Of a stretch of DNA of 64,000 nt, positions 1 through 64,000 are shown piece by piece. The position numbers were made by a program, and so were the translations under genes. A model generated the notes under the pieces. The model was not told where the DNA came from. It made no database searches and worked only from the letters and a program-made list of their open reading frames with translations. The DNA is taken from assembly GCA_002897735.1 (NCBI GenBank), contig BDTW01000038.1, positions 1 through 64,000 of the forward strand, read 5' to 3'. Numbering within the stretch: position 1 is the first letter of the stretch; each line of letters begins with the position of its first letter. Source of the DNA: a bacterium BMS3Bbin13. GTDB taxonomy: Bacteria > Pseudomonadota > Gammaproteobacteria > 21-64-14.

Positions 1-97
1 GCGATGACAGGTCGCGCGCCTTCCTCCCGACGCGTACCTATCCCGTCTTCAGCGTGCCGGACGACCGTGCCGCCGAGGTGGCTCCATCGTCGGGGAG

Positions 98-928
98 GTG
101 TGCGGCCCTTCGGGACACGCGGGGCGGACGACGATGCAGGCACTGTCCGCGGGCGCCGTCGAGGTGATCGGCAAGCCGCAGTTGGGCGTGAAGGGCTTCC
201 TGCAGGAGGGGGCGAGCGAACTGATCGGGGCGGTGAAGGCGGCGGCCCGCGCGAATCTCCGCCGTGTGCGGCCGTTTGCGGCGGAGTCGACCGTACCCAA
301 GGGCCCGCGAACCGAGGCCGTTCGCGTAGCGGCAGTGGAGCCGCGGCCCGGTACGGCCCGGCGGGTGGTGGCGATCGGCGCATCGACGGGCGGCACGCAG
401 GCACTGGAGGTGATATTGGCACGGCTGCCGCATTCGTCGCCCGGACTCGTCATTGTCGAACATATGCCGGAGAAGTTTACGGCGGCGTTCGCCGGACGGC
501 TGAACACGTTGTCCGAGATCGAGGTGAAGGAGGCCGAGAACAACGATCCCGTGCTGCCCGGGCGGGCGCTGATCGCGCCGGGCGGGCGCCACCTGTTGCT
601 CCGCAGGCGCGGTGCGGAGTACTTCGTGGAGGTGGCGAACGGTCCGCGGGTGAACCGCCACCGGCCCTCGGTGGATGTGCTGTTCCGTTCGGCGGCGAAA
701 GCGGCGGGGGCCGACGCGCTGGGTATCATCTTGACGGGCATGGGCGACGATGGCGCGGCGGGGCTGGCGGAGATGCGTAACGCGGGTGCCTCGACCATCG
801 CACAGGACGAGAGGAGTTGCGTGGTTTTCGGAATGCCGAAGGAGGCCATCCGGCGCGGTGGCGCCGGGCAGGTGCGGTCGTTGGAAACACTGGCCGGCGG
901 GATCATGGAATTCGCAGGCGGCTCCTGA
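98..928 (+). CDS. cheB: CheB-type protein-glutamate methylesterase, receiver domain missing
   Basis: Chemotaxis methylesterase/deamidase that removes methyl groups from receptor glutamates. Counting from the GTG at 98, the catalytic Ser96 (IGASTGG), His122 (VEHMP) and Asp218 (TGMGDDG) are all present, so the esterase domain (about residues 88-275) looks intact. The first 45 residues match the end of a CheB receiver and the linker ([17 protein letters not shown]). The frame upstream is open only back to a TGA at 5-7, and those 30 codons show no receiver core. Either the receiver is lost or frameshifted, or the true gene begins outside the window and is broken here. No other chemotaxis gene is visible, and the stretch from 929 to about 1180 holds no recognisable gene. 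The family call is firm; start and integrity are not. Confidence 0.8.
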
Positions 929-1182
929 GCGGACCCGGGACCAGGTTCCCGATTCCGGACCGCGGGGTCCGCGCCTCCAACGGGGGCGTGCGGTGCAGGC
1001 CGAAGAGGGGTGATAACAAACGGGTTTGTCGTGTTCGAAACTCGTTACCGGTCCCTTGCGGCGGTTGCGGCGGTCTGCGTTTCCCCGGGGGGCGCGGATA
1101 GGTCAAAATGTCGCAGGAGGCTGTATCGATAGGAATTTATTCGGAAAGATCAGGGGCCGCGGTTGGGCTATACTTATTAACA

Positions 1183-1400
1183 ATGGCTTATTCGACGTTG
1201 GTCTCGCCCCGGATCCTCGCCGCCCGCCTCCACGACTCCGTGTGGCGGGTGTTCGCCGGTCGCTTCGACCTGAAGGCCCCCGGCGCGGGCCGCCGCGCCT
1301 GCGCGGCCGGACCCATTTCCGGCGCCTGCTATGCCCACTTCGACACCGGTCTTTCCGGCCCCCGCGGTGCGGCGGCCGGACGCCGTCTGTTACCGATATT
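1183..1400 (+). pseudogene. Decayed N-terminal fragment of a rhodanese-type sulfurtransferase
   Basis: From an ATG at 1183 the translation reads STLVSPRILAARLHDSVWRVF, then GRFDLKAPGAGRRA, then a GPISGACYAHFDTGLSGP segment. This is the typical opening of SseA-type thiosulfate/3-mercaptopyruvate sulfurtransferases (TLVSxxxLAxxL; CRFDLxDPxAGRxAYxxGHIPGAxYxHLDxDLSGP). The usual Cys before RFDL is Gly here, HIPGA has become PISGA, and the similarity stops after about 70 of the usual roughly 280 residues, with no catalytic-loop Cys domain. A TATACT hexamer near 1170 just upstream may be the old promoter. This is a recognised pattern rather than a computed alignment. Confidence 0.6.
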
Positions 1401-1522
1401 CCCGGCGCGGTGTACCCCGGTGCGCCCGGGTGGTTGGATTTCCAGATCGTGCGCGGGTTCGCGCGGTGATATCGGCCGCGCATCCCGCGGCTACCGGGGT
1501 GACAATGAGGGGGGATGACGTG

Positions 1523-2065
1523 ATGCAACTTCCGCTGCAGGTGACGTATCGGGACTTGGCGCCGTCGCAGGCGGTGACCGCGAAGATCCGCGGGAAGGCC
1601 GATAAACTCGAGCGCTTCTATGATCGGATCACCGGTTGTCGCGTGATGGTCGAGGCGCCCCACGCGCACCGTCACAAGGGCAGGATCTTCCATGTGCGCA
1701 TCGGTCTGACGGTGCCGGACGGGGAGTTGGTGGTCAGTCGCGACCACCACGACCGCCCGGGTTATACCGATCTCTACGTCGCCATCCGCGATGCCTTCGA
1801 TGCCGCCGGTCGGAAGTTGAAGGCCTACGCCCGGCGCCGGCGCGGGGACGTGAAGGCTCATGACGCGCAGCCGAACGAGCGCGTTTTGCGGATTGCATCC
1901 GAACGCGGCGACGGCGTGATCGACTCCGACGACGGGCGCGGGATCCTCCACCGCAACGGCTCGCCCGACGGTGCGTTCGACGCCCTGCACGTGGAGGTCG
2001 AGGTCCATTCCGTGGAGGAGAACGGCACGCGGGCGCGCACCGCGGGCAGGCGCCGCGAGGTCTGA
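1523..2065 (+). CDS. HPF/RaiA-family ribosome hibernation factor with cold-shock-like C-terminal tail
   Basis: Predicted to bind the small ribosomal subunit and stop translation in resting cells. Residues 1-105 have the HPF/sigma-54-modulation pattern (MQLPLQVTYRDLAPS start, KLERFYDRITGCRVMVE strand, FHVRIGLTVPDGELVV, then a helix YVAIRDAFDAAGRKLKAYARRRR). Residues 120-175 (GDGVIDSDDG, ILHRNGSPDGAFDAL, VEVEVHSVEENG) read like a cold-shock/OB fold in which the usual FF/FxR aromatic positions are altered. The ATG at 1523 is chosen over the ATG at 1505 because a purine run at 1508-1515 sits about 7 nt upstream. The length is 180 residues. The gene is monocistronic, and a hairpin at 2272-2296 may end it. 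Confidence 0.85.
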   Translation: MQLPLQVTYRDLAPSQAVTAKIRGKADKLERFYDRITGCRVMVEAPHAHRHKGRIFHVRIGLTVPDGELVVSRDHHDRPGYTDLYVAIRDAFDAAGRKLKAYARRRRGDVKAHDAQPNERVLRIASERGDGVIDSDDGRGILHRNGSPDGAFDALHVEVEVHSVEENGTRARTAGRRREV

Positions 2066-2271
2066 GGGGCGGGCGTATTCCCGGCGGGGGAGGCGGTCGG
2101 CGACGCCGGGAGTGGAACGGTTCGGCCTGAGCCTTTCCGTCCGGGAATTGCACGCGGATGGCGGCTCCCTCGAGCGCCTCCCAAGGTGGCGGCGGTGTCC
2201 GGGAAATCGCCGGGATGCATCCCGGCGGACCCTATCGGGGCCCGAGGGTGTCGTATGCTTGCGCGTGTGTC

Positions 2272-2296
2272 ATTCCGATCTTGAGGCGATCGGAAT
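2272..2296 (+). terminator. Stem-loop between convergent genes, possible bidirectional terminator
   Basis: A perfect 9-bp inverted repeat (ATTCCGATC / GATCGGAAT) encloses a 7-nt loop and is followed by a short pyrimidine/T-rich stretch (CTTCGTTAT). It lies between the plus-strand HPF gene and the 3' end of the minus-strand permease. Its T tract is weak, so its role as an intrinsic terminator is uncertain. The rest of 2066-2407 shows nothing recognisable. Confidence 0.5.
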
Positions 2297-2407
2297 CTTC
2301 GTTATATCTTGCACCGTGCAGCCGGCCGGGGTTCGGGCAACCTGAGTACGGTGAAGCCGTCGGCCCCGGGATCAGGTTCACTCGTGCTGCAGGCCGTATC
2401 CGCGTTG

Positions 2408-4102
2408 TCAGGGACCGGGTACGTCGGGTCCCATCGGTTCCTCCTCCGGGTTTTCATCCAGGTATTCTTTGATGCGGTTGCGGGGCAGGCGCATGCTGTG
2501 TGCTATCCACATGATCAGGGCCGAGAATAGGGCGATGGTCGGGATCGCGGTGGCCAGATCGAGAATCCCGAGATTGCCCTTGCCGGCGGATGGATCCGGA
2601 TACGAGCCCAGCCAGCTGATCAGGGCCAGTCCGCCCAGCCATGGAATGACCCAGAAGCCGGAACGCAGATCCAGCCGCGGTGTTTGCTTGTGATAAAAGG
2701 CCTCATGCACGATCAGTATGCTGAACCCCAGTAGTACGGCGACGGACAGCTTCCAGTCGACGTCCCAACCCGACCAGTAGACGATCAGGTTGGAGGACAG
2801 GAACGCGAGGTAGGGAATGATGACGTTTCCGGGTAGCCGGAATGGACGGTTGTATTCGGGCAGCTCCTTGCGTAGCGCCATCAGCACCAGCGGACCGGAT
2901 CCGAATGACAGCACGGTGGCCGAGGTTACGAAACCGACCAGTTTTTGCCAGCCGGGAAACGGCAGAAAGAAGATCAGGCCGACTATGAATGCCACGATCA
3001 CGCTGACCCAGGGTACGCCGTGTTCGTTGACCTTGGCCAGTGATGCCGGGGCATTGCCGTTGCGGCCCATGGCGTAGGACAGGCGGGCCGTGACGGTAGT
3101 GTAGATCAGGCCGGTGTCGGCGGGGGAAAGGAAGGCATCGATGTACAACAGCAGTGCCAGCCAGGTCAGACCGAGGGTCATCGACAGGGTGGCCAACGGG
3201 CCGAAAGCCATGGCCTTGCCCTCGATGCCGCCGGAAAAGGTGGTGCCGATATGAGCCCAGCCATTGGCCAGGGCCGCGCTGGGTAAGGCTCCGATGAAAG
3301 CTATTTGCAGGCCGATATAGATCACCGCGCATCCCAGCACCGAGCCGATGATGGCAATCGGTACATTGCGGCTGGGGTTGTCGGTTTCACCCGCCAATTC
3401 CACCCCCTGCCGGAAACCGAGGTAGGAAAAGATGATGCCGGCGGTGGCGATGGACGAGAATACGCCGTGCCAGCCGAACGGCATGAAACCGCCATATGCG
3501 GCATAGGCGAAATGACCGCCGTTGAACTCGGCGCTGAAGAACGACACCACCACCAGCACGATGATGGCGAGCTTCCACCACACCAGGGAATTGTTGAGTC
3601 GGGCAAACCAGCGGATGCCGACCACGTTGACCAGACCGAACAGGAACATCAGTGCGGAGGCGGCGACATAGCCCATCGGTGTCAGTACGGCGACACCGTC
3701 CCTGAGTACTTGCAGGTTGGGGATGTAGTTGTTGGCGTATTGCAACGCCGCCAGTACCTCGATGGGTGCCGTGGAGGCCGCCGCCAGCCAGGTGATCCAG
3801 CCGGTGGTGTAACTGGCAAACGAGCCGAAGGCGAAATGGGGAAAGCGCACCACGCCGCCCGATAACGGGAACATGGTGCCGAGTTCGGCGTAGGTGAGGC
3901 CGATGAACAGGATCATGATTGCGCCGATCAGCCACGAGATGATCGAGGCCGGGCCGGCCTGCTCGGCCGCATTCAAGGCGCCGAACAGCCAGCCTGAGCC
4001 AATGATCGAGCCCACGGCGGTAAACAGCAGCCCGACCAGGCCGACATGGCGTTTCAGCCGTTTGTCATCACCGCCGGTGGCCAGAATTATGGGTGTTTGC
4101 AC
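2408..4102 (-). CDS. APC-superfamily amino-acid permease
   Basis: Inner-membrane amino-acid/proton symporter of 564 residues. It has the APC signature in TM1 (GLLFTAVGSIIGSGWLFG), TM2-3 hydrophobic blocks (SIISWLIGAIMILFIGLTYAELGTMFPLSGG in part) and about 12-14 hydrophobic segments, and it ends in an acidic tail (NPEEEPMGPDVP). The GTG at 4102 is preferred to the ATG at 4129 because GGGGAGG lies 4-6 nt upstream of it. A promoter-like pair lies just upstream. G+C and third-position GC look lower than in the neighbours, which suggests recent acquisition. The substrate cannot be read from sequence; the overall shape resembles the aspartate/proton symporter branch. It is adjacent to a decayed second permease from a different APC branch. 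Confidence 0.85.
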   Translation of the reverse strand: MQTPIILATGGDDKRLKRHVGLVGLLFTAVGSIIGSGWLFGALNAAEQAGPASIISWLIGAIMILFIGLTYAELGTMFPLSGGVVRFPHFAFGSFASYTTGWITWLAAASTAPIEVLAALQYANNYIPNLQVLRDGVAVLTPMGYVAASALMFLFGLVNVVGIRWFARLNNSLVWWKLAIIVLVVVSFFSAEFNGGHFAYAAYGGFMPFGWHGVFSSIATAGIIFSYLGFRQGVELAGETDNPSRNVPIAIIGSVLGCAVIYIGLQIAFIGALPSAALANGWAHIGTTFSGGIEGKAMAFGPLATLSMTLGLTWLALLLYIDAFLSPADTGLIYTTVTARLSYAMGRNGNAPASLAKVNEHGVPWVSVIVAFIVGLIFFLPFPGWQKLVGFVTSATVLSFGSGPLVLMALRKELPEYNRPFRLPGNVIIPYLAFLSSNLIVYWSGWDVDWKLSVAVLLGFSILIVHEAFYHKQTPRLDLRSGFWVIPWLGGLALISWLGSYPDPSAGKGNLGILDLATAIPTIALFSALIMWIAHSMRLPRNRIKEYLDENPEEEPMGPDVPGP

Positions 4103-4120
4103 CGGGTCCTCCCCCCTTCC

Positions 4121-4150
4121 CTTATACAAAGTCGATGAAACATGCGTCAG
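4121..4150 (-). promoter_or_regulatory. Candidate sigma-70 promoter of the APC permease
   Basis: On the minus strand CTGACG (4150-4145) is followed after 18 nt by TATAAG (4126-4121). The GTG start lies about 18 nt downstream of the -10 box, so the leader would be very short. Confidence 0.5.
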
Positions 4151-4239
4151 TGCATTGCTTGAAGCCGATCCGCAAGGCCCCGAATGTGTGGTAAGTGCCC
4201 GGCGGCGGCGGGCTTGTCCACCGGCATCGTATCCTACCA

Positions 4240-4555
4240 GACACCGGCCGGCGCCTCGCCGTCACCGATGCGATGCTGCGTATCGGCCGGCACCGGGTCG
4301 CGGCGGTGATCTCGGCGGGCGCCATCGCCGGGCTGACCACGGTGATCGTTGGTACTCCATTTCGGCCTGACGCGCATCTTCCCGGCCATGTCGCGCGACG
4401 GTCTGCCGCCGCCGGTATTCTCGGTCGTGGACCCGCGGCGCGGCACTCCGGTGCGGGTGATCCCGGCGAGCGGCGTATTCATGGCCGCGGTGGCGGGGTT
4501 TGCACTCATCGGCAACGTGGCGGAACGGGTGAACATCGCCACCCCGGCCGCGGAA
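4240..4555 (+). pseudogene. Frameshifted remnant of a second APC-family permease
   Basis: Two reading frames together make the middle of a cationic-amino-acid-type permease. Frame one (about 4240-4355) gives LAVTDAMLRIGRHRVAAVIS then AGAIAGLTTVIVG. Frame two (about 4352-4555) gives LTRIFPAMSRDGLPPPVFSV then VDPRRGTPVR and NVAERVNIATPAAE. In intact members these are contiguous (ISAGAIAGLT, then RIFFAMSRDGLLPPxF, then HPRxxTPVR, then ELVNIGT). About 100 of roughly 480 residues survive. The direction is opposite to the intact permease next door, and the subfamily differs, so this is not a simple duplication of it. Confidence 0.75.
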
Positions 4556-4579
4556 TCCCGAGGCGGGCGCGCGGGGCGT

Positions 4580-6046
4580 TTAGAACGAGTGCAGTTGCCG
4601 GCGGGTCGGCTCGGCGCAGCAGTACCACGCCTCGGACAGCCTGGGAATCGCGGCGCCGATCGGGCCCGCCGGTAGGGGGGGCGGGCGCTCCCCCTGCGCC
4701 TCGTGTGCGAGTTCCCAGATTCGCCCGAAGGCCTCGCGCCGCGGCAACCCGCGCTCCTCGGCCTGCGCGGCCCATGCCTGCACGTGTTCCTGCAGTGCAT
4801 CGACCCGCGGATCCTCGTGGCGCCACGGGTAGCCGAGGATCGTCGGATCGAACGGTTCCAGGTGTTGTGCGAAACCCGACAGTTCGAGCAGCCGCGAGCC
4901 CTCGGGTATCAGCAGGCGGATGCTGAGCTGCACGGGCGGTACGCTCTCCACCAACTCCAGTTCCACCAGCCGGCGCAGCAGCGCCGTGTAGCCCTCGAGG
5001 CGGGTCCAGGGGGTGAACGGCACGAAGGTCGGCGCGAGCGCGATGCCGGCTTCGCGCAACAGCCCGGCGGCCTGCGCGAAGTCCGCGGCGGTGTGATTCT
5101 TCTCGAGGGATTCCAGCACCCGGTCGTCCACCGACTCCACGGCGCTGGTGATGAACAGGCATCCGGTCTTGCGCAGCAGCGGGAGCAGTTCCGCATGGCG
5201 GATGAGGTGCTCGACCTTGATGGTGGCGTCGTAGGTGAGCGCCGGGAACTCGCGGTGTAGCGCTTCGACCAGGCGCCGCGCGTGGGTCGGTCCGTTGAAG
5301 AAGTCCGGATCGCCGAACGAGATGTGTGCGGCGCCGGCGGCGACCTGGCGGCGGATGTCCTCCTGCACCACCTCGGGGGGCACGATGCGGAAGCGCCCGC
5401 CGTAGACCGGGACCACCGGACAATGTCGGCACAGGTGTTTGCATCCACGGCTGCCTTCGGCGAAGCCCACCACGCGCGTGCCGCCGTCGGGCAGTGTGAG
5501 GTGGGTATATCGCTCCAGCGGCGGGAGGGCCGAGCGGTCGGGTGTGAGGAAGGCGATCTTGTCGAGCCCGACATGTACGCCCCCCGGCTCGGGCGGGGCG
5601 CCGTCGCGGACCGATTGCGCGAGCGCCAACAGGTCCGGCTCGCACTCCCCGCCCAGGATCGTGGCGATTCCCCGGCCGTGCAGCAGGGCGGCGTTCATGG
5701 GGGCGTACAGCCCGTAGGCGCAGAAGTGGGCCTGCGGGGCGAGTTCCCGGATCCGGGGCAGCGCCTCCACTGCGATGCGTGTGGCGGTGTGCATGCCCAG
5801 GTACAGCCCGATCAGTCCCGCCCCTGCCAGCGCCTGCGGCTCCAGGGTTTGCAGGGAAAGGTCCAGGCACACGACCTCCATTCCGGCGCGCCGCAGCCAA
5901 GCCGTGGGCTGCGCCAGCGCGAAGGGCTGGCGCCCCAGTTCGTACGGGTTGATGAGGACCACCCGGAAGGCCGCGTCGGACTTGGTGACGGACGGGGCCG
6001 GGGGTTCGGTTTGGAAGGGGGGCGCGGACATGGGCTCGCCGGGCAT
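4580..6046 (-). CDS. B12-binding/radical SAM protein of the CUAEP/CCAEP-tail type
   Basis: A 488-residue enzyme. The N-terminal half is a cobalamin-binding-like Rossmann region (FRVVLINPYELGRQPFALAQ, later ILGGECEPDLLALA). The centre is a radical SAM core with the 4Fe-4S motif C-x3-C-x2-C in GCKHLCRHCP, followed by ISFGDPDFFNGP and ITSAVESVDDRVLESLEKNHT. The C-terminus carries the diagnostic tail WYCCAEP (Cys476-Cys477), which in relatives may contain selenocysteine (CUAEP). Here both codons are TGC, so this is the all-cysteine form. The substrate of the family is unknown to me. The start is uncertain between ATG at 6046 and ATG at 6031; neither has a strong ribosome-binding site. No obvious partner gene lies next to it. 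Confidence 0.8.
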   Translation of the reverse strand: MPGEPMSAPPFQTEPPAPSVTKSDAAFRVVLINPYELGRQPFALAQPTAWLRRAGMEVVCLDLSLQTLEPQALAGAGLIGLYLGMHTATRIAVEALPRIRELAPQAHFCAYGLYAPMNAALLHGRGIATILGGECEPDLLALAQSVRDGAPPEPGGVHVGLDKIAFLTPDRSALPPLERYTHLTLPDGGTRVVGFAEGSRGCKHLCRHCPVVPVYGGRFRIVPPEVVQEDIRRQVAAGAAHISFGDPDFFNGPTHARRLVEALHREFPALTYDATIKVEHLIRHAELLPLLRKTGCLFITSAVESVDDRVLESLEKNHTAADFAQAAGLLREAGIALAPTFVPFTPWTRLEGYTALLRRLVELELVESVPPVQLSIRLLIPEGSRLLELSGFAQHLEPFDPTILGYPWRHEDPRVDALQEHVQAWAAQAEERGLPRREAFGRIWELAHEAQGERPPPLPAGPIGAAIPRLSEAWYCCAEPTRRQLHSF

Positions 6047-6352
6047 TGTAGCGGATCGCCGCCGGGGGGGCTCCCGGCGGCCTGTCGGAACGAGGGGGTT
6101 TCCGCAAATCTGCGCGCGCACCGATTCATGCCGCGTCGATCCCTCGTGCATCGCGCCGTGGACCGCCGTCGCGCCGATGCCCCGGCGGATCTCCTAACGG
6201 TAGGGGGGTCAAGGGGTTGGTGTGCCGGCCGCTAATCGTTTCACGCGCCTCGATCCCGTCCGGCGCCGTCTGCGGGCGTGCGCCGGGGGCGGATGGGAAC
6301 GGATGCGCGGCCGGGGGAACCGGGGGAGATCGGAAGAGCGGGAGCGGGATCC

Positions 6353-7954
6353 ATGGAGGCGAGGCGTGTGACGGAGCGTGCCGGAAGAGGCGGGGGGGGC
6401 GGGACGCGCAGGCGCCGTACGGCGCTGATCGCACTTCTTTGGCTCGCGCTTGCGCCCGGCTGGGTCGCACCGGCCCACGCGCGGGCGCGGGGCGGCATCG
6501 ACGCGGTGCTGGTGCTCGACAGCTCGGGGAGCATGCGGCATACGGATCCGCTGCGCCTGCGCGTGCCGGCCGCGAAGCTGTTCATCTCGCTGCTGGGTGC
6601 CGGGGATCGCGTCGGTGTGATCAGCTTCAGCGGTCACGCCTGGCCGGTGATCGGTCTGACCGATGTGACCGGAGCGTCGGACCGGCGCCGGTTGTTCCAG
6701 GCGGTGGACAAGGTCTCCTCGCGGGGCGCGTTCACCAATCTGTACGCGGCACTGGAGGCGGGGCGCCGGATGCTGGCCGGGCAGGCGCGGCCCGGGACGC
6801 GCCGCTACCTCATCCTGATGTCCGACGGGCGGATGGACGTGGGCGACACACGGCGTGACGCCGAACTGACGCGCAGGCTGCTGGGGCGGGAACTCCCGGA
6901 ACTCGTGCACGAGCACATCCAGATCTTCAGCATCGCCTTCACCCGCGCCTCGGACGTGGGGCTGTTGCGGCGCATGGCGCGCACCACCCACGGGCTGTTC
7001 CGCCTGGCCGCGTTCGATCGGGACCTGGATACGACCTTTACCTCGCTGTTCGAGAGGGCCAAAAGGCCCGAGATGCTCCCGATCCAGGGTGGGGAATTCA
7101 CGGCCGACGCGTCTATCCGCGAGGTCACGGTGGTGGCCACCAAGCAGGACCGCGCGGTGCGCATCGTCCTCCAGGCGCCGGGCGGCGGGCGGTGGTCGGC
7201 GAAGCATAGAGAGCCCGGGATGCGCTGGTTTCGCTCCGCGCGTTTCGACATGATCACGATCCCGCACCCGAAACCGGGAAAGTGGCGGATTCTGTCGAGC
7301 GCGGGGCATAACAAGGCCTACATCGTAACCAACCTGGGGTTGGAGACCAACGTCGGTGAGCGGGACATTGCGCTCCACACCGAGCAGAGCGTCCACGCGT
7401 GGTTGAGCAAGGATCACGCGGTGGTCAGTCAGCCGGACGTGCTGCGCGACACGCGCTTCGTGGTGGAGATCCAACGCCCCGACGGGGTCTCGGCCCGGTA
7501 CACGATGCTGGACGACGGCGGGTCGCCGGATCGGAAGGCCGGGGACGGGGTCTTCACCACCGACGTCCGATACTACAAACCCGGTGCCTATACGCTGCGG
7601 ATCATCGCTACGGCACCGACCTTCGAGCGGCAGATCACCCGCTACTTCCATGTGAACGCGCCGCCGGCGGCACCCGCCAAGCCCGCGCCGAAGCCGGCAT
7701 CCAAGACCGCGCCCGTACCCGCGCCGAAGCCCAAACTCAAACCCAAACCGGAGCCCGCGCCGAAGGCGGTGTCCAAGGGGCCCGTGCCGGCGGCGGCGAC
7801 CGTCGGCCTGTGGCGCGTGGCGGCGGTGTTCCTGCTGGTCAACGGGGTGTTGTTCGGCCTCGGCGGCGGCGGATTCCTGCTCTGGCGCCGGTTGGCCAAG
7901 GGCAAGGCCGCAGAGGCCGCCGCGTCCGATGAGTCGGCGGAGGAATCGCGGTGA
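6353..7954 (+). CDS. Secreted, C-terminally membrane-anchored VWA-domain protein
   Basis: A 533-residue protein. It has a signal peptide (residues about 22-44, Arg-rich start and a LIALLWLALAPGW core) and a VWA domain at about 48-230 with a complete MIDAS: DSSGS (56-60), the Thr in GAFTNLYAAL and the Asp in LMSDGR. A beta-rich middle follows, including an Ig-like/Y-sector region (MLDDGGSPDRKAGDGVFT). Then comes a Pro/Lys/Ala linker (about residues 440-485) and a terminal TM helix (VAAVFLLVNGVLFGLGGG) with a short basic cytoplasmic tail. The layout suggests a periplasmic metal-dependent adhesion or sensor protein anchored by its C-terminus. ATG 6353 is preferred because GGGAGCGGGA precedes it. 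It overlaps the next gene by 4 nt (GTGA), so the two are surely cotranslated. The biological role is unknown. Confidence 0.75.
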   Translation: MEARRVTERAGRGGGGGTRRRRTALIALLWLALAPGWVAPAHARARGGIDAVLVLDSSGSMRHTDPLRLRVPAAKLFISLLGAGDRVGVISFSGHAWPVIGLTDVTGASDRRRLFQAVDKVSSRGAFTNLYAALEAGRRMLAGQARPGTRRYLILMSDGRMDVGDTRRDAELTRRLLGRELPELVHEHIQIFSIAFTRASDVGLLRRMARTTHGLFRLAAFDRDLDTTFTSLFERAKRPEMLPIQGGEFTADASIREVTVVATKQDRAVRIVLQAPGGGRWSAKHREPGMRWFRSARFDMITIPHPKPGKWRILSSAGHNKAYIVTNLGLETNVGERDIALHTEQSVHAWLSKDHAVVSQPDVLRDTRFVVEIQRPDGVSARYTMLDDGGSPDRKAGDGVFTTDVRYYKPGAYTLRIIATAPTFERQITRYFHVNAPPAAPAKPAPKPASKTAPVPAPKPKLKPKPEPAPKAVSKGPVPAAATVGLWRVAAVFLLVNGVLFGLGGGGFLLWRRLAKGKAAEAAASDESAEESR

Positions 7955-8811
7955 TCAGCGTCTCACCCATCCTCGTGCTGGGGTTCCTGGAGGCGCTGCT
8001 GTTCCTGGTCGCCTTGGCGGCATGGTTGTACTGGAAGGTGCGCCGGCAGGCGATCGCGACACCGCCGGCCGAACCGGCCGAACCGGCCGCGCCCGGCGCC
8101 CGGCCGCAGAGTGTGCGCCTGGACGTGGGCAACTACCTGGGGGAGGAACTGGAGCAGACCCGCGCACGATTGCATCATCCGGTCCCGGAGAAGGACGCCC
8201 CGCAGGATGGAGAGGGCCTGTCCGAACCGCCGGCGTGGCTCGTGCTGCGCGCCGAGTATCTGCAACTGGAACTGGACTTCGCCAATCACGAACACCACGA
8301 CGAGCAGGCCTGGGAAACACTGGTGACGCGGCTGCGGGAAATGCTGGAACGCCACGTCGGGTATACCGCCGACCAACACGCCGATGCCGATTCGGGGCAC
8401 GACGCCGCGCGGCTCAATGACCTGCTGCACGATCAGGTGGCTCACATCGATGATCTCCACGGTTTTCTCAAGGAGGTGGTCGTGCACCCGGAGAAGGTGC
8501 ACGAGTTGAAACAGCACATCGGGCGGATAACCCGCGCCAACCAGGAACTCGCCGGCTGCGTGGCGGTCCTCGAGGGGGAGAACGATCGCCTGTGGCGCCA
8601 GATCGAGGTCGCACAGGGTGCGGCGCAGGAGAAGGGTGCACCCGCCGGGGCGGACGCCGCCGCCGCGCCCGCCGGAGAAGTCTCTGCGGCACCCGCCGAG
8701 CCGTCACCGGCCGCGGGTGATGCGGGCGGCGGATCCACCCCGCAAGCGAACGCCGCGGCCGAAGACGCCGCGGTTTCTCCGCCGCCCACCCCCCCGAAAC
8801 CGGCCGTTTGA
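7951..8811 (+). CDS. Membrane-anchored protein with coiled-coil segment, partner of the VWA protein
   Basis: I do not recognise a named family. The 286-residue protein starts with one TM helix (PILVLGFLEALLFLVALAAW, residues 6-26) and a Pro/Ala spacer. An alpha-helical middle (about 80-225) follows, rich in Leu, Glu and His and including a coiled-coil-like stretch (ELKQHIGRITRANQELAG, then LEGENDRLWRQIE). The end is a disordered Ala/Pro tail from residue 230. The GTG start at 7951 overlaps the TGA of the VWA gene. It probably forms a scaffold at the inner membrane with that protein; this is inferred from context only. Confidence 0.65.
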   Translation: MISVSPILVLGFLEALLFLVALAAWLYWKVRRQAIATPPAEPAEPAAPGARPQSVRLDVGNYLGEELEQTRARLHHPVPEKDAPQDGEGLSEPPAWLVLRAEYLQLELDFANHEHHDEQAWETLVTRLREMLERHVGYTADQHADADSGHDAARLNDLLHDQVAHIDDLHGFLKEVVVHPEKVHELKQHIGRITRANQELAGCVAVLEGENDRLWRQIEVAQGAAQEKGAPAGADAAAAPAGEVSAAPAEPSPAAGDAGGGSTPQANAAAEDAAVSPPPTPPKPAV

Positions 8812-9049
8812 GCGCGCGCCGATCGGGCTCACCGTCCGGTGGCCACCTCGGTGTGCCGGGTCGGCGGATCGCCGATCGCAGGCCGCCCGGAGATCCGGCG
8901 GCCCCTCCCTGCGCTCTAATATCTCATTGAAAAATAATAGTTAAAATATTCCCGGGCCTCGTCGTATCTCGGCGTGCACTAGAACGGTGCGCGCGAAATG
9001 TCCCCCCTGCACCCGGTCGTTCGTGGTATGATTGCACCCGGAGAAGAAA
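8812..9049. other. Intergenic region with an AT-rich island
   Basis: No coding potential is seen. About 8915-8955 is a sharply AT-rich block (TAATATCTCATTGAAAAATA and following) in otherwise about 70 percent GC DNA, with several TATAAT-like hexamers but no -35 partner I can place with confidence. It lies between the 3' ends of convergent genes, so it is unlikely to be a promoter for either. Confidence 0.3.
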
Positions 9050-9071
9050 GGGGCGGCTGGGAGGCCGCCCC
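9050..9071 (-). terminator. Intrinsic terminator of the H1-like gene
   Basis: An 8-bp GC stem (GGGGCGGC / GCCGCCCC) has a 6-nt loop. On the minus strand it is followed by TTTCTTCTCC, a good T-rich tail. It lies about 50 nt past the stop of the minus-strand Lys/Ala-rich gene. Confidence 0.75.
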
Positions 9072-9123
9072 TTGGTCTCGCAAGGCGACAGGTATCCCTC
9101 CCGAGGCCTGTCGGTTGCCGAAG

Positions 9124-9360
9124 TTACTTCTTCCGGCGAGGCTTCGGTTTGATCGCCGTCTTCCGTTTCGATGCCGCCTTCTTCTTGGCGGTCTTCCTCT
9201 TGGCAGCCGGCTTTCTGGCTGCCTTTTTTTTGGCCGTGCCCTTCTTCCGGGCCGGTGCTTTCTTCTTCGCCACCTTCTTCTTTGTCACTTTCCGTTTGGT
9301 TCCCGACTTGCGTTTCGGGGCCGCCTTTTTCTTTCGTGTCGCACGTTTCTTCACGGCCAT
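9124..9360 (-). CDS. Histone H1-like Lys/Ala-rich DNA-binding protein
   Basis: A 78-residue, extremely basic protein made of KKK/KRK-Ala-Pro repeats (MAVKKRATRKKKAAPKRK start, later KKKAARKPAAKRKTAKKKAA). The composition is that of eukaryotic H1 tails and of bacterial H1-like proteins (AlgP, HC1/HctB, Bordetella BpH1). It probably coats nucleoid DNA. A good ribosome-binding site (AAAAGGAAA) lies 8-10 nt before the ATG at 9360, which makes the longer start at 9393 unlikely. The gene is monocistronic and has its own terminator. Lys-codon richness gives it a lower GC than its neighbours without implying transfer. Confidence 0.8.
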   Translation of the reverse strand: MAVKKRATRKKKAAPKRKSGTKRKVTKKKVAKKKAPARKKGTAKKKAARKPAAKRKTAKKKAASKRKTAIKPKPRRKK

Positions 9361-9602
9361 CGCTGAGTTTCCTTTTGTCGCACGATCAAACATCGTCGGC
9401 CCTACATCGACTCTCGTGCAGGAATCCTTTAATAATCGGTTCTTCCTCAGCGGGTTCCGGCGTGTTTCTCGATTTACCGTCGATCTCCCGCCGCCGCAGA
9501 ACCTTCCCGAGTCCGACAGACTCCGGGCGTGGGGGCTATGATAAAGGGCCCGGCCGATCCGGGCGGGCCGCAGCCGCCTGTCGGACTGGGGGGATGATGC
9601 GC

Positions 9603-12600
9603 ATGGAAGAGGACCCGATTCGATTGGCGGGACGGTTACCGGGGCTGGACTTTCCGGGCCTGTTCGAGGCGGATGGACTGCGCCGCCTGGACGAGGCGTT
9701 TCTGGAACGGCTGGGGCGCGAGGACGCGGACCTGCGGCGGCGGTTGTTGGAACTGCGCGAGGAGCGGAACCCGCCGCCGGCGTTGGAGTACAGCGAGTGG
9801 CTGCTGGCCGCGGCCCCCCACCTCGAGGCCTTCGTCGCCGGGTTGTTCGGTATCGAAGGGGAACTGGCGGCGTTGCGCGCGCGGGTCCTCGCCCACGACC
9901 CGGTCATGGCCTTCAAGAAGGAATTCGTGCTCAAGCGCGGGCGGCGTTATCACGGTCCGTTCGCGGAATCGTTCGGGGAACTGGATCGCCGGCTCGACGA
10001 GCGGTTGTCCGAGGGCGGCGCGCCGCCCGATCGCGAATCGGCGGTGGCGCGTTTCGCGCTCGGCGCGCTCGCCGATCCGCGGGGCCGGGCGGAGGATATC
10101 GCGTGGCTCACCCGCTGGTGCGCCCTGGCGTTGCGGGAGCCCGGGGCGCGCGCCCGCATGGCGGGCTGGGTGAGCTTCCGGCTGCCCCGCCCGGTCGACC
10201 ACGGGCACCTGGTCGCGCGCCGGGCGGTCGAAGGCGATACGGCGGGTCGGGTGCAGGGTGACCCCGCCGCCTTCCGGCACCGCGACGGGTTCCGGCTCAC
10301 CGACCCGCGCATGGCGGGGCGCGAGGTGCAGGGCGAGGTCCATTACTGCATCTATTGCCACGACCACGACGGCGACTTTTGCTCCAAGGGCTTTCCCGGG
10401 AAGAAGGGCGAACCCGACCTCGGCCTGAAGGTCGATCCGCTCGGCAACATCCTCACCGGCTGCCCGCTCGAGGAGAAGATCTCCGAGATGCACCGCCTGC
10501 AGCGCGACGGTCATACCCTCGCCGCCCTGGCGGTGGTGATGGTCGACAATCCCATGGTGCCGGTGACCGGGCACCGCATCTGCAACGACTGCATGAAGGC
10601 GTGCATCTACCAGAAGCAGGATCCGGTCGATATCCCGCAGATCGAGACCCGCGTCCTTACCGACGTGCTCGACCTCCCGTGGGGTGTGGAGATCTATGGC
10701 CTGTTGACGCGCTGGAACCCGCTGCGCCGGCACCAGTACCGCATGAAGCCCTACAACGGGCGCAAGGTCCTGATCGCGGGGATGGGGCCGGCCGGATTCA
10801 CCATGGCGCACCACCTGACGATGGAGGGCTGCGCGGTGGTGGGTATCGACGGGCTCAAGATCGAGCCGCTGCCCGAGGCCCTGCTGCGTGGCCCGGTGCG
10901 CCGCTACGCCGATTTGGTCGAATCCCTGGATCGGCGCATCAACTACGGTTTCGGAGGCGTGGCCGAGTACGGGATCACGGTGCGCTGGGACAAGAACTTC
11001 CTCAAGGTCATCTACCTGACGCTCGCCCGCCGGCCGACCTTCCAGGTGTTCGGCGGTGTGCGCCTGGGCGGGACGATCACTCTGGAGGACGCCTGGGAAC
11101 TCGGTTTCGATCACGTATGCAACGCCTGCGGGACCGGGCTGCCGCGGGTGATTCCGATGGGCAACAGCCTCGCGCGCGGCATGCGCCAGGCCGGCGACTT
11201 CCTCATGGCGCTGCAACTCACCGGTGCGGCCAAGGCCGACAGCTTGGCGAACCTGCAACTGCGTCTGCCGGCGGTCGTGATCGGTGGGGGCCTGACCGCG
11301 GTGGATACCGCCACCGAGGTGCAGGCGTACTACATCGTGCAGGTGGAAAAGATGCTCGCACGCCACGAACGGCTGGTCGGCGAGATCGGCGAGGAGGCGG
11401 TGCTCGCGCGCCTCGACGAGGAGAACCGGGGGGTCCTGGCGGAGTTGCTGGAGCATGGGCGCGCCGTGCGCGCCGAGCGCTCGCGCGCCGCCGCCGCCGG
11501 CGGGACGCCGGACTTCATCCCGCTGCTGCACCGCTGGGGCGGCGTGACCCTGGTCTATCGGCGCGGCATGAACGAGTCCCCGGCCTATCTGCGCAATCAC
11601 GAGGAGATCATCAAAGCCCTGGAAGAGGGCGTCTACTATGCCGAGGGCCTGGAGCCGGTGCGCGCGGAACTCGACCGCTACGCGCACGTCGAGGCCCTGG
11701 TCTGTCGTCGGCGCCGGCGCCACGGCGGACGCTGGATGGCGAGCGACGAAGAAGTCGCCCTGGACGCGCGCGCGATCTTCGTCGCCGCCGGTGCGGTGCC
11801 GAACACCATCTATGAGCGCGAGCATCCCGGTACCTTCGAGCTGGACGGCGACCACTTTCTGCCCCACGTCTGCCACGGCCGCGAATTGCAGCCGGTACAG
11901 GCGGGGCGGCACTGCAAGGAGCCGGAGTTCGGGCCGTTCACCTCGTACCGCAGCGGCGAACGTTGCGTAACCTTTATCGGCGATACCCATCCGGCGTTTC
12001 ACGGCAGCGTCGTCAAGGCGGTGGCATCGGCCCGGCGCAGCTATCCGCGCATCCTGTATGCACTGCGCGAGTGCGGGCCCATCGTCGACGCGGCGCCCGG
12101 CGTCTACCACGCATTTCGCGAGCGCATGGCCGATCTGCTCACGCCGCGGGTGCATCGCGTGAAGCTCGACAATCCCTCGGTGGTCGAACTGGTGATCCGC
12201 GCCCCGCTGGCGGCGCGCAACTTCCGCCCCGGGCAGTTCTACCGGCTGCAGACCTTCGAGAGCCTCAGCCCGGTGGTCGAGGGCACGCGCCTGCAGATCC
12301 CGTCGCAGACGGTCAGCGGGGCGGGGGTCGAGGGTGACGACATCCGGCTGTTCGTGCTGCGCGGCGGCGCCAACCCGCGGCTCGCCGCGGCCCTGGAGCC
12401 CGGTCAGCCGCTGGTGCTGATGGGACCCGCCGGCGCGCCCACGCCGGTGGAGCCGGGACGCACGGTGCTGGTGATCGCCGGGCGCTGGGGGGCGGCGGTC
12501 ATGTTCGCGCTCGGCCCGGCGCTGCGCTCGGCCGGCGACCGGGTGCTGTACATGGCGACTTTCCGCAGTGCCGATGAACTCTATTACCGGGAACAGCTCG

Positions 12601-13142
12601 AGGCCGGCGCGGATCGCATCGTGTGGGCCACGGCCGGAGAACCGGCCATCGGGGCGCACCGTCCCCAGGACCTCGGCGTCATCCGCTCCAACGTCATCGA
12701 GCTGCTGCGCGAATACGGCGACGGTGCGCTGGAGCCCGGCGGTGCGACCCCGTCGATTCCGCTGCAGGAGGTCGACGAGATCCTGGTGATGGGTTCCACC
12801 GGCCTGTTGCGCGGCCTGCAACGGGCCCTGCGCGGCGAACTGCAGTCCTACTTCAAGCCGGACGTGCAGGTCATGGGCACGGTCGGAAGTCCCATGCAGT
12901 GCATGCTCCAGGGAGTATGCGGCCAGTGCCTGCAGTGGCAGATCGACCCCCGGACCGGGGAGCGCACGCGCGCCGTGTTCTCTTGTGCCATGCAGGACCA
13001 GCCGCTGTCCTGGATCGATCTGGACAACCTCGCCGCGCGTCAGGCCCAGAACCGGTTGCAGGACCACCTGACCGATCTGTGGCTGGGCCAAGTCTTGAAG
13101 TGGCGGGATGTCGTCGGCGTACCCCCGGGGGATGGATCGTGA
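9603..13142 (+). CDS. Giant FAD/NAD(P)- and Fe-S-dependent oxidoreductase (GltD-like core plus ferredoxin-reductase-like tail)
   Basis: A 1179-residue multidomain redox protein. Residues 1-240 are helical and of unknown function. About 245-350 hold cysteine motifs (HYCIYCHDHDG, GCPLEEKI, RICNDCMKACIYQKQ) like the Fe-S domain of glutamate-synthase small subunit and dihydropyrimidine dehydrogenase. A FAD site GMGPAG is near 390 and a second dinucleotide site VIGGGLTAVDTATE near 560. From about 840 a ferredoxin-NADP-reductase-like module begins (NFRPGQFYRL near 873) and ends in four cysteines (CMLQGVCGQC and a later FSCAMQ) like the 2Fe-2S of dihydroorotate dehydrogenase B electron-transfer subunit. 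Predicted soluble electron-bifurcating or transhydrogenase-like chemistry; the substrate is unknown. ATG 9603 is chosen because a G-run lies 9 nt upstream. It is coupled to a small lipoprotein by a 4-nt overlap. Confidence 0.8.
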   Translation: MEEDPIRLAGRLPGLDFPGLFEADGLRRLDEAFLERLGREDADLRRRLLELREERNPPPALEYSEWLLAAAPHLEAFVAGLFGIEGELAALRARVLAHDPVMAFKKEFVLKRGRRYHGPFAESFGELDRRLDERLSEGGAPPDRESAVARFALGALADPRGRAEDIAWLTRWCALALREPGARARMAGWVSFRLPRPVDHGHLVARRAVEGDTAGRVQGDPAAFRHRDGFRLTDPRMAGREVQGEVHYCIYCHDHDGDFCSKGFPGKKGEPDLGLKVDPLGNILTGCPLEEKISEMHRLQRDGHTLAALAVVMVDNPMVPVTGHRICNDCMKACIYQKQDPVDIPQIETRVLTDVLDLPWGVEIYGLLTRWNPLRRHQYRMKPYNGRKVLIAGMGPAGFTMAHHLTMEGCAVVGIDGLKIEPLPEALLRGPVRRYADLVESLDRRINYGFGGVAEYGITVRWDKNFLKVIYLTLARRPTFQVFGGVRLGGTITLEDAWELGFDHVCNACGTGLPRVIPMGNSLARGMRQAGDFLMALQLTGAAKADSLANLQLRLPAVVIGGGLTAVDTATEVQAYYIVQVEKMLARHERLVGEIGEEAVLARLDEENRGVLAELLEHGRAVRAERSRAAAAGGTPDFIPLLHRWGGVTLVYRRGMNESPAYLRNHEEIIKALEEGVYYAEGLEPVRAELDRYAHVEALVCRRRRRHGGRWMASDEEVALDARAIFVAAGAVPNTIYEREHPGTFELDGDHFLPHVCHGRELQPVQAGRHCKEPEFGPFTSYRSGERCVTFIGDTHPAFHGSVVKAVASARRSYPRILYALRECGPIVDAAPGVYHAFRERMADLLTPRVHRVKLDNPSVVELVIRAPLAARNFRPGQFYRLQTFESLSPVVEGTRLQIPSQTVSGAGVEGDDIRLFVLRGGANPRLAAALEPGQPLVLMGPAGAPTPVEPGRTVLVIAGRWGAAVMFALGPALRSAGDRVLYMATFRSADELYYREQLEAGADRIVWATAGEPAIGAHRPQDLGVIRSNVIELLREYGDGALEPGGATPSIPLQEVDEILVMGSTGLLRGLQRALRGELQSYFKPDVQVMGTVGSPMQCMLQGVCGQCLQWQIDPRTGERTRAVFSCAMQDQPLSWIDLDNLAARQAQNRLQDHLTDLWLGQVLKWRDVVGVPPGDGS

Positions 13143-13399
13143 AAGGCGCGCGGCGGTACCTCGGACTCCCGGTGTTGGTCGCGCTGCTGGCACTGGCCGG
13201 TTGCAGTACGAGCGTCGAGCGCACCGTCTATGACACGTTGGTGAACCTCCAACAGCAGCGCCGGCCTTGCGTGGCGCCCGTGCCGGCGGATTGCCCGAAA
13301 TCCCCGAGTTACGATCAGTACCGCCGGGAACGCGACACCACCCGCACCGGCGGTTCCCGGGCGTCCCCGCCCGCCCGGCTCCCCACGCTTCCCCGGTAG
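13139..13399 (+). CDS. Small lipoprotein
   Basis: Starts with GTG overlapping the TGA of the oxidoreductase gene (GTGA). The 86-residue product has a basic start, a hydrophobic core and a lipobox (LLALAGC; Cys at 22), then a short mature part with two further cysteines (RRPCVAPVPADCPKSPSYDQY) and a Pro/Arg-rich end. It looks like an outer-membrane lipoprotein of unknown role. The tight coupling is the main reason to believe it is real. Confidence 0.65.
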   Translation: MKGARRYLGLPVLVALLALAGCSTSVERTVYDTLVNLQQQRRPCVAPVPADCPKSPSYDQYRRERDTTRTGGSRASPPARLPTLPR

Positions 13400-13785
13400 C
13401 CCCGCCGTCCTCCGCACACGGCCCTGTGGATACCCGCGTGACGGGGCGGGTGCCCTCAGTGTTCCGGTTACCCGCAGGATCCCCGTAATCGGCCGGCGTT
13501 GCGCGCGGTGACCGAGGTGGGGCGGGCCGTAGAGTTCTTCCGGAGTGGGCGGCACACCGCAGTGGTCGATGCGGACGATCCCGCGCCGACGCCTGTCGGG
13601 CCGAGGACGGCACGGACGCCGGCGAACAGCGCCCGCCGGGACCCGGAGTTGATCCTCGTCATGCCCGCAGTCCCCGCAGCGTCGGCGATGCCGAAGAAGT
13701 CTCTATAATAAAAAATGTAGGGATGTTCGCAACCGGCGCGCGCGCCGGGGACGGACGGTCGCCAAGGCGGTGGAGAGGTGTCCGG
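13400..13785 (+). other. Intergenic region: possible ribB-like remnant and a TATAAT box
   Basis: Between about 13500 and 13710 one frame reads VGRAVEFFRSGRHTAVVDAD and later DPELILVMPAVPAASAM. This faintly recalls the start of 3,4-dihydroxybutanone-phosphate synthase (GRxVVxVDDEDREN-DLxxAAxxVTPEAIAFM) but lacks the acidic DEDRENE loop. A perfect TATAAT at 13704-13709 in an AT-rich run lies 77 nt before the acyltransferase start; its -35 is poor (GTCGGC at 17 nt). Confidence 0.3.
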
Positions 13786-15111
13786 ATGGGGCCCGGGACC
13801 GCGGAGTATTGGCAGGGAGAGCGCACGGTAAGGGCCGGCGCTCGAGAGGGACCCGTTCGGCGGTCCTTGCGCCGCGTGTTGACCGTCGCATTCGACGTGT
13901 CGGTGCGGGCCTCGCACGAGGTGGAGGTGCGGGGGCTCGAACACTACACGCGCGCGCGTCCGACGCTGATCGTCGCGACCCACCGGCGCGATACGGACGG
14001 TCCGTTGTTGTGCAGTGCGCTGATAGGCCGGCGCGGCCCGCTGCCTCACTTCGTCGCACGTGAGGACCTGTTCCGTCGCGGTTTCCTGCGTGAGTATCTG
14101 ACCGGCTGGCCGCGCCCCCTGCGGGAGCTGTTGGGCGTAATCGACGTGGCACCCGTGTTGGAGCTGTTGCACGCGCACCCGATGCGTCGTATTCCCGAGC
14201 GCACGCTGTGGGAGACGCTCGAGGACGTTCTCGGCGTGTGCGGCGACCTGCCGCTCGGCGAGGTCCTGCGCCCGCGCTGGTCGGCGGAGTTCCAGCGGCT
14301 TGCACCGCGCCGCAGCGGCGAGTTGCGCGTACGCGACGCGTTGGGGCGTCGGTACCGCCCCTTGCTGCGGATGCGTTACGGCCTATCCAAACTCACCCGC
14401 GAGCGGTTTCGCGCCATCAAGGAACACGAGCGGCGCGTCATCGAGGCGCAACTCGACCATTTCGTTGCGCTGCTCGATCGGGGAGAGTCCGTGCAACTGG
14501 AGCCGGAGGGTACGGTGTCCACGGACGGAGGCTTTCACCGCCTGCGCAACGGTCTCTACGCGTTGCTCACACGTCCGCGGCGGGCGCTGCGGGTCCTGCC
14601 GGTCGGCATCACCTACGACTTCATGTGTACCGGCTGCCAGCGCGTGTTCGTCAACGTCGGTCCGGAACTGGTGGGTCTGGAGGAATTGCCGCGCCGCGAG
14701 GTCAACGCGCGTGTCGCGCGCGCGATCCGGGCGTTGACCACGGTGACGGTAAGCCAGTTGGCCAGCCGTTATCTGCTGCAAAGCGTTCGCGGAGCGGCCG
14801 GGCGGGGCATCTCCGCGGAGGCGATGGAGGCGTTCGTGGAGTGCCAGGCGGCGCGTTGGAAGGGCGCCGGACTGCACGTCGATCCGCGGGCCCTCGACCC
14901 GCGCGAGCGGGGCCGGCGCGTACGCGGCTACCTGCGCTACTGCGTGCGTCATGGGGCGTTGGCGCGCCGGCGCGGCGGGGTCTACGTCCTGCGGTCCGAT
15001 CCCCCGGCGCGGTCGGGCCTTGCGCCCGACGTGGTGCATCCGCTGCACTACGTCGAGAACGAACTGAGCGGGGTGGCGCGCTGCACCGCCGACGCCGCGG
15101 CCGGTGCCTGA
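13786..15111 (+). CDS. Glycerol-phosphate acyltransferase-like protein (PlsB/PlsC superfamily)
   Basis: A 441-residue protein with the acyltransferase block I motif H-x4-D (THRRDTDGP, about residue 65). It also has a later EPEGTVSTDGGFHRLRNG (about 245), which corresponds to the FPEGTRS block III of lysophosphatidate acyltransferases. Between them lies an unusually long Arg-rich insertion. A CxxC (MCTGCQ) and a helical C-terminus follow. It probably acylates a lipid or lipid precursor at the inner membrane. The start at 13786 is chosen because GGAGAGG lies upstream; the ATG at 13723 is possible. The next genes encode a flippase-like membrane protein and a glycosyltransferase, which fits envelope-lipid work. 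Confidence 0.65.
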   Translation: MGPGTAEYWQGERTVRAGAREGPVRRSLRRVLTVAFDVSVRASHEVEVRGLEHYTRARPTLIVATHRRDTDGPLLCSALIGRRGPLPHFVAREDLFRRGFLREYLTGWPRPLRELLGVIDVAPVLELLHAHPMRRIPERTLWETLEDVLGVCGDLPLGEVLRPRWSAEFQRLAPRRSGELRVRDALGRRYRPLLRMRYGLSKLTRERFRAIKEHERRVIEAQLDHFVALLDRGESVQLEPEGTVSTDGGFHRLRNGLYALLTRPRRALRVLPVGITYDFMCTGCQRVFVNVGPELVGLEELPRREVNARVARAIRALTTVTVSQLASRYLLQSVRGAAGRGISAEAMEAFVECQAARWKGAGLHVDPRALDPRERGRRVRGYLRYCVRHGALARRRGGVYVLRSDPPARSGLAPDVVHPLHYVENELSGVARCTADAAAGA

Positions 15112-15129
15112 GGGCCCGTGAAGGAATCG

Positions 15130-15150
15130 CCGCGGGGGGTGGCCCCGCGG
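15130..15150 (+). terminator. Strong GC hairpin after the acyltransferase gene
   Basis: A perfect 8-bp stem (CCGCGGGG / CCCCGCGG) with a 5-nt loop lies 19 nt beyond the stop codon. No T tract follows, so it may be a Rho-assisted or mRNA-stabilising hairpin rather than an intrinsic terminator. Confidence 0.35.
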
Positions 15151-15299
15151 CAAGGGGCGCGGCGCGCAACGACTGAAATTCGACAGGGGAATCGGCGCGG
15201 GGCCGGGACCGCTCAACGGCGCGATCGGCCTACGCGGCGGCCTTGTGTACCGACTCGCGCCCGCCCGCACCGGCGGGCGCTGTGCTAGAGTCCGTGCGC

Positions 15300-16295
15300 A
15301 TGGACGGCGGGCGACGCGCGTGGTTCCGGGTGCTGCTGAGACCGGCGGTCCTGCTTCCCGTCCTGTTCGCCGCCGCACTCCTGGCCTTCGTGTTCAGCGT
15401 CAGTGATCTGCCGCGCGTGGTCTCGCGCATACGGCGGATCCCGCCGGTGGTCGTCGGCGCGACGTTGCTGCTCGCGCTGGTCTATCTCCGGTTGAAGCTG
15501 CTCGAATTCCGGTTGCTGCTGCGTGGACTCGGAATCGACACGCCGTCGCGCCGGCTGCTCCTGGCGTTCGCCGTGGGCGAGATCACACTGTCGATCCCGG
15601 CCGGCGTCTACGCCCAGAACTATATGCTGCGGCGGCTGCAGGGTGCGGGTTTCGCGCGTTCGGCGGCCGCCACCACGCTCATCCTGGCCATCGAGACCGG
15701 GCTGGCGTTCCTGGCGCTGGTGATCGAACCGATCCCGGCGTGGCCGTGGCTGCGGCCCCTGTGCATCGGACTGTTGGCGGCATCGCTGGCCATGGTGGCG
15801 TTGTCGTTGCGTCTGCAGGGGCTCGGCTCGGCGCTTGCGCAGCGGTCCTCGTCCGGCCCCCTGCGTTCCTTGTTCCGCGGTATCGAGGAGTTGTTGACGG
15901 GCCTGCGCCGGCTCTCGACGCCGAGCGTACTGGCGCCGAGCCTGATCCTTACGGCGGTCTATTTGTCGGCCCTCGTCGCCGCCTTCCTGCTCGTGGCGCA
16001 CGGCGTGGGGGCCGGCGCTTTCACGTTCCGGCAGGCCTTCTCGGTCTATGCATTCTCGCTGATGGTGGTGCTCGTGCTGGGCGGAGTCATCCCGCAGTTG
16101 GGCGGGATCGAACTCGCGGGTCTCGGGGCCGCCCAGGCGTGGGGATACGGACCGAGCGAGGGGCTGGCGATCATGATCGGGTTCCGGCTGGTGTGGACCG
16201 GTGCGATCTGGTTCTGGTGTGTGCCGGCGGTGGCACTACTGTGGCGCGAATTCGACCACGTCGCCGGTGACGATCTCCAGAAACCTGCGCACTGA
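15300..16295 (+). CDS. Polytopic membrane protein of the lysylphosphatidylglycerol synthase/flippase-like (UPF0104) family
   Basis: A 331-residue inner-membrane protein with about 8 hydrophobic segments (VLLPVLFAAALLAFVFSV; VVVGATLLLALVYLRL; later LIFTAVYLSALVAAFLLVA-like and LMVVLVLGGVIPQLGGIE). Positions such as RLKLLEFRLLLRGLG and GEITLSIPAGVYAQNYMLRR are typical of the lysyl-PG synthase TM region. There is no aminoacyltransferase domain, so a lipid-flipping or lipid-linked-glycan role is more likely than lysyl transfer. ATG 15300 is used. Its last 60 nt overlap the 3' end of the convergent glycosyltransferase gene. Confidence 0.7.
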   Translation: MDGGRRAWFRVLLRPAVLLPVLFAAALLAFVFSVSDLPRVVSRIRRIPPVVVGATLLLALVYLRLKLLEFRLLLRGLGIDTPSRRLLLAFAVGEITLSIPAGVYAQNYMLRRLQGAGFARSAAATTLILAIETGLAFLALVIEPIPAWPWLRPLCIGLLAASLAMVALSLRLQGLGSALAQRSSSGPLRSLFRGIEELLTGLRRLSTPSVLAPSLILTAVYLSALVAAFLLVAHGVGAGAFTFRQAFSVYAFSLMVVLVLGGVIPQLGGIELAGLGAAQAWGYGPSEGLAIMIGFRLVWTGAIWFWCVPAVALLWREFDHVAGDDLQKPAH

Positions 16296-17354
16296 GTGCT
16301 CCGGGGACGCCACCGGCGGCAGGCCCGGATACTCGCGTGCCCGCGCCGCGTCGCGGGCCAGGTCGAGGCGCTCCTGCGTGACGGCGTGTACGTGCCCGAG
16401 GGCGCGATGATACTCGGCGAGGTATTCCTGTTCGCTCTGGCCCGGCGTCGGGACGAACAGCGCCGGTCGGCGCAGCTCCGCCAGTTCCATCAGCGTGCTG
16501 TAGCCGGAGCGGCACACCACCAGCTTGGCGCGATTGAACATCTCCTCTTGGCGCCGCCGATCGAGATACGGATGGATCGTCACGCGCCCGTCTTCGCGCG
16601 CGGGGCCGGTCCAATCGGGGCGACCCAGCGCCACCACCACCCGGCCCGGAAGGTCGTGGACGCCGTGCAGAACGATGCGCTCGAACAGCGTGCGTTGCGG
16701 CTCGGCCCCCGAAATGCTGATGAAACAGTCGATGTCCCGTACGCTCGGTCGCCGGTGCACGCTCGCGAGGATACCGAGGTAGCGCACGCGCCCGCCCCAG
16801 TCGCAGTGCACGTCGTGGCACAAGTCGCCGGCGAGCCCGTCGCGCCCGTTGTCCGGGACCAGCACGGCGCGCGCGTGGCGCAGCAGGTGACGCTGCCCGC
16901 ACTCGACCAGCTTCTCGAGGTGATAGGGGCGGCCCGGAATGATCTGGCGCAGCGAGTGGAACAGGTAGTAGCTCGGCACCTCGGGCAGGCACACGCCGAA
17001 GCGGCTGTCGGAGACGATCCGGTCGAAGCCGCGTTCACGGTGCAGGCGGCGCGTGACGGCGCGCTCGCGCCGGAAGGTGGCCAGCACCAGCGGCATGAGG
17101 AGGCTCATCTTGATGTAGAACCACGCCGGCCGGCGGCTCAGCGGCTTGGGGATGTCGCGCAGTGCGATGAACTCGCACTCGGCGCCGAGTTCCGCACGCA
17201 GCAGGTGCAGCGCACGTCCGCAGGAGAGCACGCTCACGCGGTGGCCGGCCGCGATCAGGCCGCGTATGAGCGGCAGGTCGCGGGTCGCGTGTCCGAGTCC
17301 CCAGTCGTGCACCGCGAACAGCACCTTGAGCGGCGCGTCGTGCGCCGTTCTCAT
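16236..17354 (-). CDS. GT-B-fold glycosyltransferase (MurG/UGT-like)
   Basis: A 372-residue cytosolic or membrane-associated sugar transferase. The N-terminal Rossmann half starts KVLFAVHDWGLGHATRDLPL, the glycine-rich HxxGHxxR loop of MurG/GT28 and GT1 enzymes. The C-terminal half has CFISISGAEPQRTLFE and the donor-binding CRSGYSTLMELAELRRPALF followed by PTPGQSEQEYLA, equivalent to the GGxxTxxE...P...Q site of MurG. An alternative start at 17393 would overlap the upstream cytochrome gene by 23 nt; the ATG at 17354 leaves a 16-nt gap. Its 3' end overlaps the convergent flippase-like gene by 60 nt. The acceptor is unknown; the neighbours suggest a lipid. Confidence 0.75.
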   Translation of the reverse strand: MRTAHDAPLKVLFAVHDWGLGHATRDLPLIRGLIAAGHRVSVLSCGRALHLLRAELGAECEFIALRDIPKPLSRRPAWFYIKMSLLMPLVLATFRRERAVTRRLHRERGFDRIVSDSRFGVCLPEVPSYYLFHSLRQIIPGRPYHLEKLVECGQRHLLRHARAVLVPDNGRDGLAGDLCHDVHCDWGGRVRYLGILASVHRRPSVRDIDCFISISGAEPQRTLFERIVLHGVHDLPGRVVVALGRPDWTGPAREDGRVTIHPYLDRRRQEEMFNRAKLVVCRSGYSTLMELAELRRPALFVPTPGQSEQEYLAEYHRALGHVHAVTQERLDLARDAARAREYPGLPPVASPEHSVRRFLEIVTGDVVEFAPQ

Positions 17355-17370
17355 GGGCGGCGGGTGCTCG

Positions 17371-17922
17371 CTATGGGATGCGGCCGTGGCCATGGGTGGG
17401 CGGGGGCTCGGGGGCGGCGGGGCGGGCCGTGAGTTCCCGGTAGCGTGCCGGGGTCATCGTCGGCAGGTGACGGATGAAGGCGACCATGTCCCAAAGACTC
17501 TGATCGCCGTGGGACAGCCCCCAGGCGGGCATTGCGGTCATCCTCACCCCGTGCTTGATGATCCAGAACAGTTCCTTCGGGTCCATCCCGGCGACGACCC
17601 CGGCCAACCTGGGTGGGCGGGGGTTGAGTCCTTCGCGCAACTCGGAGGTCCCGACCCCCGGGGCGAGGTGGCAGCCCACGCACATCTCCGCATAGTGCTC
17701 GGCCCCCGTATCGATGCGCAGCGGGTCGTCGAGATCCTTCGGGACCACGACGGCGGCGGCGCGCACCTCCACCGAGCGCTCCATGATCGAGTGCAGCAGC
17801 CGGCGGATCAGGGGCGGGTCGGGCCGGTCCGCCGCGACATTGTAGAGCCCGGAATAGATCACACCCACCGCGATGGCCGCCAGCAGCAAGAGCACCGCAC
17901 CGGCGTGTCGGAGTGTCTTCAT
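17371..17922 (-). CDS. Membrane-anchored monoheme cytochrome c
   Basis: A 183-residue periplasmic electron carrier with an uncleaved-type N-terminal anchor (HAGAVLLLLAAIAVGVIYSG, residues 6-25). The heme site CVGCH is at 81-85 and a distal Met ligand lies in RMTAMPAWG (Met128 or Met131). The C-terminal helix DMVAFIRHLPTM and a Pro-rich tail finish it. ATG 17922 is preceded by GGGGAA. It probably shares a transcript with the downstream glycosyltransferase, although the functions look unrelated. It is divergent from the DsrE-family gene. Confidence 0.85.
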   Translation of the reverse strand: MKTLRHAGAVLLLLAAIAVGVIYSGLYNVAADRPDPPLIRRLLHSIMERSVEVRAAAVVVPKDLDDPLRIDTGAEHYAEMCVGCHLAPGVGTSELREGLNPRPPRLAGVVAGMDPKELFWIIKHGVRMTAMPAWGLSHGDQSLWDMVAFIRHLPTMTPARYRELTARPAAPEPPPTHGHGRIP

Positions 17923-18158
17923 TGTGTGTTCCCCGGGAATCGATGTCGCATCGTGAGCCATTATGGGCGCGCCGGGGACACGCGGGAACCCCGACGTGCC
18001 CGCTCGGTGCGCGTCCTCACGACCCACCCGGCGCCCGGGGATCTCGATGTGAAATCAAGGCGCGCCCGTGTGTGCCGTGAGGCGATGCTCCGGTGCACGC
18101 CGCGCGCGCGGAATGCGCTACCATGGCACGGGTTCGCCACCGGCCGGAGGGGTATCCG

Positions 18159-18662
18159 ATGAAGACTCCGATTCCTGCAATCGTGCGTATCCTGTTCCTT
18201 ACCCTGTTGTTCGGCGTCGCGGCCGGGGTCCGCGCGGCACCGGTCAACGACGCCGCCGCGCTCTTCGGCCTCAAGTCGGCCAAGGCGGTGTTCCTCATCG
18301 ATTCCGCCGACCCGCTCAAGGTCGCCCACGTGTTGCGCTTGGTCGGCAAGACCGCGGCGAGCATGGATCGCCAGGGGGTGAAGGCCAGCGTGGTGGTGGT
18401 CGTGATCGGCCCGTCGGTCGCCTTTCTGACCAAGGACCGGCGCGGGATCTCCTACCAGGACCAACGCCCGGTGGCGGAGATCCAGGAGGCGGTGCGCGGC
18501 CTGCGCAACGCCGGTATCCGCACCGAGGCCTGCAACATGGCCCTGCACGGGTACGGTATCGATCCCAAGGCGGTGATCCCTTCGGTGCACGTGGTCGGCA
18601 ACGGGTTCATCTCGGTGATCGCCTATCAGCAGAAGGGTTACAGCTTGGTGCCGGTGTACTGA
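18159..18662 (+). CDS. Periplasmic DsrE-family protein
   Basis: A 167-residue protein with a signal peptide (residues 1-26, IVRILFLTLLFGVAAGVRA) and a DsrE/DsrF/TusD-like Rossmann fold. Conserved features are KAVFLIDSADPLKVAHVLRL, a VVVVIGPSVAFLT strand, the Cys in TEACNMALHGYGID and the closing VGNGFISVIAYQQKGYSLVPVY. DsrE relatives carry or sense sulfur on cysteine; export to the periplasm suggests a role in sulfur-compound handling. ATG 18159 is chosen because GGAGGGG lies 6 nt upstream. The divergent cytochrome c gene shares the upstream region. Confidence 0.8.
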   Translation: MKTPIPAIVRILFLTLLFGVAAGVRAAPVNDAAALFGLKSAKAVFLIDSADPLKVAHVLRLVGKTAASMDRQGVKASVVVVVIGPSVAFLTKDRRGISYQDQRPVAEIQEAVRGLRNAGIRTEACNMALHGYGIDPKAVIPSVHVVGNGFISVIAYQQKGYSLVPVY

Positions 18663-18695
18663 CCGCGGCGCCCGCCGCGCGGCCCTAAGCCCCTA

Positions 18696-18724
18696 TTGAC
18701 GGGAAGCCGTTGGGGTTCTACACT
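18696..18724 (+). promoter_or_regulatory. Sigma-70-type promoter of the hyf-like operon
   Basis: TTGACG at 18696-18701, a 17-nt spacer and TACACT at 18719-18724 are near-consensus and rare in such GC-rich DNA. The leader to the TTG start is about 135 nt. Confidence 0.7.
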
Positions 18725-18864
18725 CCTGCCCCGTTTGGCCCGGGGTGTGAGCGCCCCGGGACTTCCGACGCGGGGCGCGCCGGATCCCGGGCGCCGTCCG
18801 GAGAGGCGGGCCGTCGTACCGGGTCTGCGATCCGCGCTTTCGCCGTTTATCTGAAGGAACCTCG

Positions 18865-20889
18865 TTGTCCCTGTCCCTCGCCGAATGGGCGGTGCTGGGG
18901 GCGCTCGCCTCCGGTCTGCTTGGCCTGGCGGCCGATCGCTATCCGGTCCCCGTCAAGTTCGTCTGCTTCACCCTGCTGGGGCTGAGCGGATTGGGCGCGG
19001 TGCTGGGCGGCGGCGACGCCCTGCTGCACGCGGTGACGGCCGTGCAGACGCTTCCCCTCGGGCTGCCGTGGCTGCACTGGCACCTGCGCGTGGATCCCCT
19101 GTCCGGGTTCTTCCTGGTCGTGATCGGTATCGTCACCGTGGCGGTGTCCCTGTACGGGCCCGGTTACGTGCGCGAGTACGAGCACGGGCGGCAGTCGACC
19201 GCGGCGCTGTATCTGTTCACCGGCCTGTTCGTGGCGGCGATGCAGTTGGTGGTGATCGCCGACGACGCCTTCGCGTTCCTGGTGGCGTGGGAACTGATGT
19301 CGTTGTCCAGCTACTTTCTGGTCGCCTACCAGCATCAGCACGCCGCCAACCGCCGCGCCGCGTTTCTGTATCTGCTGATGGCCGAGGTCGGCGCGCTCGC
19401 CATCCTGCTGGCCTTCGGGGTGCTGGCGGCGTTCGGCGGCGGCTTCTCCTTCGAGGCGATGCGCGGGGCGGCGCTGACGCCGGTCTGGGCGTCGGTGGCG
19501 TTCGCCCTGGCGCTGTTCGGGTTCGGCATGAAGGCGGGTCTGGCGCCGCTGCACATTTGGCTTCCGCAGGCGCACCCCGCCGCCCCCTCGCACATCTCGG
19601 CGCTGATGAGCGGGGTGATGCTCAAGGTGGCGATCTACGGACTGATCCGCTTCGTCTTCGATTTGCTCGGCGGCCCGCGTTGGGACTGGGGGCTGGTGTT
19701 GCTGCTCGCGGGCAGCGCCTCGGCGCTGCTCGGCGTGCTCTACGCGCTGATGCAGCACGACCTCAAGCGCCTGCTGGCCTATCACTCCGTGGAGAACGTC
19801 GGCATCATCTGCATGGGTCTGGGACTGGCCATGATCTTCGCCGGCACCGGTCACCCGCGCCTGGCGGTATTGGGGCTGGTGGCGGCGCTCTATCACACCC
19901 TCAACCACGCGCTGTTCAAGGGGCTGTTGTTCCTCGGCGCCGGCGCGGTGCTGCAGCGCAGCCACGAGGGTGACCTGGAACGCATGGGCGGGTTGATCCG
20001 GCGCATGCCGGTTACGGCGCTGTTCTTTCTGATCGGCTGCATCAGTATCTCGGCACTGCCGCCGTTCAACGGGTTCGTCTCGGAGTGGCTCACCTTTCAG
20101 GCCGCGTTGCAGGCCCCGGCCCTGCACAGCGGCGTGCTGCGCGCGCTGATCCCGGTGACCGCGGCGGTGCTGGCGTTGACCGGCGCGCTGGCCGCGGCAT
20201 GCTTCGTCAAGGTCTACGGAGTCGCGTTCCTGGGCCGCGCCCGCAGCCGTCACGTGCGCCACGCGCGTGAGGTCGATCTGGGGATGCGCGCCGGCCAGGG
20301 CCTGCTGGCGGCCCTGTGCCTGGTCTTCGGAGTCCTGCCGACCTTCACGGTGCAGGCCCTGGAACCGATCGCGCACCAACTCCTCGGGCGCGGGCTGCCG
20401 AGCGCCTCGGTGCAGGGCTGGTTGTGGCTCACGCCGGTCTCCCCGCAGACCGCTTCCTATGCCGCACCCCTCGTGCTGGCGGGCATGTTCCTGTTCGGCG
20501 GCGTGATGTTCGCGCTGCTCAACGCGCGCCGACGCACCCGCGCGGTGCGGCGCACGGTGCCGTGGACGTGCGGTTTCGGTCCCCTCGACGCGCGCATGCA
20601 ATACACCTCCACGGCCTTCACCCACCCGATCCGGCGCATCTTCCGGCCGGTCTGGGAGGTCCACGAAGAGGTGGAGGAGACGCGTGATCCGGCGCAGCCG
20701 CTGCGCCTCACCGGCCTGCGCTATCAACTCCACATCGAGGACCGTTCCTGGAGGACGCTGTACGAGCCGCTCGGGCGCTGGGTCACGGCCGCCGCCCGCC
20801 GGGTCGGAAAGATCCAGACCGGGAGCGTACGCACCTATCTCGCCTACTCGTTGTTCACCCTGCTGGTGCTGCTGTGGCTGGTTACCTGA
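18865..20889 (+). CDS. hyfB: Hydrogenase-4-like membrane subunit B (proton-translocating, NuoL-like)
   Basis: A 674-residue antiporter-like subunit with about 16 TM helices. It has family landmarks AWELMSLSSYFLVAYQHQ, FGMKAGLAPLHIWLPQAHPA (the conserved Lys and His of the proton channel), SHISALMSGVMLKVAIYG and HSVENVGIICMGLG. The C-terminal soluble part (TVPWTCGFGPLDARMQYTST) is typical of HyfB/HycC. The start codon is TTG at 18865, fixed by AAGGA at 18854-18858; no better start exists. It is the first gene of a six-gene operon with 1-4 nt overlaps until hyfG. Confidence 0.9.
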   Translation: MSLSLAEWAVLGALASGLLGLAADRYPVPVKFVCFTLLGLSGLGAVLGGGDALLHAVTAVQTLPLGLPWLHWHLRVDPLSGFFLVVIGIVTVAVSLYGPGYVREYEHGRQSTAALYLFTGLFVAAMQLVVIADDAFAFLVAWELMSLSSYFLVAYQHQHAANRRAAFLYLLMAEVGALAILLAFGVLAAFGGGFSFEAMRGAALTPVWASVAFALALFGFGMKAGLAPLHIWLPQAHPAAPSHISALMSGVMLKVAIYGLIRFVFDLLGGPRWDWGLVLLLAGSASALLGVLYALMQHDLKRLLAYHSVENVGIICMGLGLAMIFAGTGHPRLAVLGLVAALYHTLNHALFKGLLFLGAGAVLQRSHEGDLERMGGLIRRMPVTALFFLIGCISISALPPFNGFVSEWLTFQAALQAPALHSGVLRALIPVTAAVLALTGALAAACFVKVYGVAFLGRARSRHVRHAREVDLGMRAGQGLLAALCLVFGVLPTFTVQALEPIAHQLLGRGLPSASVQGWLWLTPVSPQTASYAAPLVLAGMFLFGGVMFALLNARRRTRAVRRTVPWTCGFGPLDARMQYTSTAFTHPIRRIFRPVWEVHEEVEETRDPAQPLRLTGLRYQLHIEDRSWRTLYEPLGRWVTAAARRVGKIQTGSVRTYLAYSLFTLLVLLWLVT

Positions 20890-21833
20890 TGAGCTGGGCG
20901 CTGGCCCTGATGCAGACCGCGCTGTTCGTGGCCGGTGCGCCGCTGCTGGCGGGCTGGATCAAGCGCGTGAAATGCCGGCTGCAGAACCGCCGCGCGCCGC
21001 CCGTCACACAGCCCTACCGCGACTTGGTGCGGCTGTTCCGCAAGGAGTTGCTGCTGCCCGAAGAGTCGTCCTGGCTGTTCCGGGCGGCGCCCTACGTGAT
21101 CTTCGGGGCCATGGTGCTCGCCGCCGCCGTGGTGCCGCTGGTGGCGTTGCGCCTGCCCACTGCGGAGATCGCCGACGTAATCGTCCTGGTGGGTTTCTTC
21201 GCCCTGGCGCGGTTCTTCCAGGCCCTGGCCGGCATGGATATCGGGACGGCGTTCGGCGGCATGGGGGCCTCGCGCGAGATGACCATCGCCTCGCTGGCCG
21301 AACCGGCTCTGCTCATGGCGGTGTTTACCCTGGCGATGAGCGCCGGTACCACGGACCTGTCGGTGGCGATCGAACGGATCCTGGGCTCGGGGCTGGTGAT
21401 CCGGCCCTCGTTCGTGTTCGCGTTCTTCGGCCTGCTGCTGGTGGCGATCGCCGAGACCGGCCGCATCCCGGTCGACAACCCGGCCACGCACCTGGAACTG
21501 ACCATGATCCACGAGGCCATGGTGCTCGAATACAGCGGCCGGCATTTGGCGCTCATCGAGTGGGCCTCGCAGATCAAGTTCATGATCTACGCGGTGCTGA
21601 TCACCAACATCTTCCTGCCCTGGGGCATCGCCATGGGTTTCGGCGCCGGCGCGCTCGCGCTCGGGGCGGCGGCGGTCACGGTCAAGCTGGCGGCGCTCGC
21701 CGCGCTGCTCGCGGTGAGCGAGACGCTGCTCGCCAAGATGCGCCTGTTCTCGGTGCCGCAGTTTCTGGGCTTCGCCTACCTGCTGTGCCTGCTGGGGATG
21801 CTCAGCCACGTGATCCTGGAGGTGGGCGGATGA
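20889..21833 (+). CDS. hyfC: Hydrogenase-4-like membrane subunit C (NuoH-like)
   Basis: A 314-residue NuoH/HycD-type subunit linking the soluble electron module to the membrane arm. It shows RRAPPVTQPYRDLVRLFRKE near the N-terminus, FGGMGASREMTIASLAEP, AETGRIPVDNPATHLELTM and HEAMVLEYSGRHLALIEWAS, all hallmark loops containing conserved Glu residues. The ATG shares one base with the preceding TGA (TGATG), which favours 20889 over the GTG at 20874. Confidence 0.9.
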   Translation: MSWALALMQTALFVAGAPLLAGWIKRVKCRLQNRRAPPVTQPYRDLVRLFRKELLLPEESSWLFRAAPYVIFGAMVLAAAVVPLVALRLPTAEIADVIVLVGFFALARFFQALAGMDIGTAFGGMGASREMTIASLAEPALLMAVFTLAMSAGTTDLSVAIERILGSGLVIRPSFVFAFFGLLLVAIAETGRIPVDNPATHLELTMIHEAMVLEYSGRHLALIEWASQIKFMIYAVLITNIFLPWGIAMGFGAGALALGAAAVTVKLAALAALLAVSETLLAKMRLFSVPQFLGFAYLLCLLGMLSHVILEVGG

Positions 21834-22510
21834 CGGGCCTGCGGGGGCTGGATCTCACCCAGCAGTTGATCCTGCTGCTCGCGGCGCTGGTGCTGTTCAC
21901 CTCGTTCGTGATGCTCGCTCAGTCGCGGCTCGTAGGGTTGGTGCGGGTGTTCGCTTGGCAGGGCGTGCTGCTCGCGGTCACCACCGGATTGGTGGCCCAC
22001 GTGTCCGGCCACGCCCACCTCTACATCTCGGCGCTGCTGACCCTCTTCCTCAAGGGGCTGCTGATCCCGTGGATCCTGCACCGGCTGGTGATCCGGCTGG
22101 GGTTGGAACGCAAGCGCGAGGCCGACGCCAACCGCACGCTGGTGCAGCTCGGCGGTGCGAGCCTGGTGATCTTCAGTTACTACGTGGCGCTGCCGGCGGT
22201 GCAGCTCTCGACGCTGTTCACCCGCAACACGATCGCGGTGAGCCTCGCCGTGGTGCTGCTCGGGCTGCTGCTCATGATCGTGCGGCGCAAGGCGGTGAGC
22301 CAAGTGGTGGGATTCATGTCCATGGAGAACGGGCTGTTCTTCGCCGCCGTGGTCGCCACCTACGGGATGCCGATGGTCGTGGAGCTGGGCATCGCCTTCG
22401 ACGTGCTGGTGGCGGCGATCCTGTTCGGCGTCGTGTTCCTGCAGATCCGCGCCAGCATCGATTCGCTGGACGTGGACCGGCTCAACCGGCTGAACGAGTC
22501 CGAGCCGTGA
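21830..22510 (+). CDS. hyfE: Hydrogenase-4-like membrane subunit E (NuoK-like)
   Basis: A 226-residue subunit with about seven TM helices. The second half (VVGFMSMENGLFFAAVVATYGMP) carries the conserved Glu of NuoK/MrpC-like proteins, and the end DVLVAAILFGVVFLQIRASI is characteristic of HyfE. The start ATGA overlaps the hyfC stop, and the end overlaps the hyfF GTGA. Confidence 0.88.
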   Translation: MTGLRGLDLTQQLILLLAALVLFTSFVMLAQSRLVGLVRVFAWQGVLLAVTTGLVAHVSGHAHLYISALLTLFLKGLLIPWILHRLVIRLGLERKREADANRTLVQLGGASLVIFSYYVALPAVQLSTLFTRNTIAVSLAVVLLGLLLMIVRRKAVSQVVGFMSMENGLFFAAVVATYGMPMVVELGIAFDVLVAAILFGVVFLQIRASIDSLDVDRLNRLNESEP

Positions 22511-23982
22511 TCGCGCTGTACCTGACTCTCGCGCTGCCGTTCGCCGGCGCGCTGTTGCTCGGCCTGATCGGCCACCGCCGCGTGGCGGACCGGGTGAGCA
22601 TGGCGGTGTCGGGCGCGACCTTCGCCGCCAGTGCGGCGGTGGCGGTGCGGGTGCTGCGTGCCGGGCCGCTGCTCAGCGGCGGGCGGATGTTCTACATCGA
22701 CGCCTTCAACGTATATCTGTTGGTGCTGACGGCGTTCGTCGGTCTGACCACGGCGATCTTCTCGCGCCCGTACATGGCGCACGAGGTCCGCGCCGGGCGC
22801 GTGAACGCCCGGCGCATGCGTCTCTACCACAGCATGTACCAGGGCTTCCTGTTCACCATGCTGCTGGCCCTGTCGACCAACAATCTGGGAATCCTGTGGA
22901 TCGCCATGGAGGGCGCGACCCTGTCCACGGTGCTGCTGGTCAGCCTGTACCGCACCCCGGAGTCGGTCGAGGCGGCCTGGAAGTACTTCATCCTGTGCGG
23001 CGTCGGCCTCGCCCAGGCCCTGTTCGGCACCGTGCTGCTGTACTTTGCGGCCGCCCGCGTCCTCCCGCGCGACGAGGCGCTGCTGTGGACCGCGCTGCAC
23101 GCGGCGGCGCCGGCGCTCGATCCGGCGGTGGTCGCCCTGGCGTTCGTCTTTCTGCTGATCGGCTACGGCACCAAGGTCGGGCTCGTTCCGCTGCACAACT
23201 GGCTGCCGGACGCGCACTCCGAAGGGCCGACGCCGGTGTCGGCGATCCTCTTGGGTCTGCTGCTCAACGTCGCGCTGTACGCCGTGGTGCGCATGAAGAT
23301 GCTGGTCGACCCGGCGCTCGGCACACCGCTGGCCGGGCACCTGATGATGGGCTTCGGGATGCTCTCCTTCCTGGTGGCGGTGTTGTTTCTGCACCGCCAG
23401 CGCGACATCAAGCGGCTCTACAGCTATTCCTCGATCGAGCACATGGGGCTGATGACCTTCGCGTTCGGCGTGGGGGGGCCGCTCGCGACCTTCGGCGCCC
23501 TGCTGCACATGACGGTACACTCGCTCACCAAGTCCTCGATCTTCATCACCGCCGGCCATGCCTCGCATATCGCGGGTACCCAGCGCATCGAGCGGATCCG
23601 CGGCCTGATCCGCACCCAGCCCGCGATCGGTTGGGGCCTGCTGCTCGGCACCGCCGCGATCGCGGGGTTCCCGCCGTTCGGCGTGTTCACCAGCGAGTTC
23701 CTGATATTGATCGCCACCATGAAGGCTTGGCCGTGGCTGACACCCCTGCTGCTGCTCGGTCTGGGGATCGCCTTCGCGGGGCTTTTCCGGCACCTGCATC
23801 CCATGGTCTACGGTGAGCGCCCGGCGGGGCAGGGCCCGGTGGCGGCCAACATGCTGCCGGTGGTCGTGCAGCTCGCGCTGGTGCTATGGCTGGGTCTGGC
23901 GATCCCGGGCTTCCTGGCGCACTGGTTCGATCAGGCCACGCACCTGATCTCCGGTGTCGCACTGTCGGGTAGCGGATTGTGA
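22507..23982 (+). CDS. hyfF: Hydrogenase-4-like membrane subunit F (NuoN/NuoM-like)
   Basis: A 491-residue antiporter-like subunit with about 14 TM helices. Landmarks are GILWIAMEGATLSTVLLVSL (channel Glu), GYGTKVGLVPLHNWLPDAHS, EGPTPVSAILLGLLLNVALY, KRLYSYSSIEHMGLMTFAFG and AIAGFPPFGVFTSEFLI. GTG 22507 overlaps the preceding TGA by 4 nt and the next gene starts inside its stop, so translation is coupled on both sides. Confidence 0.9.
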   Translation: MIALYLTLALPFAGALLLGLIGHRRVADRVSMAVSGATFAASAAVAVRVLRAGPLLSGGRMFYIDAFNVYLLVLTAFVGLTTAIFSRPYMAHEVRAGRVNARRMRLYHSMYQGFLFTMLLALSTNNLGILWIAMEGATLSTVLLVSLYRTPESVEAAWKYFILCGVGLAQALFGTVLLYFAAARVLPRDEALLWTALHAAAPALDPAVVALAFVFLLIGYGTKVGLVPLHNWLPDAHSEGPTPVSAILLGLLLNVALYAVVRMKMLVDPALGTPLAGHLMMGFGMLSFLVAVLFLHRQRDIKRLYSYSSIEHMGLMTFAFGVGGPLATFGALLHMTVHSLTKSSIFITAGHASHIAGTQRIERIRGLIRTQPAIGWGLLLGTAAIAGFPPFGVFTSEFLILIATMKAWPWLTPLLLLGLGIAFAGLFRHLHPMVYGERPAGQGPVAANMLPVVVQLALVLWLGLAIPGFLAHWFDQATHLISGVALSGSGL

Positions 23983-25604
23983 GCGCGGGCGCGCCCCCGG
24001 GGGCGGTTCCGGCATCGTCGGACGCGTTCGCCTGGCTTGCGGACTTCCTCGACACGTGCCGGCGCGAGAACCTGCTGGTCGAGGAGATCGCGGCGGGCGG
24101 TTTGGCGCCGGCCCGGCTCGTACGGCTGGACCCGGAGGACTGGGGCGCGTTCGCACGCGTCGCGGCGGGCGCCGGACTGCGCTGGTGCGCGGTCTGGGGC
24201 GAGCACCGGGACGCGCGGATCGAGATCAGCGCCTGTCTGGAGCACGGCGGGGGCTATCTGCTGGCTCGCACCGCGGTCTTGGTGCGGACACCGGTCCTGC
24301 CCTCGCACACACCCCACTATCCCGCGGCCGACCGCCCGGAGCGCCACCTCCAGGACCTGCTCGGCGTGGCGTTCAGCGATCACCCCGACACACGTCGCTG
24401 GGTGCGCCATCAGGCCTGGAGCGAGCAGGAGTTCCCGCTGCGCACGGATTTTCCGCTGTACGGGCATCCGTCCGACGAGACCCCGCCGGACGCCGACTAC
24501 CCGTTCCTGCGCGCCCACGGCACCGGCGTCCACGAGATCCCGGTCGGGCCGGTGCACGCGGGCATCATCGAGCCGGGTCACTTCCGCTTCCAGGCGGTGG
24601 GCGAGGCGGTGCTCAACCTCGAGGAGCGCCTGGGCTATACGCACAAGGGCATCGAGAAACTCGCCGAGGGCCGCGACGCGCAAGGGCTTGCGCGGCTCGC
24701 GGCGCGCGTGTCCGGGGATTCCACCGTGGCGCACGCGTGGGCGGCCTGCATGGCCATGGAGCGGGCCGCGGGCTGCGAGGTGCCGGCGCGCGCACTCGCG
24801 GTCCGTGCGATCCTCGCCGAGCGCGAGCGCATCGCCAACCACCTCGGCGACGTCGGGGCGATCTGCAACGACGTCGGCTTCGCCTTCGCGTGGTACCAGT
24901 TCAGCCGGCTGCGCGAACTGTGGCAGCGCGACAACGCGCGGGTGTTCGGTCACCGGCTGCTGCGCGGCGCCGTGGTCCCCGGCGGGACGGCGGCGGACGT
25001 CTGCGCACGGGAGGCCGCGGAGTTGGCGCGCGGTGCCGTAGGGCTGGGGGACGAACTCGATCAACTGGTGCCGATCCTCGAGGAGAATGCATCCCTGCAG
25101 GACCGGCTCGTCGGCACCGGCGTGCTCGCCGCGGGCCCGGCGGTGCATCTCGGAGTCCTGGGTTGCGTCGCGCGCGCCGGCGGGATCGATCGCGACGTGC
25201 GCCGCGATACACCCTATGCGCCGTATGATCGGCTCACCGTGCGCGTACCGGTATGCACCGAAGGCGACGTCGCCGCGCGCGTGCGCGTTCGCCTGGAGGA
25301 GATCCGCGTGGCGCTCGAATTGCAGGGGTGGTTGCTCGACGCGTTGCCCGGGGGGCCGGTGTGTCGGCCGTGGGGGGTCGCGCCCGAGGGCGCGGAAGGA
25401 CTGGGCATCGTCGAGGGCTGGCGCGGGGAGACGCTCGCCTACGTACGCTTCGGCGCGCGCGGTGCGGTGCGCCGCTACTACCCGCGCGACCCGAGCCGGC
25501 TCAACTGGCCGGCGCTCGAAGTGCTGATCGGGGGCAACATCGTGCCGGACTTTCCCGTGTGCAACAAATCCGTAAACGGATCCTATTCCGGACACGACCT
25601 TTAA
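23979..25604 (+). CDS. hyfG: Hydrogenase-4-like large subunit without Ni-Fe ligands (fused NuoC-NuoD type)
   Basis: A 541-residue HyfG/HycE homologue with an N-terminal NuoC-like part (about 1-130) and a large-subunit fold (about 160-541; HEIPVGPVHAGIIEPGHFRF, then GYTHKGIEKLAEG). In true hydrogenases the first nickel motif is RxCGxC. Here the matching stretch is ARVSGDSTVAHAW (about residue 240), as in complex I NuoD. The C-terminal DPCxxC is replaced by DFPVCNKS with a single Cys. The enzyme therefore cannot bind a Ni-Fe centre and cannot be a hydrogenase; quinone or another acceptor is likelier. GTG 23979 overlaps the hyfF stop. Confidence 0.88.
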   Translation: MSAGAPPGAVPASSDAFAWLADFLDTCRRENLLVEEIAAGGLAPARLVRLDPEDWGAFARVAAGAGLRWCAVWGEHRDARIEISACLEHGGGYLLARTAVLVRTPVLPSHTPHYPAADRPERHLQDLLGVAFSDHPDTRRWVRHQAWSEQEFPLRTDFPLYGHPSDETPPDADYPFLRAHGTGVHEIPVGPVHAGIIEPGHFRFQAVGEAVLNLEERLGYTHKGIEKLAEGRDAQGLARLAARVSGDSTVAHAWAACMAMERAAGCEVPARALAVRAILAERERIANHLGDVGAICNDVGFAFAWYQFSRLRELWQRDNARVFGHRLLRGAVVPGGTAADVCAREAAELARGAVGLGDELDQLVPILEENASLQDRLVGTGVLAAGPAVHLGVLGCVARAGGIDRDVRRDTPYAPYDRLTVRVPVCTEGDVAARVRVRLEEIRVALELQGWLLDALPGGPVCRPWGVAPEGAEGLGIVEGWRGETLAYVRFGARGAVRRYYPRDPSRLNWPALEVLIGGNIVPDFPVCNKSVNGSYSGHDL

Positions 25605-25610
25605 TTTCCC

Positions 25611-25658
25611 TCACCCCGTCCCTCTCCCGGAAAGAGGGGGGACGCCTGATTCGGCGTC
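25611..25658. repeat. Palindromic repeat inside the hyf-like operon
   Basis: Between hyfG and hyfI lie two adjacent hairpins: CCTCT/AGAGG (25621-25637) and a perfect GACGCC/GGCGTC (25641-25658, 6-nt loop). The sequence around 25611-25640 (CTCACCCCGTCCCTCTCCCG) resembles elements at 41933 and 59934, so it is one dispersed family. It is the only non-overlapping junction in the operon. Confidence 0.65.
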
Positions 25659-25697
25659 TCGACAATCGTTTCGGAATTTTCGTCGGGAGAAGACGAC

Positions 25698-26225
25698 GTG
25701 CTGAGAATGCTGCGCAAGATCGCCCGGACCGGCGTCGTGACCGAGGCGCCGCCGGATTCCCCGGGGCCGGTGCTCGAGTCGGTCGGGGAGCGCCTGTGCG
25801 CGACGCTCGTGCGGCGCTTCGCGGGGTGCCTGGCGATCCGCCAAGTCGATGCCGGCTCCTGCAACGGCTGCGAACTCGAGATTCAGGCTTTGAACAACCC
25901 GTTCTATGCGATCGAGCGCTTCGGCGTGCACTTCGTGGCCTCACCGCGCCACGCCGACCTGCTGCTCGTCACCGGACCGGTCTCGCGGCACATGGAGGCG
26001 GCGTTGCGCGCCACCTACGAGGCGATGCCGGAACCGCGCCTGGTGATCGCCGTCGGCGACTGCGGCGCGGACGGCGGCGAGTTCGGGGTCTCCTACGCGA
26101 GCTGCGGCGCGGTCGCCAACGTCCTTCCCGTCGACGGCGTGATCCGCGGCTGCCCACCGGACCCCATGCAACTGACGCTCGGCCTCCTGGAGGTCCTGAG
26201 AAAAGCGACACGGGGTCAGGCTTGA
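25698..26225 (+). CDS. hyfI: Hydrogenase-4-like small Fe-S subunit (NuoB-like)
   Basis: A 175-residue NuoB/HyfI-type subunit holding the N2-type 4Fe-4S cluster. Ligands are Cys-x2-Cys in GSCNGCELE, then GDCGADGG and GCPPDP; all four are present. The rest (QALNNPFYAIERFGVHFVAS, LLLVTGPVSRHMEAALRATY, VDGVIRGCPPDPMQLTLGLL) matches the family. GTG 25698 has GGAGA 7 nt upstream. The last three codons and the stop are supplied by the left arm of the inverted-repeat element at 26213, so the native C-terminus was probably replaced on insertion. It completes a B-C-E-F-G-I set; no hyfA, hyfH or formate dehydrogenase gene is present. Confidence 0.88.
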   Translation: MLRMLRKIARTGVVTEAPPDSPGPVLESVGERLCATLVRRFAGCLAIRQVDAGSCNGCELEIQALNNPFYAIERFGVHFVASPRHADLLLVTGPVSRHMEAALRATYEAMPEPRLVIAVGDCGADGGEFGVSYASCGAVANVLPVDGVIRGCPPDPMQLTLGLLEVLRKATRGQA

Positions 26226-26424
26226 CTTATGGGTATTCGTTATTCTGAAAATGGAAGACCGGCCTTGATTGATCCGGCCATGTCCCTGGGGCGGGAACGG
26301 TCAGGGCTCCGTCAAGCTGCCGGCCGACTGCATCAGCGGAAAATCAGGGGGCCCGGGATCGGAGAAAGGCTTGCCGGCAATTAGAAGAAACCTCCACCAA
26401 ATACCCATAAGTCAAGCCTGACCC
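26213..26424. mobile_element. MITE-like element with 25-bp perfect terminal inverted repeats
   Basis: The arm at 26213-26237 (begins GGGTCAGGCTTGAC, continues TTATGGGTATT) is exactly repeated in reverse complement at 26400-26424. The 162-bp interior has no open frame and contains short GGCC-type palindromes. Size, lack of coding and perfect termini fit a non-autonomous element. The left arm overlaps the end of hyfI and provides its stop codon. GGGTCAGGCTTGAC termini recall motifs near REP-associated transposases, but this is recollection only. No second copy is visible in the window. Confidence 0.7.
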
Positions 26425-26450
26425 GATGGTCCTCCCGATGGTCCTGCGCT

Positions 26451-27029
26451 TCAATAGAAGTCGGGTTCGTTGCCCGGTTTCCATTTGATGTTGCAGCCGA
26501 GGCTGGGTTTCTGGTCGGTCGGTACTGCACGCCCGGCGAGTACCGCGTCGATGGCCGCCGCGAGATCCCGGCCCGTGACCGGCGCGTCGTTGCCGGGGCG
26601 GGCGTCGTCGAACTGCCCGCGATAGACCAGCCTGCGGTTGCGATCGAACAGGAAGAAATCGGGCGTGCAGGCGGCCCGATAGGCCTTGGCGACTTCCTGG
26701 GTCTCGTCATACAGATAGGGGAAGGTGTAGCCGATATTGCGCACCTCCTCGATCATCTTCTCCGGGGCGTCGTCCGGGTAGTGGGCGACGTCGTTGGAGT
26801 TGATGCCCACCGCTGCGAGGCCTTTGCCTTGATAGTCGCGGACCAGTTCCGCAAGGCGGCGGCGGATGTGCCGCACGTACGGGCAGTGGTTGCAGATGAA
26901 CGTCACCAGCAGCGCGGGGGCGTCGCGGAAGTCGTCCAGGGAGACTTCGCGGTCGGTGACCGGTTCCGGCAGGCGAAAGTCCGGTGCCGGTGTGCCGAGT
27001 TCCAGCATGGTCGATGCGGTGCGTGTCAT
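26451..27029 (-). CDS. Thioredoxin-fold (peroxiredoxin/TlpA-like) cytoplasmic protein
   Basis: A 192-residue thioredoxin-family protein. It opens LELGTPAPDFRLPEPVTD, continues ALLVTFICNHCPYVRHIRRR, a CxxC redox pair (Cys-Asn-His-Cys), and has IGINSND, then YLYDETQEVAKAYRAACTPDFFLFD with the conserved cis-Pro segment (CTPDFF) and YRGQFDDARPGNDAPVTGRDL. It has no signal peptide. Proteins of this shape are annotated as thioredoxin family/AhpC-TSA and are presumed thiol reductants or peroxidases. ATG 27029 has GGAGGG 6 nt upstream. It is divergent from the Mla operon. Confidence 0.8.
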   Translation of the reverse strand: MTRTASTMLELGTPAPDFRLPEPVTDREVSLDDFRDAPALLVTFICNHCPYVRHIRRRLAELVRDYQGKGLAAVGINSNDVAHYPDDAPEKMIEEVRNIGYTFPYLYDETQEVAKAYRAACTPDFFLFDRNRRLVYRGQFDDARPGNDAPVTGRDLAAAIDAVLAGRAVPTDQKPSLGCNIKWKPGNEPDFY

Positions 27030-27107
27030 GGGGCCCTCCATTGCGGGCGGGGCGCGCGGTGCCCGTCCGGTCGCGGCCGATTCCGACCCTCTGATTCTAC
27101 CGGAACG

Positions 27108-27154
27108 CAGCCGCCCTTGTGCCGCCCGGCCGCCGGGCGGCACAAGGGCGGCTG
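27108..27154. repeat. 47-bp near-perfect palindrome between divergent genes
   Basis: Arms of 23 bp (27108-27130 and 27132-27154; outer CAGCCGCCCTTGTGC, inner GCCCGGC) are perfectly complementary around a single C. It lies between the thioredoxin-like gene (start 27029) and mlaE (start 27199), 44 nt before mlaE. It could be a cruciform, a bidirectional regulatory or attenuator hairpin, or a stray REP element. Confidence 0.8.
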
Positions 27155-27198
27155 AAATCCCTTGCAAGCGGCCTGGGCCCGCGCAACACTTTGCGCCG

Positions 27199-28362
27199 AT
27201 GAACCGGCCGCGGGAAACCTTGGGTACGAAGGGGAATGCGCAGGGGGGTGGCGCCCCGGATGTCCGGTTGGTGCCCGGGCGCGACGCGGTGGAATGCGTC
27301 GGCGACTGGACCGTGGATCGGCTCGCCGGTCTGCAGGGACGGTTGGATGCACTGCCCTGGCCGTCGGCGCAGGAAATCGTCGTCGACGGCAGCGGGGTGC
27401 GCGCCATGGATACCGCGGGCGCGTTCTTTCTGTGCCGCACCGTCGGCGGGCTGGAGAAGCGAGGGATTCGGGTCTCGGTACAGGGGTTGCGTCCGGAGTT
27501 GGAGCGGCTCCTGGCGCTCATCCGCAACCCGGCGCTGTCCGGGGCGGAACCCGTGCCGGTGCCGCGTCCCGGCTACCTGGAACGGATCGGCCGCGAGACC
27601 TGGGCCCGCGTTGAAGAAGGGGTGGGTCTGCTCGCCTTCGTCGGCGAGATCTTCCTGACGCTCACGCGCTGGCTGCGCCACCCGGCGCGTATCCGCGGGC
27701 GCATATTCCTGCATGAGGTCCAGATGGCGGGCTCCAACGCCCTGCCGATCATCGGCCTGCTGTCCTTCCTGCTGGGCGTGGTCATCGCCTATCAGGGCGG
27801 GGCGCAGCTCCAGTACTACGGGGCGAACATCTTCATCGCCGATCTGGTCGGTTTCGCGATGCTCCGCGAGTTGGCCCCCCTCATGACCGCCATCATCGTC
27901 GCCGGCCGTACCGGCTCGGCGTTCACCGCGCAGATCGGCACTATGCAGGTCAACGAGGAGATCGACGCCCTGCGTACCATGGGGTTGGCGCCGATGGACG
28001 TGTTGGTGGTGCCCAGGCTGCTGGCGCTGATCCTGACACTGCCGCTGCTCACCGTGTATGCGGATGCAATGGGGGTATTCGGTGGTATGGTGATGGCGAA
28101 GCTGCAGCTCGGGATCGGGTTCGGGGTGTTCCTGACCCGCTTCGAGTCGGCGGTGACCCTGCCTTCCTATCTGCTCGGGATCGTGAAGGCGCCGGTGTTC
28201 GCGGGTATCGTCGCGGTGGTGGGTTGTTATCAGGGGTTCCGCGTGAGCGGCGGGACGGACAGCGTGGGTCGTCAGACCACGATGAGCGTTGTGCAGTCGA
28301 TCTTTCTGATCATCGTGGTGGACGCCGCGTTCTCGGTGGTGTTCAGCTGGCTGGGAGTGTAG
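27199..28362 (+). CDS. mlaE: MlaE-type permease with N-terminal STAS domain
   Basis: A 387-residue ABC permease for phospholipid transport between the envelope membranes. Residues 15-115 form a STAS domain (GDWTVDRLAGLQGRLDAL, VVDGSGVRAMDTAGAFFLCR), the role played by separate MlaB in E. coli. The rest is the YrbE fold: RIFLHEVQMAGSNALPIIGL, AYQGGAQLQYYGANIFIADL, LRELAPLMTAIIVAGRTGSA, QVNEEIDALRTMGLAPMDVL. ATG 27199 is the first start after the palindrome. It is followed after 2 nt by mlaF. Confidence 0.9.
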   Translation: MNRPRETLGTKGNAQGGGAPDVRLVPGRDAVECVGDWTVDRLAGLQGRLDALPWPSAQEIVVDGSGVRAMDTAGAFFLCRTVGGLEKRGIRVSVQGLRPELERLLALIRNPALSGAEPVPVPRPGYLERIGRETWARVEEGVGLLAFVGEIFLTLTRWLRHPARIRGRIFLHEVQMAGSNALPIIGLLSFLLGVVIAYQGGAQLQYYGANIFIADLVGFAMLRELAPLMTAIIVAGRTGSAFTAQIGTMQVNEEIDALRTMGLAPMDVLVVPRLLALILTLPLLTVYADAMGVFGGMVMAKLQLGIGFGVFLTRFESAVTLPSYLLGIVKAPVFAGIVAVVGCYQGFRVSGGTDSVGRQTTMSVVQSIFLIIVVDAAFSVVFSWLGV

Positions 28363-28364
28363 GT

Positions 28365-29153
28365 GTGGCCGCGGAGTTCGGCGAGCCGGTGGTGGAGGTG
28401 CGCGACCTCGTCACACGCTTCGGCGCGCAGCGGGTCCACGACCGGATCGATCTGACCGTGCATCGCGGAGAGATCCTCGCCATCGTCGGCGGGAGCGGAT
28501 CGGGGAAATCCACCCTGCTGCGCGAGATCCTCCTGCTGCTGCGCCCGACCTCCGGCACCATCCGGCTGTTCGGTCGCGATGTGGACGGGTTCTCCGAGGC
28601 CGAATTGCTCGCTCTGCGCCGGCGTACCGGGGTGCTGTTTCAACGCGACGCCCTGTTCAGCTCGATGACGGTGCTGGCCAACGTCGGGGTGCCCCTGCGG
28701 GAACACACCGCCCTGGCCGATAAGGTCGTCGACCGGATCGCGGCGATGAAGATCGCCATGGTCGGACTCGAGCCGGAGGCGGGCGCCAAACTTCCGAGCC
28801 AGCTCAGCGGAGGGATGCGCAAGCGCGCCGCATTGGCTCGGGCGCTGGCGCTGGACCCGGAACTGTTGTTCCTGGACGAACCCACCTCCGGACTCGACCC
28901 GCCCAGTGCCCGCGAACTCGACGAACTCGTGGTCGGGCTGCGCGACAGTCTGGGCCTGACCGTGGTGATGGTGACCCACGATCCCGACAGCCTGTGGCGC
29001 GCCGCGGACCGGGTGGCGATGCTCGGCGAGGGGCGCTTGGTGGGGGAGGGGCCGGTGGACGAACTGCAGAGATCGGAGCATCCCCTGGTGCGGGCCTTTT
29101 TCGCGACCACGCACCGGGGCGATGCGGCGGGGGCGGCATGGAGCCCAAAGTAA
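28365..29153 (+). CDS. mlaF: MlaF-type ABC transporter ATP-binding protein
   Basis: A 262-residue nucleotide-binding subunit. It has Walker A GGSGSGKST, Q-loop LFQRDALFSSMTVLANV, signature LSGGMRKRAALARAL, Walker B ELLFLDEPTSGLDP and H-switch MVTHDPDS. The GTG start lies directly after the mlaE stop (TAG GTGTG), and the gene overlaps mlaD by 16 nt. It drives lipid movement through MlaE. Confidence 0.92.
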   Translation: MAAEFGEPVVEVRDLVTRFGAQRVHDRIDLTVHRGEILAIVGGSGSGKSTLLREILLLLRPTSGTIRLFGRDVDGFSEAELLALRRRTGVLFQRDALFSSMTVLANVGVPLREHTALADKVVDRIAAMKIAMVGLEPEAGAKLPSQLSGGMRKRAALARALALDPELLFLDEPTSGLDPPSARELDELVVGLRDSLGLTVVMVTHDPDSLWRAADRVAMLGEGRLVGEGPVDELQRSEHPLVRAFFATTHRGDAAGAAWSPK

Positions 29154-30061
29154 ACTATGCCCTTGTCGGCTTGTTCGTGGTGCTGTTCGGCAGTGCGCTG
29201 ATCGGCGCCGGCCTGTGGCTGGCGACCGGCTCGTTGCGCCAAATCTACGATACCTATTACATCTTCATCAACGAATCGGTCTCGGGTCTGAACGTGGATG
29301 CGCCGGTGAAATACCGCGGGGTGGTCGTGGGTCGCGTGGCGCGAATCGAACTGGCGCCGGGCAATCCGGGGCAGGTCCGACTGACGGCCGAGATCCGCCA
29401 CGGCACCCCGATCAAGGAGAACACCGTGGCGACCCTGCGGCTGCAGGGGTTGACCGGGATCGCTTACGTGGAATTGAACGGCGGGACCGCCGGCGCCGCG
29501 CCGCTCAAGATCGCTCCCGGTCAGCGCTACCCCGTGATCCGCAGTAAACCGTCGTTCCTTGCGCGCCTGGATTCCAATTTCCCGGAACTGCTGATCAATG
29601 TCACGCGGCTGTCCGGGGAACTGACGCAGCTGTTGAACGGGCACAATCGTGCCGCGATCTCCGGTACCTTGCGGCACATGGAGGTGATTACCGGCGATCT
29701 GGCGCGCCAGACGGCCACGGTCGATCGGGTACTGGCGGGGGCGAGCACCACCCTGCGCAACACCGCCCGCGCCACGGCGGGCCTGGATCGCACATTGCGG
29801 CGGATCGGCGACAGTGCCGCCGCGCTGCAACACATGGCGGACCGGATCGCCCTTACCACGGACACCTTGACCCGCACCTTGAAGGCGAGCAGCCCCGGGG
29901 TGGAGCGTTTCTCCGATACGACGTTGCCGCAGGTACAGGGCCTGGTCACGGACCTGCGCCGGCTCGTGGGCAACCTGACCCGGATCAGCGGCGAACTACG
30001 CGACGATCCGCGTATCCTGTTGTTTGGGCGCCGGCCCCGGGCGCCCGGACCGGGCGAATGA
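29138..30061 (+). CDS. mlaD: MlaD-type MCE-domain protein
   Basis: A 307-residue periplasmic lipid-binding ring subunit. There is one N-terminal TM helix (ALVGLFVVLFGSALIGAGLW) and an MCE domain (about 38-120; INESVSGLNVDAPVKYRGV, VGRVARIELAPGN, LRLQGLTGIAYVELNGG). A long helical C-terminus (about 150-290) with heptad-like Leu/Ile probably forms a needle-like coiled coil, longer than in E. coli MlaD (183 residues). The start ATG lies inside the end of mlaF. Confidence 0.9.
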   Translation: MEPKVNYALVGLFVVLFGSALIGAGLWLATGSLRQIYDTYYIFINESVSGLNVDAPVKYRGVVVGRVARIELAPGNPGQVRLTAEIRHGTPIKENTVATLRLQGLTGIAYVELNGGTAGAAPLKIAPGQRYPVIRSKPSFLARLDSNFPELLINVTRLSGELTQLLNGHNRAAISGTLRHMEVITGDLARQTATVDRVLAGASTTLRNTARATAGLDRTLRRIGDSAAALQHMADRIALTTDTLTRTLKASSPGVERFSDTTLPQVQGLVTDLRRLVGNLTRISGELRDDPRILLFGRRPRAPGPGE

Positions 30062-30092
30062 GGCGGGGTGGATGGATTCCGGGGGAGGCGAC

Positions 30093-30791
30093 ATGACGGT
30101 GACGGAAAACGGCCATGCGGGTATGCGCGCACGTCGGCGGGCGATACGGCTCGCGGTGCTGTTCGTGCCGTTGCTCGCCGCGTGCGCCGCACTGCAGCCG
30201 GCGGCTGCACCGGCCATCCAGCGCTATTTGCTGGCACTCCCGGTGCCGGCACCGGCACCCGCGACCGCGGTCGGCCCCGTCCTGGTGGTGGATCCGCCCG
30301 CAGCCGCGCCGGGCCTCCGGGGCCGGGGCATGGTCTATGTCCGGCGTCCCTACCAGTTCGACTACTTTGCGCGCCACGGCTGGGTGGATCCGCCGGCGCG
30401 CATGCTCGAACCGCTGCTGGTGCAGGTGCTGCAGCGCCAAGCGGGTTTTCGCACCGTGCCGGCGAGGCTCGGGGTGGCGGGCGATTTGCGTCTTGAGACG
30501 CGCATCCTGCGACTGCAACAGGAATTTACCGTGCACCCGAGTCGTGAGCGCCTGGTGTTGCAGGCGTGGCTGATCGATGCCCGCAACGGGCGGGTCCTTG
30601 CCGACCGCGTGTTCGAGGCGCTCGAGCCCGCGCCCGGCAACGACCCGTACAGCGGCGTACAGGCCGCCAACCGTGCCGTGGCCAAGGTGCTCACGCAGCT
30701 GGCGGTCTTTTGTCGGGCGCAGGTGCACGACCGCGCCGCGACGCCCCGCGCGGCAAGCCCCGCCGCACCGTTGCATTCCGGTCCGGGGTAG
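30093..30791 (+). CDS. PqiC-like ABC-transport auxiliary lipoprotein
   Basis: A 232-residue lipoprotein with lipobox LLAAC (Cys about 31). Body features FARHGWVDPPARMLEPLLVQ, LETRILRLQQEFTVHPS, AWLIDARNGRVLADRVFEA and DPYSGVQAANRAVAKVLTQL match the ABC-type transport auxiliary family (PqiC/YmbA), which links MCE machines to the outer membrane. ATG 30093 has GGGGGAGG just upstream. It closes the Mla operon and takes the outer-membrane place of mlaA/mlaC, which are absent here. Confidence 0.82.
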   Translation: MTVTENGHAGMRARRRAIRLAVLFVPLLAACAALQPAAAPAIQRYLLALPVPAPAPATAVGPVLVVDPPAAAPGLRGRGMVYVRRPYQFDYFARHGWVDPPARMLEPLLVQVLQRQAGFRTVPARLGVAGDLRLETRILRLQQEFTVHPSRERLVLQAWLIDARNGRVLADRVFEALEPAPGNDPYSGVQAANRAVAKVLTQLAVFCRAQVHDRAATPRAASPAAPLHSGPG

Positions 30792-30985
30792 GGCTCGCCC
30801 GGCCGGCGACGCTGGATTTTCCCACCGCATCGAAATCGTCGCCGGCGTCGGCGGGGCTCGCCCCATCCTACAGGGATCCCACGGAATCGAAGGTTGCGTG
30901 GTAGGGCCGGGCTCGCCCGGCCGGCGCTGCGGGGCCATGCACCGACCCGGATCGGATCGTCCGGTGTCGTCGGCGGGGCGAGCCC
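30788..30985. repeat. REP-like palindromes (family A), three copies
   Basis: Units built on GCCGGGC-TC-GCCCGGC occur at about 30899-30923, with a shortened copy at 30788-30811. Units with GTCGGCGGGGCTCGCCCC or GTCGGCGGGGCGAGCCCC occur near 30845-30862 and 30968-30985. They fill the whole gap between the lipoprotein gene and the convergent P-type ATPase. The same family recurs at 40963-41123 and 52684-52794. Confidence 0.8.
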
Positions 30986-33715
30986 CTACGGGTGCCGCCG
31001 GCTGCGCAGCAGCCATTTTTCGAATTCCACCAATGCCAGGACCACGCAGCCCGTCAGTACAATGCGCACCCAGTGCTCGGCGTCCAGGGCGGTGGAGTCG
31101 AACAACTCCTGCAGCGTCGGCGTATAGGTGAACAGGAATTGCAGGCCGAGGACCGCCGCGATCGCGAGCCATACGTAGCGTCCGCCCGCGAGCCCGCGAC
31201 GACTGAGCGCGGCGTGCTGGAAGTGTCGGGTGCTCAGCAGGTAGAAGACTTCGAAGACCACCAGTGCATTGACCGCCACGGTCCGTGCGGAGTCGAGTTC
31301 GGCACCGGTGTTGCGTTCCCAGAGAAACAGACCGAAGGTCGCGGTGACCAGCACCACCGATACGAAGGTGATGCGCCAGAGCAGGAAGCCCGAGAGCAGC
31401 GGTTCGCCCGGTGTGCGCGGCGCTCGGCGCATGATGCCGTCCTCGGGCGGCTCGAAGGCGAGCGCCAGCGCCAGCGTCACGGCGGTGATCATGTTGATCC
31501 ACAGGATCTGCACCGGCGTGATCGGCAGCGCCCGGCCGAGGAGTACCGCGGCGACGATCACCGTCGCCTGGGCGACGTTGGTGGGCAGGATGAACAGGAT
31601 CGCCTTGCGAATATTGTCGTAGACGGTGCGCCCTTCCTCCACGGCGTTGGCGATGGAGGCGAAGTTGTCGTCGGCGAGCACGACCTCGGCGGCCTCCTTG
31701 GCGGCCTCGGTGCCCTTGCAGCCCATCGCGATCCCGACGTCGGCGCGTTTCAGGGCCGGGGCGTCGTTCACGCCGTCACCGGTCATCGCCACCACCGCGC
31801 CGCGTCGCTGCAGGGCCTCGACCAGGCGCAGCTTGTGCTCCGGTGCGGCGCGCGCGAACACGTCGATCCGTTCCGCCGCCGACTCGAGCCCGGCGTCGTC
31901 GAGCGCCTCGATCTGCGGGCCGGTGAGCACGTCCTCTCCGTCGCCGATGCCGAATCGCGCCGCGATGGCGTGTGCCGTGGCGGCGTGGTCTCCGGTGATC
32001 ATCTTGACCCGGACACCGGCCTCTCGGCAGCGGCCGACGGCGACGACGGCCTCCGGGCGCGGCGGGTCCAGGAGACCGACCAGTCCCAGCAGCGAGAGCC
32101 CGCCCTGCACGTCCTCGAAACGCAGCGCCTGTCGGCCCTCGGTCGCCGGCTTGAAGGCGAACGCCAGCACCCGCAGCCCGTCGCGTGCGAGGGTCTCGGT
32201 CCGCTCACGCCAACGCCGCGGGTCGATGGGCCGGTCGCGACCGCCCCATCGCTCCGTTGCGCACAGTTTCAGAATGCGTTCGGGCGCGCCCTTGATGTAG
32301 AGGAAGGTGTGCCCGGCGTGATCGTGGTGCAGGGTGGCCATGAAGCGCTCGCGCGGGTCGAACGGGATCACATCGATCCGCGGCCGCGCCTCGCGCTCGT
32401 AGTCCGCGGACAACCCGGCCTTGGCGGCGAGGAACAACAGGGCCGCCTCCATCGGATCGCCGAGCGGTGTGGGCGAGGCCGGAGGTCCGTGCAGGGTGGC
32501 GTCGTTGCACAGCAGAGCGGCGCGCGCAAGCTCGAGCAGGTCGGGTGCCGCGGCGGGATCGAGCGTCCGCCCGGCGCGGGAGAACCCCCCGCGCGGTTCG
32601 TATCCGACTCCGCCGACCTGGTAGCGGTCGTCGGCGGTGACGACGACCTGCACGGTCATCTCGTTGCGGGTGAGCGTCCCGGTCTTGTCGGAGCAGATCA
32701 CGGTCACCGCACCGAGCGTCTCCACCGCCGGCAGGCGGCGGATAATGGCGTTGCGCCGCGCCATGCGCTGCACCCCGATCGCAAGCGTGATGGTGAGGAT
32801 CGCGGGGAGGCCTTCCGGGATCGCCGCCACCGCCAGGCCGACCGCCGCCATGAACATCTCCGCGGGGTCGTACCCGTGGCGCCGGACTCCGAACCACAGG
32901 GTGGCGCCGGCGAGCAGCAGGATCGCGCCCGCCAAGCGCCGGCCGAACACCGCCATCTGGCGCAGCAGGGGGGTGGTGAGCGGCTGCACCTCGCGCAGCA
33001 ACACACCGATGCGTCCCACTTCGGTGGCTTCTCCGGTGGCGACCACCAGTCCGCGGCCCTGGCCGGCGAGCACCAGGGTTCCGGAGTAGGCCATGCAGCG
33101 GCGTTCACCGAGCGGGGCGTCGGGTGCCACCGGTTCCGGGTCCTTTCCGGCGGTGAGTGCCTCGCCGGTGAGGATCGCCTCGTCGATACACAGCGCCCGC
33201 GCCTCGAGCAGGCGCAGGTCCGCCGCGACGCGGTCGCCCGGTTGCAGCAGCACCACGTCGCCCGGGACCAGGTCCGCGGCGGGGATCTCGAGCGTGCGCC
33301 CATCGCGCAACACGGTCGCCCGCGGGGCGAGCAGATCACGGATCGCGTCGAGGGCCCGCTGTGCCTTGCCCTCCTGCACGAAACCGATGATCGCGTTGAT
33401 CAGCACGACGCCGAGGATCACGCCGCCGTCCACCCAGTGGCGCAATGCCAGCGTCACCGCCGCGGCGCCGAGCAGGACGTAGATCAGGACGTTGTGGAAC
33501 TGGACGAGGAAGCGGCGCAACGGGCCGTGGACCGCGGTCGTCGGCAGACGGTTCGGGCCGTAGCGGGTCAGTCGCTCGGCGGCCTCGTCGGCGCTCAGGC
33601 CCGAAGGGGAGGCGGCGAGGCGTTCGAGCACCACCGGATCGGGCAGCGTGTGCCACGGCGGCGGCGCGGGATCGGGTCCGGGGTCGATTCCGCTTCGGTG
33701 GCTCGGGCGCGACAT
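30986..33715 (-). CDS. P-type cation-transporting ATPase (P2, Ca/cation type)
   Basis: A 909-residue inner-membrane pump. It has a cation-ATPase N-terminal domain (GLSADEAAERLTRYGPN), an actuator loop ILTGEALTAGKDPEPV (the usual LTGES is TGEA), the TM4 ion site AAIPEGLPAILTI, the phosphorylation site CSDKTGTLTRNEM, an ATP-binding KGAPERIL and the hinge MTGDGVNDAPALKRADVGIA. The C-terminus has six TM helices and LWINMITAVTLALALAFEPPE. PEGLP plus two acidic/Asn positions in TM6 fit the PMCA/SERCA-like bacterial group, possibly Ca or Mn/Na/K. The Ser-to-Ala change in TGES keeps the essential Glu. Start chosen at ATG 33715; 33745 is possible. Confidence 0.9.
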   Translation of the reverse strand: MSRPSHRSGIDPGPDPAPPPWHTLPDPVVLERLAASPSGLSADEAAERLTRYGPNRLPTTAVHGPLRRFLVQFHNVLIYVLLGAAAVTLALRHWVDGGVILGVVLINAIIGFVQEGKAQRALDAIRDLLAPRATVLRDGRTLEIPAADLVPGDVVLLQPGDRVAADLRLLEARALCIDEAILTGEALTAGKDPEPVAPDAPLGERRCMAYSGTLVLAGQGRGLVVATGEATEVGRIGVLLREVQPLTTPLLRQMAVFGRRLAGAILLLAGATLWFGVRRHGYDPAEMFMAAVGLAVAAIPEGLPAILTITLAIGVQRMARRNAIIRRLPAVETLGAVTVICSDKTGTLTRNEMTVQVVVTADDRYQVGGVGYEPRGGFSRAGRTLDPAAAPDLLELARAALLCNDATLHGPPASPTPLGDPMEAALLFLAAKAGLSADYEREARPRIDVIPFDPRERFMATLHHDHAGHTFLYIKGAPERILKLCATERWGGRDRPIDPRRWRERTETLARDGLRVLAFAFKPATEGRQALRFEDVQGGLSLLGLVGLLDPPRPEAVVAVGRCREAGVRVKMITGDHAATAHAIAARFGIGDGEDVLTGPQIEALDDAGLESAAERIDVFARAAPEHKLRLVEALQRRGAVVAMTGDGVNDAPALKRADVGIAMGCKGTEAAKEAAEVVLADDNFASIANAVEEGRTVYDNIRKAILFILPTNVAQATVIVAAVLLGRALPITPVQILWINMITAVTLALALAFEPPEDGIMRRAPRTPGEPLLSGFLLWRITFVSVVLVTATFGLFLWERNTGAELDSARTVAVNALVVFEVFYLLSTRHFQHAALSRRGLAGGRYVWLAIAAVLGLQFLFTYTPTLQELFDSTALDAEHWVRIVLTGCVVLALVEFEKWLLRSRRHP

Positions 33716-33775
33716 CGGCGGTGTGCCTCGACGGCGGCGTTCCATGGAGTATGCCACCATCCGCCGGCGCAATCC

Positions 33776-33816
33776 CCGGATTTCGGCCTGCGGCCTGCAT
33801 CCGGGCTACCCGAGCT
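33776..33816. repeat. Single copy of the 98-bp-array repeat type
   Basis: CCCGGATTTCGGCCTGCGGC and the following CTGCATCCGGGCTACC match the right half of the units tandemly arrayed at 63490-63970, differing at the CCAGG/CCGGG position. The remaining sequence to 33935 contains short ACCACGGA/AACGCACGGA direct repeats and no gene. Confidence 0.7.
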
Positions 33817-33935
33817 TCGGGCGCTGAAGCCGGCCTGAACGATGTTGAGTTCGACCACGGAAACCACGGAACGCACGGAAAGCCATGCCTTCGTCCGCAT
33901 CCGTTCTTACGCTACGGGCCTGAACAAGCCCCATT

Positions 33936-34481
33936 TTATTCCGGGTCCTCGATTACCCGCCCGCTGTCCTGTCCGCGCCGGGCGGCGCGGAACGCGGCGA
34001 GCTGGGCGTCGGCCCATGTGTCGGCTTCGATCTCGGTGTTACGCCCGGGCACCTGCCGGGTGGCGCGCAGGAAGTGGAACGCCTCGTGGGTGAAGATCCA
34101 CACCAGCGCCTGATCCAGGTCCGCGAGCCGGGTGCGTCCGCGGACCTGGATCCACTCGCGGCCGCTGCGTGGGTCGCAGAGCCGGGCGCCGCACCGGCAG
34201 CCCCCGGGCAGCGGCGGGAAGGAGCCGTCGGCGGCGCGATACAAGGGCGGTCGCCGGGTGGTGGTCGAGGTGGGGAACGGGCCCGGCAGCTTGCAGGCGA
34301 TGCGGAACGTCGGGCGCTCGCGCGTGGGCAGGTGGCACCATCCGTACACGCCGCGGTAACGCGGGCTGCCGTGATCGATGCGCACCCACTCCAGGCGCGC
34401 CGTGTCGTGGCGCGCGAGCAGCGTCTGCACCCACGCGAGCCCCGCCTGCGCAGACTCGTTCAGGCGTACGCGCAGTTGCAT
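33936..34481 (-). CDS. Small HExxH-containing (zincin-like) protein of unknown function
   Basis: A 181-residue protein. Near the C-terminus is IFTHEAFHFLRATRQVPGRN followed by TEIEADTWA. HEAFH fits the HExxH zinc-protease motif and the downstream Glu of the EIEAD segment could be the third ligand (gluzincin spacing). A CRCGARLC cluster lies in the middle (about residue 105) with WCHLPTRERPTFRIACKLPG before it. I cannot name a family; a SprT-like or anti-restriction-like metallopeptidase is a guess. ATG 34481 fits MQLRVRLNE as the first strand. It is downstream of the PII gene on the same strand, 99 nt apart. Confidence 0.6.
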   Translation of the reverse strand: MQLRVRLNESAQAGLAWVQTLLARHDTARLEWVRIDHGSPRYRGVYGWCHLPTRERPTFRIACKLPGPFPTSTTTRRPPLYRAADGSFPPLPGGCRCGARLCDPRSGREWIQVRGRTRLADLDQALVWIFTHEAFHFLRATRQVPGRNTEIEADTWADAQLAAFRAARRGQDSGRVIEDPE

Positions 34482-34580
34482 CCGGTCCGGGTCCACACGG
34501 CGGGCGGGTTCACGGGTTGTGGCCGCTCTCCTCGCGGAGCATCGGGTCGGGCTCCCCGGTCCCACGAATCTTTGTATCGG

Positions 34581-35865
<1,285 letters not shown>

Positions 35866-36010
35866 CGCCCGTCGGGTGGCGGGCCCCTCGGTGCCCTCGC
35901 AACGAACGCCGGTATTAAAGCGTCCCCGTGCCGGGCCGATATGCGCATTGGATCCCTACCCGAACGGTGCGTGCCTGCGGCGTGTACCGCGACCCCTGGC
36001 GGAGGACCTG

Positions 36011-37408
36011 ATGTCGATCCCTGAAACCGTGGCCCGATACTTGCGAGAGCGGCGTGTCGTCTTCCGCGAACTCCCGCACCCGCCTACCGAGACCCTGGAG
36101 CAGGCCGCCGCGGCGGTCGGCGTCCCGTTCGGCCGCATGGCGCGCACGATAATTCTCAAGGGCCCCAAACGCACGCTGATGGCCGTGCTGCCGGCCGCGC
36201 ACATCTTCGACATCCAGGCCCTGTGCCGGCAACTGGACTGTGATCTGGAACCGGCGTCCGCCGAAGAGGTCACCGGCATCTGTCGGGACTGTGACCCCGG
36301 CGCGCCGCCGCCCCTGGGGGACGCCTTCGGCCTGCCCGTGATCTTCGACGAGCATCTGCTCGGCTTCGAGGAGATCTATTTCGAGCCGGGCAGCCGCGGC
36401 AGCCTGGTGGCGATACGCCCGCATGAGTTGCTCAAGCTCCAGCCCGAGGCATGGCGCGGCGACTTCGCCCGCCCGGTGGTCGACCTGGTGCACCCGGACT
36501 TCGATCTGGAACCGGGCGGCGACCTGCGCGAGGCGGTGCAGCGTTTCACGCCGCTGCGGATCCGCGAACGGATCCAGGAGATCCACGACCTGCCGCCGAT
36601 CCCGGAGATGGCCCACCGGCTGCTCGAGTTGAGCCTCAACCCGCTGGCCGACGCCGACGATCTGGCGCAGGTCGTCGAACTCGACCCGAGTCTGGCCGCG
36701 CAGGTCGTGAGCTATGCGACCTCGCCGTTCTACGGATATCGCGGGCGGTTGGACTCGGTGCGCGACGCCATCACCCGCGTGCTGGGCTTCGACATGGTGA
36801 TGAACATGGGTCTCGGCATCGCCATCGGCAAGTCCCTGCGGGTACCGACCGGGGGTCCGTTGGGGATGCGCCGCTACTGGCGCCATGCGATCTATACCGC
36901 GGTCCTCACGGAGCGGCTCGCCACCTCGCTGCCGCGCGAGTTCCGCATCCGTCCCGGCATGGCCTACCTCGCGGGGCTCCTGCACGATTTCGGCCATCTG
37001 CTCCTGGGGCACGTGTTCAGGCCGGGCTTTCTCCTGTTGAACCAATTCATCACCGTGAACCCGGAGATCCCGATCACCGATCTGGAGACCTATGTGCTCG
37101 GTGTGCGTCACGACCAGGTCGGCGCCTGGCTGATGCGTTCCTGGGGGATGCCGGAGGAACTGCTGGTGGCGGTGCGCTGGCACCATCACGAGGAGTACTG
37201 GGATCAGCACGCCTTGTATTCCCATCTGGTGCTGGTGGCCGACCGCCTGCTCAAACGCCAGGAGATCGGTGACGCGCCGAACGGCGACTTGCCGACGACC
37301 GTTCTCGAGATACTGGAACTGAGCGAGGAGCAGGCGCTGGTGATCCTGGGCTACGTCATGGAGTCGTGCGAGTCGCTCGACCACTTGGTGCGCCAACTCG
37401 CCGCGTGA
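36011..37408 (+). CDS. YbaK/aminoacyl-tRNA deacylase domain fused to HDOD signalling domain
   Basis: A 465-residue fusion. Residues 1-160 are a YbaK/ProX editing domain (TVARYLRERRVVFRELPHPP, RTIILKGPKRTLMAVLPAAH, GDAFGLPVIFDEHLLGFEEI, FEPGSRGSLVAI). Residues 180-440 are HDOD (IQEIHDLPPIPEMAHRLLEL, VVELDPSLAAQVVSYATSPF, YLAGLLHDFGHLLLGHVF, VRWHHHEEYWD). Such fusions are common in gammaproteobacteria; the HD residues in LLHDFGH are present. Probably a regulatory protein sensing or editing mischarged tRNA. RBS GGAGGA lies 4-5 nt before the ATG. Confidence 0.88.
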   Translation: MSIPETVARYLRERRVVFRELPHPPTETLEQAAAAVGVPFGRMARTIILKGPKRTLMAVLPAAHIFDIQALCRQLDCDLEPASAEEVTGICRDCDPGAPPPLGDAFGLPVIFDEHLLGFEEIYFEPGSRGSLVAIRPHELLKLQPEAWRGDFARPVVDLVHPDFDLEPGGDLREAVQRFTPLRIRERIQEIHDLPPIPEMAHRLLELSLNPLADADDLAQVVELDPSLAAQVVSYATSPFYGYRGRLDSVRDAITRVLGFDMVMNMGLGIAIGKSLRVPTGGPLGMRRYWRHAIYTAVLTERLATSLPREFRIRPGMAYLAGLLHDFGHLLLGHVFRPGFLLLNQFITVNPEIPITDLETYVLGVRHDQVGAWLMRSWGMPEELLVAVRWHHHEEYWDQHALYSHLVLVADRLLKRQEIGDAPNGDLPTTVLEILELSEEQALVILGYVMESCESLDHLVRQLAA

Positions 37409-37652
37409 GCGGCGGGAAGTGCATCCGGGGCCGTCCGTACCACCGGGAACCCAAACCGCGCATTCGTCGATCCCTCATTCGGCCCATTTTTCCAGGACCC
37501 TTCAGTCCGCCGGTGTCCCGTCCGATGTATCGGGTGACGGCGGCGCCGTGCCCCGGAATCCCTGACAGGCCCCAGGCTTGGAAGACGGCCGCGAAACGGG
37601 GCGCCGGGGGCATTCGGGTTCGGCGTGCCGCCCGGAAACAGGGAACAAGGCC

Positions 37653-37877
37653 ATGAAAAAACAGCCTTTGCAGATGGTGGTGATCGACCTGGAAAACGGT
37701 CGCCGCGGGGTCTTCATCGGGCGGCCGCTGGTGCCGGACGACTGGTCCGATGAGGATTTCCAGGTCGAGAACGTCTGGTTCACCGACGTCCAGCAGATCC
37801 CGGAAGACGTCACACTGGAGCAACTCACCGACTTCACCATGGAGCAGGTGGACTACCTGACCCAGACCCGCCAATAA
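37653..37877 (+). CDS. Small conserved-looking acidic protein
   Basis: A 74-residue soluble protein (MKKQPLQMVVIDLENGRRGV, then FIGRPLVPDDWSDEDFQVEN, then QQIPEDVTLEQLTDFTMEQV). It has a predicted beta-hairpin start and an acidic helical end. GGAACAAGG precedes the ATG. I do not recognise a family; it looks like a small regulatory or adaptor protein. It stands alone between the YbaK-HDOD gene and the PEP-CTERM gene. Upstream (37409-37652) nothing is recognised. Confidence 0.6.
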   Translation: MKKQPLQMVVIDLENGRRGVFIGRPLVPDDWSDEDFQVENVWFTDVQQIPEDVTLEQLTDFTMEQVDYLTQTRQ

Positions 37878-38082
37878 GCCCCGTCCACGTCCGGCCCTGT
37901 GTGGGACGGAGGTGAGGCCGGTGCAACGAGGTCGTTGCGCCGGTCATCCCCCTGGATATCGTGCCGCAGCCACCCGCGATCGTCGTGGGTTGCACTACGC
38001 AGGATTGCCGCTACAATCGAAGGCACGGGCAGGAGGCCCGTACTCATCGGGGACGATGAGAATTCACACAAGGAGGTGTTTC

Positions 38083-38754
38083 ATGGATACAGTCTCAGGA
38101 CCGTCCCGGTCCGGTCGGGTCGCATTCTTCGTTTCGTCGCTGATCCTTTTCATGCTGGCGGCGCCGCACGCGCGCGCGGCCCTGTTGATCTCGGAGGTCC
38201 TGTACGACGCGGCGGGATCCGACAGCGGCGCGGAATTCGTCGAACTGAGCGGCGCCCCCGGCACCTCGCTCGACGGGGTTCGGTTGGAGGGCGTGAACGG
38301 GGCGAACGGCGAGGGCTATACCACCGTTTTGCTCTCCGGGGCGATCCCCGCATCCGGCGTGTTCGTCGTGGCCAACGACGCCGGTGACGGCACCAGCACG
38401 ATTCCCGGCGCCGATCTGATCGCCAATTTCACTTTCCAGAACGGGCCGGACTCCATCGTGCTACGTGACGACGTCGGCGCGGTGCTCGACGCCCTCGGTT
38501 ACGGAGACTTCCCGGCGGGCACCTTTTTCGCCGGCGAGGGTCGCCCCGCCCCGGATCCCGCCGCGGGATCGAGTCTCGCGCGCGGCCCCGGTCTGGTGGA
38601 CCGCAACGACAACCTGCTTGATTTCCAGGTGCTCGAGATACCCACCCCGGGAGTCGTGGCGGGGCTCGCCCCGGTCCCGTTGCCGGCCTCGGCGGTGCTG
38701 TTGCTCTCGGGGGTCCTGGCGCTGATCCCGGTCGCGCGTCGGCGCGGCGGATGA
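38083..38754 (+). CDS. Lamin-tail-domain PEP-CTERM exported protein
   Basis: A 223-residue protein with a signal peptide (residues 12-32, FFVSSLILFMLAAPHARA). A lamin-tail domain follows (about 34-190; LLISEVLYDAAGSDSGAEFV, then ELSGAPGTSLDG, PDSIVLRDDVGAVLDALGYG). The C-terminal sorting signal is VPLPASAVLLLSGVLALIPV followed by ARRR, with VPLPA at 198-202. Such tails are cut by exosortase, and the product goes to the surface or exopolysaccharide. No exosortase gene is in the window, so it must be elsewhere. A near-perfect SD (AAGGAGGTG) fixes ATG 38083. Confidence 0.85.
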   Translation: MDTVSGPSRSGRVAFFVSSLILFMLAAPHARAALLISEVLYDAAGSDSGAEFVELSGAPGTSLDGVRLEGVNGANGEGYTTVLLSGAIPASGVFVVANDAGDGTSTIPGADLIANFTFQNGPDSIVLRDDVGAVLDALGYGDFPAGTFFAGEGRPAPDPAAGSSLARGPGLVDRNDNLLDFQVLEIPTPGVVAGLAPVPLPASAVLLLSGVLALIPVARRRGG

Positions 38755-38770
38755 TCCGTCGATGGTGCAT

Positions 38771-38796
38771 GCGGCGCCCCGGGGACGGGGCGCCGC
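38771..38796 (+). terminator. Hairpin after the PEP-CTERM gene
   Basis: A perfect 10-bp stem (GCGGCGCCCC / GGGGCGCCGC) with a 6-nt loop lies 16 nt after the stop and is followed by CTCTCGCG. The stem is strong but the T tract is poor. The remaining sequence to 39062 holds no clear signal except AT-rich patches (38885-38950) before the GGDEF-EAL gene. Confidence 0.5.
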
Positions 38797-39062
38797 CTCT
38801 CGCGTTCCCATCGGGAGACCGGCGCGAGCGGCTCGGAGCCGGGGGGCCTCCCGATCGAGGTTTCAACTTTCGCTTCTGCGTACAACCTACTATGATGACG
38901 GGGAATAACAATTTGGCACCTCGATAGCGGGTGACCCATAACAATCGGGGAGTCGGGTGCGGTGTTCGATATCATAGGGCATCGCACACGATACCGGGCC
39001 GCGGCGGGTCTTACGCCGGACAGGCCCCGGCGGCGAGCCCCGGCGCGCAGGAGGCCGAGTTG

Positions 39063-40928
39063 ATGCGGATGTTCAAGGGGGACGATCGCCCCGTCGACCC
39101 GCCGGCGGAGTTGATTCTGGAACGCAACGCGCTGAGCGGTGCGCTGCTCTCGGTAACCGCGATCCTCACCGAAGGGCGCGATCCGCCGACGATCCTCCAC
39201 GCGATGTGCGACGCGTTGGTCTCGGCCACGCCGCGCCTGCGACTCGCCTGGGCCTATCTCGGGGATCCGGACGTCGAGCGGGTACGGCCCGCCTACACCG
39301 CCGGATCCGCCCGGGCCTATGCCGATTATCTGCGTCGCGGCGAGTCCGCCGAACTGCGTCTCGGCCCGATCCGCCGTTCACTGCTCACCGACCAGCCGAA
39401 CGTCATGCACATCCAGTACGAGGGGCGCACGGGTTCGTGGCGCGATCGCGCCCTGCAGGATCACCTGCGTGAGCGCGTCTGCATCCCGTTCGGCGATATC
39501 GGCGGGGCCTCGGCATCGCGCGGCGTGCTGGTGGTCTACGCCGACGAGCCCGACTATTTCGAGCGCATCGGCCTCGAACCGTTCTTCGCCTTCGCCCGGC
39601 TCGGGGAGATGGCCCTCACCCAGGCCCGCCTGCACGAGCGGTTGCAGGAGATGGCCACCGTAGACCACCTCACCGGGTTGCTCAACCGCGGCGCGCTGCA
39701 GGAGATCCTCGATCGCGAGCACGCCCGGGCGCAGCGCAGCGGGCGCCCGTATTGCATGTTGCTGTTCGATCTCGACCGCTTCAAGTTGGTCAACGACAGC
39801 TACGGTCACGGGGTGGGCGACGAGGTGCTCACGGCGGTCGCGCGCCGCGCCGAGGAGGTGCTGCGCGACGGAGACTGGGTGGGCCGCTGGGGTGGCGAGG
39901 AGTTCCTGTGCCTGCTTCCGGAGACCGACCCCCACGAGGGTTACCTGGTGGCCGAGCGCCTGCGTCGGGGCATCGGGGGGCAGCCCCTGCAGGTCGGGAA
40001 ACGCCAACTCGACATCACGGTCAGCGTCGGGCTGTCCGGGTTCCCGCGTGACGGGGAATCCCTTACCGAACTGCTGACCTGCGCCGATGCCGCCCTCTAC
40101 GAGGCCAAGCGCACCGGGCGCAACCGCTTGGTGAGCAGCAACGGCCGTACCCAGGGTATCTTCTTCATCGGCGGACAGATCGAAGAGGCGCTGCGTGATG
40201 GGCGCCTGCGCCCGGTCTACCAGCCGATCATCGATCTCGTCACCGGTGAGGTGGTGGCCGACGAGGCCCTGGCGCGGATCGTGACCCCCGAGGGCGGGCT
40301 CCTCGAAGCGCACGAGTTCATCGAAGCCGCCAGCCAGCTCCAACTCATCCACCGCATCGACTACCAGATCATCACGCAGACGATACGCTACTGTACGAAC
40401 CTGATGGACCAGGGGCGCGGACGTCTGCACTTCGTCAACGTCTCCACCGACCTGCTGCGCCATCCGGAACTGGTGGAGCAGCTCGTCGAGCAGGCCCGCC
40501 GGTGCTGCGAGCAGTCCCATGGCGCGGAGAAGCCCCTGATCATCGAGATCACCGAACGTGAACTGCTGGGGGACGCCGCCCAGGCGCGACGCATCCTCAC
40601 CCCGTTCCTCGACTTCGGCCTGCGCTTGGCGATCGACGACTTCGGCAGCGGCTACTCTTCGTTTCAATATCTCGCGGATCTTCCGGTGGCGTTTCTCAAG
40701 CTCGAAGGCGACCTGGTGCGTCGCGCGCCGCGCGAGCCGCGCGTGCGCGCCATCATCCACGGCATCCAGGACACCGCGCACACCCTCGGTCTCACTACGC
40801 TCGCCGAGTCCGTCGAGGACGCCGCCACCGTGGCGGTCATGAAAGAGATCGGCGTGAACTGGGCCCAGGGATTCCATTTCGCCCGACCCGCACTCGAAGA
40901 ACCCGCCCCCGAGGCCATCACCGCCTGA
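39063..40928 (+). CDS. GAF-GGDEF-EAL cyclic-di-GMP protein
   Basis: A 621-residue signalling protein. Residues about 20-185 form a GAF-like sensor. GGDEF is at about 195-360 (DHLTGLLNRGALQEIL, LFDLDRFKLVNDSYGH, active loop RWGGEEFLCLLPE, intact). EAL is at about 375-610 (VYQPIIDLVTGEVVADEALA, FVNVSTDLLRHPELV, IIEITERELLGD, LAIDDFGSGYSSFQYLADLP, ESVEDAATVAVMKEIGVNWA). The EAL triad is present as EAL in DEALARI. The phosphodiesterase lysine appears as LKLEGDLV. Both activities look possible. AGGAGG about 9 nt upstream supports ATG 39063. Confidence 0.9.
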   Translation: MRMFKGDDRPVDPPAELILERNALSGALLSVTAILTEGRDPPTILHAMCDALVSATPRLRLAWAYLGDPDVERVRPAYTAGSARAYADYLRRGESAELRLGPIRRSLLTDQPNVMHIQYEGRTGSWRDRALQDHLRERVCIPFGDIGGASASRGVLVVYADEPDYFERIGLEPFFAFARLGEMALTQARLHERLQEMATVDHLTGLLNRGALQEILDREHARAQRSGRPYCMLLFDLDRFKLVNDSYGHGVGDEVLTAVARRAEEVLRDGDWVGRWGGEEFLCLLPETDPHEGYLVAERLRRGIGGQPLQVGKRQLDITVSVGLSGFPRDGESLTELLTCADAALYEAKRTGRNRLVSSNGRTQGIFFIGGQIEEALRDGRLRPVYQPIIDLVTGEVVADEALARIVTPEGGLLEAHEFIEAASQLQLIHRIDYQIITQTIRYCTNLMDQGRGRLHFVNVSTDLLRHPELVEQLVEQARRCCEQSHGAEKPLIIEITERELLGDAAQARRILTPFLDFGLRLAIDDFGSGYSSFQYLADLPVAFLKLEGDLVRRAPREPRVRAIIHGIQDTAHTLGLTTLAESVEDAATVAVMKEIGVNWAQGFHFARPALEEPAPEAITA

Positions 40929-40962
40929 TCCGCCGTAGCGATCGCGGCGGCGTTCCCGACGA

Positions 40963-41123
40963 TGTCGGCGGGCCAAGGCCCGCCCTACCGGGATTCGCGC
41001 ATCCCCGCCCTACGAAAACATTGTCGTTACGGGCCCCGGTAGGGCCGGGCTTGCCCGGCCGGCGATGCGGAGCCGCGCACCTGCGGCGTTGGATCATTGG
41101 TGTTGTCGGCGGGGCGAGCCCCG
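40963..41123. repeat. REP-like palindromes (family A) with a 45-bp repeat
   Basis: Three units sit between the GGDEF-EAL gene and the convergent DUF72 gene. At 40963-41007 lies a 45-nt unit (GGCGGGCCAAGGCCCGCC palindrome plus CTACCGGGATTCGCGCATCC) that recurs at 52750-52794 with one mismatch. At about 41040-41064 is the GCCGGGCTTGCCCGGC unit, and at 41103-41123 a GTCGGCGGGGCGAGCCCCGC unit. Confidence 0.85.
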
Positions 41124-41125
41124 CC

Positions 41126-41899
41126 CTACCGCAGCAGGTCGGCCAGCAGTGCCGCGTTGCGGGCGGCGTAACCGGCTTCGTCGTTGTCGAAGAACACGTA
41201 GACTTCCTTGCCGTCACGGTGCCACGCGCGAAGCTCGTCGGCGATCGCGCGCAGGGCGGAGGCGGTGTAGCTCCCGCCGTAGGCGTGCCGCGGGCCGTGC
41301 AGGCGCAGGTAGACGAAGTCGGCGGTCGCGATCTTCGGGCTGTGGAAGCCGGCGAGATCGTAGATGCAGAACGCCGCGCGGGCCCGGCTCAGGAGGGCGT
41401 ACACCTCCGGGTGATGCCAGGTCGGGTCGCGGAATTCGAAGGTATAGCGGGCGCCCGGCGGGAGGGCGTCGAGGAACGCGGCCAGGCGCCCGGTGTTGCG
41501 GTGCCAGCGGGGCGGGAGCTGGAACAGGACGGGTCCCAGGGCGGGGGCGAGGACGCCGATCCGTTCAAGAAAATCCCGCACCGTGGCGCCGCACCCGCGC
41601 AGCTTCCTGCGGTGCGTGATCGAGCGCGGGGCCTTCACGGCGAAGCGGAAGCCGGCGGGGACGGCCTCGCGCCATGTCGCGAACACGGCGGGATCGGGCA
41701 GGCGGTAGAAGGTGCTGTCGATCTCCACGGCGCACAAGCGCTGCGCGTACCAAGCCAGCCAGCGGGATGCAGGCAGGTCCGCCGGGTAGAAACGTCCGCG
41801 CCAGTGGGCGTAGTGCCAGCCGCAGGTCCCGATATGAACGCCCGGCCGCCCGTCCGGTGCCGTCCGCGCCGATCTTCTCCGCAACGCGATGGCCTCCAA
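41126..41899 (-). CDS. DUF72 (YecE-like) protein
   Basis: A 257-residue TIM-barrel-like protein of the DUF72 family. Typical strings are VHIGTCGWHYAHWRGRFYPA, VEIDSTFYRLPDPAVFATWR, FRFAVKAPRSITHRRKL, VLFQLPPRWHRNTGRLAAFL, FEFRDPTWHHPEVYALL and VYVFFDNDEAGYAARNA. The biochemical role is unknown. The ATG at 41899 is the only start that keeps the first strand. Confidence 0.88.
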   Translation of the reverse strand: MEAIALRRRSARTAPDGRPGVHIGTCGWHYAHWRGRFYPADLPASRWLAWYAQRLCAVEIDSTFYRLPDPAVFATWREAVPAGFRFAVKAPRSITHRRKLRGCGATVRDFLERIGVLAPALGPVLFQLPPRWHRNTGRLAAFLDALPPGARYTFEFRDPTWHHPEVYALLSRARAAFCIYDLAGFHSPKIATADFVYLRLHGPRHAYGGSYTASALRAIADELRAWHRDGKEVYVFFDNDEAGYAARNAALLADLLR

Positions 41900-42265
41900 T
41901 CAAACGGCGACCGCTCGTTTTTCGATCCCCTTATCCCGTCCTTCTCCCTCGGGGAGCAGGACCCCTGCGTTCAAACCCGCCCAATGGAGTCGATGTAGCG
42001 GGCCTCATGGCGTCCATTCTGCGCCCGAAGGCGAGGGGGTTACGAATTCCTTGGGGGATTCCGAACGGTCGGGTCCGCCGGGGACGGGGTGTGACGGCCG
42101 GCGTCCGGCGCCGCGGGTCGGGCCGGCGGTCGCCGTCGGAGGCGCCCGGAGCGATATTTCGCGAACCGTTCATCGGGCTGAAACGCGGTGGTCATGAGGC
42201 CTTTCTACACTGTGTGCCCGAGTGGTGGCGGCCATAGCGGTCGCCGCGGAACCGGGGGCCGGGAG
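41900..42265. other. Intergenic region with a family-C hairpin repeat
   Basis: Around 41933-41957 (CCCGTCCTTCTCCCTCGGGG then AGCAGGAC) is a unit related to the repeats at 25611 and 59934. TTCTACACTG near 42207 holds a TACACT -10-like hexamer 50-60 nt before the next start, without a convincing -35. No gene is seen. Confidence 0.35.
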
Positions 42266-44737
42266 ATGAAGCCGCCTGCACCGATCCTGCCTATCGCACC
42301 TGAGGACGGCGCGCCATGGCGGCCGACGGTATCGACGGAGTCCGCGTTGCGCGCGCTCGGCCTGTCGGGTGTCCCGCGCGGACGTCTCGTGGAGGCCCTT
42401 CCGTTCGGGCCGGACGATATCACCGCCGGGTCCGAGACCGAGTTGCAGGCCGCCGTGGCCGGCCTGCGCAGCGACGTCGATCTGCCGCTCCGGATCCAGC
42501 AGTCGAATTATTTCGCCAACGTGTTGCGTCACGCCGCGGCCGCCGAGACACCCGGACGCGCGGTTGCGGAGATCGAGCGGTTCCTGTTGCACAACCCCGA
42601 CCGGGTCTGGGAGAACAGTTGGGTGCGCATCCGCCGCGCCGACCTCGGTGCGTTCGCCGGGCGCGTGCTGGAGACGGATCTGCGCCGCGACCGACGCGAC
42701 CCGCACGGTCCCTTGCGCGGCGACGCGCACCGCATCCTGTACCGGGCGGCCAACGGCGAGGCGCAGGTGCGGGTGCCGATCAGCTACCTGCTCAAACTGA
42801 CCCTGGCGGAGATCATCGGGTGCCACGAGCGCATACCGGCGCTGGTCTATCAGACCGGCCATCGCCTGATGGGGCACTACCTCAACGACAACTGCTCGCC
42901 GGAGACCCTGTCGTTCCACGTCGCGCGCCTGCGGGCGCGCGAGGGCATGGGCGATGCCGTGGCGCGCGAGACCGCCAAGCGTTTTCTGCTCACTCACCTC
43001 CTCATCCTGTACGCCAACGTGCGTTTCGGCCTGCGCGAGAGCGGGCAGACGGCCATGGTCTACAGCTCGCCGCACCCCCCGGTGCGCCAACGCCGCCTGA
43101 ACGATTGTATCTCGGATACGTTCTACCGCGAGTTGTTCGTCAGTCCCTGCCTGTCCGGTTGGGACGACGGCGAGCGCAAACACGCCTACATGATGTTGTG
43201 TCACGAGGTGCTCAGCCGCAGCCAGCTCAACGCGGTGGCTAAGCTGCGCGAGGCGGGCATCATCACCCGCGATCTCGTGGTGCTTCCCAATCTGTCGAAC
43301 GTGAGCCTCGCCAACAACGGTACCCACGTGAGTCTCGGGAGTCTGCGGCTCGGGGCGGCGTTGCGCGATCCGGCCTCTGGATTCGGTGCGGCGCACGAGA
43401 AACACCTCGGCGACCTCGCGATCAAGATCGCCGAGCACTTTCTGCCGCTGTTCGTCGGCACCTACAGCGCGGCCCCGTATCGCCTCGACTTCCAGGACTT
43501 CCACCCGGAGAAGGCGCTCGCCTTTCTGCCCCACGAACTCGACTACACGCACTTGCGCATGCTCTGGCGCGGCTGGCGGCAGAAGGCCGAGCTGCGCTTC
43601 CTCGGTCATTCGCGCACGCCGCTCGGGCCGCGCTGGATCGACCGGCCGCTGGCCGCCGTCCTGCGCCTGCGCGGCGACGTGGTGCCGGATTTCCGCATCC
43701 TCGATTACCTGGTCGCCCTCGGCAGTACCGATCGCAGCCCGGCGCTGGATGGCTCGCCCGGCAACGAGGAACGCCTCAAGCGGGATCTCGCCGAACTCGG
43801 GGTGTTCGATACGCGCATGGCCGTCTACCAGTTTCTGCGGCTGCGCCCCATGGCGCGCATGGGCTTTTCCGGTTTCGAGGGCCGTCACTACAGCCTATTC
43901 GAGGACCTGCGCGGCGATCTCGGGCGGGCGGTCGATCTCCAGGGGCTGCTCTGCGCGCTCGCCTACAAGTACATCGTCGCCGGCGGCATCGGCCACGGGC
44001 ACATCCCCGACACCCGCTTCGTGGAAAGCGAACGGCGCCAGGTCGTGTTCGCCGCGGCGATCGGGTTGCCCGCCTTCTACGTGCGCCGTGATACCGACAA
44101 TCGTTTCCTGCGGCGGGTGCTGGAGCGTACCGCCCGCGTGCGTCCGAGCCGCCGCTACCGGCGGTACCTGAAGGTGCCGTTGGCGGAGTACCGTAAGGCG
44201 CTGCTGCGCCTTGTGCTGGACGACGGTGCGGATCTCGTGGAGGGACTCGGACTGGAGGCGACGATGCGCGATCTGCGTGAACGCCTCGAGCAGCCCGAAC
44301 GCCTGTCGGCCGCCGCGCGGCTGAGTGCCGGAATCCTCACCGAGGCCGGGGCGCGTTCCCCCCTGTCACTCACCGGTGCCGAGTTCAACCGCGCCGCGGA
44401 ACGCTACTACCGGGGTCCGCTCAAGCAGCATCACCTGCACGAAGGGCTCGCCTGCCTGGAGAGCGATCTGCGTGCGCTGGACGCCGACCGGGTGCGCGAA
44501 CCCGCCTACGGGCATGCATTGCACGCGCTGCTGGGCGAGCGTCCGGCGGTGGACTTCCTCGAGAGGATCCGGCCGGCACTGCTGCGCGAGAGTCCGCGCG
44601 AGGACGATCTCTACCGGCTGATCTGTCTGCTGTTGACCAGTATCCATCGTGACACGGCGCGCGCCGACGCCGCGTTGGAACCCGGGAGGGAAGATGACGA
44701 GGTACCGCCACCAGTACGTCGAGCGGGAAACGGGTAG
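42266..44737 (+). CDS. Large soluble protein of unknown function, first gene of a lipid-enzyme cluster
   Basis: I do not recognise this 823-residue protein. It has no signal peptide or TM helix. It looks mainly alpha-helical, with blocks that read like conserved cores: YQTGHRLMGHYLNDNCSPET (about 195-215), CHEVLSRSQLNAVAKLREAG (about 312-331), LPNLSNVSLANNGTHVSLGS (about 340-360), DFHPEKALAFLPHELDYTHL (about 411-430) and FSGFEGRHYSLFEDLRGDLG (about 534-553). The middle region contains several His, Asn and Arg clusters that could form an active site. The asparagine-rich VSLANNGTHVSLGS suggests a beta-rich catalytic face. Its last 44 nt overlap the PSD-like gene, so the two are coupled. Upstream GGGGGCCGGGAG is a dense but very close ribosome-binding site. 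Confidence 0.7.
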   Translation: MKPPAPILPIAPEDGAPWRPTVSTESALRALGLSGVPRGRLVEALPFGPDDITAGSETELQAAVAGLRSDVDLPLRIQQSNYFANVLRHAAAAETPGRAVAEIERFLLHNPDRVWENSWVRIRRADLGAFAGRVLETDLRRDRRDPHGPLRGDAHRILYRAANGEAQVRVPISYLLKLTLAEIIGCHERIPALVYQTGHRLMGHYLNDNCSPETLSFHVARLRAREGMGDAVARETAKRFLLTHLLILYANVRFGLRESGQTAMVYSSPHPPVRQRRLNDCISDTFYRELFVSPCLSGWDDGERKHAYMMLCHEVLSRSQLNAVAKLREAGIITRDLVVLPNLSNVSLANNGTHVSLGSLRLGAALRDPASGFGAAHEKHLGDLAIKIAEHFLPLFVGTYSAAPYRLDFQDFHPEKALAFLPHELDYTHLRMLWRGWRQKAELRFLGHSRTPLGPRWIDRPLAAVLRLRGDVVPDFRILDYLVALGSTDRSPALDGSPGNEERLKRDLAELGVFDTRMAVYQFLRLRPMARMGFSGFEGRHYSLFEDLRGDLGRAVDLQGLLCALAYKYIVAGGIGHGHIPDTRFVESERRQVVFAAAIGLPAFYVRRDTDNRFLRRVLERTARVRPSRRYRRYLKVPLAEYRKALLRLVLDDGADLVEGLGLEATMRDLRERLEQPERLSAAARLSAGILTEAGARSPLSLTGAEFNRAAERYYRGPLKQHHLHEGLACLESDLRALDADRVREPAYGHALHALLGERPAVDFLERIRPALLRESPREDDLYRLICLLLTSIHRDTARADAALEPGREDDEVPPPVRRAGNG

Positions 44738-45704
44738 AGTCCGCACGGAGGCGATCTTCGCCGATCGCCTCGTGCGCACCTTGTATTCGACCGCGCGCGA
44801 GAGTGCGCCGGCGCTGTTCCGCGCGCTCACCGGGCGGCGCGCATCGGGGCTGCTCGGCTACCTGAACTATGACCTGTCTCTGGGTGCGCACCTCTCGGGA
44901 GGCAAGGGTTTTCTGCGACGCCTGGGCGTGGATCTCGGCGAGTGCGTGGATGAACCGGCCGTCCTCGATACCGTGCGCAAGGTGTTCGAGCGGCGTATCC
45001 GCTACTGGGAGTGCCGCCCGATGCCCGCCGACCCGCGTGTCGCGGTCTCGCCGGCGGACGCGCGCGTGCTGGTGGGCTCGCTGTGCGAGACCTCGGCGCT
45101 GTTCCTCAAGGGCAAGTTCTTCGACTACGAGGAACTCCTCGGTCCCGACCGGCGCCGGTGGTTGCAGGCGTTCTACGGCGGTGACTGGGCGGTGTTCCGC
45201 CTCACGCCGGAGAAGTATCACTACAACCACACCCCGGTCGCGGGGCGGGTCGTGGACCACTATGACCTGCCGGGCGACTACCACTCCTGCAACCCCGCGG
45301 CGGTGATCGCGCTGGCGACGCCGTATTCGAAGAACCGCCGCGTGGTGACCGTCATCGATACCGATGTGCCGGGCGGGACCGGGGTCGGACGGGTCGCGCT
45401 GATCGAGGTGGCGGCGCTGATGATCGGCGACATCGTGCAGTGCTACAGCGAGGTGCGCTACGAACGCCCGCGTCCGGTGGGGCACGGCATGTTTCTGGGC
45501 CGGGGCGCGCCCAAGAGCCTGTACCGCCCGGGCAGCAGCACGGACGTGGTGCTGTTCCAGCGCGGGCGCGTGCGCTTCGACGCGGATCTGGTGCGCAACC
45601 GCGCCGACGCCCGGGTCGCCAGCCGCTTCTCGCTTGGATTCCAGGCGCCGCTCGCCGAGACCGAGGTGCGCGTGCGCTCCTCGATCGCGCGCCGTATAGC
45701 GTAG
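44694..45704 (+). CDS. Phosphatidylserine-decarboxylase-like pyruvoyl enzyme
   Basis: A 336-residue PSD-superfamily protein. The catalytic triad of PSDs can be placed: Asp122 in VSPADARVL, His179 in YHYNHTPVAGRV and Ser281 in the self-cleavage motif RPGSSTDVV (cleavage after Gly280 would yield beta and alpha chains). Other family strings are FLKGKFFDYEELLG, YHSCNPAAVIALATPYSKNR, VTVIDTDVPGGTGVGRVALI and EVAALMIGDIVQ. It should decarboxylate phosphatidylserine or a related lipid. An ordinary housekeeping psd is usually about 280-320 residues and not in this setting, so this may be a specialised paralogue. Its start lies 44 nt inside the preceding gene with GGGAGGG upstream. Confidence 0.82.
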   Translation: MTRYRHQYVERETGRVRTEAIFADRLVRTLYSTARESAPALFRALTGRRASGLLGYLNYDLSLGAHLSGGKGFLRRLGVDLGECVDEPAVLDTVRKVFERRIRYWECRPMPADPRVAVSPADARVLVGSLCETSALFLKGKFFDYEELLGPDRRRWLQAFYGGDWAVFRLTPEKYHYNHTPVAGRVVDHYDLPGDYHSCNPAAVIALATPYSKNRRVVTVIDTDVPGGTGVGRVALIEVAALMIGDIVQCYSEVRYERPRPVGHGMFLGRGAPKSLYRPGSSTDVVLFQRGRVRFDADLVRNRADARVASRFSLGFQAPLAETEVRVRSSIARRIA

Positions 45705-45719
45705 CGCGGGACGATCGTC

Positions 45720-45809
45720 ATGGATCGGCCCATCACCGGAGCGGGGTGGGGCGCCGCGACCGCGGCGCGCAACGAATCGGCCCAGGATCTCGAGGAGGTG
45801 TCGCGATGA
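45720..45809 (+). CDS. Possible 29-codon leader peptide
   Basis: An ATG at 45720 opens a frame of 29 codons (begins MDRPITGAGWG, ends QDLEEVSR) whose TGA at 45807 overlaps the ATG of the next gene in the ATGA pattern. The Shine-Dalgarno sequence for the next gene lies inside it. It could couple translation across the 101-nt gap, or be chance. Confidence 0.2.
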   Translation: MDRPITGAGWGAATAARNESAQDLEEVSR

Positions 45810-46864
45810 CCACCGGAATCTTCGTCACCGTGCTCGCCGTGGTGTTCGGCGCGCTCCTTGCCTGGGGGTTTCGCACACTCCCCGGGGAACGCTGGCAGAT
45901 CCTGGCCACGATTCCCCTCGGCAAGGGGGTCGACGGGTCCTGGCGCGGACTCAATCTGACCTATTACGGGCTGCTCTCGGCGATCGCCTATGCGGTCGCG
46001 TTGGCACTGCTGTTTATCCTCACCGGCGCCGTCGGGGTACCGGTGTTCGCCACCCTCGTCGTGTGTCTCGCCACGTTGTCGGTCTGCGTGCCGGCGGCCG
46101 GGCTGGTGGCGCGCGTGGTGGAGCGCAAACGCCATACCCTGAGCGTGGCCGGCGCGTTTTTCGTCGCGGTACCCCTGTCGCCCGTGGTCCTGTGGCTGAC
46201 CGATTATCTGCTCGCCCGGCCCATGGGGTACCGGTTGCCGCTGCTCGCCATGCTCGCGGCGATGGCGATCGCCTACGCCGTGGGCGAGGGCCTCGGGCGC
46301 CTCGCCTGCATCAGTTTCGGCTGCTGCTACGGGCGTTGCGTCGCCGATGCGCCGCCGCCGGTGCGCCGCCTGTTCACGCGCTGGCACTTCCGATTCTCGG
46401 GGGCGACGAAGAAGATCGCCTATGCGAGCGGGCTGCAGGACGTGGCGGTCGTCCCGGTCCAGGCGCTGACCGCCGTGCTCTATGTGGCCACCGCGCTCGT
46501 GGGCGTGGCGCTCTTCCTGCACGCCCATTACCTGGCCGCCTACGTGCTGGTGCTGACGGTCACGCAGGTTTGGCGGGTGGTGTCCGAGACCCTGCGCGCC
46601 GATTATCGCGGCGGCGGCCGCCTCTCGGCCTACCAGATCATGTCCGCGCTCGCCGCGTTCGTCGGCATCCTGATCGGCCTCGCGCTGGCCGGAGCGCCGG
46701 CGCCGACGCCGACGCCGGTGCTGTCCGCGGGCCTGCGCGTGCTCTGGCACCCGGGCGTGCTGTTGTTCGTGCAGGCCTGTTGGCTGGCGATCTTCCTGCA
46801 CACCGGGCGCAGCATGGTCACGGAGGCCAGCGTCTTGCTGCGCGTGCGCCGCGAGCGCGTCTGA
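45806..46864 (+). CDS. Lgt-like (prolipoprotein diacylglyceryl transferase-related) membrane protein
   Basis: A 352-residue inner-membrane protein with about 8-9 TM helices. The loop GEGLGRLACISFGCCYGRC (about 161-179) resembles the Lgt signature GRIGCFLAGCCYGRP, in which the Arg is essential. Overall order and the later TM pair (VLSAGLRVLWHPGVLLFVQA) differ from housekeeping Lgt, and no H-G-G/Y26-like N-terminal motif is evident. It probably transfers a glycerolipid moiety or binds phosphatidylglycerol. GAGGAGGTG upstream gives a strong start. It is third in a cluster with the unknown 823-residue protein and the PSD-like enzyme. It ends 40 nt from the convergent tamB. Confidence 0.7.
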   Translation: MTTGIFVTVLAVVFGALLAWGFRTLPGERWQILATIPLGKGVDGSWRGLNLTYYGLLSAIAYAVALALLFILTGAVGVPVFATLVVCLATLSVCVPAAGLVARVVERKRHTLSVAGAFFVAVPLSPVVLWLTDYLLARPMGYRLPLLAMLAAMAIAYAVGEGLGRLACISFGCCYGRCVADAPPPVRRLFTRWHFRFSGATKKIAYASGLQDVAVVPVQALTAVLYVATALVGVALFLHAHYLAAYVLVLTVTQVWRVVSETLRADYRGGGRLSAYQIMSALAAFVGILIGLALAGAPAPTPTPVLSAGLRVLWHPGVLLFVQACWLAIFLHTGRSMVTEASVLLRVRRERV

Positions 46865-46904
46865 ATCCCGCGCGGGCGGATCGGCGGTGCACCCGGGAGG
46901 CGGG

Positions 46905-49900
46905 TCAGCGCTCGATCATGTAGAGGAAGTCGATCCCGCTCTCGACGCCGGTCTCGGTCACCATGCTCCAACGCCTGCTCAGTTTGTAGCGGACGCGGAA
47001 GATATTGCCGGGCTGGAACAGCGACGTGGTGTACTGCACGTAGAGGCGCGGCGAGAGGTATTTTCCGAGTACCAGGGACGCACTCGGTCCGCTCGTCGCA
47101 CTCGAAGTCCCGGCGTTCGCGACACCCGGGGGCGGGCCGGGTACCGTGGGCGGCGCGGGGGTGGTGGGGATGCCGCCGGACTCGATCTGCGCCTCCTGCA
47201 GGTCGAGCAGGGAGCCGAGACGTCCGAGCAGCAGGTTGGCGCCGCCCAGCCCCAGACTGGTGGCCGCGTTGGACAGCGCCGCCCCCTGCGCGGCGGAGGC
47301 CTGGTCGACGGGGCGTCCGAGTAAGAAGTAGGAGAGGATGTCGGACTGCGACAAGGGCGGGGTGGAGAACAGTGTGAGCTTCGGTCGCTTGACGGTACCG
47401 CGCACGCGGATGCCCGCGGTCACGTCGCCCACTTGGCGCACCGACTCCAGGTCGAGCCCGGGATCGTCGATGGGTCCGCCCGCGAACAGCAACCGGCCCT
47501 GCACGATCTTCAACTCCTGTCCGTAGGCCTTGTAGATCCCGTCGACGATCTTCAACTCGCCCTGGCCCAGCGTGGGCTTGCCCGGCTCGTCGATCGCCAG
47601 CACCCGGCCGGTAATGCCGCCCTCGAAGCCGTGTGCACGGAACCGCACGCGATCGCCGAGAACGAGGCGCAGCCGCGCGTGGATGCGCCAGGCGGTCGGC
47701 GGGGTCGCGGGCCGGGCGGCGCCGACGATGACCACGTCGGGCGAGGCGTGGACCGCACTCCGCGGCATGCGCAGATCGAGGCTCGCGCGCGGCATGCGCA
47801 CGGTGCCGGACAGATGCAGGTCTCGACCGGCGATGCGCAGGTCGAGGGCGGGCGAGATCCAGGCGCGCGCGCTCGGGAGATCGACCGCCTCGAAGTCGTT
47901 GCCCGTGACGCGCAGGCGCGCGTCCCAGCGGCCGCCGGGACCCGGTCGCGCGGCGCCCGAGATCGCAAGTCTCCCCTTGCCGGAGCGGGCGCCGCCGGTC
48001 ACCGTCACGGCGTTGGCGCCCGTACCGTGCGCGCGGATCTGCAGTTCGGTGAGCCGGATCCCGAGCGCCGGCAGTTCGGCCCCGGCATCCGTCAGCGCGG
48101 CACGGCCGGTGAGTACCGGGTGGCGGGCGCGCCCGGCCAGGCGCAGGTCGGCCTTCAAATTGCCGTGCACCTTCTGCATCTGCGGGAACAGCAGGCCGAT
48201 CCAGGCGAGGTGACGGAAGTTTGCGCGCACGGTGCCGCGCAGGGCGCGCCGTCGCCAGGGTCCTCGCGCCCCCCGTGCGCCCAGCGTGAGGTCCGCGCCC
48301 AGCGAATCGCCGTCGGCGAGCGCGAGATCCAGCCGCCCCTGCAGGGTGTCCGGGCGGAGTCGCAGGTGCGCGACGATCGCCCGGTAGCCGATGCGCCCGC
48401 CGCCGGCCGCCGCGGGATAGCGCAGGAGTCCGGGGCCGGCCCGCAGCCGCGCCGCCCCGGTCAAGATCCCGGCGGCGGTCGAGTCGAGTCGTGCGTCGGC
48501 GTCGAGCGTGCCGGACAGCCGCGCGTCGTCCACCAGCAACGGGTCGAAGGCGGCGAGCGGCAGCCGGCGCGCCTGCATCGTGACGCGCCAACCGCCGCCC
48601 CGGCGCCCCTGCACGGCGGCACACAAACGCCCGTCCCCGCCACGCCAGCAGGCCCGTCCCATCTTCACCGCGCCGCCGCCGAGCGTGATAGGGACGCCGC
48701 CCGCGAGGCGCCACGGGGTGCCGTGTTCGGGCACCCACTCGGCGCGCTTCAGCCGCCCGCGCCACCGTGCGCCGGACCAGCCTCCGGTGGCGTCGATTGC
48801 GGCCCGTAGCGTCGGGGTGACCAGCTTCGCGTTCCAGTCCTGCCGGGCGGCGGTGCCCGTCACCGTCAACCCGGCGCGGGTCGCGTGAAACGCCCCCGAA
48901 CGCAGGTCTTCGGCGGTGATCGCGACGTGGACCGGCTGGTCGTCTCGAATCCCGATCTCGATGCGCGCATCGAACGCCTTCGCCGCGGCGGAACCGATCC
49001 GCACGTCGCCGGCGCGCAACGACGCGGTCGCAATCGGCGCCGCGCGCACCCCGCGCAGGGATCCTTCCGCGCTCAGGTCACCGCTCGCGCCCGGCAGCAA
49101 GGCGGCGAGGTGCGGGGCGCGCACGCGCCAACGCAACGCCCAGCGCATACCGACCGCCCCCGAGGCCCACACGCGCGCATCGCCGACGCGTACCGCGAAC
49201 CTCGGCAGTGTCAGGCCCCGCCCGTCGACGCCGCCCTGCAGATCACCCCGGACCGGATAGTCGCGGAGCGTGCCCCGCAGGGAGGCGATGTGCAACCGCG
49301 CCTGGAGGCGGCCGTCGCGCAATCGCCCCGACAGGTGCACGTCGGCGGACAGCTTGCCCGGCCATTCGGGCCAACGGGCGCCGGGGTCGAGGTCGGCGGC
49401 GTGCAGGTTCAGATCCAGGTCGCGCCGTGGGCGCCACGTCGCGCTGCCGGACCCGCTCACTCGGCCGTCCAACAGGTTCGCCGCCAAGTTTTGCAGGAGC
49501 AAGCCGTTGCGATCGCCGCGCCCGGAGGCCCGCCAGTCGCCCGCCGGGATGCGCCGCCCGCCGAGTCGAAAGGCGAGGCGGAACCGGTAGTCGCCGGGGG
49601 TGCCTTCGACCTCGAGGTTCCCGCTGCGGCTGGTATAGACCGGCGTGCCCGCGATCGGCCAGGCGAGCCGGTTCCACCGCGCGCGCAGCCGCCCCCGGGC
49701 GGCCCCGGAGGACGCGTTCCAAGTCCCGTCGACGGTGATCCGCCGCCCACCCGGAGCGGTGGCGACCAGGGGTGCCAGGCGCCACCGGCCGTTGCGGTGC
49801 GCGAGATGGAACCGGGCGCGCACCTTCGGCGCATCGGCCGGCGCGACCCCGGCGGTGCCCGTCAACCGGAAGTCGGCTCCGACGCCTTGCGCGCGCAGTC

Positions 49901-50720
49901 GCGCGGTGATCGTCGCCCGGGGCCAGTCCGGATTCCATTGCTGTGGATCGAGCGCCGGGAGTCGCACCTCGGCGCGCCAGCGGCGCGCCCCCAGCGGCTC
50001 GTCGATGCGTCCGTGAAGGCGCATGCGCAACGCACCGGTTACGCGCTGCTCGAAGGCGAGCCGCATGAGTGTCCCATGGATGCGACCGGTGCCTTCCACC
50101 GGCGGATGGTCTTTCAGCCGGAGGGTCCACCGGAGCCGCAGGTCCACCGGGAAGGGGCGCCGCAGGGCCAGGGTGCCGGTCACCGTGAGCGCGCCGCGCG
50201 GCGCACGCACGTGTAGGCGGGTGATCCGTATCCGGCGCGGGCCGGCGCGCGCATGCAGCACGATTTCGTCGAGATGCAGCGGCGCCGCGGCGCCGCGGCG
50301 CACCGTCAACCCACGGACACTCGCCTCGTCGACGATGAGGGTCACGGGCGGATGCAGGGCCGCGGGCGCCGTCGCGCGCGATGGCCCCGGGTGCGCGCCG
50401 GGGAGGCGTACCGAGACCCCGTCGAGCGTCAGGCGCGTGATGTGCACGGTGTTGCGGAACAGGGCGCGTGGGCGCCACTCGAGCACGAGTCGTCGTATCG
50501 CGACGGCGCCCGCGCCGCTCCGGTAACGCACGCCGTCGAGTTCCAGCGGGCCGAGCAGTCGCCCGGAGACCCGCTCGACGCGCAGGTCGCCGCGCAGCGC
50601 CGTGCCCGCCAACGCCAGTGACCAGCGTGCCCCGGTCGTGGTAGCGACCAGGAAGACGAGCGCCCCGCAGAGCGCCGCGAGGACCCCGAGCAGCACGAAG
50701 GCCGTGGTGCGCCGATTCAC
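46905..50720 (-). CDS. tamB: TamB, inner-membrane-anchored translocation and assembly module subunit
   Basis: A 1271-residue AsmA-like protein bridging the envelope. It has one N-terminal TM helix (TTAFVLLGVLAALCGALVFL), then a very long beta-repeat groove and the conserved DUF490 C-terminus (LGDRVRFRAHGFEGGITGRV, VDGIYKAYGQELKIVQGRLL, FAGGPIDDPGLDLESVRQVG, FSTPPLSQSDILSYFLLGRP, ending KLSRRWSMVTETGVESGIDF). Starts with GTG at 50720 overlapping the tamA TGA by 4 nt. TamB with TamA inserts outer-membrane proteins and may carry phospholipids. Family length is usually about 1250. Confidence 0.93.
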   Translation of the reverse strand: MNRRTTAFVLLGVLAALCGALVFLVATTTGARWSLALAGTALRGDLRVERVSGRLLGPLELDGVRYRSGAGAVAIRRLVLEWRPRALFRNTVHITRLTLDGVSVRLPGAHPGPSRATAPAALHPPVTLIVDEASVRGLTVRRGAAAPLHLDEIVLHARAGPRRIRITRLHVRAPRGALTVTGTLALRRPFPVDLRLRWTLRLKDHPPVEGTGRIHGTLMRLAFEQRVTGALRMRLHGRIDEPLGARRWRAEVRLPALDPQQWNPDWPRATITARLRAQGVGADFRLTGTAGVAPADAPKVRARFHLAHRNGRWRLAPLVATAPGGRRITVDGTWNASSGAARGRLRARWNRLAWPIAGTPVYTSRSGNLEVEGTPGDYRFRLAFRLGGRRIPAGDWRASGRGDRNGLLLQNLAANLLDGRVSGSGSATWRPRRDLDLNLHAADLDPGARWPEWPGKLSADVHLSGRLRDGRLQARLHIASLRGTLRDYPVRGDLQGGVDGRGLTLPRFAVRVGDARVWASGAVGMRWALRWRVRAPHLAALLPGASGDLSAEGSLRGVRAAPIATASLRAGDVRIGSAAAKAFDARIEIGIRDDQPVHVAITAEDLRSGAFHATRAGLTVTGTAARQDWNAKLVTPTLRAAIDATGGWSGARWRGRLKRAEWVPEHGTPWRLAGGVPITLGGGAVKMGRACWRGGDGRLCAAVQGRRGGGWRVTMQARRLPLAAFDPLLVDDARLSGTLDADARLDSTAAGILTGAARLRAGPGLLRYPAAAGGGRIGYRAIVAHLRLRPDTLQGRLDLALADGDSLGADLTLGARGARGPWRRRALRGTVRANFRHLAWIGLLFPQMQKVHGNLKADLRLAGRARHPVLTGRAALTDAGAELPALGIRLTELQIRAHGTGANAVTVTGGARSGKGRLAISGAARPGPGGRWDARLRVTGNDFEAVDLPSARAWISPALDLRIAGRDLHLSGTVRMPRASLDLRMPRSAVHASPDVVIVGAARPATPPTAWRIHARLRLVLGDRVRFRAHGFEGGITGRVLAIDEPGKPTLGQGELKIVDGIYKAYGQELKIVQGRLLFAGGPIDDPGLDLESVRQVGDVTAGIRVRGTVKRPKLTLFSTPPLSQSDILSYFLLGRPVDQASAAQGAALSNAATSLGLGGANLLLGRLGSLLDLQEAQIESGGIPTTPAPPTVPGPPPGVANAGTSSATSGPSASLVLGKYLSPRLYVQYTTSLFQPGNIFRVRYKLSRRWSMVTETGVESGIDFLYMIER

Positions 50721-52492
50721 AGGTCGGGTCCCATCGAGAATTGCACGCGCATCGGCGCGCCCGGCAGATCCAGGGCCCACCCGAAGTCGATCCGGATCGG
50801 GCCGATCGGGGAGTGCCAGCGGATCCCCACGCCCGCGCCGCGATCGAGTTTTCCGCCGAAGCCGTTGAGGGCGTTGCCCGCGTCGTAGAACGCCGCCAGG
50901 CCCCAGCGCCGCCACACGCGGTGCTCGTATTCGATGCTGCCGACGAACAGGTAACGCCCGCCGATCACCCGCCCTCCGGCGTCGGTGGGACCGAGCGACT
51001 GATAGGTATAGCCGCGCACGCTCCGGGCGCCGCCGGCGAAGAAGCGTTGCGAGGCGGGCAGGGTGCTGAACCGCGGGACCCAGGCCAGGCCCAGTTCCCC
51101 GCGCAGCAGCACGCGCCCCGCCCCGAACAGCGGATAGACGGTTCCGGCCTTGAGCAGTGACTCGATAAACGTGGCGTCGGAACCCACGCGGCGCACGCTG
51201 CCGTGTACGTCGAGGCTCAACCGGTAGCCGCGCAGGGAATAGAATTCACCGCGTTTTTTGACGTACTGCCAGGCGACACCCGGCATCAGCAGGAATGAAT
51301 CGCCGGATTGATCGCCGACACGGAACTGCTCGTGCCGGAAGGTGAGATAGAGATTCTCCTGAAGCAGTCCGCGCACGCGCTGCACCGTCGCCGAGGCGTT
51401 CTGCGAGTGGATGACGCTGGTGTCGGTGCGCTGGTTGAAGATGCCGGTCGAGGCGACGAACTGGTCGGTCAACGGGCGGCTGAGCGGGATGACGTAACGC
51501 CCGGTCAGGCTGTTGCCGATCTGCGAGACCTTCAATTCGACGCCCGCGTGGTGGCCGCGGCGCCCGATCCGGCGCCGCGCCCAGCCGAGGCTGATGCGCG
51601 CCCCGGTGTCGGTGCCGTAGCCGATGCCGGCGGTGTACTTCGATGCCGGCCGGGGCTTCAGGTAGACGGTGATCGGCACCGCCTTCCCGCGCGCCCGATT
51701 CCGAAGCGGCTGCACCTCCACCTCCTGGAAATAATCGCTGTCGCTGAGCGCATTCTGCAACTCCTGGAGCTTGGCGGTCGAGTAGAACCGCCCGGCGTGG
51801 AACGGGAGGTAGCGGCGCAGGAAGGAGGGATCCAGCACGTCCTGGCGGAAGGTGATCGGTCCGAAGCGGTAACGCGGTCCGGTGTCGAAACGCAGGATCA
51901 CGTCCGCAAAATAACGCCGCAGGTCGATACGGATCTCGTGGCGCGTGAACCGGGCGTCGAGGTAGCCGCGCACTGCGGCGAGCCGGGCGAGGAGCTTCTT
52001 GGCGCGCGCGTAGCGCGGTTGGACCAGGGGTTCCCCCCGGTGCAGCGGCAACTCGCGCAGCAGCCTCCGGAACGCCGGGTCGTCGCGTCCGGCGCCGAGC
52101 ACCTCGATGTCCAGGCGGCGGATGCGCAACGGCGGTCCGGGCTCGATCCGGAAACGGGCGATCCAGGCCCCGTCGCGCCGGAGCAGTTCACGGCGGATGA
52201 CCGGGCGGTAGTAGCCGAACGGTGCGAGCGCCTTGCGGATCTGGCCGGGGGCCTCCGAGAACAACCGCCGCACCCGCGCCTCGGTCAGACGCGGATCGTC
52301 CTTCTGCTGCTCCAGCGAGAGGAACGCGAAGACGTTCGTGCGCAGCCGTCCGTTGACACCGTGCACCTCGACGGTGAGCGGGACGCCGGCGTAGGCGGGG
52401 GCGAGAACCAGCGCCAGCAGCAGCGCCGCCCAGCGCACGGATCGCCGTGCATACACCGGCGCGCGTGCCCCGATCCGTGCCGCGCCCGGCAT
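50717..52492 (-). CDS. tamA: TamA, Omp85-family outer-membrane assembly protein
   Basis: A 591-residue protein. It has a signal peptide (residues about 17-35, RWAALLLALVLAPAYAG), three POTRA domains (about 38-275; LTVEVHGVNGRLRTNVFAFL, VIRRELLRRDGAWIARFRIE, GPITFRQDVLDPSFLRRYLP), then a 16-strand barrel ending in FGWALDLPGAPMRVQFSMG. The L6 loop motif (V/I)RG(F/Y) is seen in GARSVRGYTYQSLG. It works with TamB in an operon with a 4-nt overlap. Confidence 0.93.
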   Translation of the reverse strand: MPGAARIGARAPVYARRSVRWAALLLALVLAPAYAGVPLTVEVHGVNGRLRTNVFAFLSLEQQKDDPRLTEARVRRLFSEAPGQIRKALAPFGYYRPVIRRELLRRDGAWIARFRIEPGPPLRIRRLDIEVLGAGRDDPAFRRLLRELPLHRGEPLVQPRYARAKKLLARLAAVRGYLDARFTRHEIRIDLRRYFADVILRFDTGPRYRFGPITFRQDVLDPSFLRRYLPFHAGRFYSTAKLQELQNALSDSDYFQEVEVQPLRNRARGKAVPITVYLKPRPASKYTAGIGYGTDTGARISLGWARRRIGRRGHHAGVELKVSQIGNSLTGRYVIPLSRPLTDQFVASTGIFNQRTDTSVIHSQNASATVQRVRGLLQENLYLTFRHEQFRVGDQSGDSFLLMPGVAWQYVKKRGEFYSLRGYRLSLDVHGSVRRVGSDATFIESLLKAGTVYPLFGAGRVLLRGELGLAWVPRFSTLPASQRFFAGGARSVRGYTYQSLGPTDAGGRVIGGRYLFVGSIEYEHRVWRRWGLAAFYDAGNALNGFGGKLDRGAGVGIRWHSPIGPIRIDFGWALDLPGAPMRVQFSMGPDL

Positions 52493-52683
52493 TCAGTGCC
52501 CGCGCGGCGGGAGGGGGGGATGCGCGCCGGGCCGGCCGTCGGGGTGTCGCCGCCCACACCCGTACGCGGGCCGGAAGGCGACGGGTCGGCGGAGCGGAGG
52601 CGTTGTGCGGGGCATCGGTGCGCGCCGTGTCATATCGGGAAGCGGGCCGAACCCATAATGCCACGAACCCGCCGCGCCCGTCC

Positions 52684-52794
52684 CGGTAGGGCCGGGCTCG
52701 CCCGGCCGGCATCGCGGACCATGGGTAATCGCGGCGGGGTCCCAAACGTTGTCGGCGGGCCGAGGCCCGCCCTACCGGGATTCGCGCATCCCCG
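52684..52794. repeat. REP-like palindromes (family A), two units
   Basis: The GCCGGGCTCGCCCGGC unit (52685-52708) and the 45-nt unit at 52750-52794 (44 of 45 identical to 40963-41007). The stretch 52493-52683 upstream of tamA shows no gene. Confidence 0.85.
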
Positions 52795-52800
52795 TACCTA

Positions 52801-53160
52801 GCGCATCGGGACGGTGAAGACCCGATGTCCCCTCGCTACGCGCCATGGAGGGGGAAGCGAAGGCGCGCAGTCCCCGGTAGGCGTAGGGCGCGGGCGTGTG
52901 GGCGAAGTGGCGAAGGGGGCGAGAGGGCCCGAAGCCGCGGAGGCGACATGCGAGCGCATCCGAAACGCCGTAGAGCCGTTGTGGAAGTCGTCGCGGGGGG
53001 CTTCCCAACGAGGAAGTCCGCAGCGGCGACGGACGCAGGGCGGCCGGGACCCGAAAGCTTGTCGCGTAGGCGAGTCGATGTTGGGACATCCCAGTCCCAA
53101 AATCTTTCCCGAGGCGGCGACGCTCTTGAAAGACGTCGCCGCGGGGATTCCTCACCCGAT
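52801..53160. repeat. Non-coding-looking element with several strong hairpins
   Basis: A 360-bp stretch with no credible gene holds a perfect TTGGGAC/GTCCCAA hairpin (53083-53102), a 9-bp GCGGCGACG/CGTCGCCGC hairpin (53114-53142) and several GGAAG/CTTCC and GTCCG/CGGAC pairs. On the minus strand two overlapping frames give peptides (MRSHVASAASGPLAPFAT, ARGHRVFTVPMR) of a type I recall as recurrent hypothetical proteins in gammaproteobacterial genomes, which would mark a multicopy structured element. This cannot be confirmed here. Confidence 0.4.
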
Positions 53161-53240
53161 CTGTGCCGGGACTCCTTCCGGGGCGCATGCAGTGCACCGG
53201 CGCGACGCGGACTGCGATCGGTGCGCGGGGCCCGGCCGGG

Positions 53241-53714
53241 TCAGGAGCGGGGGAAGTCGACCGGTGCCGCCATCGCCGGGTGCCGTGGTGCGGCATCGTC
53301 CGCCGGCACCGCACGCGGTGTGGGCCGCGGTGTGGGCCGCGGCGCCCGGGTGCCGGCGCCCGGGTCGGTGGGCGGTGCCGATTGGATGGGAAACTCGCTG
53401 GTCGGGTCGGCGGTCGGTTCCAGGACCTGTCCGGCCAGGGCGTGGGCGCCCCGGGCCAGGTGTTCGTGCAGCGCGCGCTGGCTCGTGCCGGCCTCGACGG
53501 CCAGCTTCGCGGTGCGCGTGAAATGGCGGTGGACCTGTTTACGGAACGCCGCATAGCCTTTGGTTACAGCGCCGAGTTCGCGCTCCAGTTCCTTCCTGCG
53601 ACGCACATCGTCGCCGGTCCCGCGGCCCAGGTAGAAGCCGGCCGCGATCCCCACCAAGAGGCCGCCCAGGGCCGCCGCCAGCATCCAGAGCAGAGGTTGG
53701 TTCATGTCAGGCAT
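53241..53714 (-). CDS. YhcB/ZapG-like (DUF1043) inner-membrane protein
   Basis: A 157-residue protein with an N-terminal TM helix (LLWMLAAALGGLLVGIAAGFYLG, about residues 8-30), then a coiled-coil region (RRKELERELGAVTKGYAAFR, then KQVHRHFTRTAKLA) and a disordered Pro/Ala tail. The pattern fits DUF1043/YhcB, implicated in cell-envelope growth and division. ATG 53714 or 53705 (MNQPLLW) may be the start. Confidence 0.75.
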   Translation of the reverse strand: MPDMNQPLLWMLAAALGGLLVGIAAGFYLGRGTGDDVRRRKELERELGAVTKGYAAFRKQVHRHFTRTAKLAVEAGTSQRALHEHLARGAHALAGQVLEPTADPTSEFPIQSAPPTDPGAGTRAPRPTPRPTPRAVPADDAAPRHPAMAAPVDFPRS

Positions 53715-53927
53715 CCATTCGGTCCGGGATGGTCGATCGCGCGGCCGCGGGTCGGGCCGTCCCCCGTAGCCCGGATAGCGGCCGGTCCGGGCGCGGCTTT
53801 ACCGCCTCCGAAAAACCATCCTGATCAGGGAAGAGACAGCACCGACCCGCAGCGTGCGAAGTGGAATGTACAACTTGAACTTGGATCGTTTCCGTCTTGA
53901 CTCAGGGGCCCACTTTTGCTTGCCCCA

Positions 53928-54014
53928 CCCCCCTCGTGATACCGCACCTCTCGCCCCCCTCGTGACACCGCACCCCCTCGGCCCCCCCTCGTGACACCGC
54001 TCCGCGGTGTCACG
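53928..54014. repeat. REP hairpin copy 1 preceded by decayed tandem units
   Basis: GTGACACCGC-TCC-GCGGTGTCAC at 53991-54013 is a perfect 10-bp hairpin (11 with flanks). Two incomplete CCCCCTCGTGAYACCGCACC units lie before it (about 53928-53990). Confidence 0.85.
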
Positions 54015-54135
54015 CCTTCCGGGCCGCTCCGCGGCACGAACTCACGCATACCAGCCGTACCCGGCCGGTGGGGAGGTTCCGCATCATGCCCTGCTTGATG
54101 CGGCGGGTTTTGTCGCGGTGGCGCTTCCAAGCCGA
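54014..54135. repeat. Long imperfect direct repeat, left copy
   Basis: The 120 bp after REP copy 1 (CCGGGCCGCTCCGCGGCACG, later GGCGCTTCCAA) is repeated with many substitutions at 55170-55285 after REP copy 6. The region 53715-53927 upstream shows no gene, only a CCCGGATAGCGG-type palindrome near 53766. Confidence 0.65.
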
Positions 54136-54168
54136 ATCTCGACGCCAGAGAAAGTGCAGCCGCAGATG

Positions 54169-54193
54169 GGTGACACCGCAGAGCGGTGTCACC
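54169..54193. repeat. REP hairpin copy 2
   Basis: GGTGACACCGC-AGA-GCGGTGTCACC, perfect 11-bp stem, same orientation as copy 4, preceded by CAGATG. Confidence 0.85.
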
Positions 54194-54241
54194 AGATTAG
54201 CGAGGCGGCCACCCATATTGCTCACTCACCCCCTCCCCCCT

Positions 54242-54266
54242 CGTGACACCGCTCTGCGGTGTCACG
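54242..54266. repeat. REP hairpin copy 3, left flank of the transposase
   Basis: CGTGACACCGC-TCT-GCGGTGTCACG followed by CATCTGCAGGCGCTCTGCG, the mirror image of copy 4 with its flank; the pair brackets the transposase gene. Confidence 0.88.
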
Positions 54267-54295
54267 CATCTGCAGGCGCTCTGCGCCACAACGGC

Positions 54296-54829
54296 CTACC
54301 AATGGGTAAACACCTCAAGCAACCCCGTCTCTCCCGCATAATTTCGCGCACTGGACCAGCGCCAATGTTCGGGCCGATCCACATACCCGCGTTTTACCGG
54401 ATTATTGTGAATGTAATCCAGCTTTTGCCTCAATATCACTTCATTCTCAATGATCTGTGGATGCGATCCTTCCTGCCAAAATTGATGTGCCCGGTCATTG
54501 CGATGCGCTTTGCAGGAAAACCGCATACGCTTCAATAGTGCTTCCGCCCTATTCGCTTCCAGCAGGTCAATGGTTTCCCGCGCTGTGTATGACTTGAAGC
54601 CGCTCCAGATCGACGGCAGATTTTCCGCCTGGGCGACCGCATGCAGATGGTTTTCCAGCACGACATAGCCGTAGAGTTTCAAGCCCTTGTGCTCGCCAAG
54701 ATAACGCCACGAATCGAGCAGGATGGCTACTACCTCCCGGCGAGTGAAGACGGGCAGCCATTCCACTACTGTGCAAGTCAGAAAGTGCGGTTGATTGTGC
54801 CCGGCAAAGCGGTAGCGGCTCCTTGCCAT
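54296..54829 (-). CDS. REP-associated tyrosine transposase (RAYT, Y1/IS200-like)
   Basis: A 177-residue single-strand transposase. HUH motif in VVLENHLHAVAQA (His-x-His), and the catalytic Tyr region RQKLDYIHNNPVKRGYVDRP; other family strings are RYRFAGHNQPHFLTCTVVEW and EHWRWSSARNYAG. RAYTs cut and paste REP hairpins. ATG 54829 follows GGAGGGA and excludes the longer start at 54883, which lies in the REP flank. It is bracketed by inverted REP copies 3 and 4 and looks intact and recent: lower GC, AAT/TAT-rich codons. Confidence 0.92.
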   Translation of the reverse strand: MARSRYRFAGHNQPHFLTCTVVEWLPVFTRREVVAILLDSWRYLGEHKGLKLYGYVVLENHLHAVAQAENLPSIWSGFKSYTARETIDLLEANRAEALLKRMRFSCKAHRNDRAHQFWQEGSHPQIIENEVILRQKLDYIHNNPVKRGYVDRPEHWRWSSARNYAGETGLLEVFTHW

Positions 54830-54875
54830 GGTGCGGGTCCCTCCGGTATTTCCCGGCGCAGAGCGCCTGCAGACG

Positions 54876-54900
54876 GGTGACACCGCAGAGCGGTGTCACC
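54876..54900. repeat. REP hairpin copy 4, right flank of the transposase
   Basis: GGTGACACCGC-AGA-GCGGTGTCACC, preceded by CGCAGAGCGCCTGCAGAC; inverted relative to copy 3. Confidence 0.88.
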
Positions 54901-55048
54901 AGACAACCACGCGACTTCACCCGTGACTTGTCCCGCAACCCCGCTTCGGGGATGGTGGTCCGAAAACCGTCGCTCACCGAGTATTCCGGTTCGGCCAGCC
55001 TCGCCGTCGCACAGCGCCGGATCATGTTCCGCGTCCCCGCGCCGCAGG

Positions 55049-55079
55049 CCTGATGACACCGCAGAGCGGTGTCATCAGG
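55049..55079. repeat. REP hairpin copy 5
   Basis: A variant with a longer 14-bp stem: CCTGATGACACCGC-AGA-GCGGTGTCATCAGG. GTGAC has become ATGAC with the compensating change in the other arm, direct evidence that stem pairing is selected. Confidence 0.88.
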
Positions 55080-55084
55080 CGCGA

Positions 55085-55141
55085 GAGGCGTCGCGCGCGT
55101 CGCGGCGTCGGGCCTCGACGCGCGCCCGAAGGACGGACTCC
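55085..55141. repeat. 57-bp stray copy of the adjacent kinase gene
   Basis: Matches 55473-55529 (inside the AAA/kinase gene) at 54 of 57 positions; both contain GGGCCTCGACGCGCGCCCGA and GGACGGACTCC. It sits directly between REP copies 5 and 6. Confidence 0.85.
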
Positions 55142-55144
55142 CCT

Positions 55145-55169
55145 CGTGACACCGCTCTGCGGTGTCACG
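55145..55169. repeat. REP hairpin copy 6
   Basis: CGTGACACCGC-TCT-GCGGTGTCACG, followed by a 115-bp flank homologous to that after copy 1. Confidence 0.85.
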
Positions 55170-55285
55170 CCTCCCGGGCCGCTCCGCGGTACGAATCCAC
55201 CCGTGCCGGCCGTGTTCTCCCTGTGGGCGGTTTCTGCATCGTTTGCTGCCGATGCCTGTTTCTTGGTGATCGGCGCTTCCAACCT
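55170..55285. repeat. Long imperfect direct repeat, right copy
   Basis: Homologous to 54014-54135 (shared CGGGCCGCTCCGCGG and GGCGCTTCCAA landmarks). Together they outline a larger composite unit around the transposase. Confidence 0.65.
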
Positions 55286-55318
55286 TGTCGATGGCCGGGA
55301 TCCTCTGACGCTCTGCGA

Positions 55319-56893
55319 TCAGGTACCGGAAACCCCCTCGCGCACATCCCGGGCGAGTCGCGCGGGGTCGTCTCCGGCGTGCGCCGTTACGACCGTGACG
55401 CCGGCCCGTTCTTCGGCATTCAGCGGTTCGAGTCCGGCTTGCTGGCGGCGCAATACCTCGAGGTCGGCTTCCGAGGCGTCGCGCCCGCCGCGGCGCCGGG
55501 CCTCGACGCGCGCCCGAAGGACGGACTCCGGGACGTGCAGTTCCAGTACTAGGACGGGCACGCCCGACCGTCGTGCCAGGGCGTAGAACGGTGCTCGCCG
55601 GTCACGTTTCAGGAAGGTGGCGTCGACGATGACCGGATGGCCCGCGGCGAGCACCGTCTCGGCGAGTTCCGCCAAGCGTGCATAGGTGGCGCGGTCCGCT
55701 TCCGGGGTGTAGATCCCTCCGCCCGGGCTCGACCCCGATGGTTCGTCGGCCGCCAGGGCGAAGAGGCGCTTGCGTTCCACGTCTGAGCGCAGCCGTATGG
55801 CGCCGAGCCGTTCGAGCAGTTCCTGGGTGACGGTGGTCTTGCCGGCGCCGGACGGTCCGTAGGTGAGCAGCAGGAACGGCCGCTCCGGCGCCGCGGCGCG
55901 TGTCGCGAACGCGAGATAGCCGCGGCAGGTGTCCAGCGCCTGCGCCCGTTCCGCTGCATCCAGGTCGTCCTGCGCGGCGCGGATCGCGGCCACCTTGGCG
56001 CGCACCAGCGCGCGGTAGGTTCGGTAGTAGCGCAGCAGTGCGAGTCCGGCGTAGTCTCCGGTGTGCTGGAGGTAGGCATTCAGGAAGCGCCGCCCCAGGT
56101 CGGCGCGCCCGCGATCCTCCAGGTCCATGTCGAGAAACGCGCATTCGCTGATGACGTCGATCCAACGCAACGCTTCGTTGAACTCCAGGCAGTCGAAGAT
56201 CACCACGTCGTCATCCACCCAGGCCATGTTGCCCAGGTGCATGTCGCCGTGGCACTCGCGGATGAACCCGCCGGCCTTGCGCGCCCGAAACGTCGCCCGG
56301 TGGCGGCGATACTCCTCGTCGCTCCATTCGCGCAGGGCGGCGAGCCGTTCCCGCCCGGCGGCATCCGGGAGCAACGGTTCGATCTGGAGGAAGTTCTCGC
56401 GTACCGGCCGGTGGACCTGCTCCGGGTCGCCGAACGGCTGCTTCGGACTTGCGCGTTCGATCGTCCCGTGGAAGGCCGCCACCACGGCTGCGATGCGCTC
56501 GATCTGCGTGCGGCTCACGGCGTCACGCGCGAGCAGGCGGTCGAGCAGCCTGTCCTGCGGGAACTGGCGCATGCGCACCGCGTACTCGAACGGCTCGCCG
56601 CCGCCGTTGAGCACCGGCGCCTGCGCCGTGCCGCCGATCGCCACCACGTCGCGGTAGAGGTGCGGCGCGAGCCGGCGGTTCAGGCGCAACTCCTCCATGC
56701 AGAAGAAGCGCCGGCGATCGAGGGTCGAGAAGTCCACGAAGCCGAGATCGACCGGCTTCTTGATCTTGTAGGCCCAGTCGCCGGTGAGGAGGACCCAGGA
56801 GATGTGGGTCTCCAGTACGGTGACCGCCGTGACCGGGTGGTCGTAGCGGGCGGGATTCTGCAGGGCGCGGATCAGTGCCGGTTGGGGTGACAT
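55319..56893 (-). CDS. Fused kinase-like/P-loop protein (aminoglycoside-phosphotransferase-like plus zeta-toxin-like AAA)
   Basis: A 524-residue two-domain protein. The N-terminal half is a protein-kinase-like APH fold (VLLTGDWAYKIKKPVDLGFV with the Lys, catalytic GFIRECHGDMHLGNMAWVDD and VVIFDCLEFNEALRWIDVI with the DFG-like Asp). The C-terminal half is a P-loop kinase (FLLLTYGPSGAGKTTVTQEL, then RLRSDVERKRLFAL, then VIVDATFLKRDRRAPFYALA). This COG2187-COG0645 fusion is widespread but of unknown substrate. ATG 56893 follows GGAGG. It is divergent from PBP1b. Part of its 3' region was copied into the REP array. Confidence 0.85.
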   Translation of the reverse strand: MSPQPALIRALQNPARYDHPVTAVTVLETHISWVLLTGDWAYKIKKPVDLGFVDFSTLDRRRFFCMEELRLNRRLAPHLYRDVVAIGGTAQAPVLNGGGEPFEYAVRMRQFPQDRLLDRLLARDAVSRTQIERIAAVVAAFHGTIERASPKQPFGDPEQVHRPVRENFLQIEPLLPDAAGRERLAALREWSDEEYRRHRATFRARKAGGFIRECHGDMHLGNMAWVDDDVVIFDCLEFNEALRWIDVISECAFLDMDLEDRGRADLGRRFLNAYLQHTGDYAGLALLRYYRTYRALVRAKVAAIRAAQDDLDAAERAQALDTCRGYLAFATRAAAPERPFLLLTYGPSGAGKTTVTQELLERLGAIRLRSDVERKRLFALAADEPSGSSPGGGIYTPEADRATYARLAELAETVLAAGHPVIVDATFLKRDRRAPFYALARRSGVPVLVLELHVPESVLRARVEARRRGGRDASEADLEVLRRQQAGLEPLNAEERAGVTVVTAHAGDDPARLARDVREGVSGT

Positions 56894-57034
56894 GTGCGGT
56901 CCTCCACCGTTCTGCACCGTGGTCCCGTTAGGGTATCATGGGTGCCGGCCGCCGCTTGGCGATCTCCGCGGCGCCCGATCTCCGCAGCGGGCGCAAGCCC
57001 CCTCCACCCCGATCCGGCCCGATCCGGTCCCGAT

Positions 57035-59365
57035 ATGACACGACGCAAGCGCCCCACGGGCAAGAGGCCGTCGCGACGGAAGAGTGCGGCGCGACCGCGA
57101 CGGCGCAACGGCGGAAAGAAGCGCCGTTGGATCCTGTGGGCGACGGCGGGCATGGCGCTGGTCGCGCTCGCCTACGTTCTCTATCTGGATCACACCATCC
57201 GCAGCCGGTTCGAGGCCAAGCGCTGGTCGCTCCCGGCCCGGGTCTATGCGCGGCCGCTCGATCTGTACCCGGGGATGGCGCTGAGTGCCCGGCAGTTCGC
57301 GTTCGAACTGCGTGCACTGGGTTACCGGCGGGTGGCCGACCCGGCTGCGCCGGCCACCTACGCCCGGCGCGGCGGCGAGTACCGGTTCGTGACACGGGAG
57401 TTCACGTTCTGGAACGGCGACCAGCCCGCGCACCGGGCGGTGGTGCGGTTTGCGGGCGGACACGTGCGCGGACTCACGAACTTCTCCGGCGGGTCCCTGG
57501 CGCTGCTGCGCATGGACCCGGTTCAGATCGGCGACCTCTATCCGTCACGCGCCGGGGACCGCATCCTGGTGCGGATCACGCAGGCGCCATCCTTGTTGGT
57601 GCGCGGGCTGGTCGCGGTGGAGGATCGCGGCTTCTATCACAACTTCGGTGTCGAGCCCAAGGCGATCCTGCGCGCGTTCATCGCCAATCTGCGCGCCGGG
57701 CGCGTCGTGCAGGGCGGCAGCACCATCACCCAGCAATTGGTGCGCAACTTCTTCCTGAGCAACCGGCGCTCGCTGCTGCGCAAGGCCAAGGAGGCCGTGA
57801 TGGCGATACTCCTGGACCTGCATTACCGCAAGCGGCAGATCCTCGAGGCCTATATCAACGAGGTCTACCTCGGCCAGTCCGGGGCGCGTTCGATCCACGG
57901 CTTCGGGCTCGCGAGCCGCTTCTACTTCGACCGGCCGCTGTCGCGGCTCGACGCGCCGCGGCTTGCACTGCTGATCGGCTTGGTGAAGGGCCCTTCCTAC
58001 TACGACCCGCGGCGCCATCCGCGTCGCGCCCTGGCCCGGCGCAACCTGGTGCTCGATGTCCTGCGCGCGCAGGGGGTGATCGGCACCGCCGAGGCCGCCG
58101 CCGCCCGGCGCGCACCGCTCGGCGTGGTGCCGACTCCGCGACCGCTGACCGCGTATCCGGCGTTCTGGGACCTGATGCGTCGGCAACTGTTGCGCGACTA
58201 CCGTGAACGGGACCTGCGCACGGCGGGGCTGCGTATCTTCACGACCCTCGATCCGCTGGTGCAGGCCGCCGCCGAACGCGCGTTGGATCGCGAGGCGCGG
58301 ATCCTCGAGCGACGCCGTCGTCTGCCGCGCGGCAGTTTGCAGGGCGCCGTGGTGGTCACCTCGGTGGCCGGCGGCGAGGTGCTGGCGGTCGTGGGCGGGC
58401 GCGAGGCCCGTTATGCCGGCTTCAACCGGGCGCTCGACGCCGTGCGCCCGGTCGGTTCCCTGATCAAGCCCGCGGTCTACCTGACGGCCCTGCGTGATCC
58501 GCGGCGCTATACGCTCGCCACCCTGATCGACGACGCCCCCATCCGCATCAGAGATCCGGACGGCGGGATCTGGGCGCCGCGCAACTATGATCGCAAGTCC
58601 CACGGCGAGGTGCCGCTGTACGCGGCGCTCGCCCATTCCTATAACCAGGCCACGGTCCGCCTGGGTATGGAGGTGGGTGCGGCCCACGTCGTCGACACGC
58701 TGCACCGGATGGGCATCGAACGCCCGCTGCGCCCGTATCCGTCGTTGTTCCTGGGGGCGGTGTCGCTCTCGCCGCTGGAGATCGCCCGGATGTACGAGAC
58801 CCTCGCCACCGGCGGGTTCCGCGTGCCGCTGCGCGCCATCCGCGCCATCCTCGACGCCGATGCCCACCCGCTCCAGCGTTACCCGCTGCGCATCCGGCAG
58901 GTGCTGGAGCCGGCGCCCGCTTTCCTCGTGGACAGCGCCCTGGAGAAGGTGGTCGAGGTGGGCACGGCGCGCGGTCTGTCGCACTGGCTGCCGGCCGGCC
59001 TGACGGCGGCGGGCAAGACCGGCACCACCGGCGGCCTGCGCGACAGTTGGTTCGCGGGGTTCACCGGCAACTACCTGGCGGTGGTCTGGCTCGGTCGTGA
59101 CGACAACCGCCCGACGGGACTCAGCGGGGCGCAGGGGGCCCTGCGGGTCTGGGGTGTGCTGATGTCCGGGATCTCCGCGCAGCCGCTGCGCTTGGCGCTT
59201 CCCACCGGCGTGGATCTCGCCTGGATCGATCCGCGCTCCGGCCTGCGTACCGCCGCGGGTTGTGCGGGTGCCGTACAATTGCCGTTCATCGACGGTTCCA
59301 TCCCTGTCGGGACTACGGGTTGCTCGGGTGGAGTGGGTCACTGGCTGCGGGGGCTGTTCCGATGA
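57035..59365 (+). CDS. mrcB: Bifunctional penicillin-binding protein 1b
   Basis: A 776-residue class A PBP making and cross-linking peptidoglycan. There is a basic cytoplasmic start, a TM helix (WILWATAGMALVALAYVLYL, about 33-52) and a UB2H-like segment. The GT51 glycosyltransferase has VEDRGFYHNFGVEPKAILRA and GGSTITQQLVRNFFLS with its second Glu in YINEVYLGQ. The transpeptidase has SxxK in PVGSLIKP, SYN in AHSYNQAT and KTGTTGG. All active-site motifs are present. ATG 57035 is assumed; no strong RBS is seen. The TPR lipoprotein gene overlaps its stop (ATGA). Confidence 0.93.
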   Translation: MTRRKRPTGKRPSRRKSAARPRRRNGGKKRRWILWATAGMALVALAYVLYLDHTIRSRFEAKRWSLPARVYARPLDLYPGMALSARQFAFELRALGYRRVADPAAPATYARRGGEYRFVTREFTFWNGDQPAHRAVVRFAGGHVRGLTNFSGGSLALLRMDPVQIGDLYPSRAGDRILVRITQAPSLLVRGLVAVEDRGFYHNFGVEPKAILRAFIANLRAGRVVQGGSTITQQLVRNFFLSNRRSLLRKAKEAVMAILLDLHYRKRQILEAYINEVYLGQSGARSIHGFGLASRFYFDRPLSRLDAPRLALLIGLVKGPSYYDPRRHPRRALARRNLVLDVLRAQGVIGTAEAAAARRAPLGVVPTPRPLTAYPAFWDLMRRQLLRDYRERDLRTAGLRIFTTLDPLVQAAAERALDREARILERRRRLPRGSLQGAVVVTSVAGGEVLAVVGGREARYAGFNRALDAVRPVGSLIKPAVYLTALRDPRRYTLATLIDDAPIRIRDPDGGIWAPRNYDRKSHGEVPLYAALAHSYNQATVRLGMEVGAAHVVDTLHRMGIERPLRPYPSLFLGAVSLSPLEIARMYETLATGGFRVPLRAIRAILDADAHPLQRYPLRIRQVLEPAPAFLVDSALEKVVEVGTARGLSHWLPAGLTAAGKTGTTGGLRDSWFAGFTGNYLAVVWLGRDDNRPTGLSGAQGALRVWGVLMSGISAQPLRLALPTGVDLAWIDPRSGLRTAAGCAGAVQLPFIDGSIPVGTTGCSGGVGHWLRGLFR

Positions 59366-59838
59366 ACGCGTTGCGCCGGTCGTGGATCGTGGTCCTCGTG
59401 ACGTTGGCCGGGTGCGCCGGCGTCGGTCGCCCGCCGTCGCCCGCCGCACCGTCCCCCCCGGTGCCTTCGCGCGGCGAATTGCCCGTGCCGCCCGGCCCGG
59501 CGGCGGGGCCGCACGCCGCCGTGGCGGCGCTGGTCGACGATGCCGGGCGCCGGGTCCGGGCGGGGCGCCTCGAATCGGCCGCCGCCGATCTCGAACGGGC
59601 GTTGCGCATCGAGCCGGGCGATGCGTCGTTGTGGCAACGACTGGCGCAACTGCGCCTGCGACAGCGGGAATACCGGCAGGCCGAGCAGTTGGCGCGGCGC
59701 TCGCTGCTTGCGGCCGGTGCGGATACGGCCCTGTCCGCGGCCGGCTGGCGCATCATCGCCGCGGCGCGTCGTGCCGAGGGCGATGAATCCGGCGCGCGCC
59801 GAGCCGCGGCGCGAGCGAGCGCCCTGGACGGACATTGA
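59362..59838 (+). CDS. TPR-containing lipoprotein
   Basis: A 158-residue outer-membrane lipoprotein: signal with lipobox VTLAGC (Cys at 18), a Pro-rich spacer, then two TPR-like helices pairs (AGRLESAAADLERALRIEPG, LRLRQREYRQAEQLARRSLL). Coupled to mrcB by ATGA, it may act as an accessory factor of PBP1b, as LpoB does, though no LpoB fold is evident. Confidence 0.75.
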   Translation: MNALRRSWIVVLVTLAGCAGVGRPPSPAAPSPPVPSRGELPVPPGPAAGPHAAVAALVDDAGRRVRAGRLESAAADLERALRIEPGDASLWQRLAQLRLRQREYRQAEQLARRSLLAAGADTALSAAGWRIIAAARRAEGDESGARRAAARASALDGH

Positions 59839-59933
59839 GGCGGAATCGGGGAGTTGCAGTTACACTATGGGAACAGCGAATGGAGGCGCAGGGGCTGTAG
59901 CGGCCTTTTCGGCTGCGGTGCACGCTTCTCATT

Positions 59934-60100
59934 CACCCCTTCGGGGTACCTTCTCTCTGGAGAGAAGGGGAAGGGGTGGCCGGCCTGCGATTGCGGTGAG
60001 GGGAGGAAGGCCGTAGGTGTTGTCGCCGCCTGCGCCCGCAGAGTACTCCCTTCATCCGGCTCTTCGGGCCGCCTTTTCCCCGAGAGGAGGAAGGGGAGGG
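59934..60100. repeat. Family-C nested palindromes
   Basis: An outer CACCCCTT/AAGGGGTG (59934-59941, 59971-59978) encloses CCTTCTCT/AGAGAAGG (59949-59956, 59961-59968). A related, less perfect copy follows at about 60048-60098. The whole gap 59839-60140 otherwise has no gene. Confidence 0.75.
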
Positions 60101-60140
60101 GGTGTGGCCTGTGCAGCCGCGCCATTTCAGGGGAGGCGGG

Positions 60141-60650
60141 GTGACGGTCTATTCGGTCGACAAACTGATTGCCCAGGCACGCCAACTCGCCGCCGATTAC
60201 AAACGTGCGACCGGCAAGCCGCTTGCCGGTGTCAGCGCCGAGGTCGCCGAGTACGACGCCGCGCGGTTGCTGGATCTCGAATTGTGTCGGGAACACAAGG
60301 GCGGCTACGATGCGATCGGGCGCGGGTCGCGCGAGGGTCTGCGGGTGCAGATCAAGGGCCGCGTCATCTTCGACGAGCACAAGTCCGGCCAGCGCATCGG
60401 GCAGCTCAGGGTGGATCAGGAGTGGGACCGTCTGGTGCTGGTCCTGCTCGACGAGCACTTCGAGCCGATGGAAATCTACGAGGCGGATCGCAAGAGGGTG
60501 CTGGAGGAGATCGTGCACAGTGGCGCGAGCGGGCGCAGAAAACGCGGCGCGATGTCGGTCGCGCGCTTTCGCAATATCGCGCGGCTGGCGTGGGTCCGTG
60601 AGCGCGGCGTAGAGGAGGGCGAGGTCTGGGACAACCGCGACACACGCTGA
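60141..60650 (+). CDS. Small protein with nuclease-like (D...QxK) core
   Basis: A 169-residue soluble protein I cannot name with certainty (possibly the DUF6998 group). The core EHKGGYDAIG followed by LRVQIKGRVI resembles the second and third motifs of PD-(D/E)xK nucleases in the Q-x-K variant. C-terminal helices contain RKRGAMSVARFRNIARLAWV, typical of DNA-binding surfaces. The GTG start has GGGGAGG upstream. It is followed by a DinG-type helicase gene, which hints at a DNA-repair context. Confidence 0.6.
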   Translation: MTVYSVDKLIAQARQLAADYKRATGKPLAGVSAEVAEYDAARLLDLELCREHKGGYDAIGRGSREGLRVQIKGRVIFDEHKSGQRIGQLRVDQEWDRLVLVLLDEHFEPMEIYEADRKRVLEEIVHSGASGRRKRGAMSVARFRNIARLAWVRERGVEEGEVWDNRDTR

Positions 60651-60681
60651 TCCGTGCCCGTCGCGGCGGCAGGCCGGGCGC

Positions 60682-62700
60682 GTGTTGAGCCTGCGCGAAC
60701 TGCTGGGCGGCGAGGGGCCGCTGGCGCGCGAGGTGCCCGGCTTCGCGCCCCGTGTCCAGCAGCAGGCCATGGCCGAGGCGGTGGCCGGTGCGCTCGAGGA
60801 CCGCTCCGTGCTGATCTCCGAGGCGGGCACCGGCACCGGAAAGACTTATGCGTATCTGGTCCCGGCGCTGCTCTCCGGCGGCAAGGTGCTGGTCTCCACC
60901 GGCACCCGAACCCTGCAGGATCAGCTCTTCCATCGCGACCTGCCGGTCGTGCGCTCCGCGCTCGGCGTACCGGTTACGGTCGCGCTGCTCAAAGGGCGCG
61001 CGAACTATCTGTGCCTGCACCGGCTGGAGGAGACGGCGGCGAGCGGGCGGTTCCAGGCGCGTGCCGAGGCCGGGCAGCTCCAGCGCATCCGTGCCTGGGC
61101 CGGGCGCACGGGCGACGGCGACGTGACGCAACTCACCGGCGTGGCGGAGTCCTCCGGCGTGTGGGGGCGCGTGACCTCCACGACCGAGAACTGCCTCGGC
61201 TCGGAATGTCCGCACTACGCGGACTGCTTCGTGGTCAAGGCGCGCCGCGCCGCGCAGGAAGCGGACCTGGTGGTGATCAACCATCATCTGCTGTGCGCGG
61301 ACATGGCCCTCAAGGAATCCGGCTTCGGCGATCTGCTCCCCGGGGCCGACGGGTTCGTGGTCGACGAGGCCCACCAGCTCCCGGACGTGGCGGCGCGGTT
61401 CTTCACCGTCTCGCTCGGTGCGGGGCAGGTATTGGATCTGTGCCGCGACGCGATCATCGGTTCGGCTCGCGCCGCCGGCGACGCCGCGGCGGTGCGCGCG
61501 GCGGCGGACCGGACCGAGCGCGCCGTGCGCGACCTGCGCCTGGCGCTGGGCGAGCGCTCGCAGCGCGCCGCCTGGAGGCGCGTCGCGGACCGGGCCGCGG
61601 TGCGCGGCGCGGTGGACGAACTGCATGCGGCGCTGGGCGATATGGCGGCGGTGTTCAAGCCCCTGGCGGCAAGCAGCAAGGAACTGGAGGCGCTGGCGCG
61701 GCGCTGTGCCGAGCAGCGCCGGCGGCTCGCGGAGGTGACCGGCGTCGGAGAGCCGGATGAATCTCCGGGCGGTTCGGCGGAGGATGAGGGGGAAGAGAAC
61801 GCGGTCGGGGAGGACGGCGGCGCGGTGCGCTGGTGGGAGACGCACGCCCGCGGCTTCGGCCTGCATCGCACGCCGCTGAACGTCGCGCGGATGTTCCGTT
61901 CGCGCATGGACGACTATCCCGCGGCGTGGGTGTTCACTTCGGCGACGCTCGCCGTGGGCGGGGACTTCGAGCACTTCGGTGCGCGCCTCGGGCTGGAGGG
62001 CGCGGCCACCGCCCTGTGGGAGAGCCCGTTCGACTATCGGCGCAACGCGCTCCTGTACCTGCCGGCCGGACTGCCGGACCCCAACGCCCGCGGCTACACG
62101 CAGGCGGTGGTCGAGGCGGCGCTGCCGGTGTTGGCGGCGAGCGCCGGTCGGGCGTTTCTGCTGTTTACCAGTCATCGCGCCCTGCGCGAGGCCGCGGCGC
62201 TGCTTGCGGGGCGCGTCGCCTATCCGCTGCTGGTACAGGGTGAGGCACCGCGCGATGCCCTGTTGCGCCGCTTCCGGGAGTTGGGCGACGCGGTGCTGCT
62301 GGGGACCGCGAGCTTCTGGGAGGGCGTGGACGTGCGCGGTTCGGCGCTCTCCTGCGTGATCATCGACCGCCTGCCGTTTGCGCCCCCGGACGACCCGGTG
62401 CAGGAGGCGCGCATCGAGGCGCTGCGCGCCGCCGGCGGCAATCCGTTCCTCGAATACCAGATCCCGAGTGCGGTGTTGCAGCTCAAGCAGGGCGTGGGGC
62501 GGTTGATCCGAGACCCCGCCGATCGCGGCGTGCTGATGCTGTGCGACCCGCGCCTCAGTGCCCGGTCCTATGGAAAGATCTTTTTGCGCAGTCTCCCGGA
62601 TATGCGAGTGACGCGCGAGGTGGACGAGGTGCGGGCGTTCTTCGAGTCGCCCGAGGTGGACGAGGCGCAGGCGGACGGACCCGCGGCGGTGATATCGTGA
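60682..62700 (+). CDS. YoaA/DinG-type Fe-S DNA helicase
   Basis: A 672-residue XPD-like superfamily 2 helicase. Walker A GTGTGKTYAYLVPAL, Fe-S cluster cysteines in NYLCLHR and CLGSECPHYADCF (four), DEAH box VVDEAHQLPDVA, HHLLCADMAL, later SATLAVGGDFEHF, FTSHRALREAA, GTASFWEGVDVRG and the QGVGRLIRD motif VI. Unwinds damaged or R-loop DNA. The GTG at 60682 is used; a TTG at 60685 is adjacent. It overlaps tsaB by 4 nt. Confidence 0.9.
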   Translation: MLSLRELLGGEGPLAREVPGFAPRVQQQAMAEAVAGALEDRSVLISEAGTGTGKTYAYLVPALLSGGKVLVSTGTRTLQDQLFHRDLPVVRSALGVPVTVALLKGRANYLCLHRLEETAASGRFQARAEAGQLQRIRAWAGRTGDGDVTQLTGVAESSGVWGRVTSTTENCLGSECPHYADCFVVKARRAAQEADLVVINHHLLCADMALKESGFGDLLPGADGFVVDEAHQLPDVAARFFTVSLGAGQVLDLCRDAIIGSARAAGDAAAVRAAADRTERAVRDLRLALGERSQRAAWRRVADRAAVRGAVDELHAALGDMAAVFKPLAASSKELEALARRCAEQRRRLAEVTGVGEPDESPGGSAEDEGEENAVGEDGGAVRWWETHARGFGLHRTPLNVARMFRSRMDDYPAAWVFTSATLAVGGDFEHFGARLGLEGAATALWESPFDYRRNALLYLPAGLPDPNARGYTQAVVEAALPVLAASAGRAFLLFTSHRALREAAALLAGRVAYPLLVQGEAPRDALLRRFRELGDAVLLGTASFWEGVDVRGSALSCVIIDRLPFAPPDDPVQEARIEALRAAGGNPFLEYQIPSAVLQLKQGVGRLIRDPADRGVLMLCDPRLSARSYGKIFLRSLPDMRVTREVDEVRAFFESPEVDEAQADGPAAVIS

Positions 62701-63404
62701 AGCTGCTGGCCATCGAGACCGCGACCGAGGCCTGCTCCGCGGCGCTCGTGTACGACGGTGCGGTGGCGGAACGCTTCGTGATCGCCCCGCGCGAGCATGC
62801 GCGGCGGATCCTGGGCATGATCGAGGAGTTGCTGGCGGAGGCCTCGCTTACGCTCGCGGGACTCGACGCGATCGCCTTCGGGCGCGGTCCCGGCGCCTTC
62901 ACCGGCGTGCGCATCGCCGCCTCGGTGACCCAGGGGCTGGCCTTCGGTGCCGATCTGCCGGTGATTCCCGTCTCGACACTGCATGCGCTGGCGGTCGGCG
63001 TGCAGCGTGTGCACGGACGGGACGCGGTGCTTGCGGCGTTCGATGCGCGCATGGGCGAGGTCTATTGGGGCGCTTACCTGCGCGGCGCGGGTCCGGCCAT
63101 AGGGCCGGTGGGCGGGGAACGCGTCGTTGCGCCGGACTCGGTGCCGTTGCCCGGCGGCACCGACTGGTACGGGGCCGGCAGCGGCTTCGACCGATACCCG
63201 CAGCGACTGGCGGCGCGGCTCGGGCCGGTGCTCGCCGGCGTAGTCGCCGGGTGCTTGCCGCGCGCGCGCGACGTGGCCGCGATCGGCGTCGAGGCATTGC
63301 GTACCGGGGCGGGCGTTCCGGCCGAGCAGGCACTGCCCGTGTACCTGCGCGACGAGGTCGTGACGACGCGCGCCGGCGGGGCGCCCGGCGCGGGAAGGTC
63401 GTGA
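62697..63404 (+). CDS. tsaB: TsaB, tRNA threonylcarbamoyladenosine biosynthesis protein
   Basis: A 235-residue ASKHA-fold partner of TsaD in making t6A on tRNA. Typical strings are KLLAIETATEACSAALVYDG, AFGRGPGAFTGVRIAASVTQ, GLAFGADLPVIPVSTLHALA and AFDARMGEVYWGAYL. GTG overlaps the helicase stop (GTGA). The following 82 nt carry a decayed end of a 98-bp repeat. Confidence 0.92.
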   Translation: MKLLAIETATEACSAALVYDGAVAERFVIAPREHARRILGMIEELLAEASLTLAGLDAIAFGRGPGAFTGVRIAASVTQGLAFGADLPVIPVSTLHALAVGVQRVHGRDAVLAAFDARMGEVYWGAYLRGAGPAIGPVGGERVVAPDSVPLPGGTDWYGAGSGFDRYPQRLAARLGPVLAGVVAGCLPRARDVAAIGVEALRTGAGVPAEQALPVYLRDEVVTTRAGGAPGAGRS

Positions 63405-63489
63405 CCGGGCGCCCGTCCCCTTCAAAACCATTCAGACCGGCCTCGACGTTGGAGCCCGGGCAGCCCGCATCCGGGTTACGGGGCGGTAG

Positions 63490-63970
63490 TAGCCTGGATG
63501 GAGCGAAGCGCAATCCGGGGAAAGGAGCGGTTTGATCGGACCCCTGGATTTCGGCCTGCGGCCTGCATCCAGGCTACGGGGCGGTGGTAGCCTGGATGGA
63601 GCGAAGCGCAATCCGGGGAAAGGAGCGGTGCGATCGGATCCCCGGATTTCGGCCTGCGGCCTGCATCCAGGCTACGGGGCGGTAGTAGCCTGGATGGAGC
63701 GAAGCGCAATCCGGGGAAAGGAGCGGTTTGATCGGACCCCTGGATTTCGGCCTGCGGCCTGCATCCAGGCTACGGGGCGGTGGTAGCCTGGACGGAGCGA
63801 AGCGCAATCCGGGGAAAGGAGCAGTGCGATCGGACCCCTGGATTTCGGCCTGCGGCCTGCATCCAGGCTACGGGGCGGTAGTAGCCTGGATGGAGCGAAG
63901 CGCAATCCGGGGAAAGGCGCGGTGCGATCGGATCCCCGGATTTCGGCCTGCGGCCTGCATCCAGGCTACG
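63490..63970. repeat. Array of 98-bp tandem repeats (five units)
   Basis: Units start at 63490, 63588, 63686, 63784 and 63882, each beginning TAGCCTGGATGGAGCGAAGC and ending CATCCAGGCTACGGGG. The ends are inverted copies (TAGCCTGGATG / CATCCAGGCTA), so each unit is a long imperfect palindrome. Inner variants alternate: GTTTGATCGGACCCCT in units 1 and 3, GTGCGATCGGATCCCC in 2 and 5, a hybrid in 4. A decayed half-unit precedes it (about 63463-63489). Confidence 0.92.
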
Positions 63971-64000
63971 GGTAACGGTCAGGGATACAGCAGTCGCTCG

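Follow-up and report, generated by a model that had tools for sequence, protein, structure and literature searches.

In Escherichia coli, the conversion of quasipalindromes into more perfect palindromes by template switching is established (PMC7202029). The E. coli products and the palindrome reported in the present study have in common perfect arms, a local and single-copy character and no features of mobile elements (PMC7202029); the difference is that here the ancestral imperfect repeat is one that we infer only. REP elements and RAYTs, described in PMC3733652 and PMC2817692, resemble the present case in that an extragenic palindrome occurs in a genome carrying Y1 transposase genes, whereas their many copies contrast with the one copy found here, which has perfect 23-bp arms and no GTAG or CGTC tag. 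According to PMC7999016, cruciform extrusion starts where the centre of the palindrome melts, and in vivo its driving force is the torsion that transcription and replication produce. Herein, we describe a 47-bp palindrome from the bacterium BMS3Bbin13 (Gammaproteobacteria; 21-64-14), located in a stretch of 64,000 nucleotides (contig BDTW01000038.1, positions 1 to 64,000 of the forward strand) that is referred to as the window.

Results

The palindrome is located in a 169-nt intergenic region (27030-27198) between a thioredoxin-like gene, whose ATG appears from the sequence to be preceded by an SD-like GGAGGG, and mlaE, which is followed by a run of Mla genes. The following features were assigned:

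26451-27029, minus strand: gene of the thioredoxin-like / AhpC-TSA family (P0002), from an AhpC-TSA/Redoxin match
27108-27154, no strand: 47-bp palindrome with arms 27108-27130 and 27132-27154 and centre C27131, from arm complementarity and hairpin folding
27199-28362, plus strand: gene for an mlaE-type lipid ABC transporter permease with an N-terminal STAS domain (P0001), from an MlaE match; start codon uncertain
28365-29153, plus strand: ABC transporter ATPase gene, mlaF-like, the first of the following run of Mla genes
28994-30061: ORF with an MlaD domain, in the Mla gene run after mlaE
30024-30791: ABC_trans_aux ORF, in the Mla gene run after mlaE

The first-pass annotation of this DNA had described a near-perfect 47-bp palindrome with 23-bp arms, 44 nt before mlaE and between divergent thioredoxin-like and mlaE genes. 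The size, arms and coordinates were confirmed, the distance of 44 nt is exact (mlaE ATG at 27199), and the neighbours were borne out by matches to AhpC-TSA/Redoxin on the minus strand and MlaE on the plus strand; the term near-perfect, however, understates the symmetry, as 23 of 23 arm positions are paired (100% complementary) around the single C27131. The arm length is far above chance expectation: perfect inverted repeats with arms of at least 23 bp and a loop of 0-12 are expected about 2.7e-7 times per 64-kb window at 69% G+C, the longest arms in five mononucleotide-shuffled windows reached 10-12 bp, and the second-longest perfect inverted repeat of the window has 15-bp arms. As single-stranded DNA, the palindrome forms a hairpin of -34.1 kcal/mol (z -10.1), and its centre consists entirely of G and C.

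The order-level comparison comprised two genomes, that of BMS3Bbin13 itself (G000) and that of a sister species (G001). Comparison with relatives, as suggested in the first-pass annotation, was run against G001, and the palindrome is absent there. The same divergent thioredoxin-like/mlaE pair is present in G001, with protein identities of 86% and 79%, and the flanks on both sides are collinear between the two genomes. Between a common GATTCTA on the left and a common GAAATCCC on the right, 54 nt are found here and 66 nt in the sister, and the similarity of these two spacers is at the level of shuffled sequence (523 of 1000 shuffles reach the score). When the palindrome or its halves were compared with the sister spacer in six local comparisons, 26 to 222 of 1000 shuffles scored at least as high; we do not claim the left arm as the older arm on the strength of the 26/1000 shuffles obtained in one of these six. 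In the sister, the conserved GAAATCCC likewise marks the end of the spacer, which contains short imperfect hairpins; the best of these, with 8-bp arms and a loop of 6, may be a chance occurrence in G+C-rich DNA. Three elements were delimited in this way:

27094-27099, minus strand: TAGAAT, -10-like hexamer of the thioredoxin-like gene, matching 5/6 consensus positions in both genomes
27100-27153, no strand: non-conserved spacer between two promoter-like elements, nearly all palindrome, from the sister comparison
27154-27198, plus strand: conserved non-coding block with the promoter-like pair TTGCAA (27162-27167)-17 nt-AACACT (27185-27190), from conservation in the sister

From GAAATCCC to the mlaE start, 39 of 44 positions are identical to the sister (89%), an alignment equalled by 0 of 1000 shuffles, and this 44-nt block is more conserved than the coding sequence. 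The promoter-like pair within it ends 8 nt before the mlaE ATG and matches 7 of 12 consensus positions, compared with 6 of 12 for the sister counterpart TTGCGT-17-AACACT. No promoter was reported by the promoter scanner, with the mlaE pair falling below threshold; because of this negative result and the weak consensus match, the mlaE promoter is proposed from position and conservation. The palindrome, as read from the sequence, probably lies upstream of this promoter, and if the promoter is placed correctly, the palindrome would be outside the mlaE transcript and could not attenuate it. The -35 element of the thioredoxin-like gene is poor (3/6 here and 1/6 in the sister), and in BMS3Bbin13 it would lie within the left palindrome arm. 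With respect to the mlaE start, codons 34-233 show 136 differences from the sister in 600 positions, and among the 99 positions of the first 33 codons (27199-27297) there are 44, distributed as 16, 12 and 16 by codon position. This lack of third-position bias suggests that the true start is perhaps downstream of 27199, and thus the annotated start may be too early; if 27199 is correct, the closeness of the promoter-like block suggests a leaderless mlaE mRNA.

A genome-wide search for the arm, also suggested in the first-pass annotation, revealed that the palindrome is single-copy in its own genome (2.69 Mb, 62 contigs). At E 0.001, the 161-nt region matched the site and its own reverse and nothing else, and at E 1 ten further short matches appeared, the best at E 0.108. 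The 21-nt arm core with up to 3 mismatches was found in the two arms and at one 3-mismatch site, with one match for the reversed control pattern, and in G001 the same core gave a single, unrelated 3-mismatch site, with the control pattern also giving 1. No exact match to the arm core was obtained in a viral contig collection, and no match to the palindrome region in a plasmid collection. Among 369 genomes of the class, 21, with G000 counted, gave matches with an E value of at most 0.01; the matches besides those of G000 and G001 are short or G+C-rich (12 loci read), and no second convincing case of the palindrome was observed among the 369 genomes. The weak matches in other genomes were rejected as real copies, the 12 judged by eye being G+C-rich chance matches, and an MlaE or thioredoxin-like protein was encoded at 0 of 38 weak-match loci tested. 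A divergent thioredoxin-like gene was found beside mlaE at 1 of 80 mlaE loci, and that one belongs to the sister species.

The other long palindromes sampled in the genus are members of repeat families, and the palindrome at 27108-27154 is not. The scan covered 398.8 kb of the rest of the own genome and 400 kb of G001. In the former sample, one other perfect palindrome, with 22-bp arms, exceeded an arm length of 15 bp, and it comes from a multicopy family. This palindrome is located on contig C34 of G000 at 43088-43136 (L158 3088-3136) and has the core GGGGACGGAGGGAATA, for which 29 matches (14 forward, 15 reverse, at most 1 mismatch) are present in the own genome, most of them arranged in facing pairs; one of these pairs (C24, 42856 and 43665) brackets a Y1 transposase match at 43206-43538, and the GGGGACGGAGGGAATA palindromes are apparently a RAYT-type family. 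In the G001 sample, three palindromes with arms longer than 15 bp were found, all of one sequence family. On contig C16 of G001 (L174 3043-4555), three near-identical perfect palindromes of 44-46 nt with GGGACAGATTTATTTGGC arms lie within 1.5 kb.

Several other repeats were observed in the window. Downstream of the thioredoxin-like gene, a MITE-like element at 26205-26430 has 25-nt perfect terminal inverted repeats (GGGTCAGGCTTGACTTATGGGTATT); 80 matching pieces of this element are present in the own genome, about a dozen of at least 90 nt and the rest mostly ends, and none was found in G001. Several of its copies surround a Y1 transposase match on C43 (6516-6839). At 53990-55169, six hairpins with a common TGACACCGC-NNN-GCGGTGTCA stem inside 1.2 kb represent a local repeat family, and four hairpins GGCTACGGGGCGGTRGTAGCC at 63566-63892, closely followed by GAGCGAAGCG, are spaced at ~98 nt and have a REP-like look.

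Discussion

Several parts of the history of this locus are established in the present study, namely the perfect arms, the single copy, the absence from the sister, the unchanged gene order and flanks, and the strong conservation of the mlaE-side block but not of the spacer. Herein, we lean towards the explanation that the palindrome is a single-copy, species-specific inverted duplication, generated by a recent template switch in a fast-evolving, probably untranscribed spacer between divergent promoters, which we consider somewhat more probable than not. The template-switch origin is what we infer from the perfect arms, the single copy, the lack of a target repeat, the unlengthened spacer and the species-restricted presence, all of which fit such an event. 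First, the G+C-rich spacer would have held an inverted repeat, shorter and imperfect, as the starting seed; the short imperfect hairpins of the sister are the kind of seed that this model requires, although the sister spacer is too diverged for an ancestral quasipalindrome to be told from it. Second, intramolecular template switching during replication would have extended this repeat or repaired it to perfection, one arm being copied from the other. Third, the event would be recent enough for zero mismatches to have accumulated between the arms so far; as the comparison comprises two genomes, selection for arm perfection cannot be judged. Transcription of mlaE would be driven by the conserved block that lies downstream of the palindrome, such that the hairpin would not be part of the mlaE mRNA, and the likeliest regulatory consequence would be a modest effect on the promoter of the thioredoxin-like gene, whose -35 position lies under the left arm.

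It is also possible, although unlikely, that the palindrome couples both divergent promoters, either as an operator or as a supercoil sensor that forms a cruciform. Its position between two divergent promoter-like elements, near the -35-like hexamer of mlaE and overlapping the -35 position of the thioredoxin-like gene, is consistent with such a role, whereas the lack of further copies of the core indicates no regulon, and the palindrome is absent from the sister even though both flanking promoter-like elements are retained. Dimeric regulators, moreover, need less than 23-bp perfect arms. Cruciform extrusion, which the first-pass annotation had suggested, receives a mixed answer: a rough estimate, using the standard formula with an assumed formation cost of 18 kcal/mol, disfavours extrusion at sigma -0.03 and favours it at about -0.04 or stronger, but a slow process is to be expected from the G+C-rich centre. 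A cruciform is possible but unsupported.

A decidedly less credible explanation is that an RNA hairpin in the mlaE leader acts as an attenuator, terminator or mRNA stabiliser. The RNA of the surrounding region folds very stably (-89.1 kcal/mol, z -6.15) and the palindrome lies 44 nt before the ATG; like intrinsic terminators and attenuators, it would have a G+C-rich stem and, as RNA, a 3-nt loop. Unlike them, it is located between divergent genes, is probably not transcribed and has no T-run on either strand, and a search for intrinsic terminators with a T-run gave 0 sites in 26900-27300 on both strands. The conserved promoter-like block between the palindrome and mlaE also argues against a leader hairpin, as do the lack of an Rfam match in the window and the absence of the palindrome from the sister. 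The attenuator in the mlaE leader proposed in the first-pass annotation is therefore disfavoured by the missing T-run and the intervening block; a terminator was rejected for want of a T-run after the stem, and a known RNA family because the window has no Rfam match.

An assembly or amplification artefact is very unlikely: G000 is a 62-contig assembly, but a fold-back chimera would run into the reverse complement of its flank, and both flanks are instead collinear with the sister. It is highly improbable that the palindrome is a mobile hairpin, either a REP/RAYT-type element or a small palindromic insertion. The own genome does have Y1 transposase family matches, eight of them over the cut-off, as well as multicopy palindrome families, to one of which the other long palindrome sampled belongs. 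The present palindrome, however, is single-copy, no GTAG or CGTC tag is found in its flanks TCTACCGGAACG and AAATCCCTTGCA, the 12-nt flanks have no common direct repeat of at least 3 nt that could represent a target-site repeat, the spacer is shorter than that of the sister (54 vs 66 nt), and neither the core in viral contigs nor the region in plasmids gave a match. The mobile hairpin put forward in the first-pass annotation is contradicted by these results: the copy number, the flanks and the length of the spacer led us to reject a mobile or repeated hairpin. The faintest prospect of all is a torsion sensor, in which a cruciform extruded by transcription of one gene would cover the -35 region of the thioredoxin-like gene and serve the mla operon as a buffer of supercoiling.

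Most likely, the palindrome is recent, species-specific and nothing out of the ordinary, its effect on the promoters being local and modest at most, and its general significance is small. If near relatives confirm the template-switch origin, the locus would offer a clear-cut natural case of a palindrome-forming mutation that arose recently in a promoter region, useful for measuring the response of divergent promoters to such events. Should the palindrome prove to be kept by selection, it would represent an unusual supercoil-responsive element.
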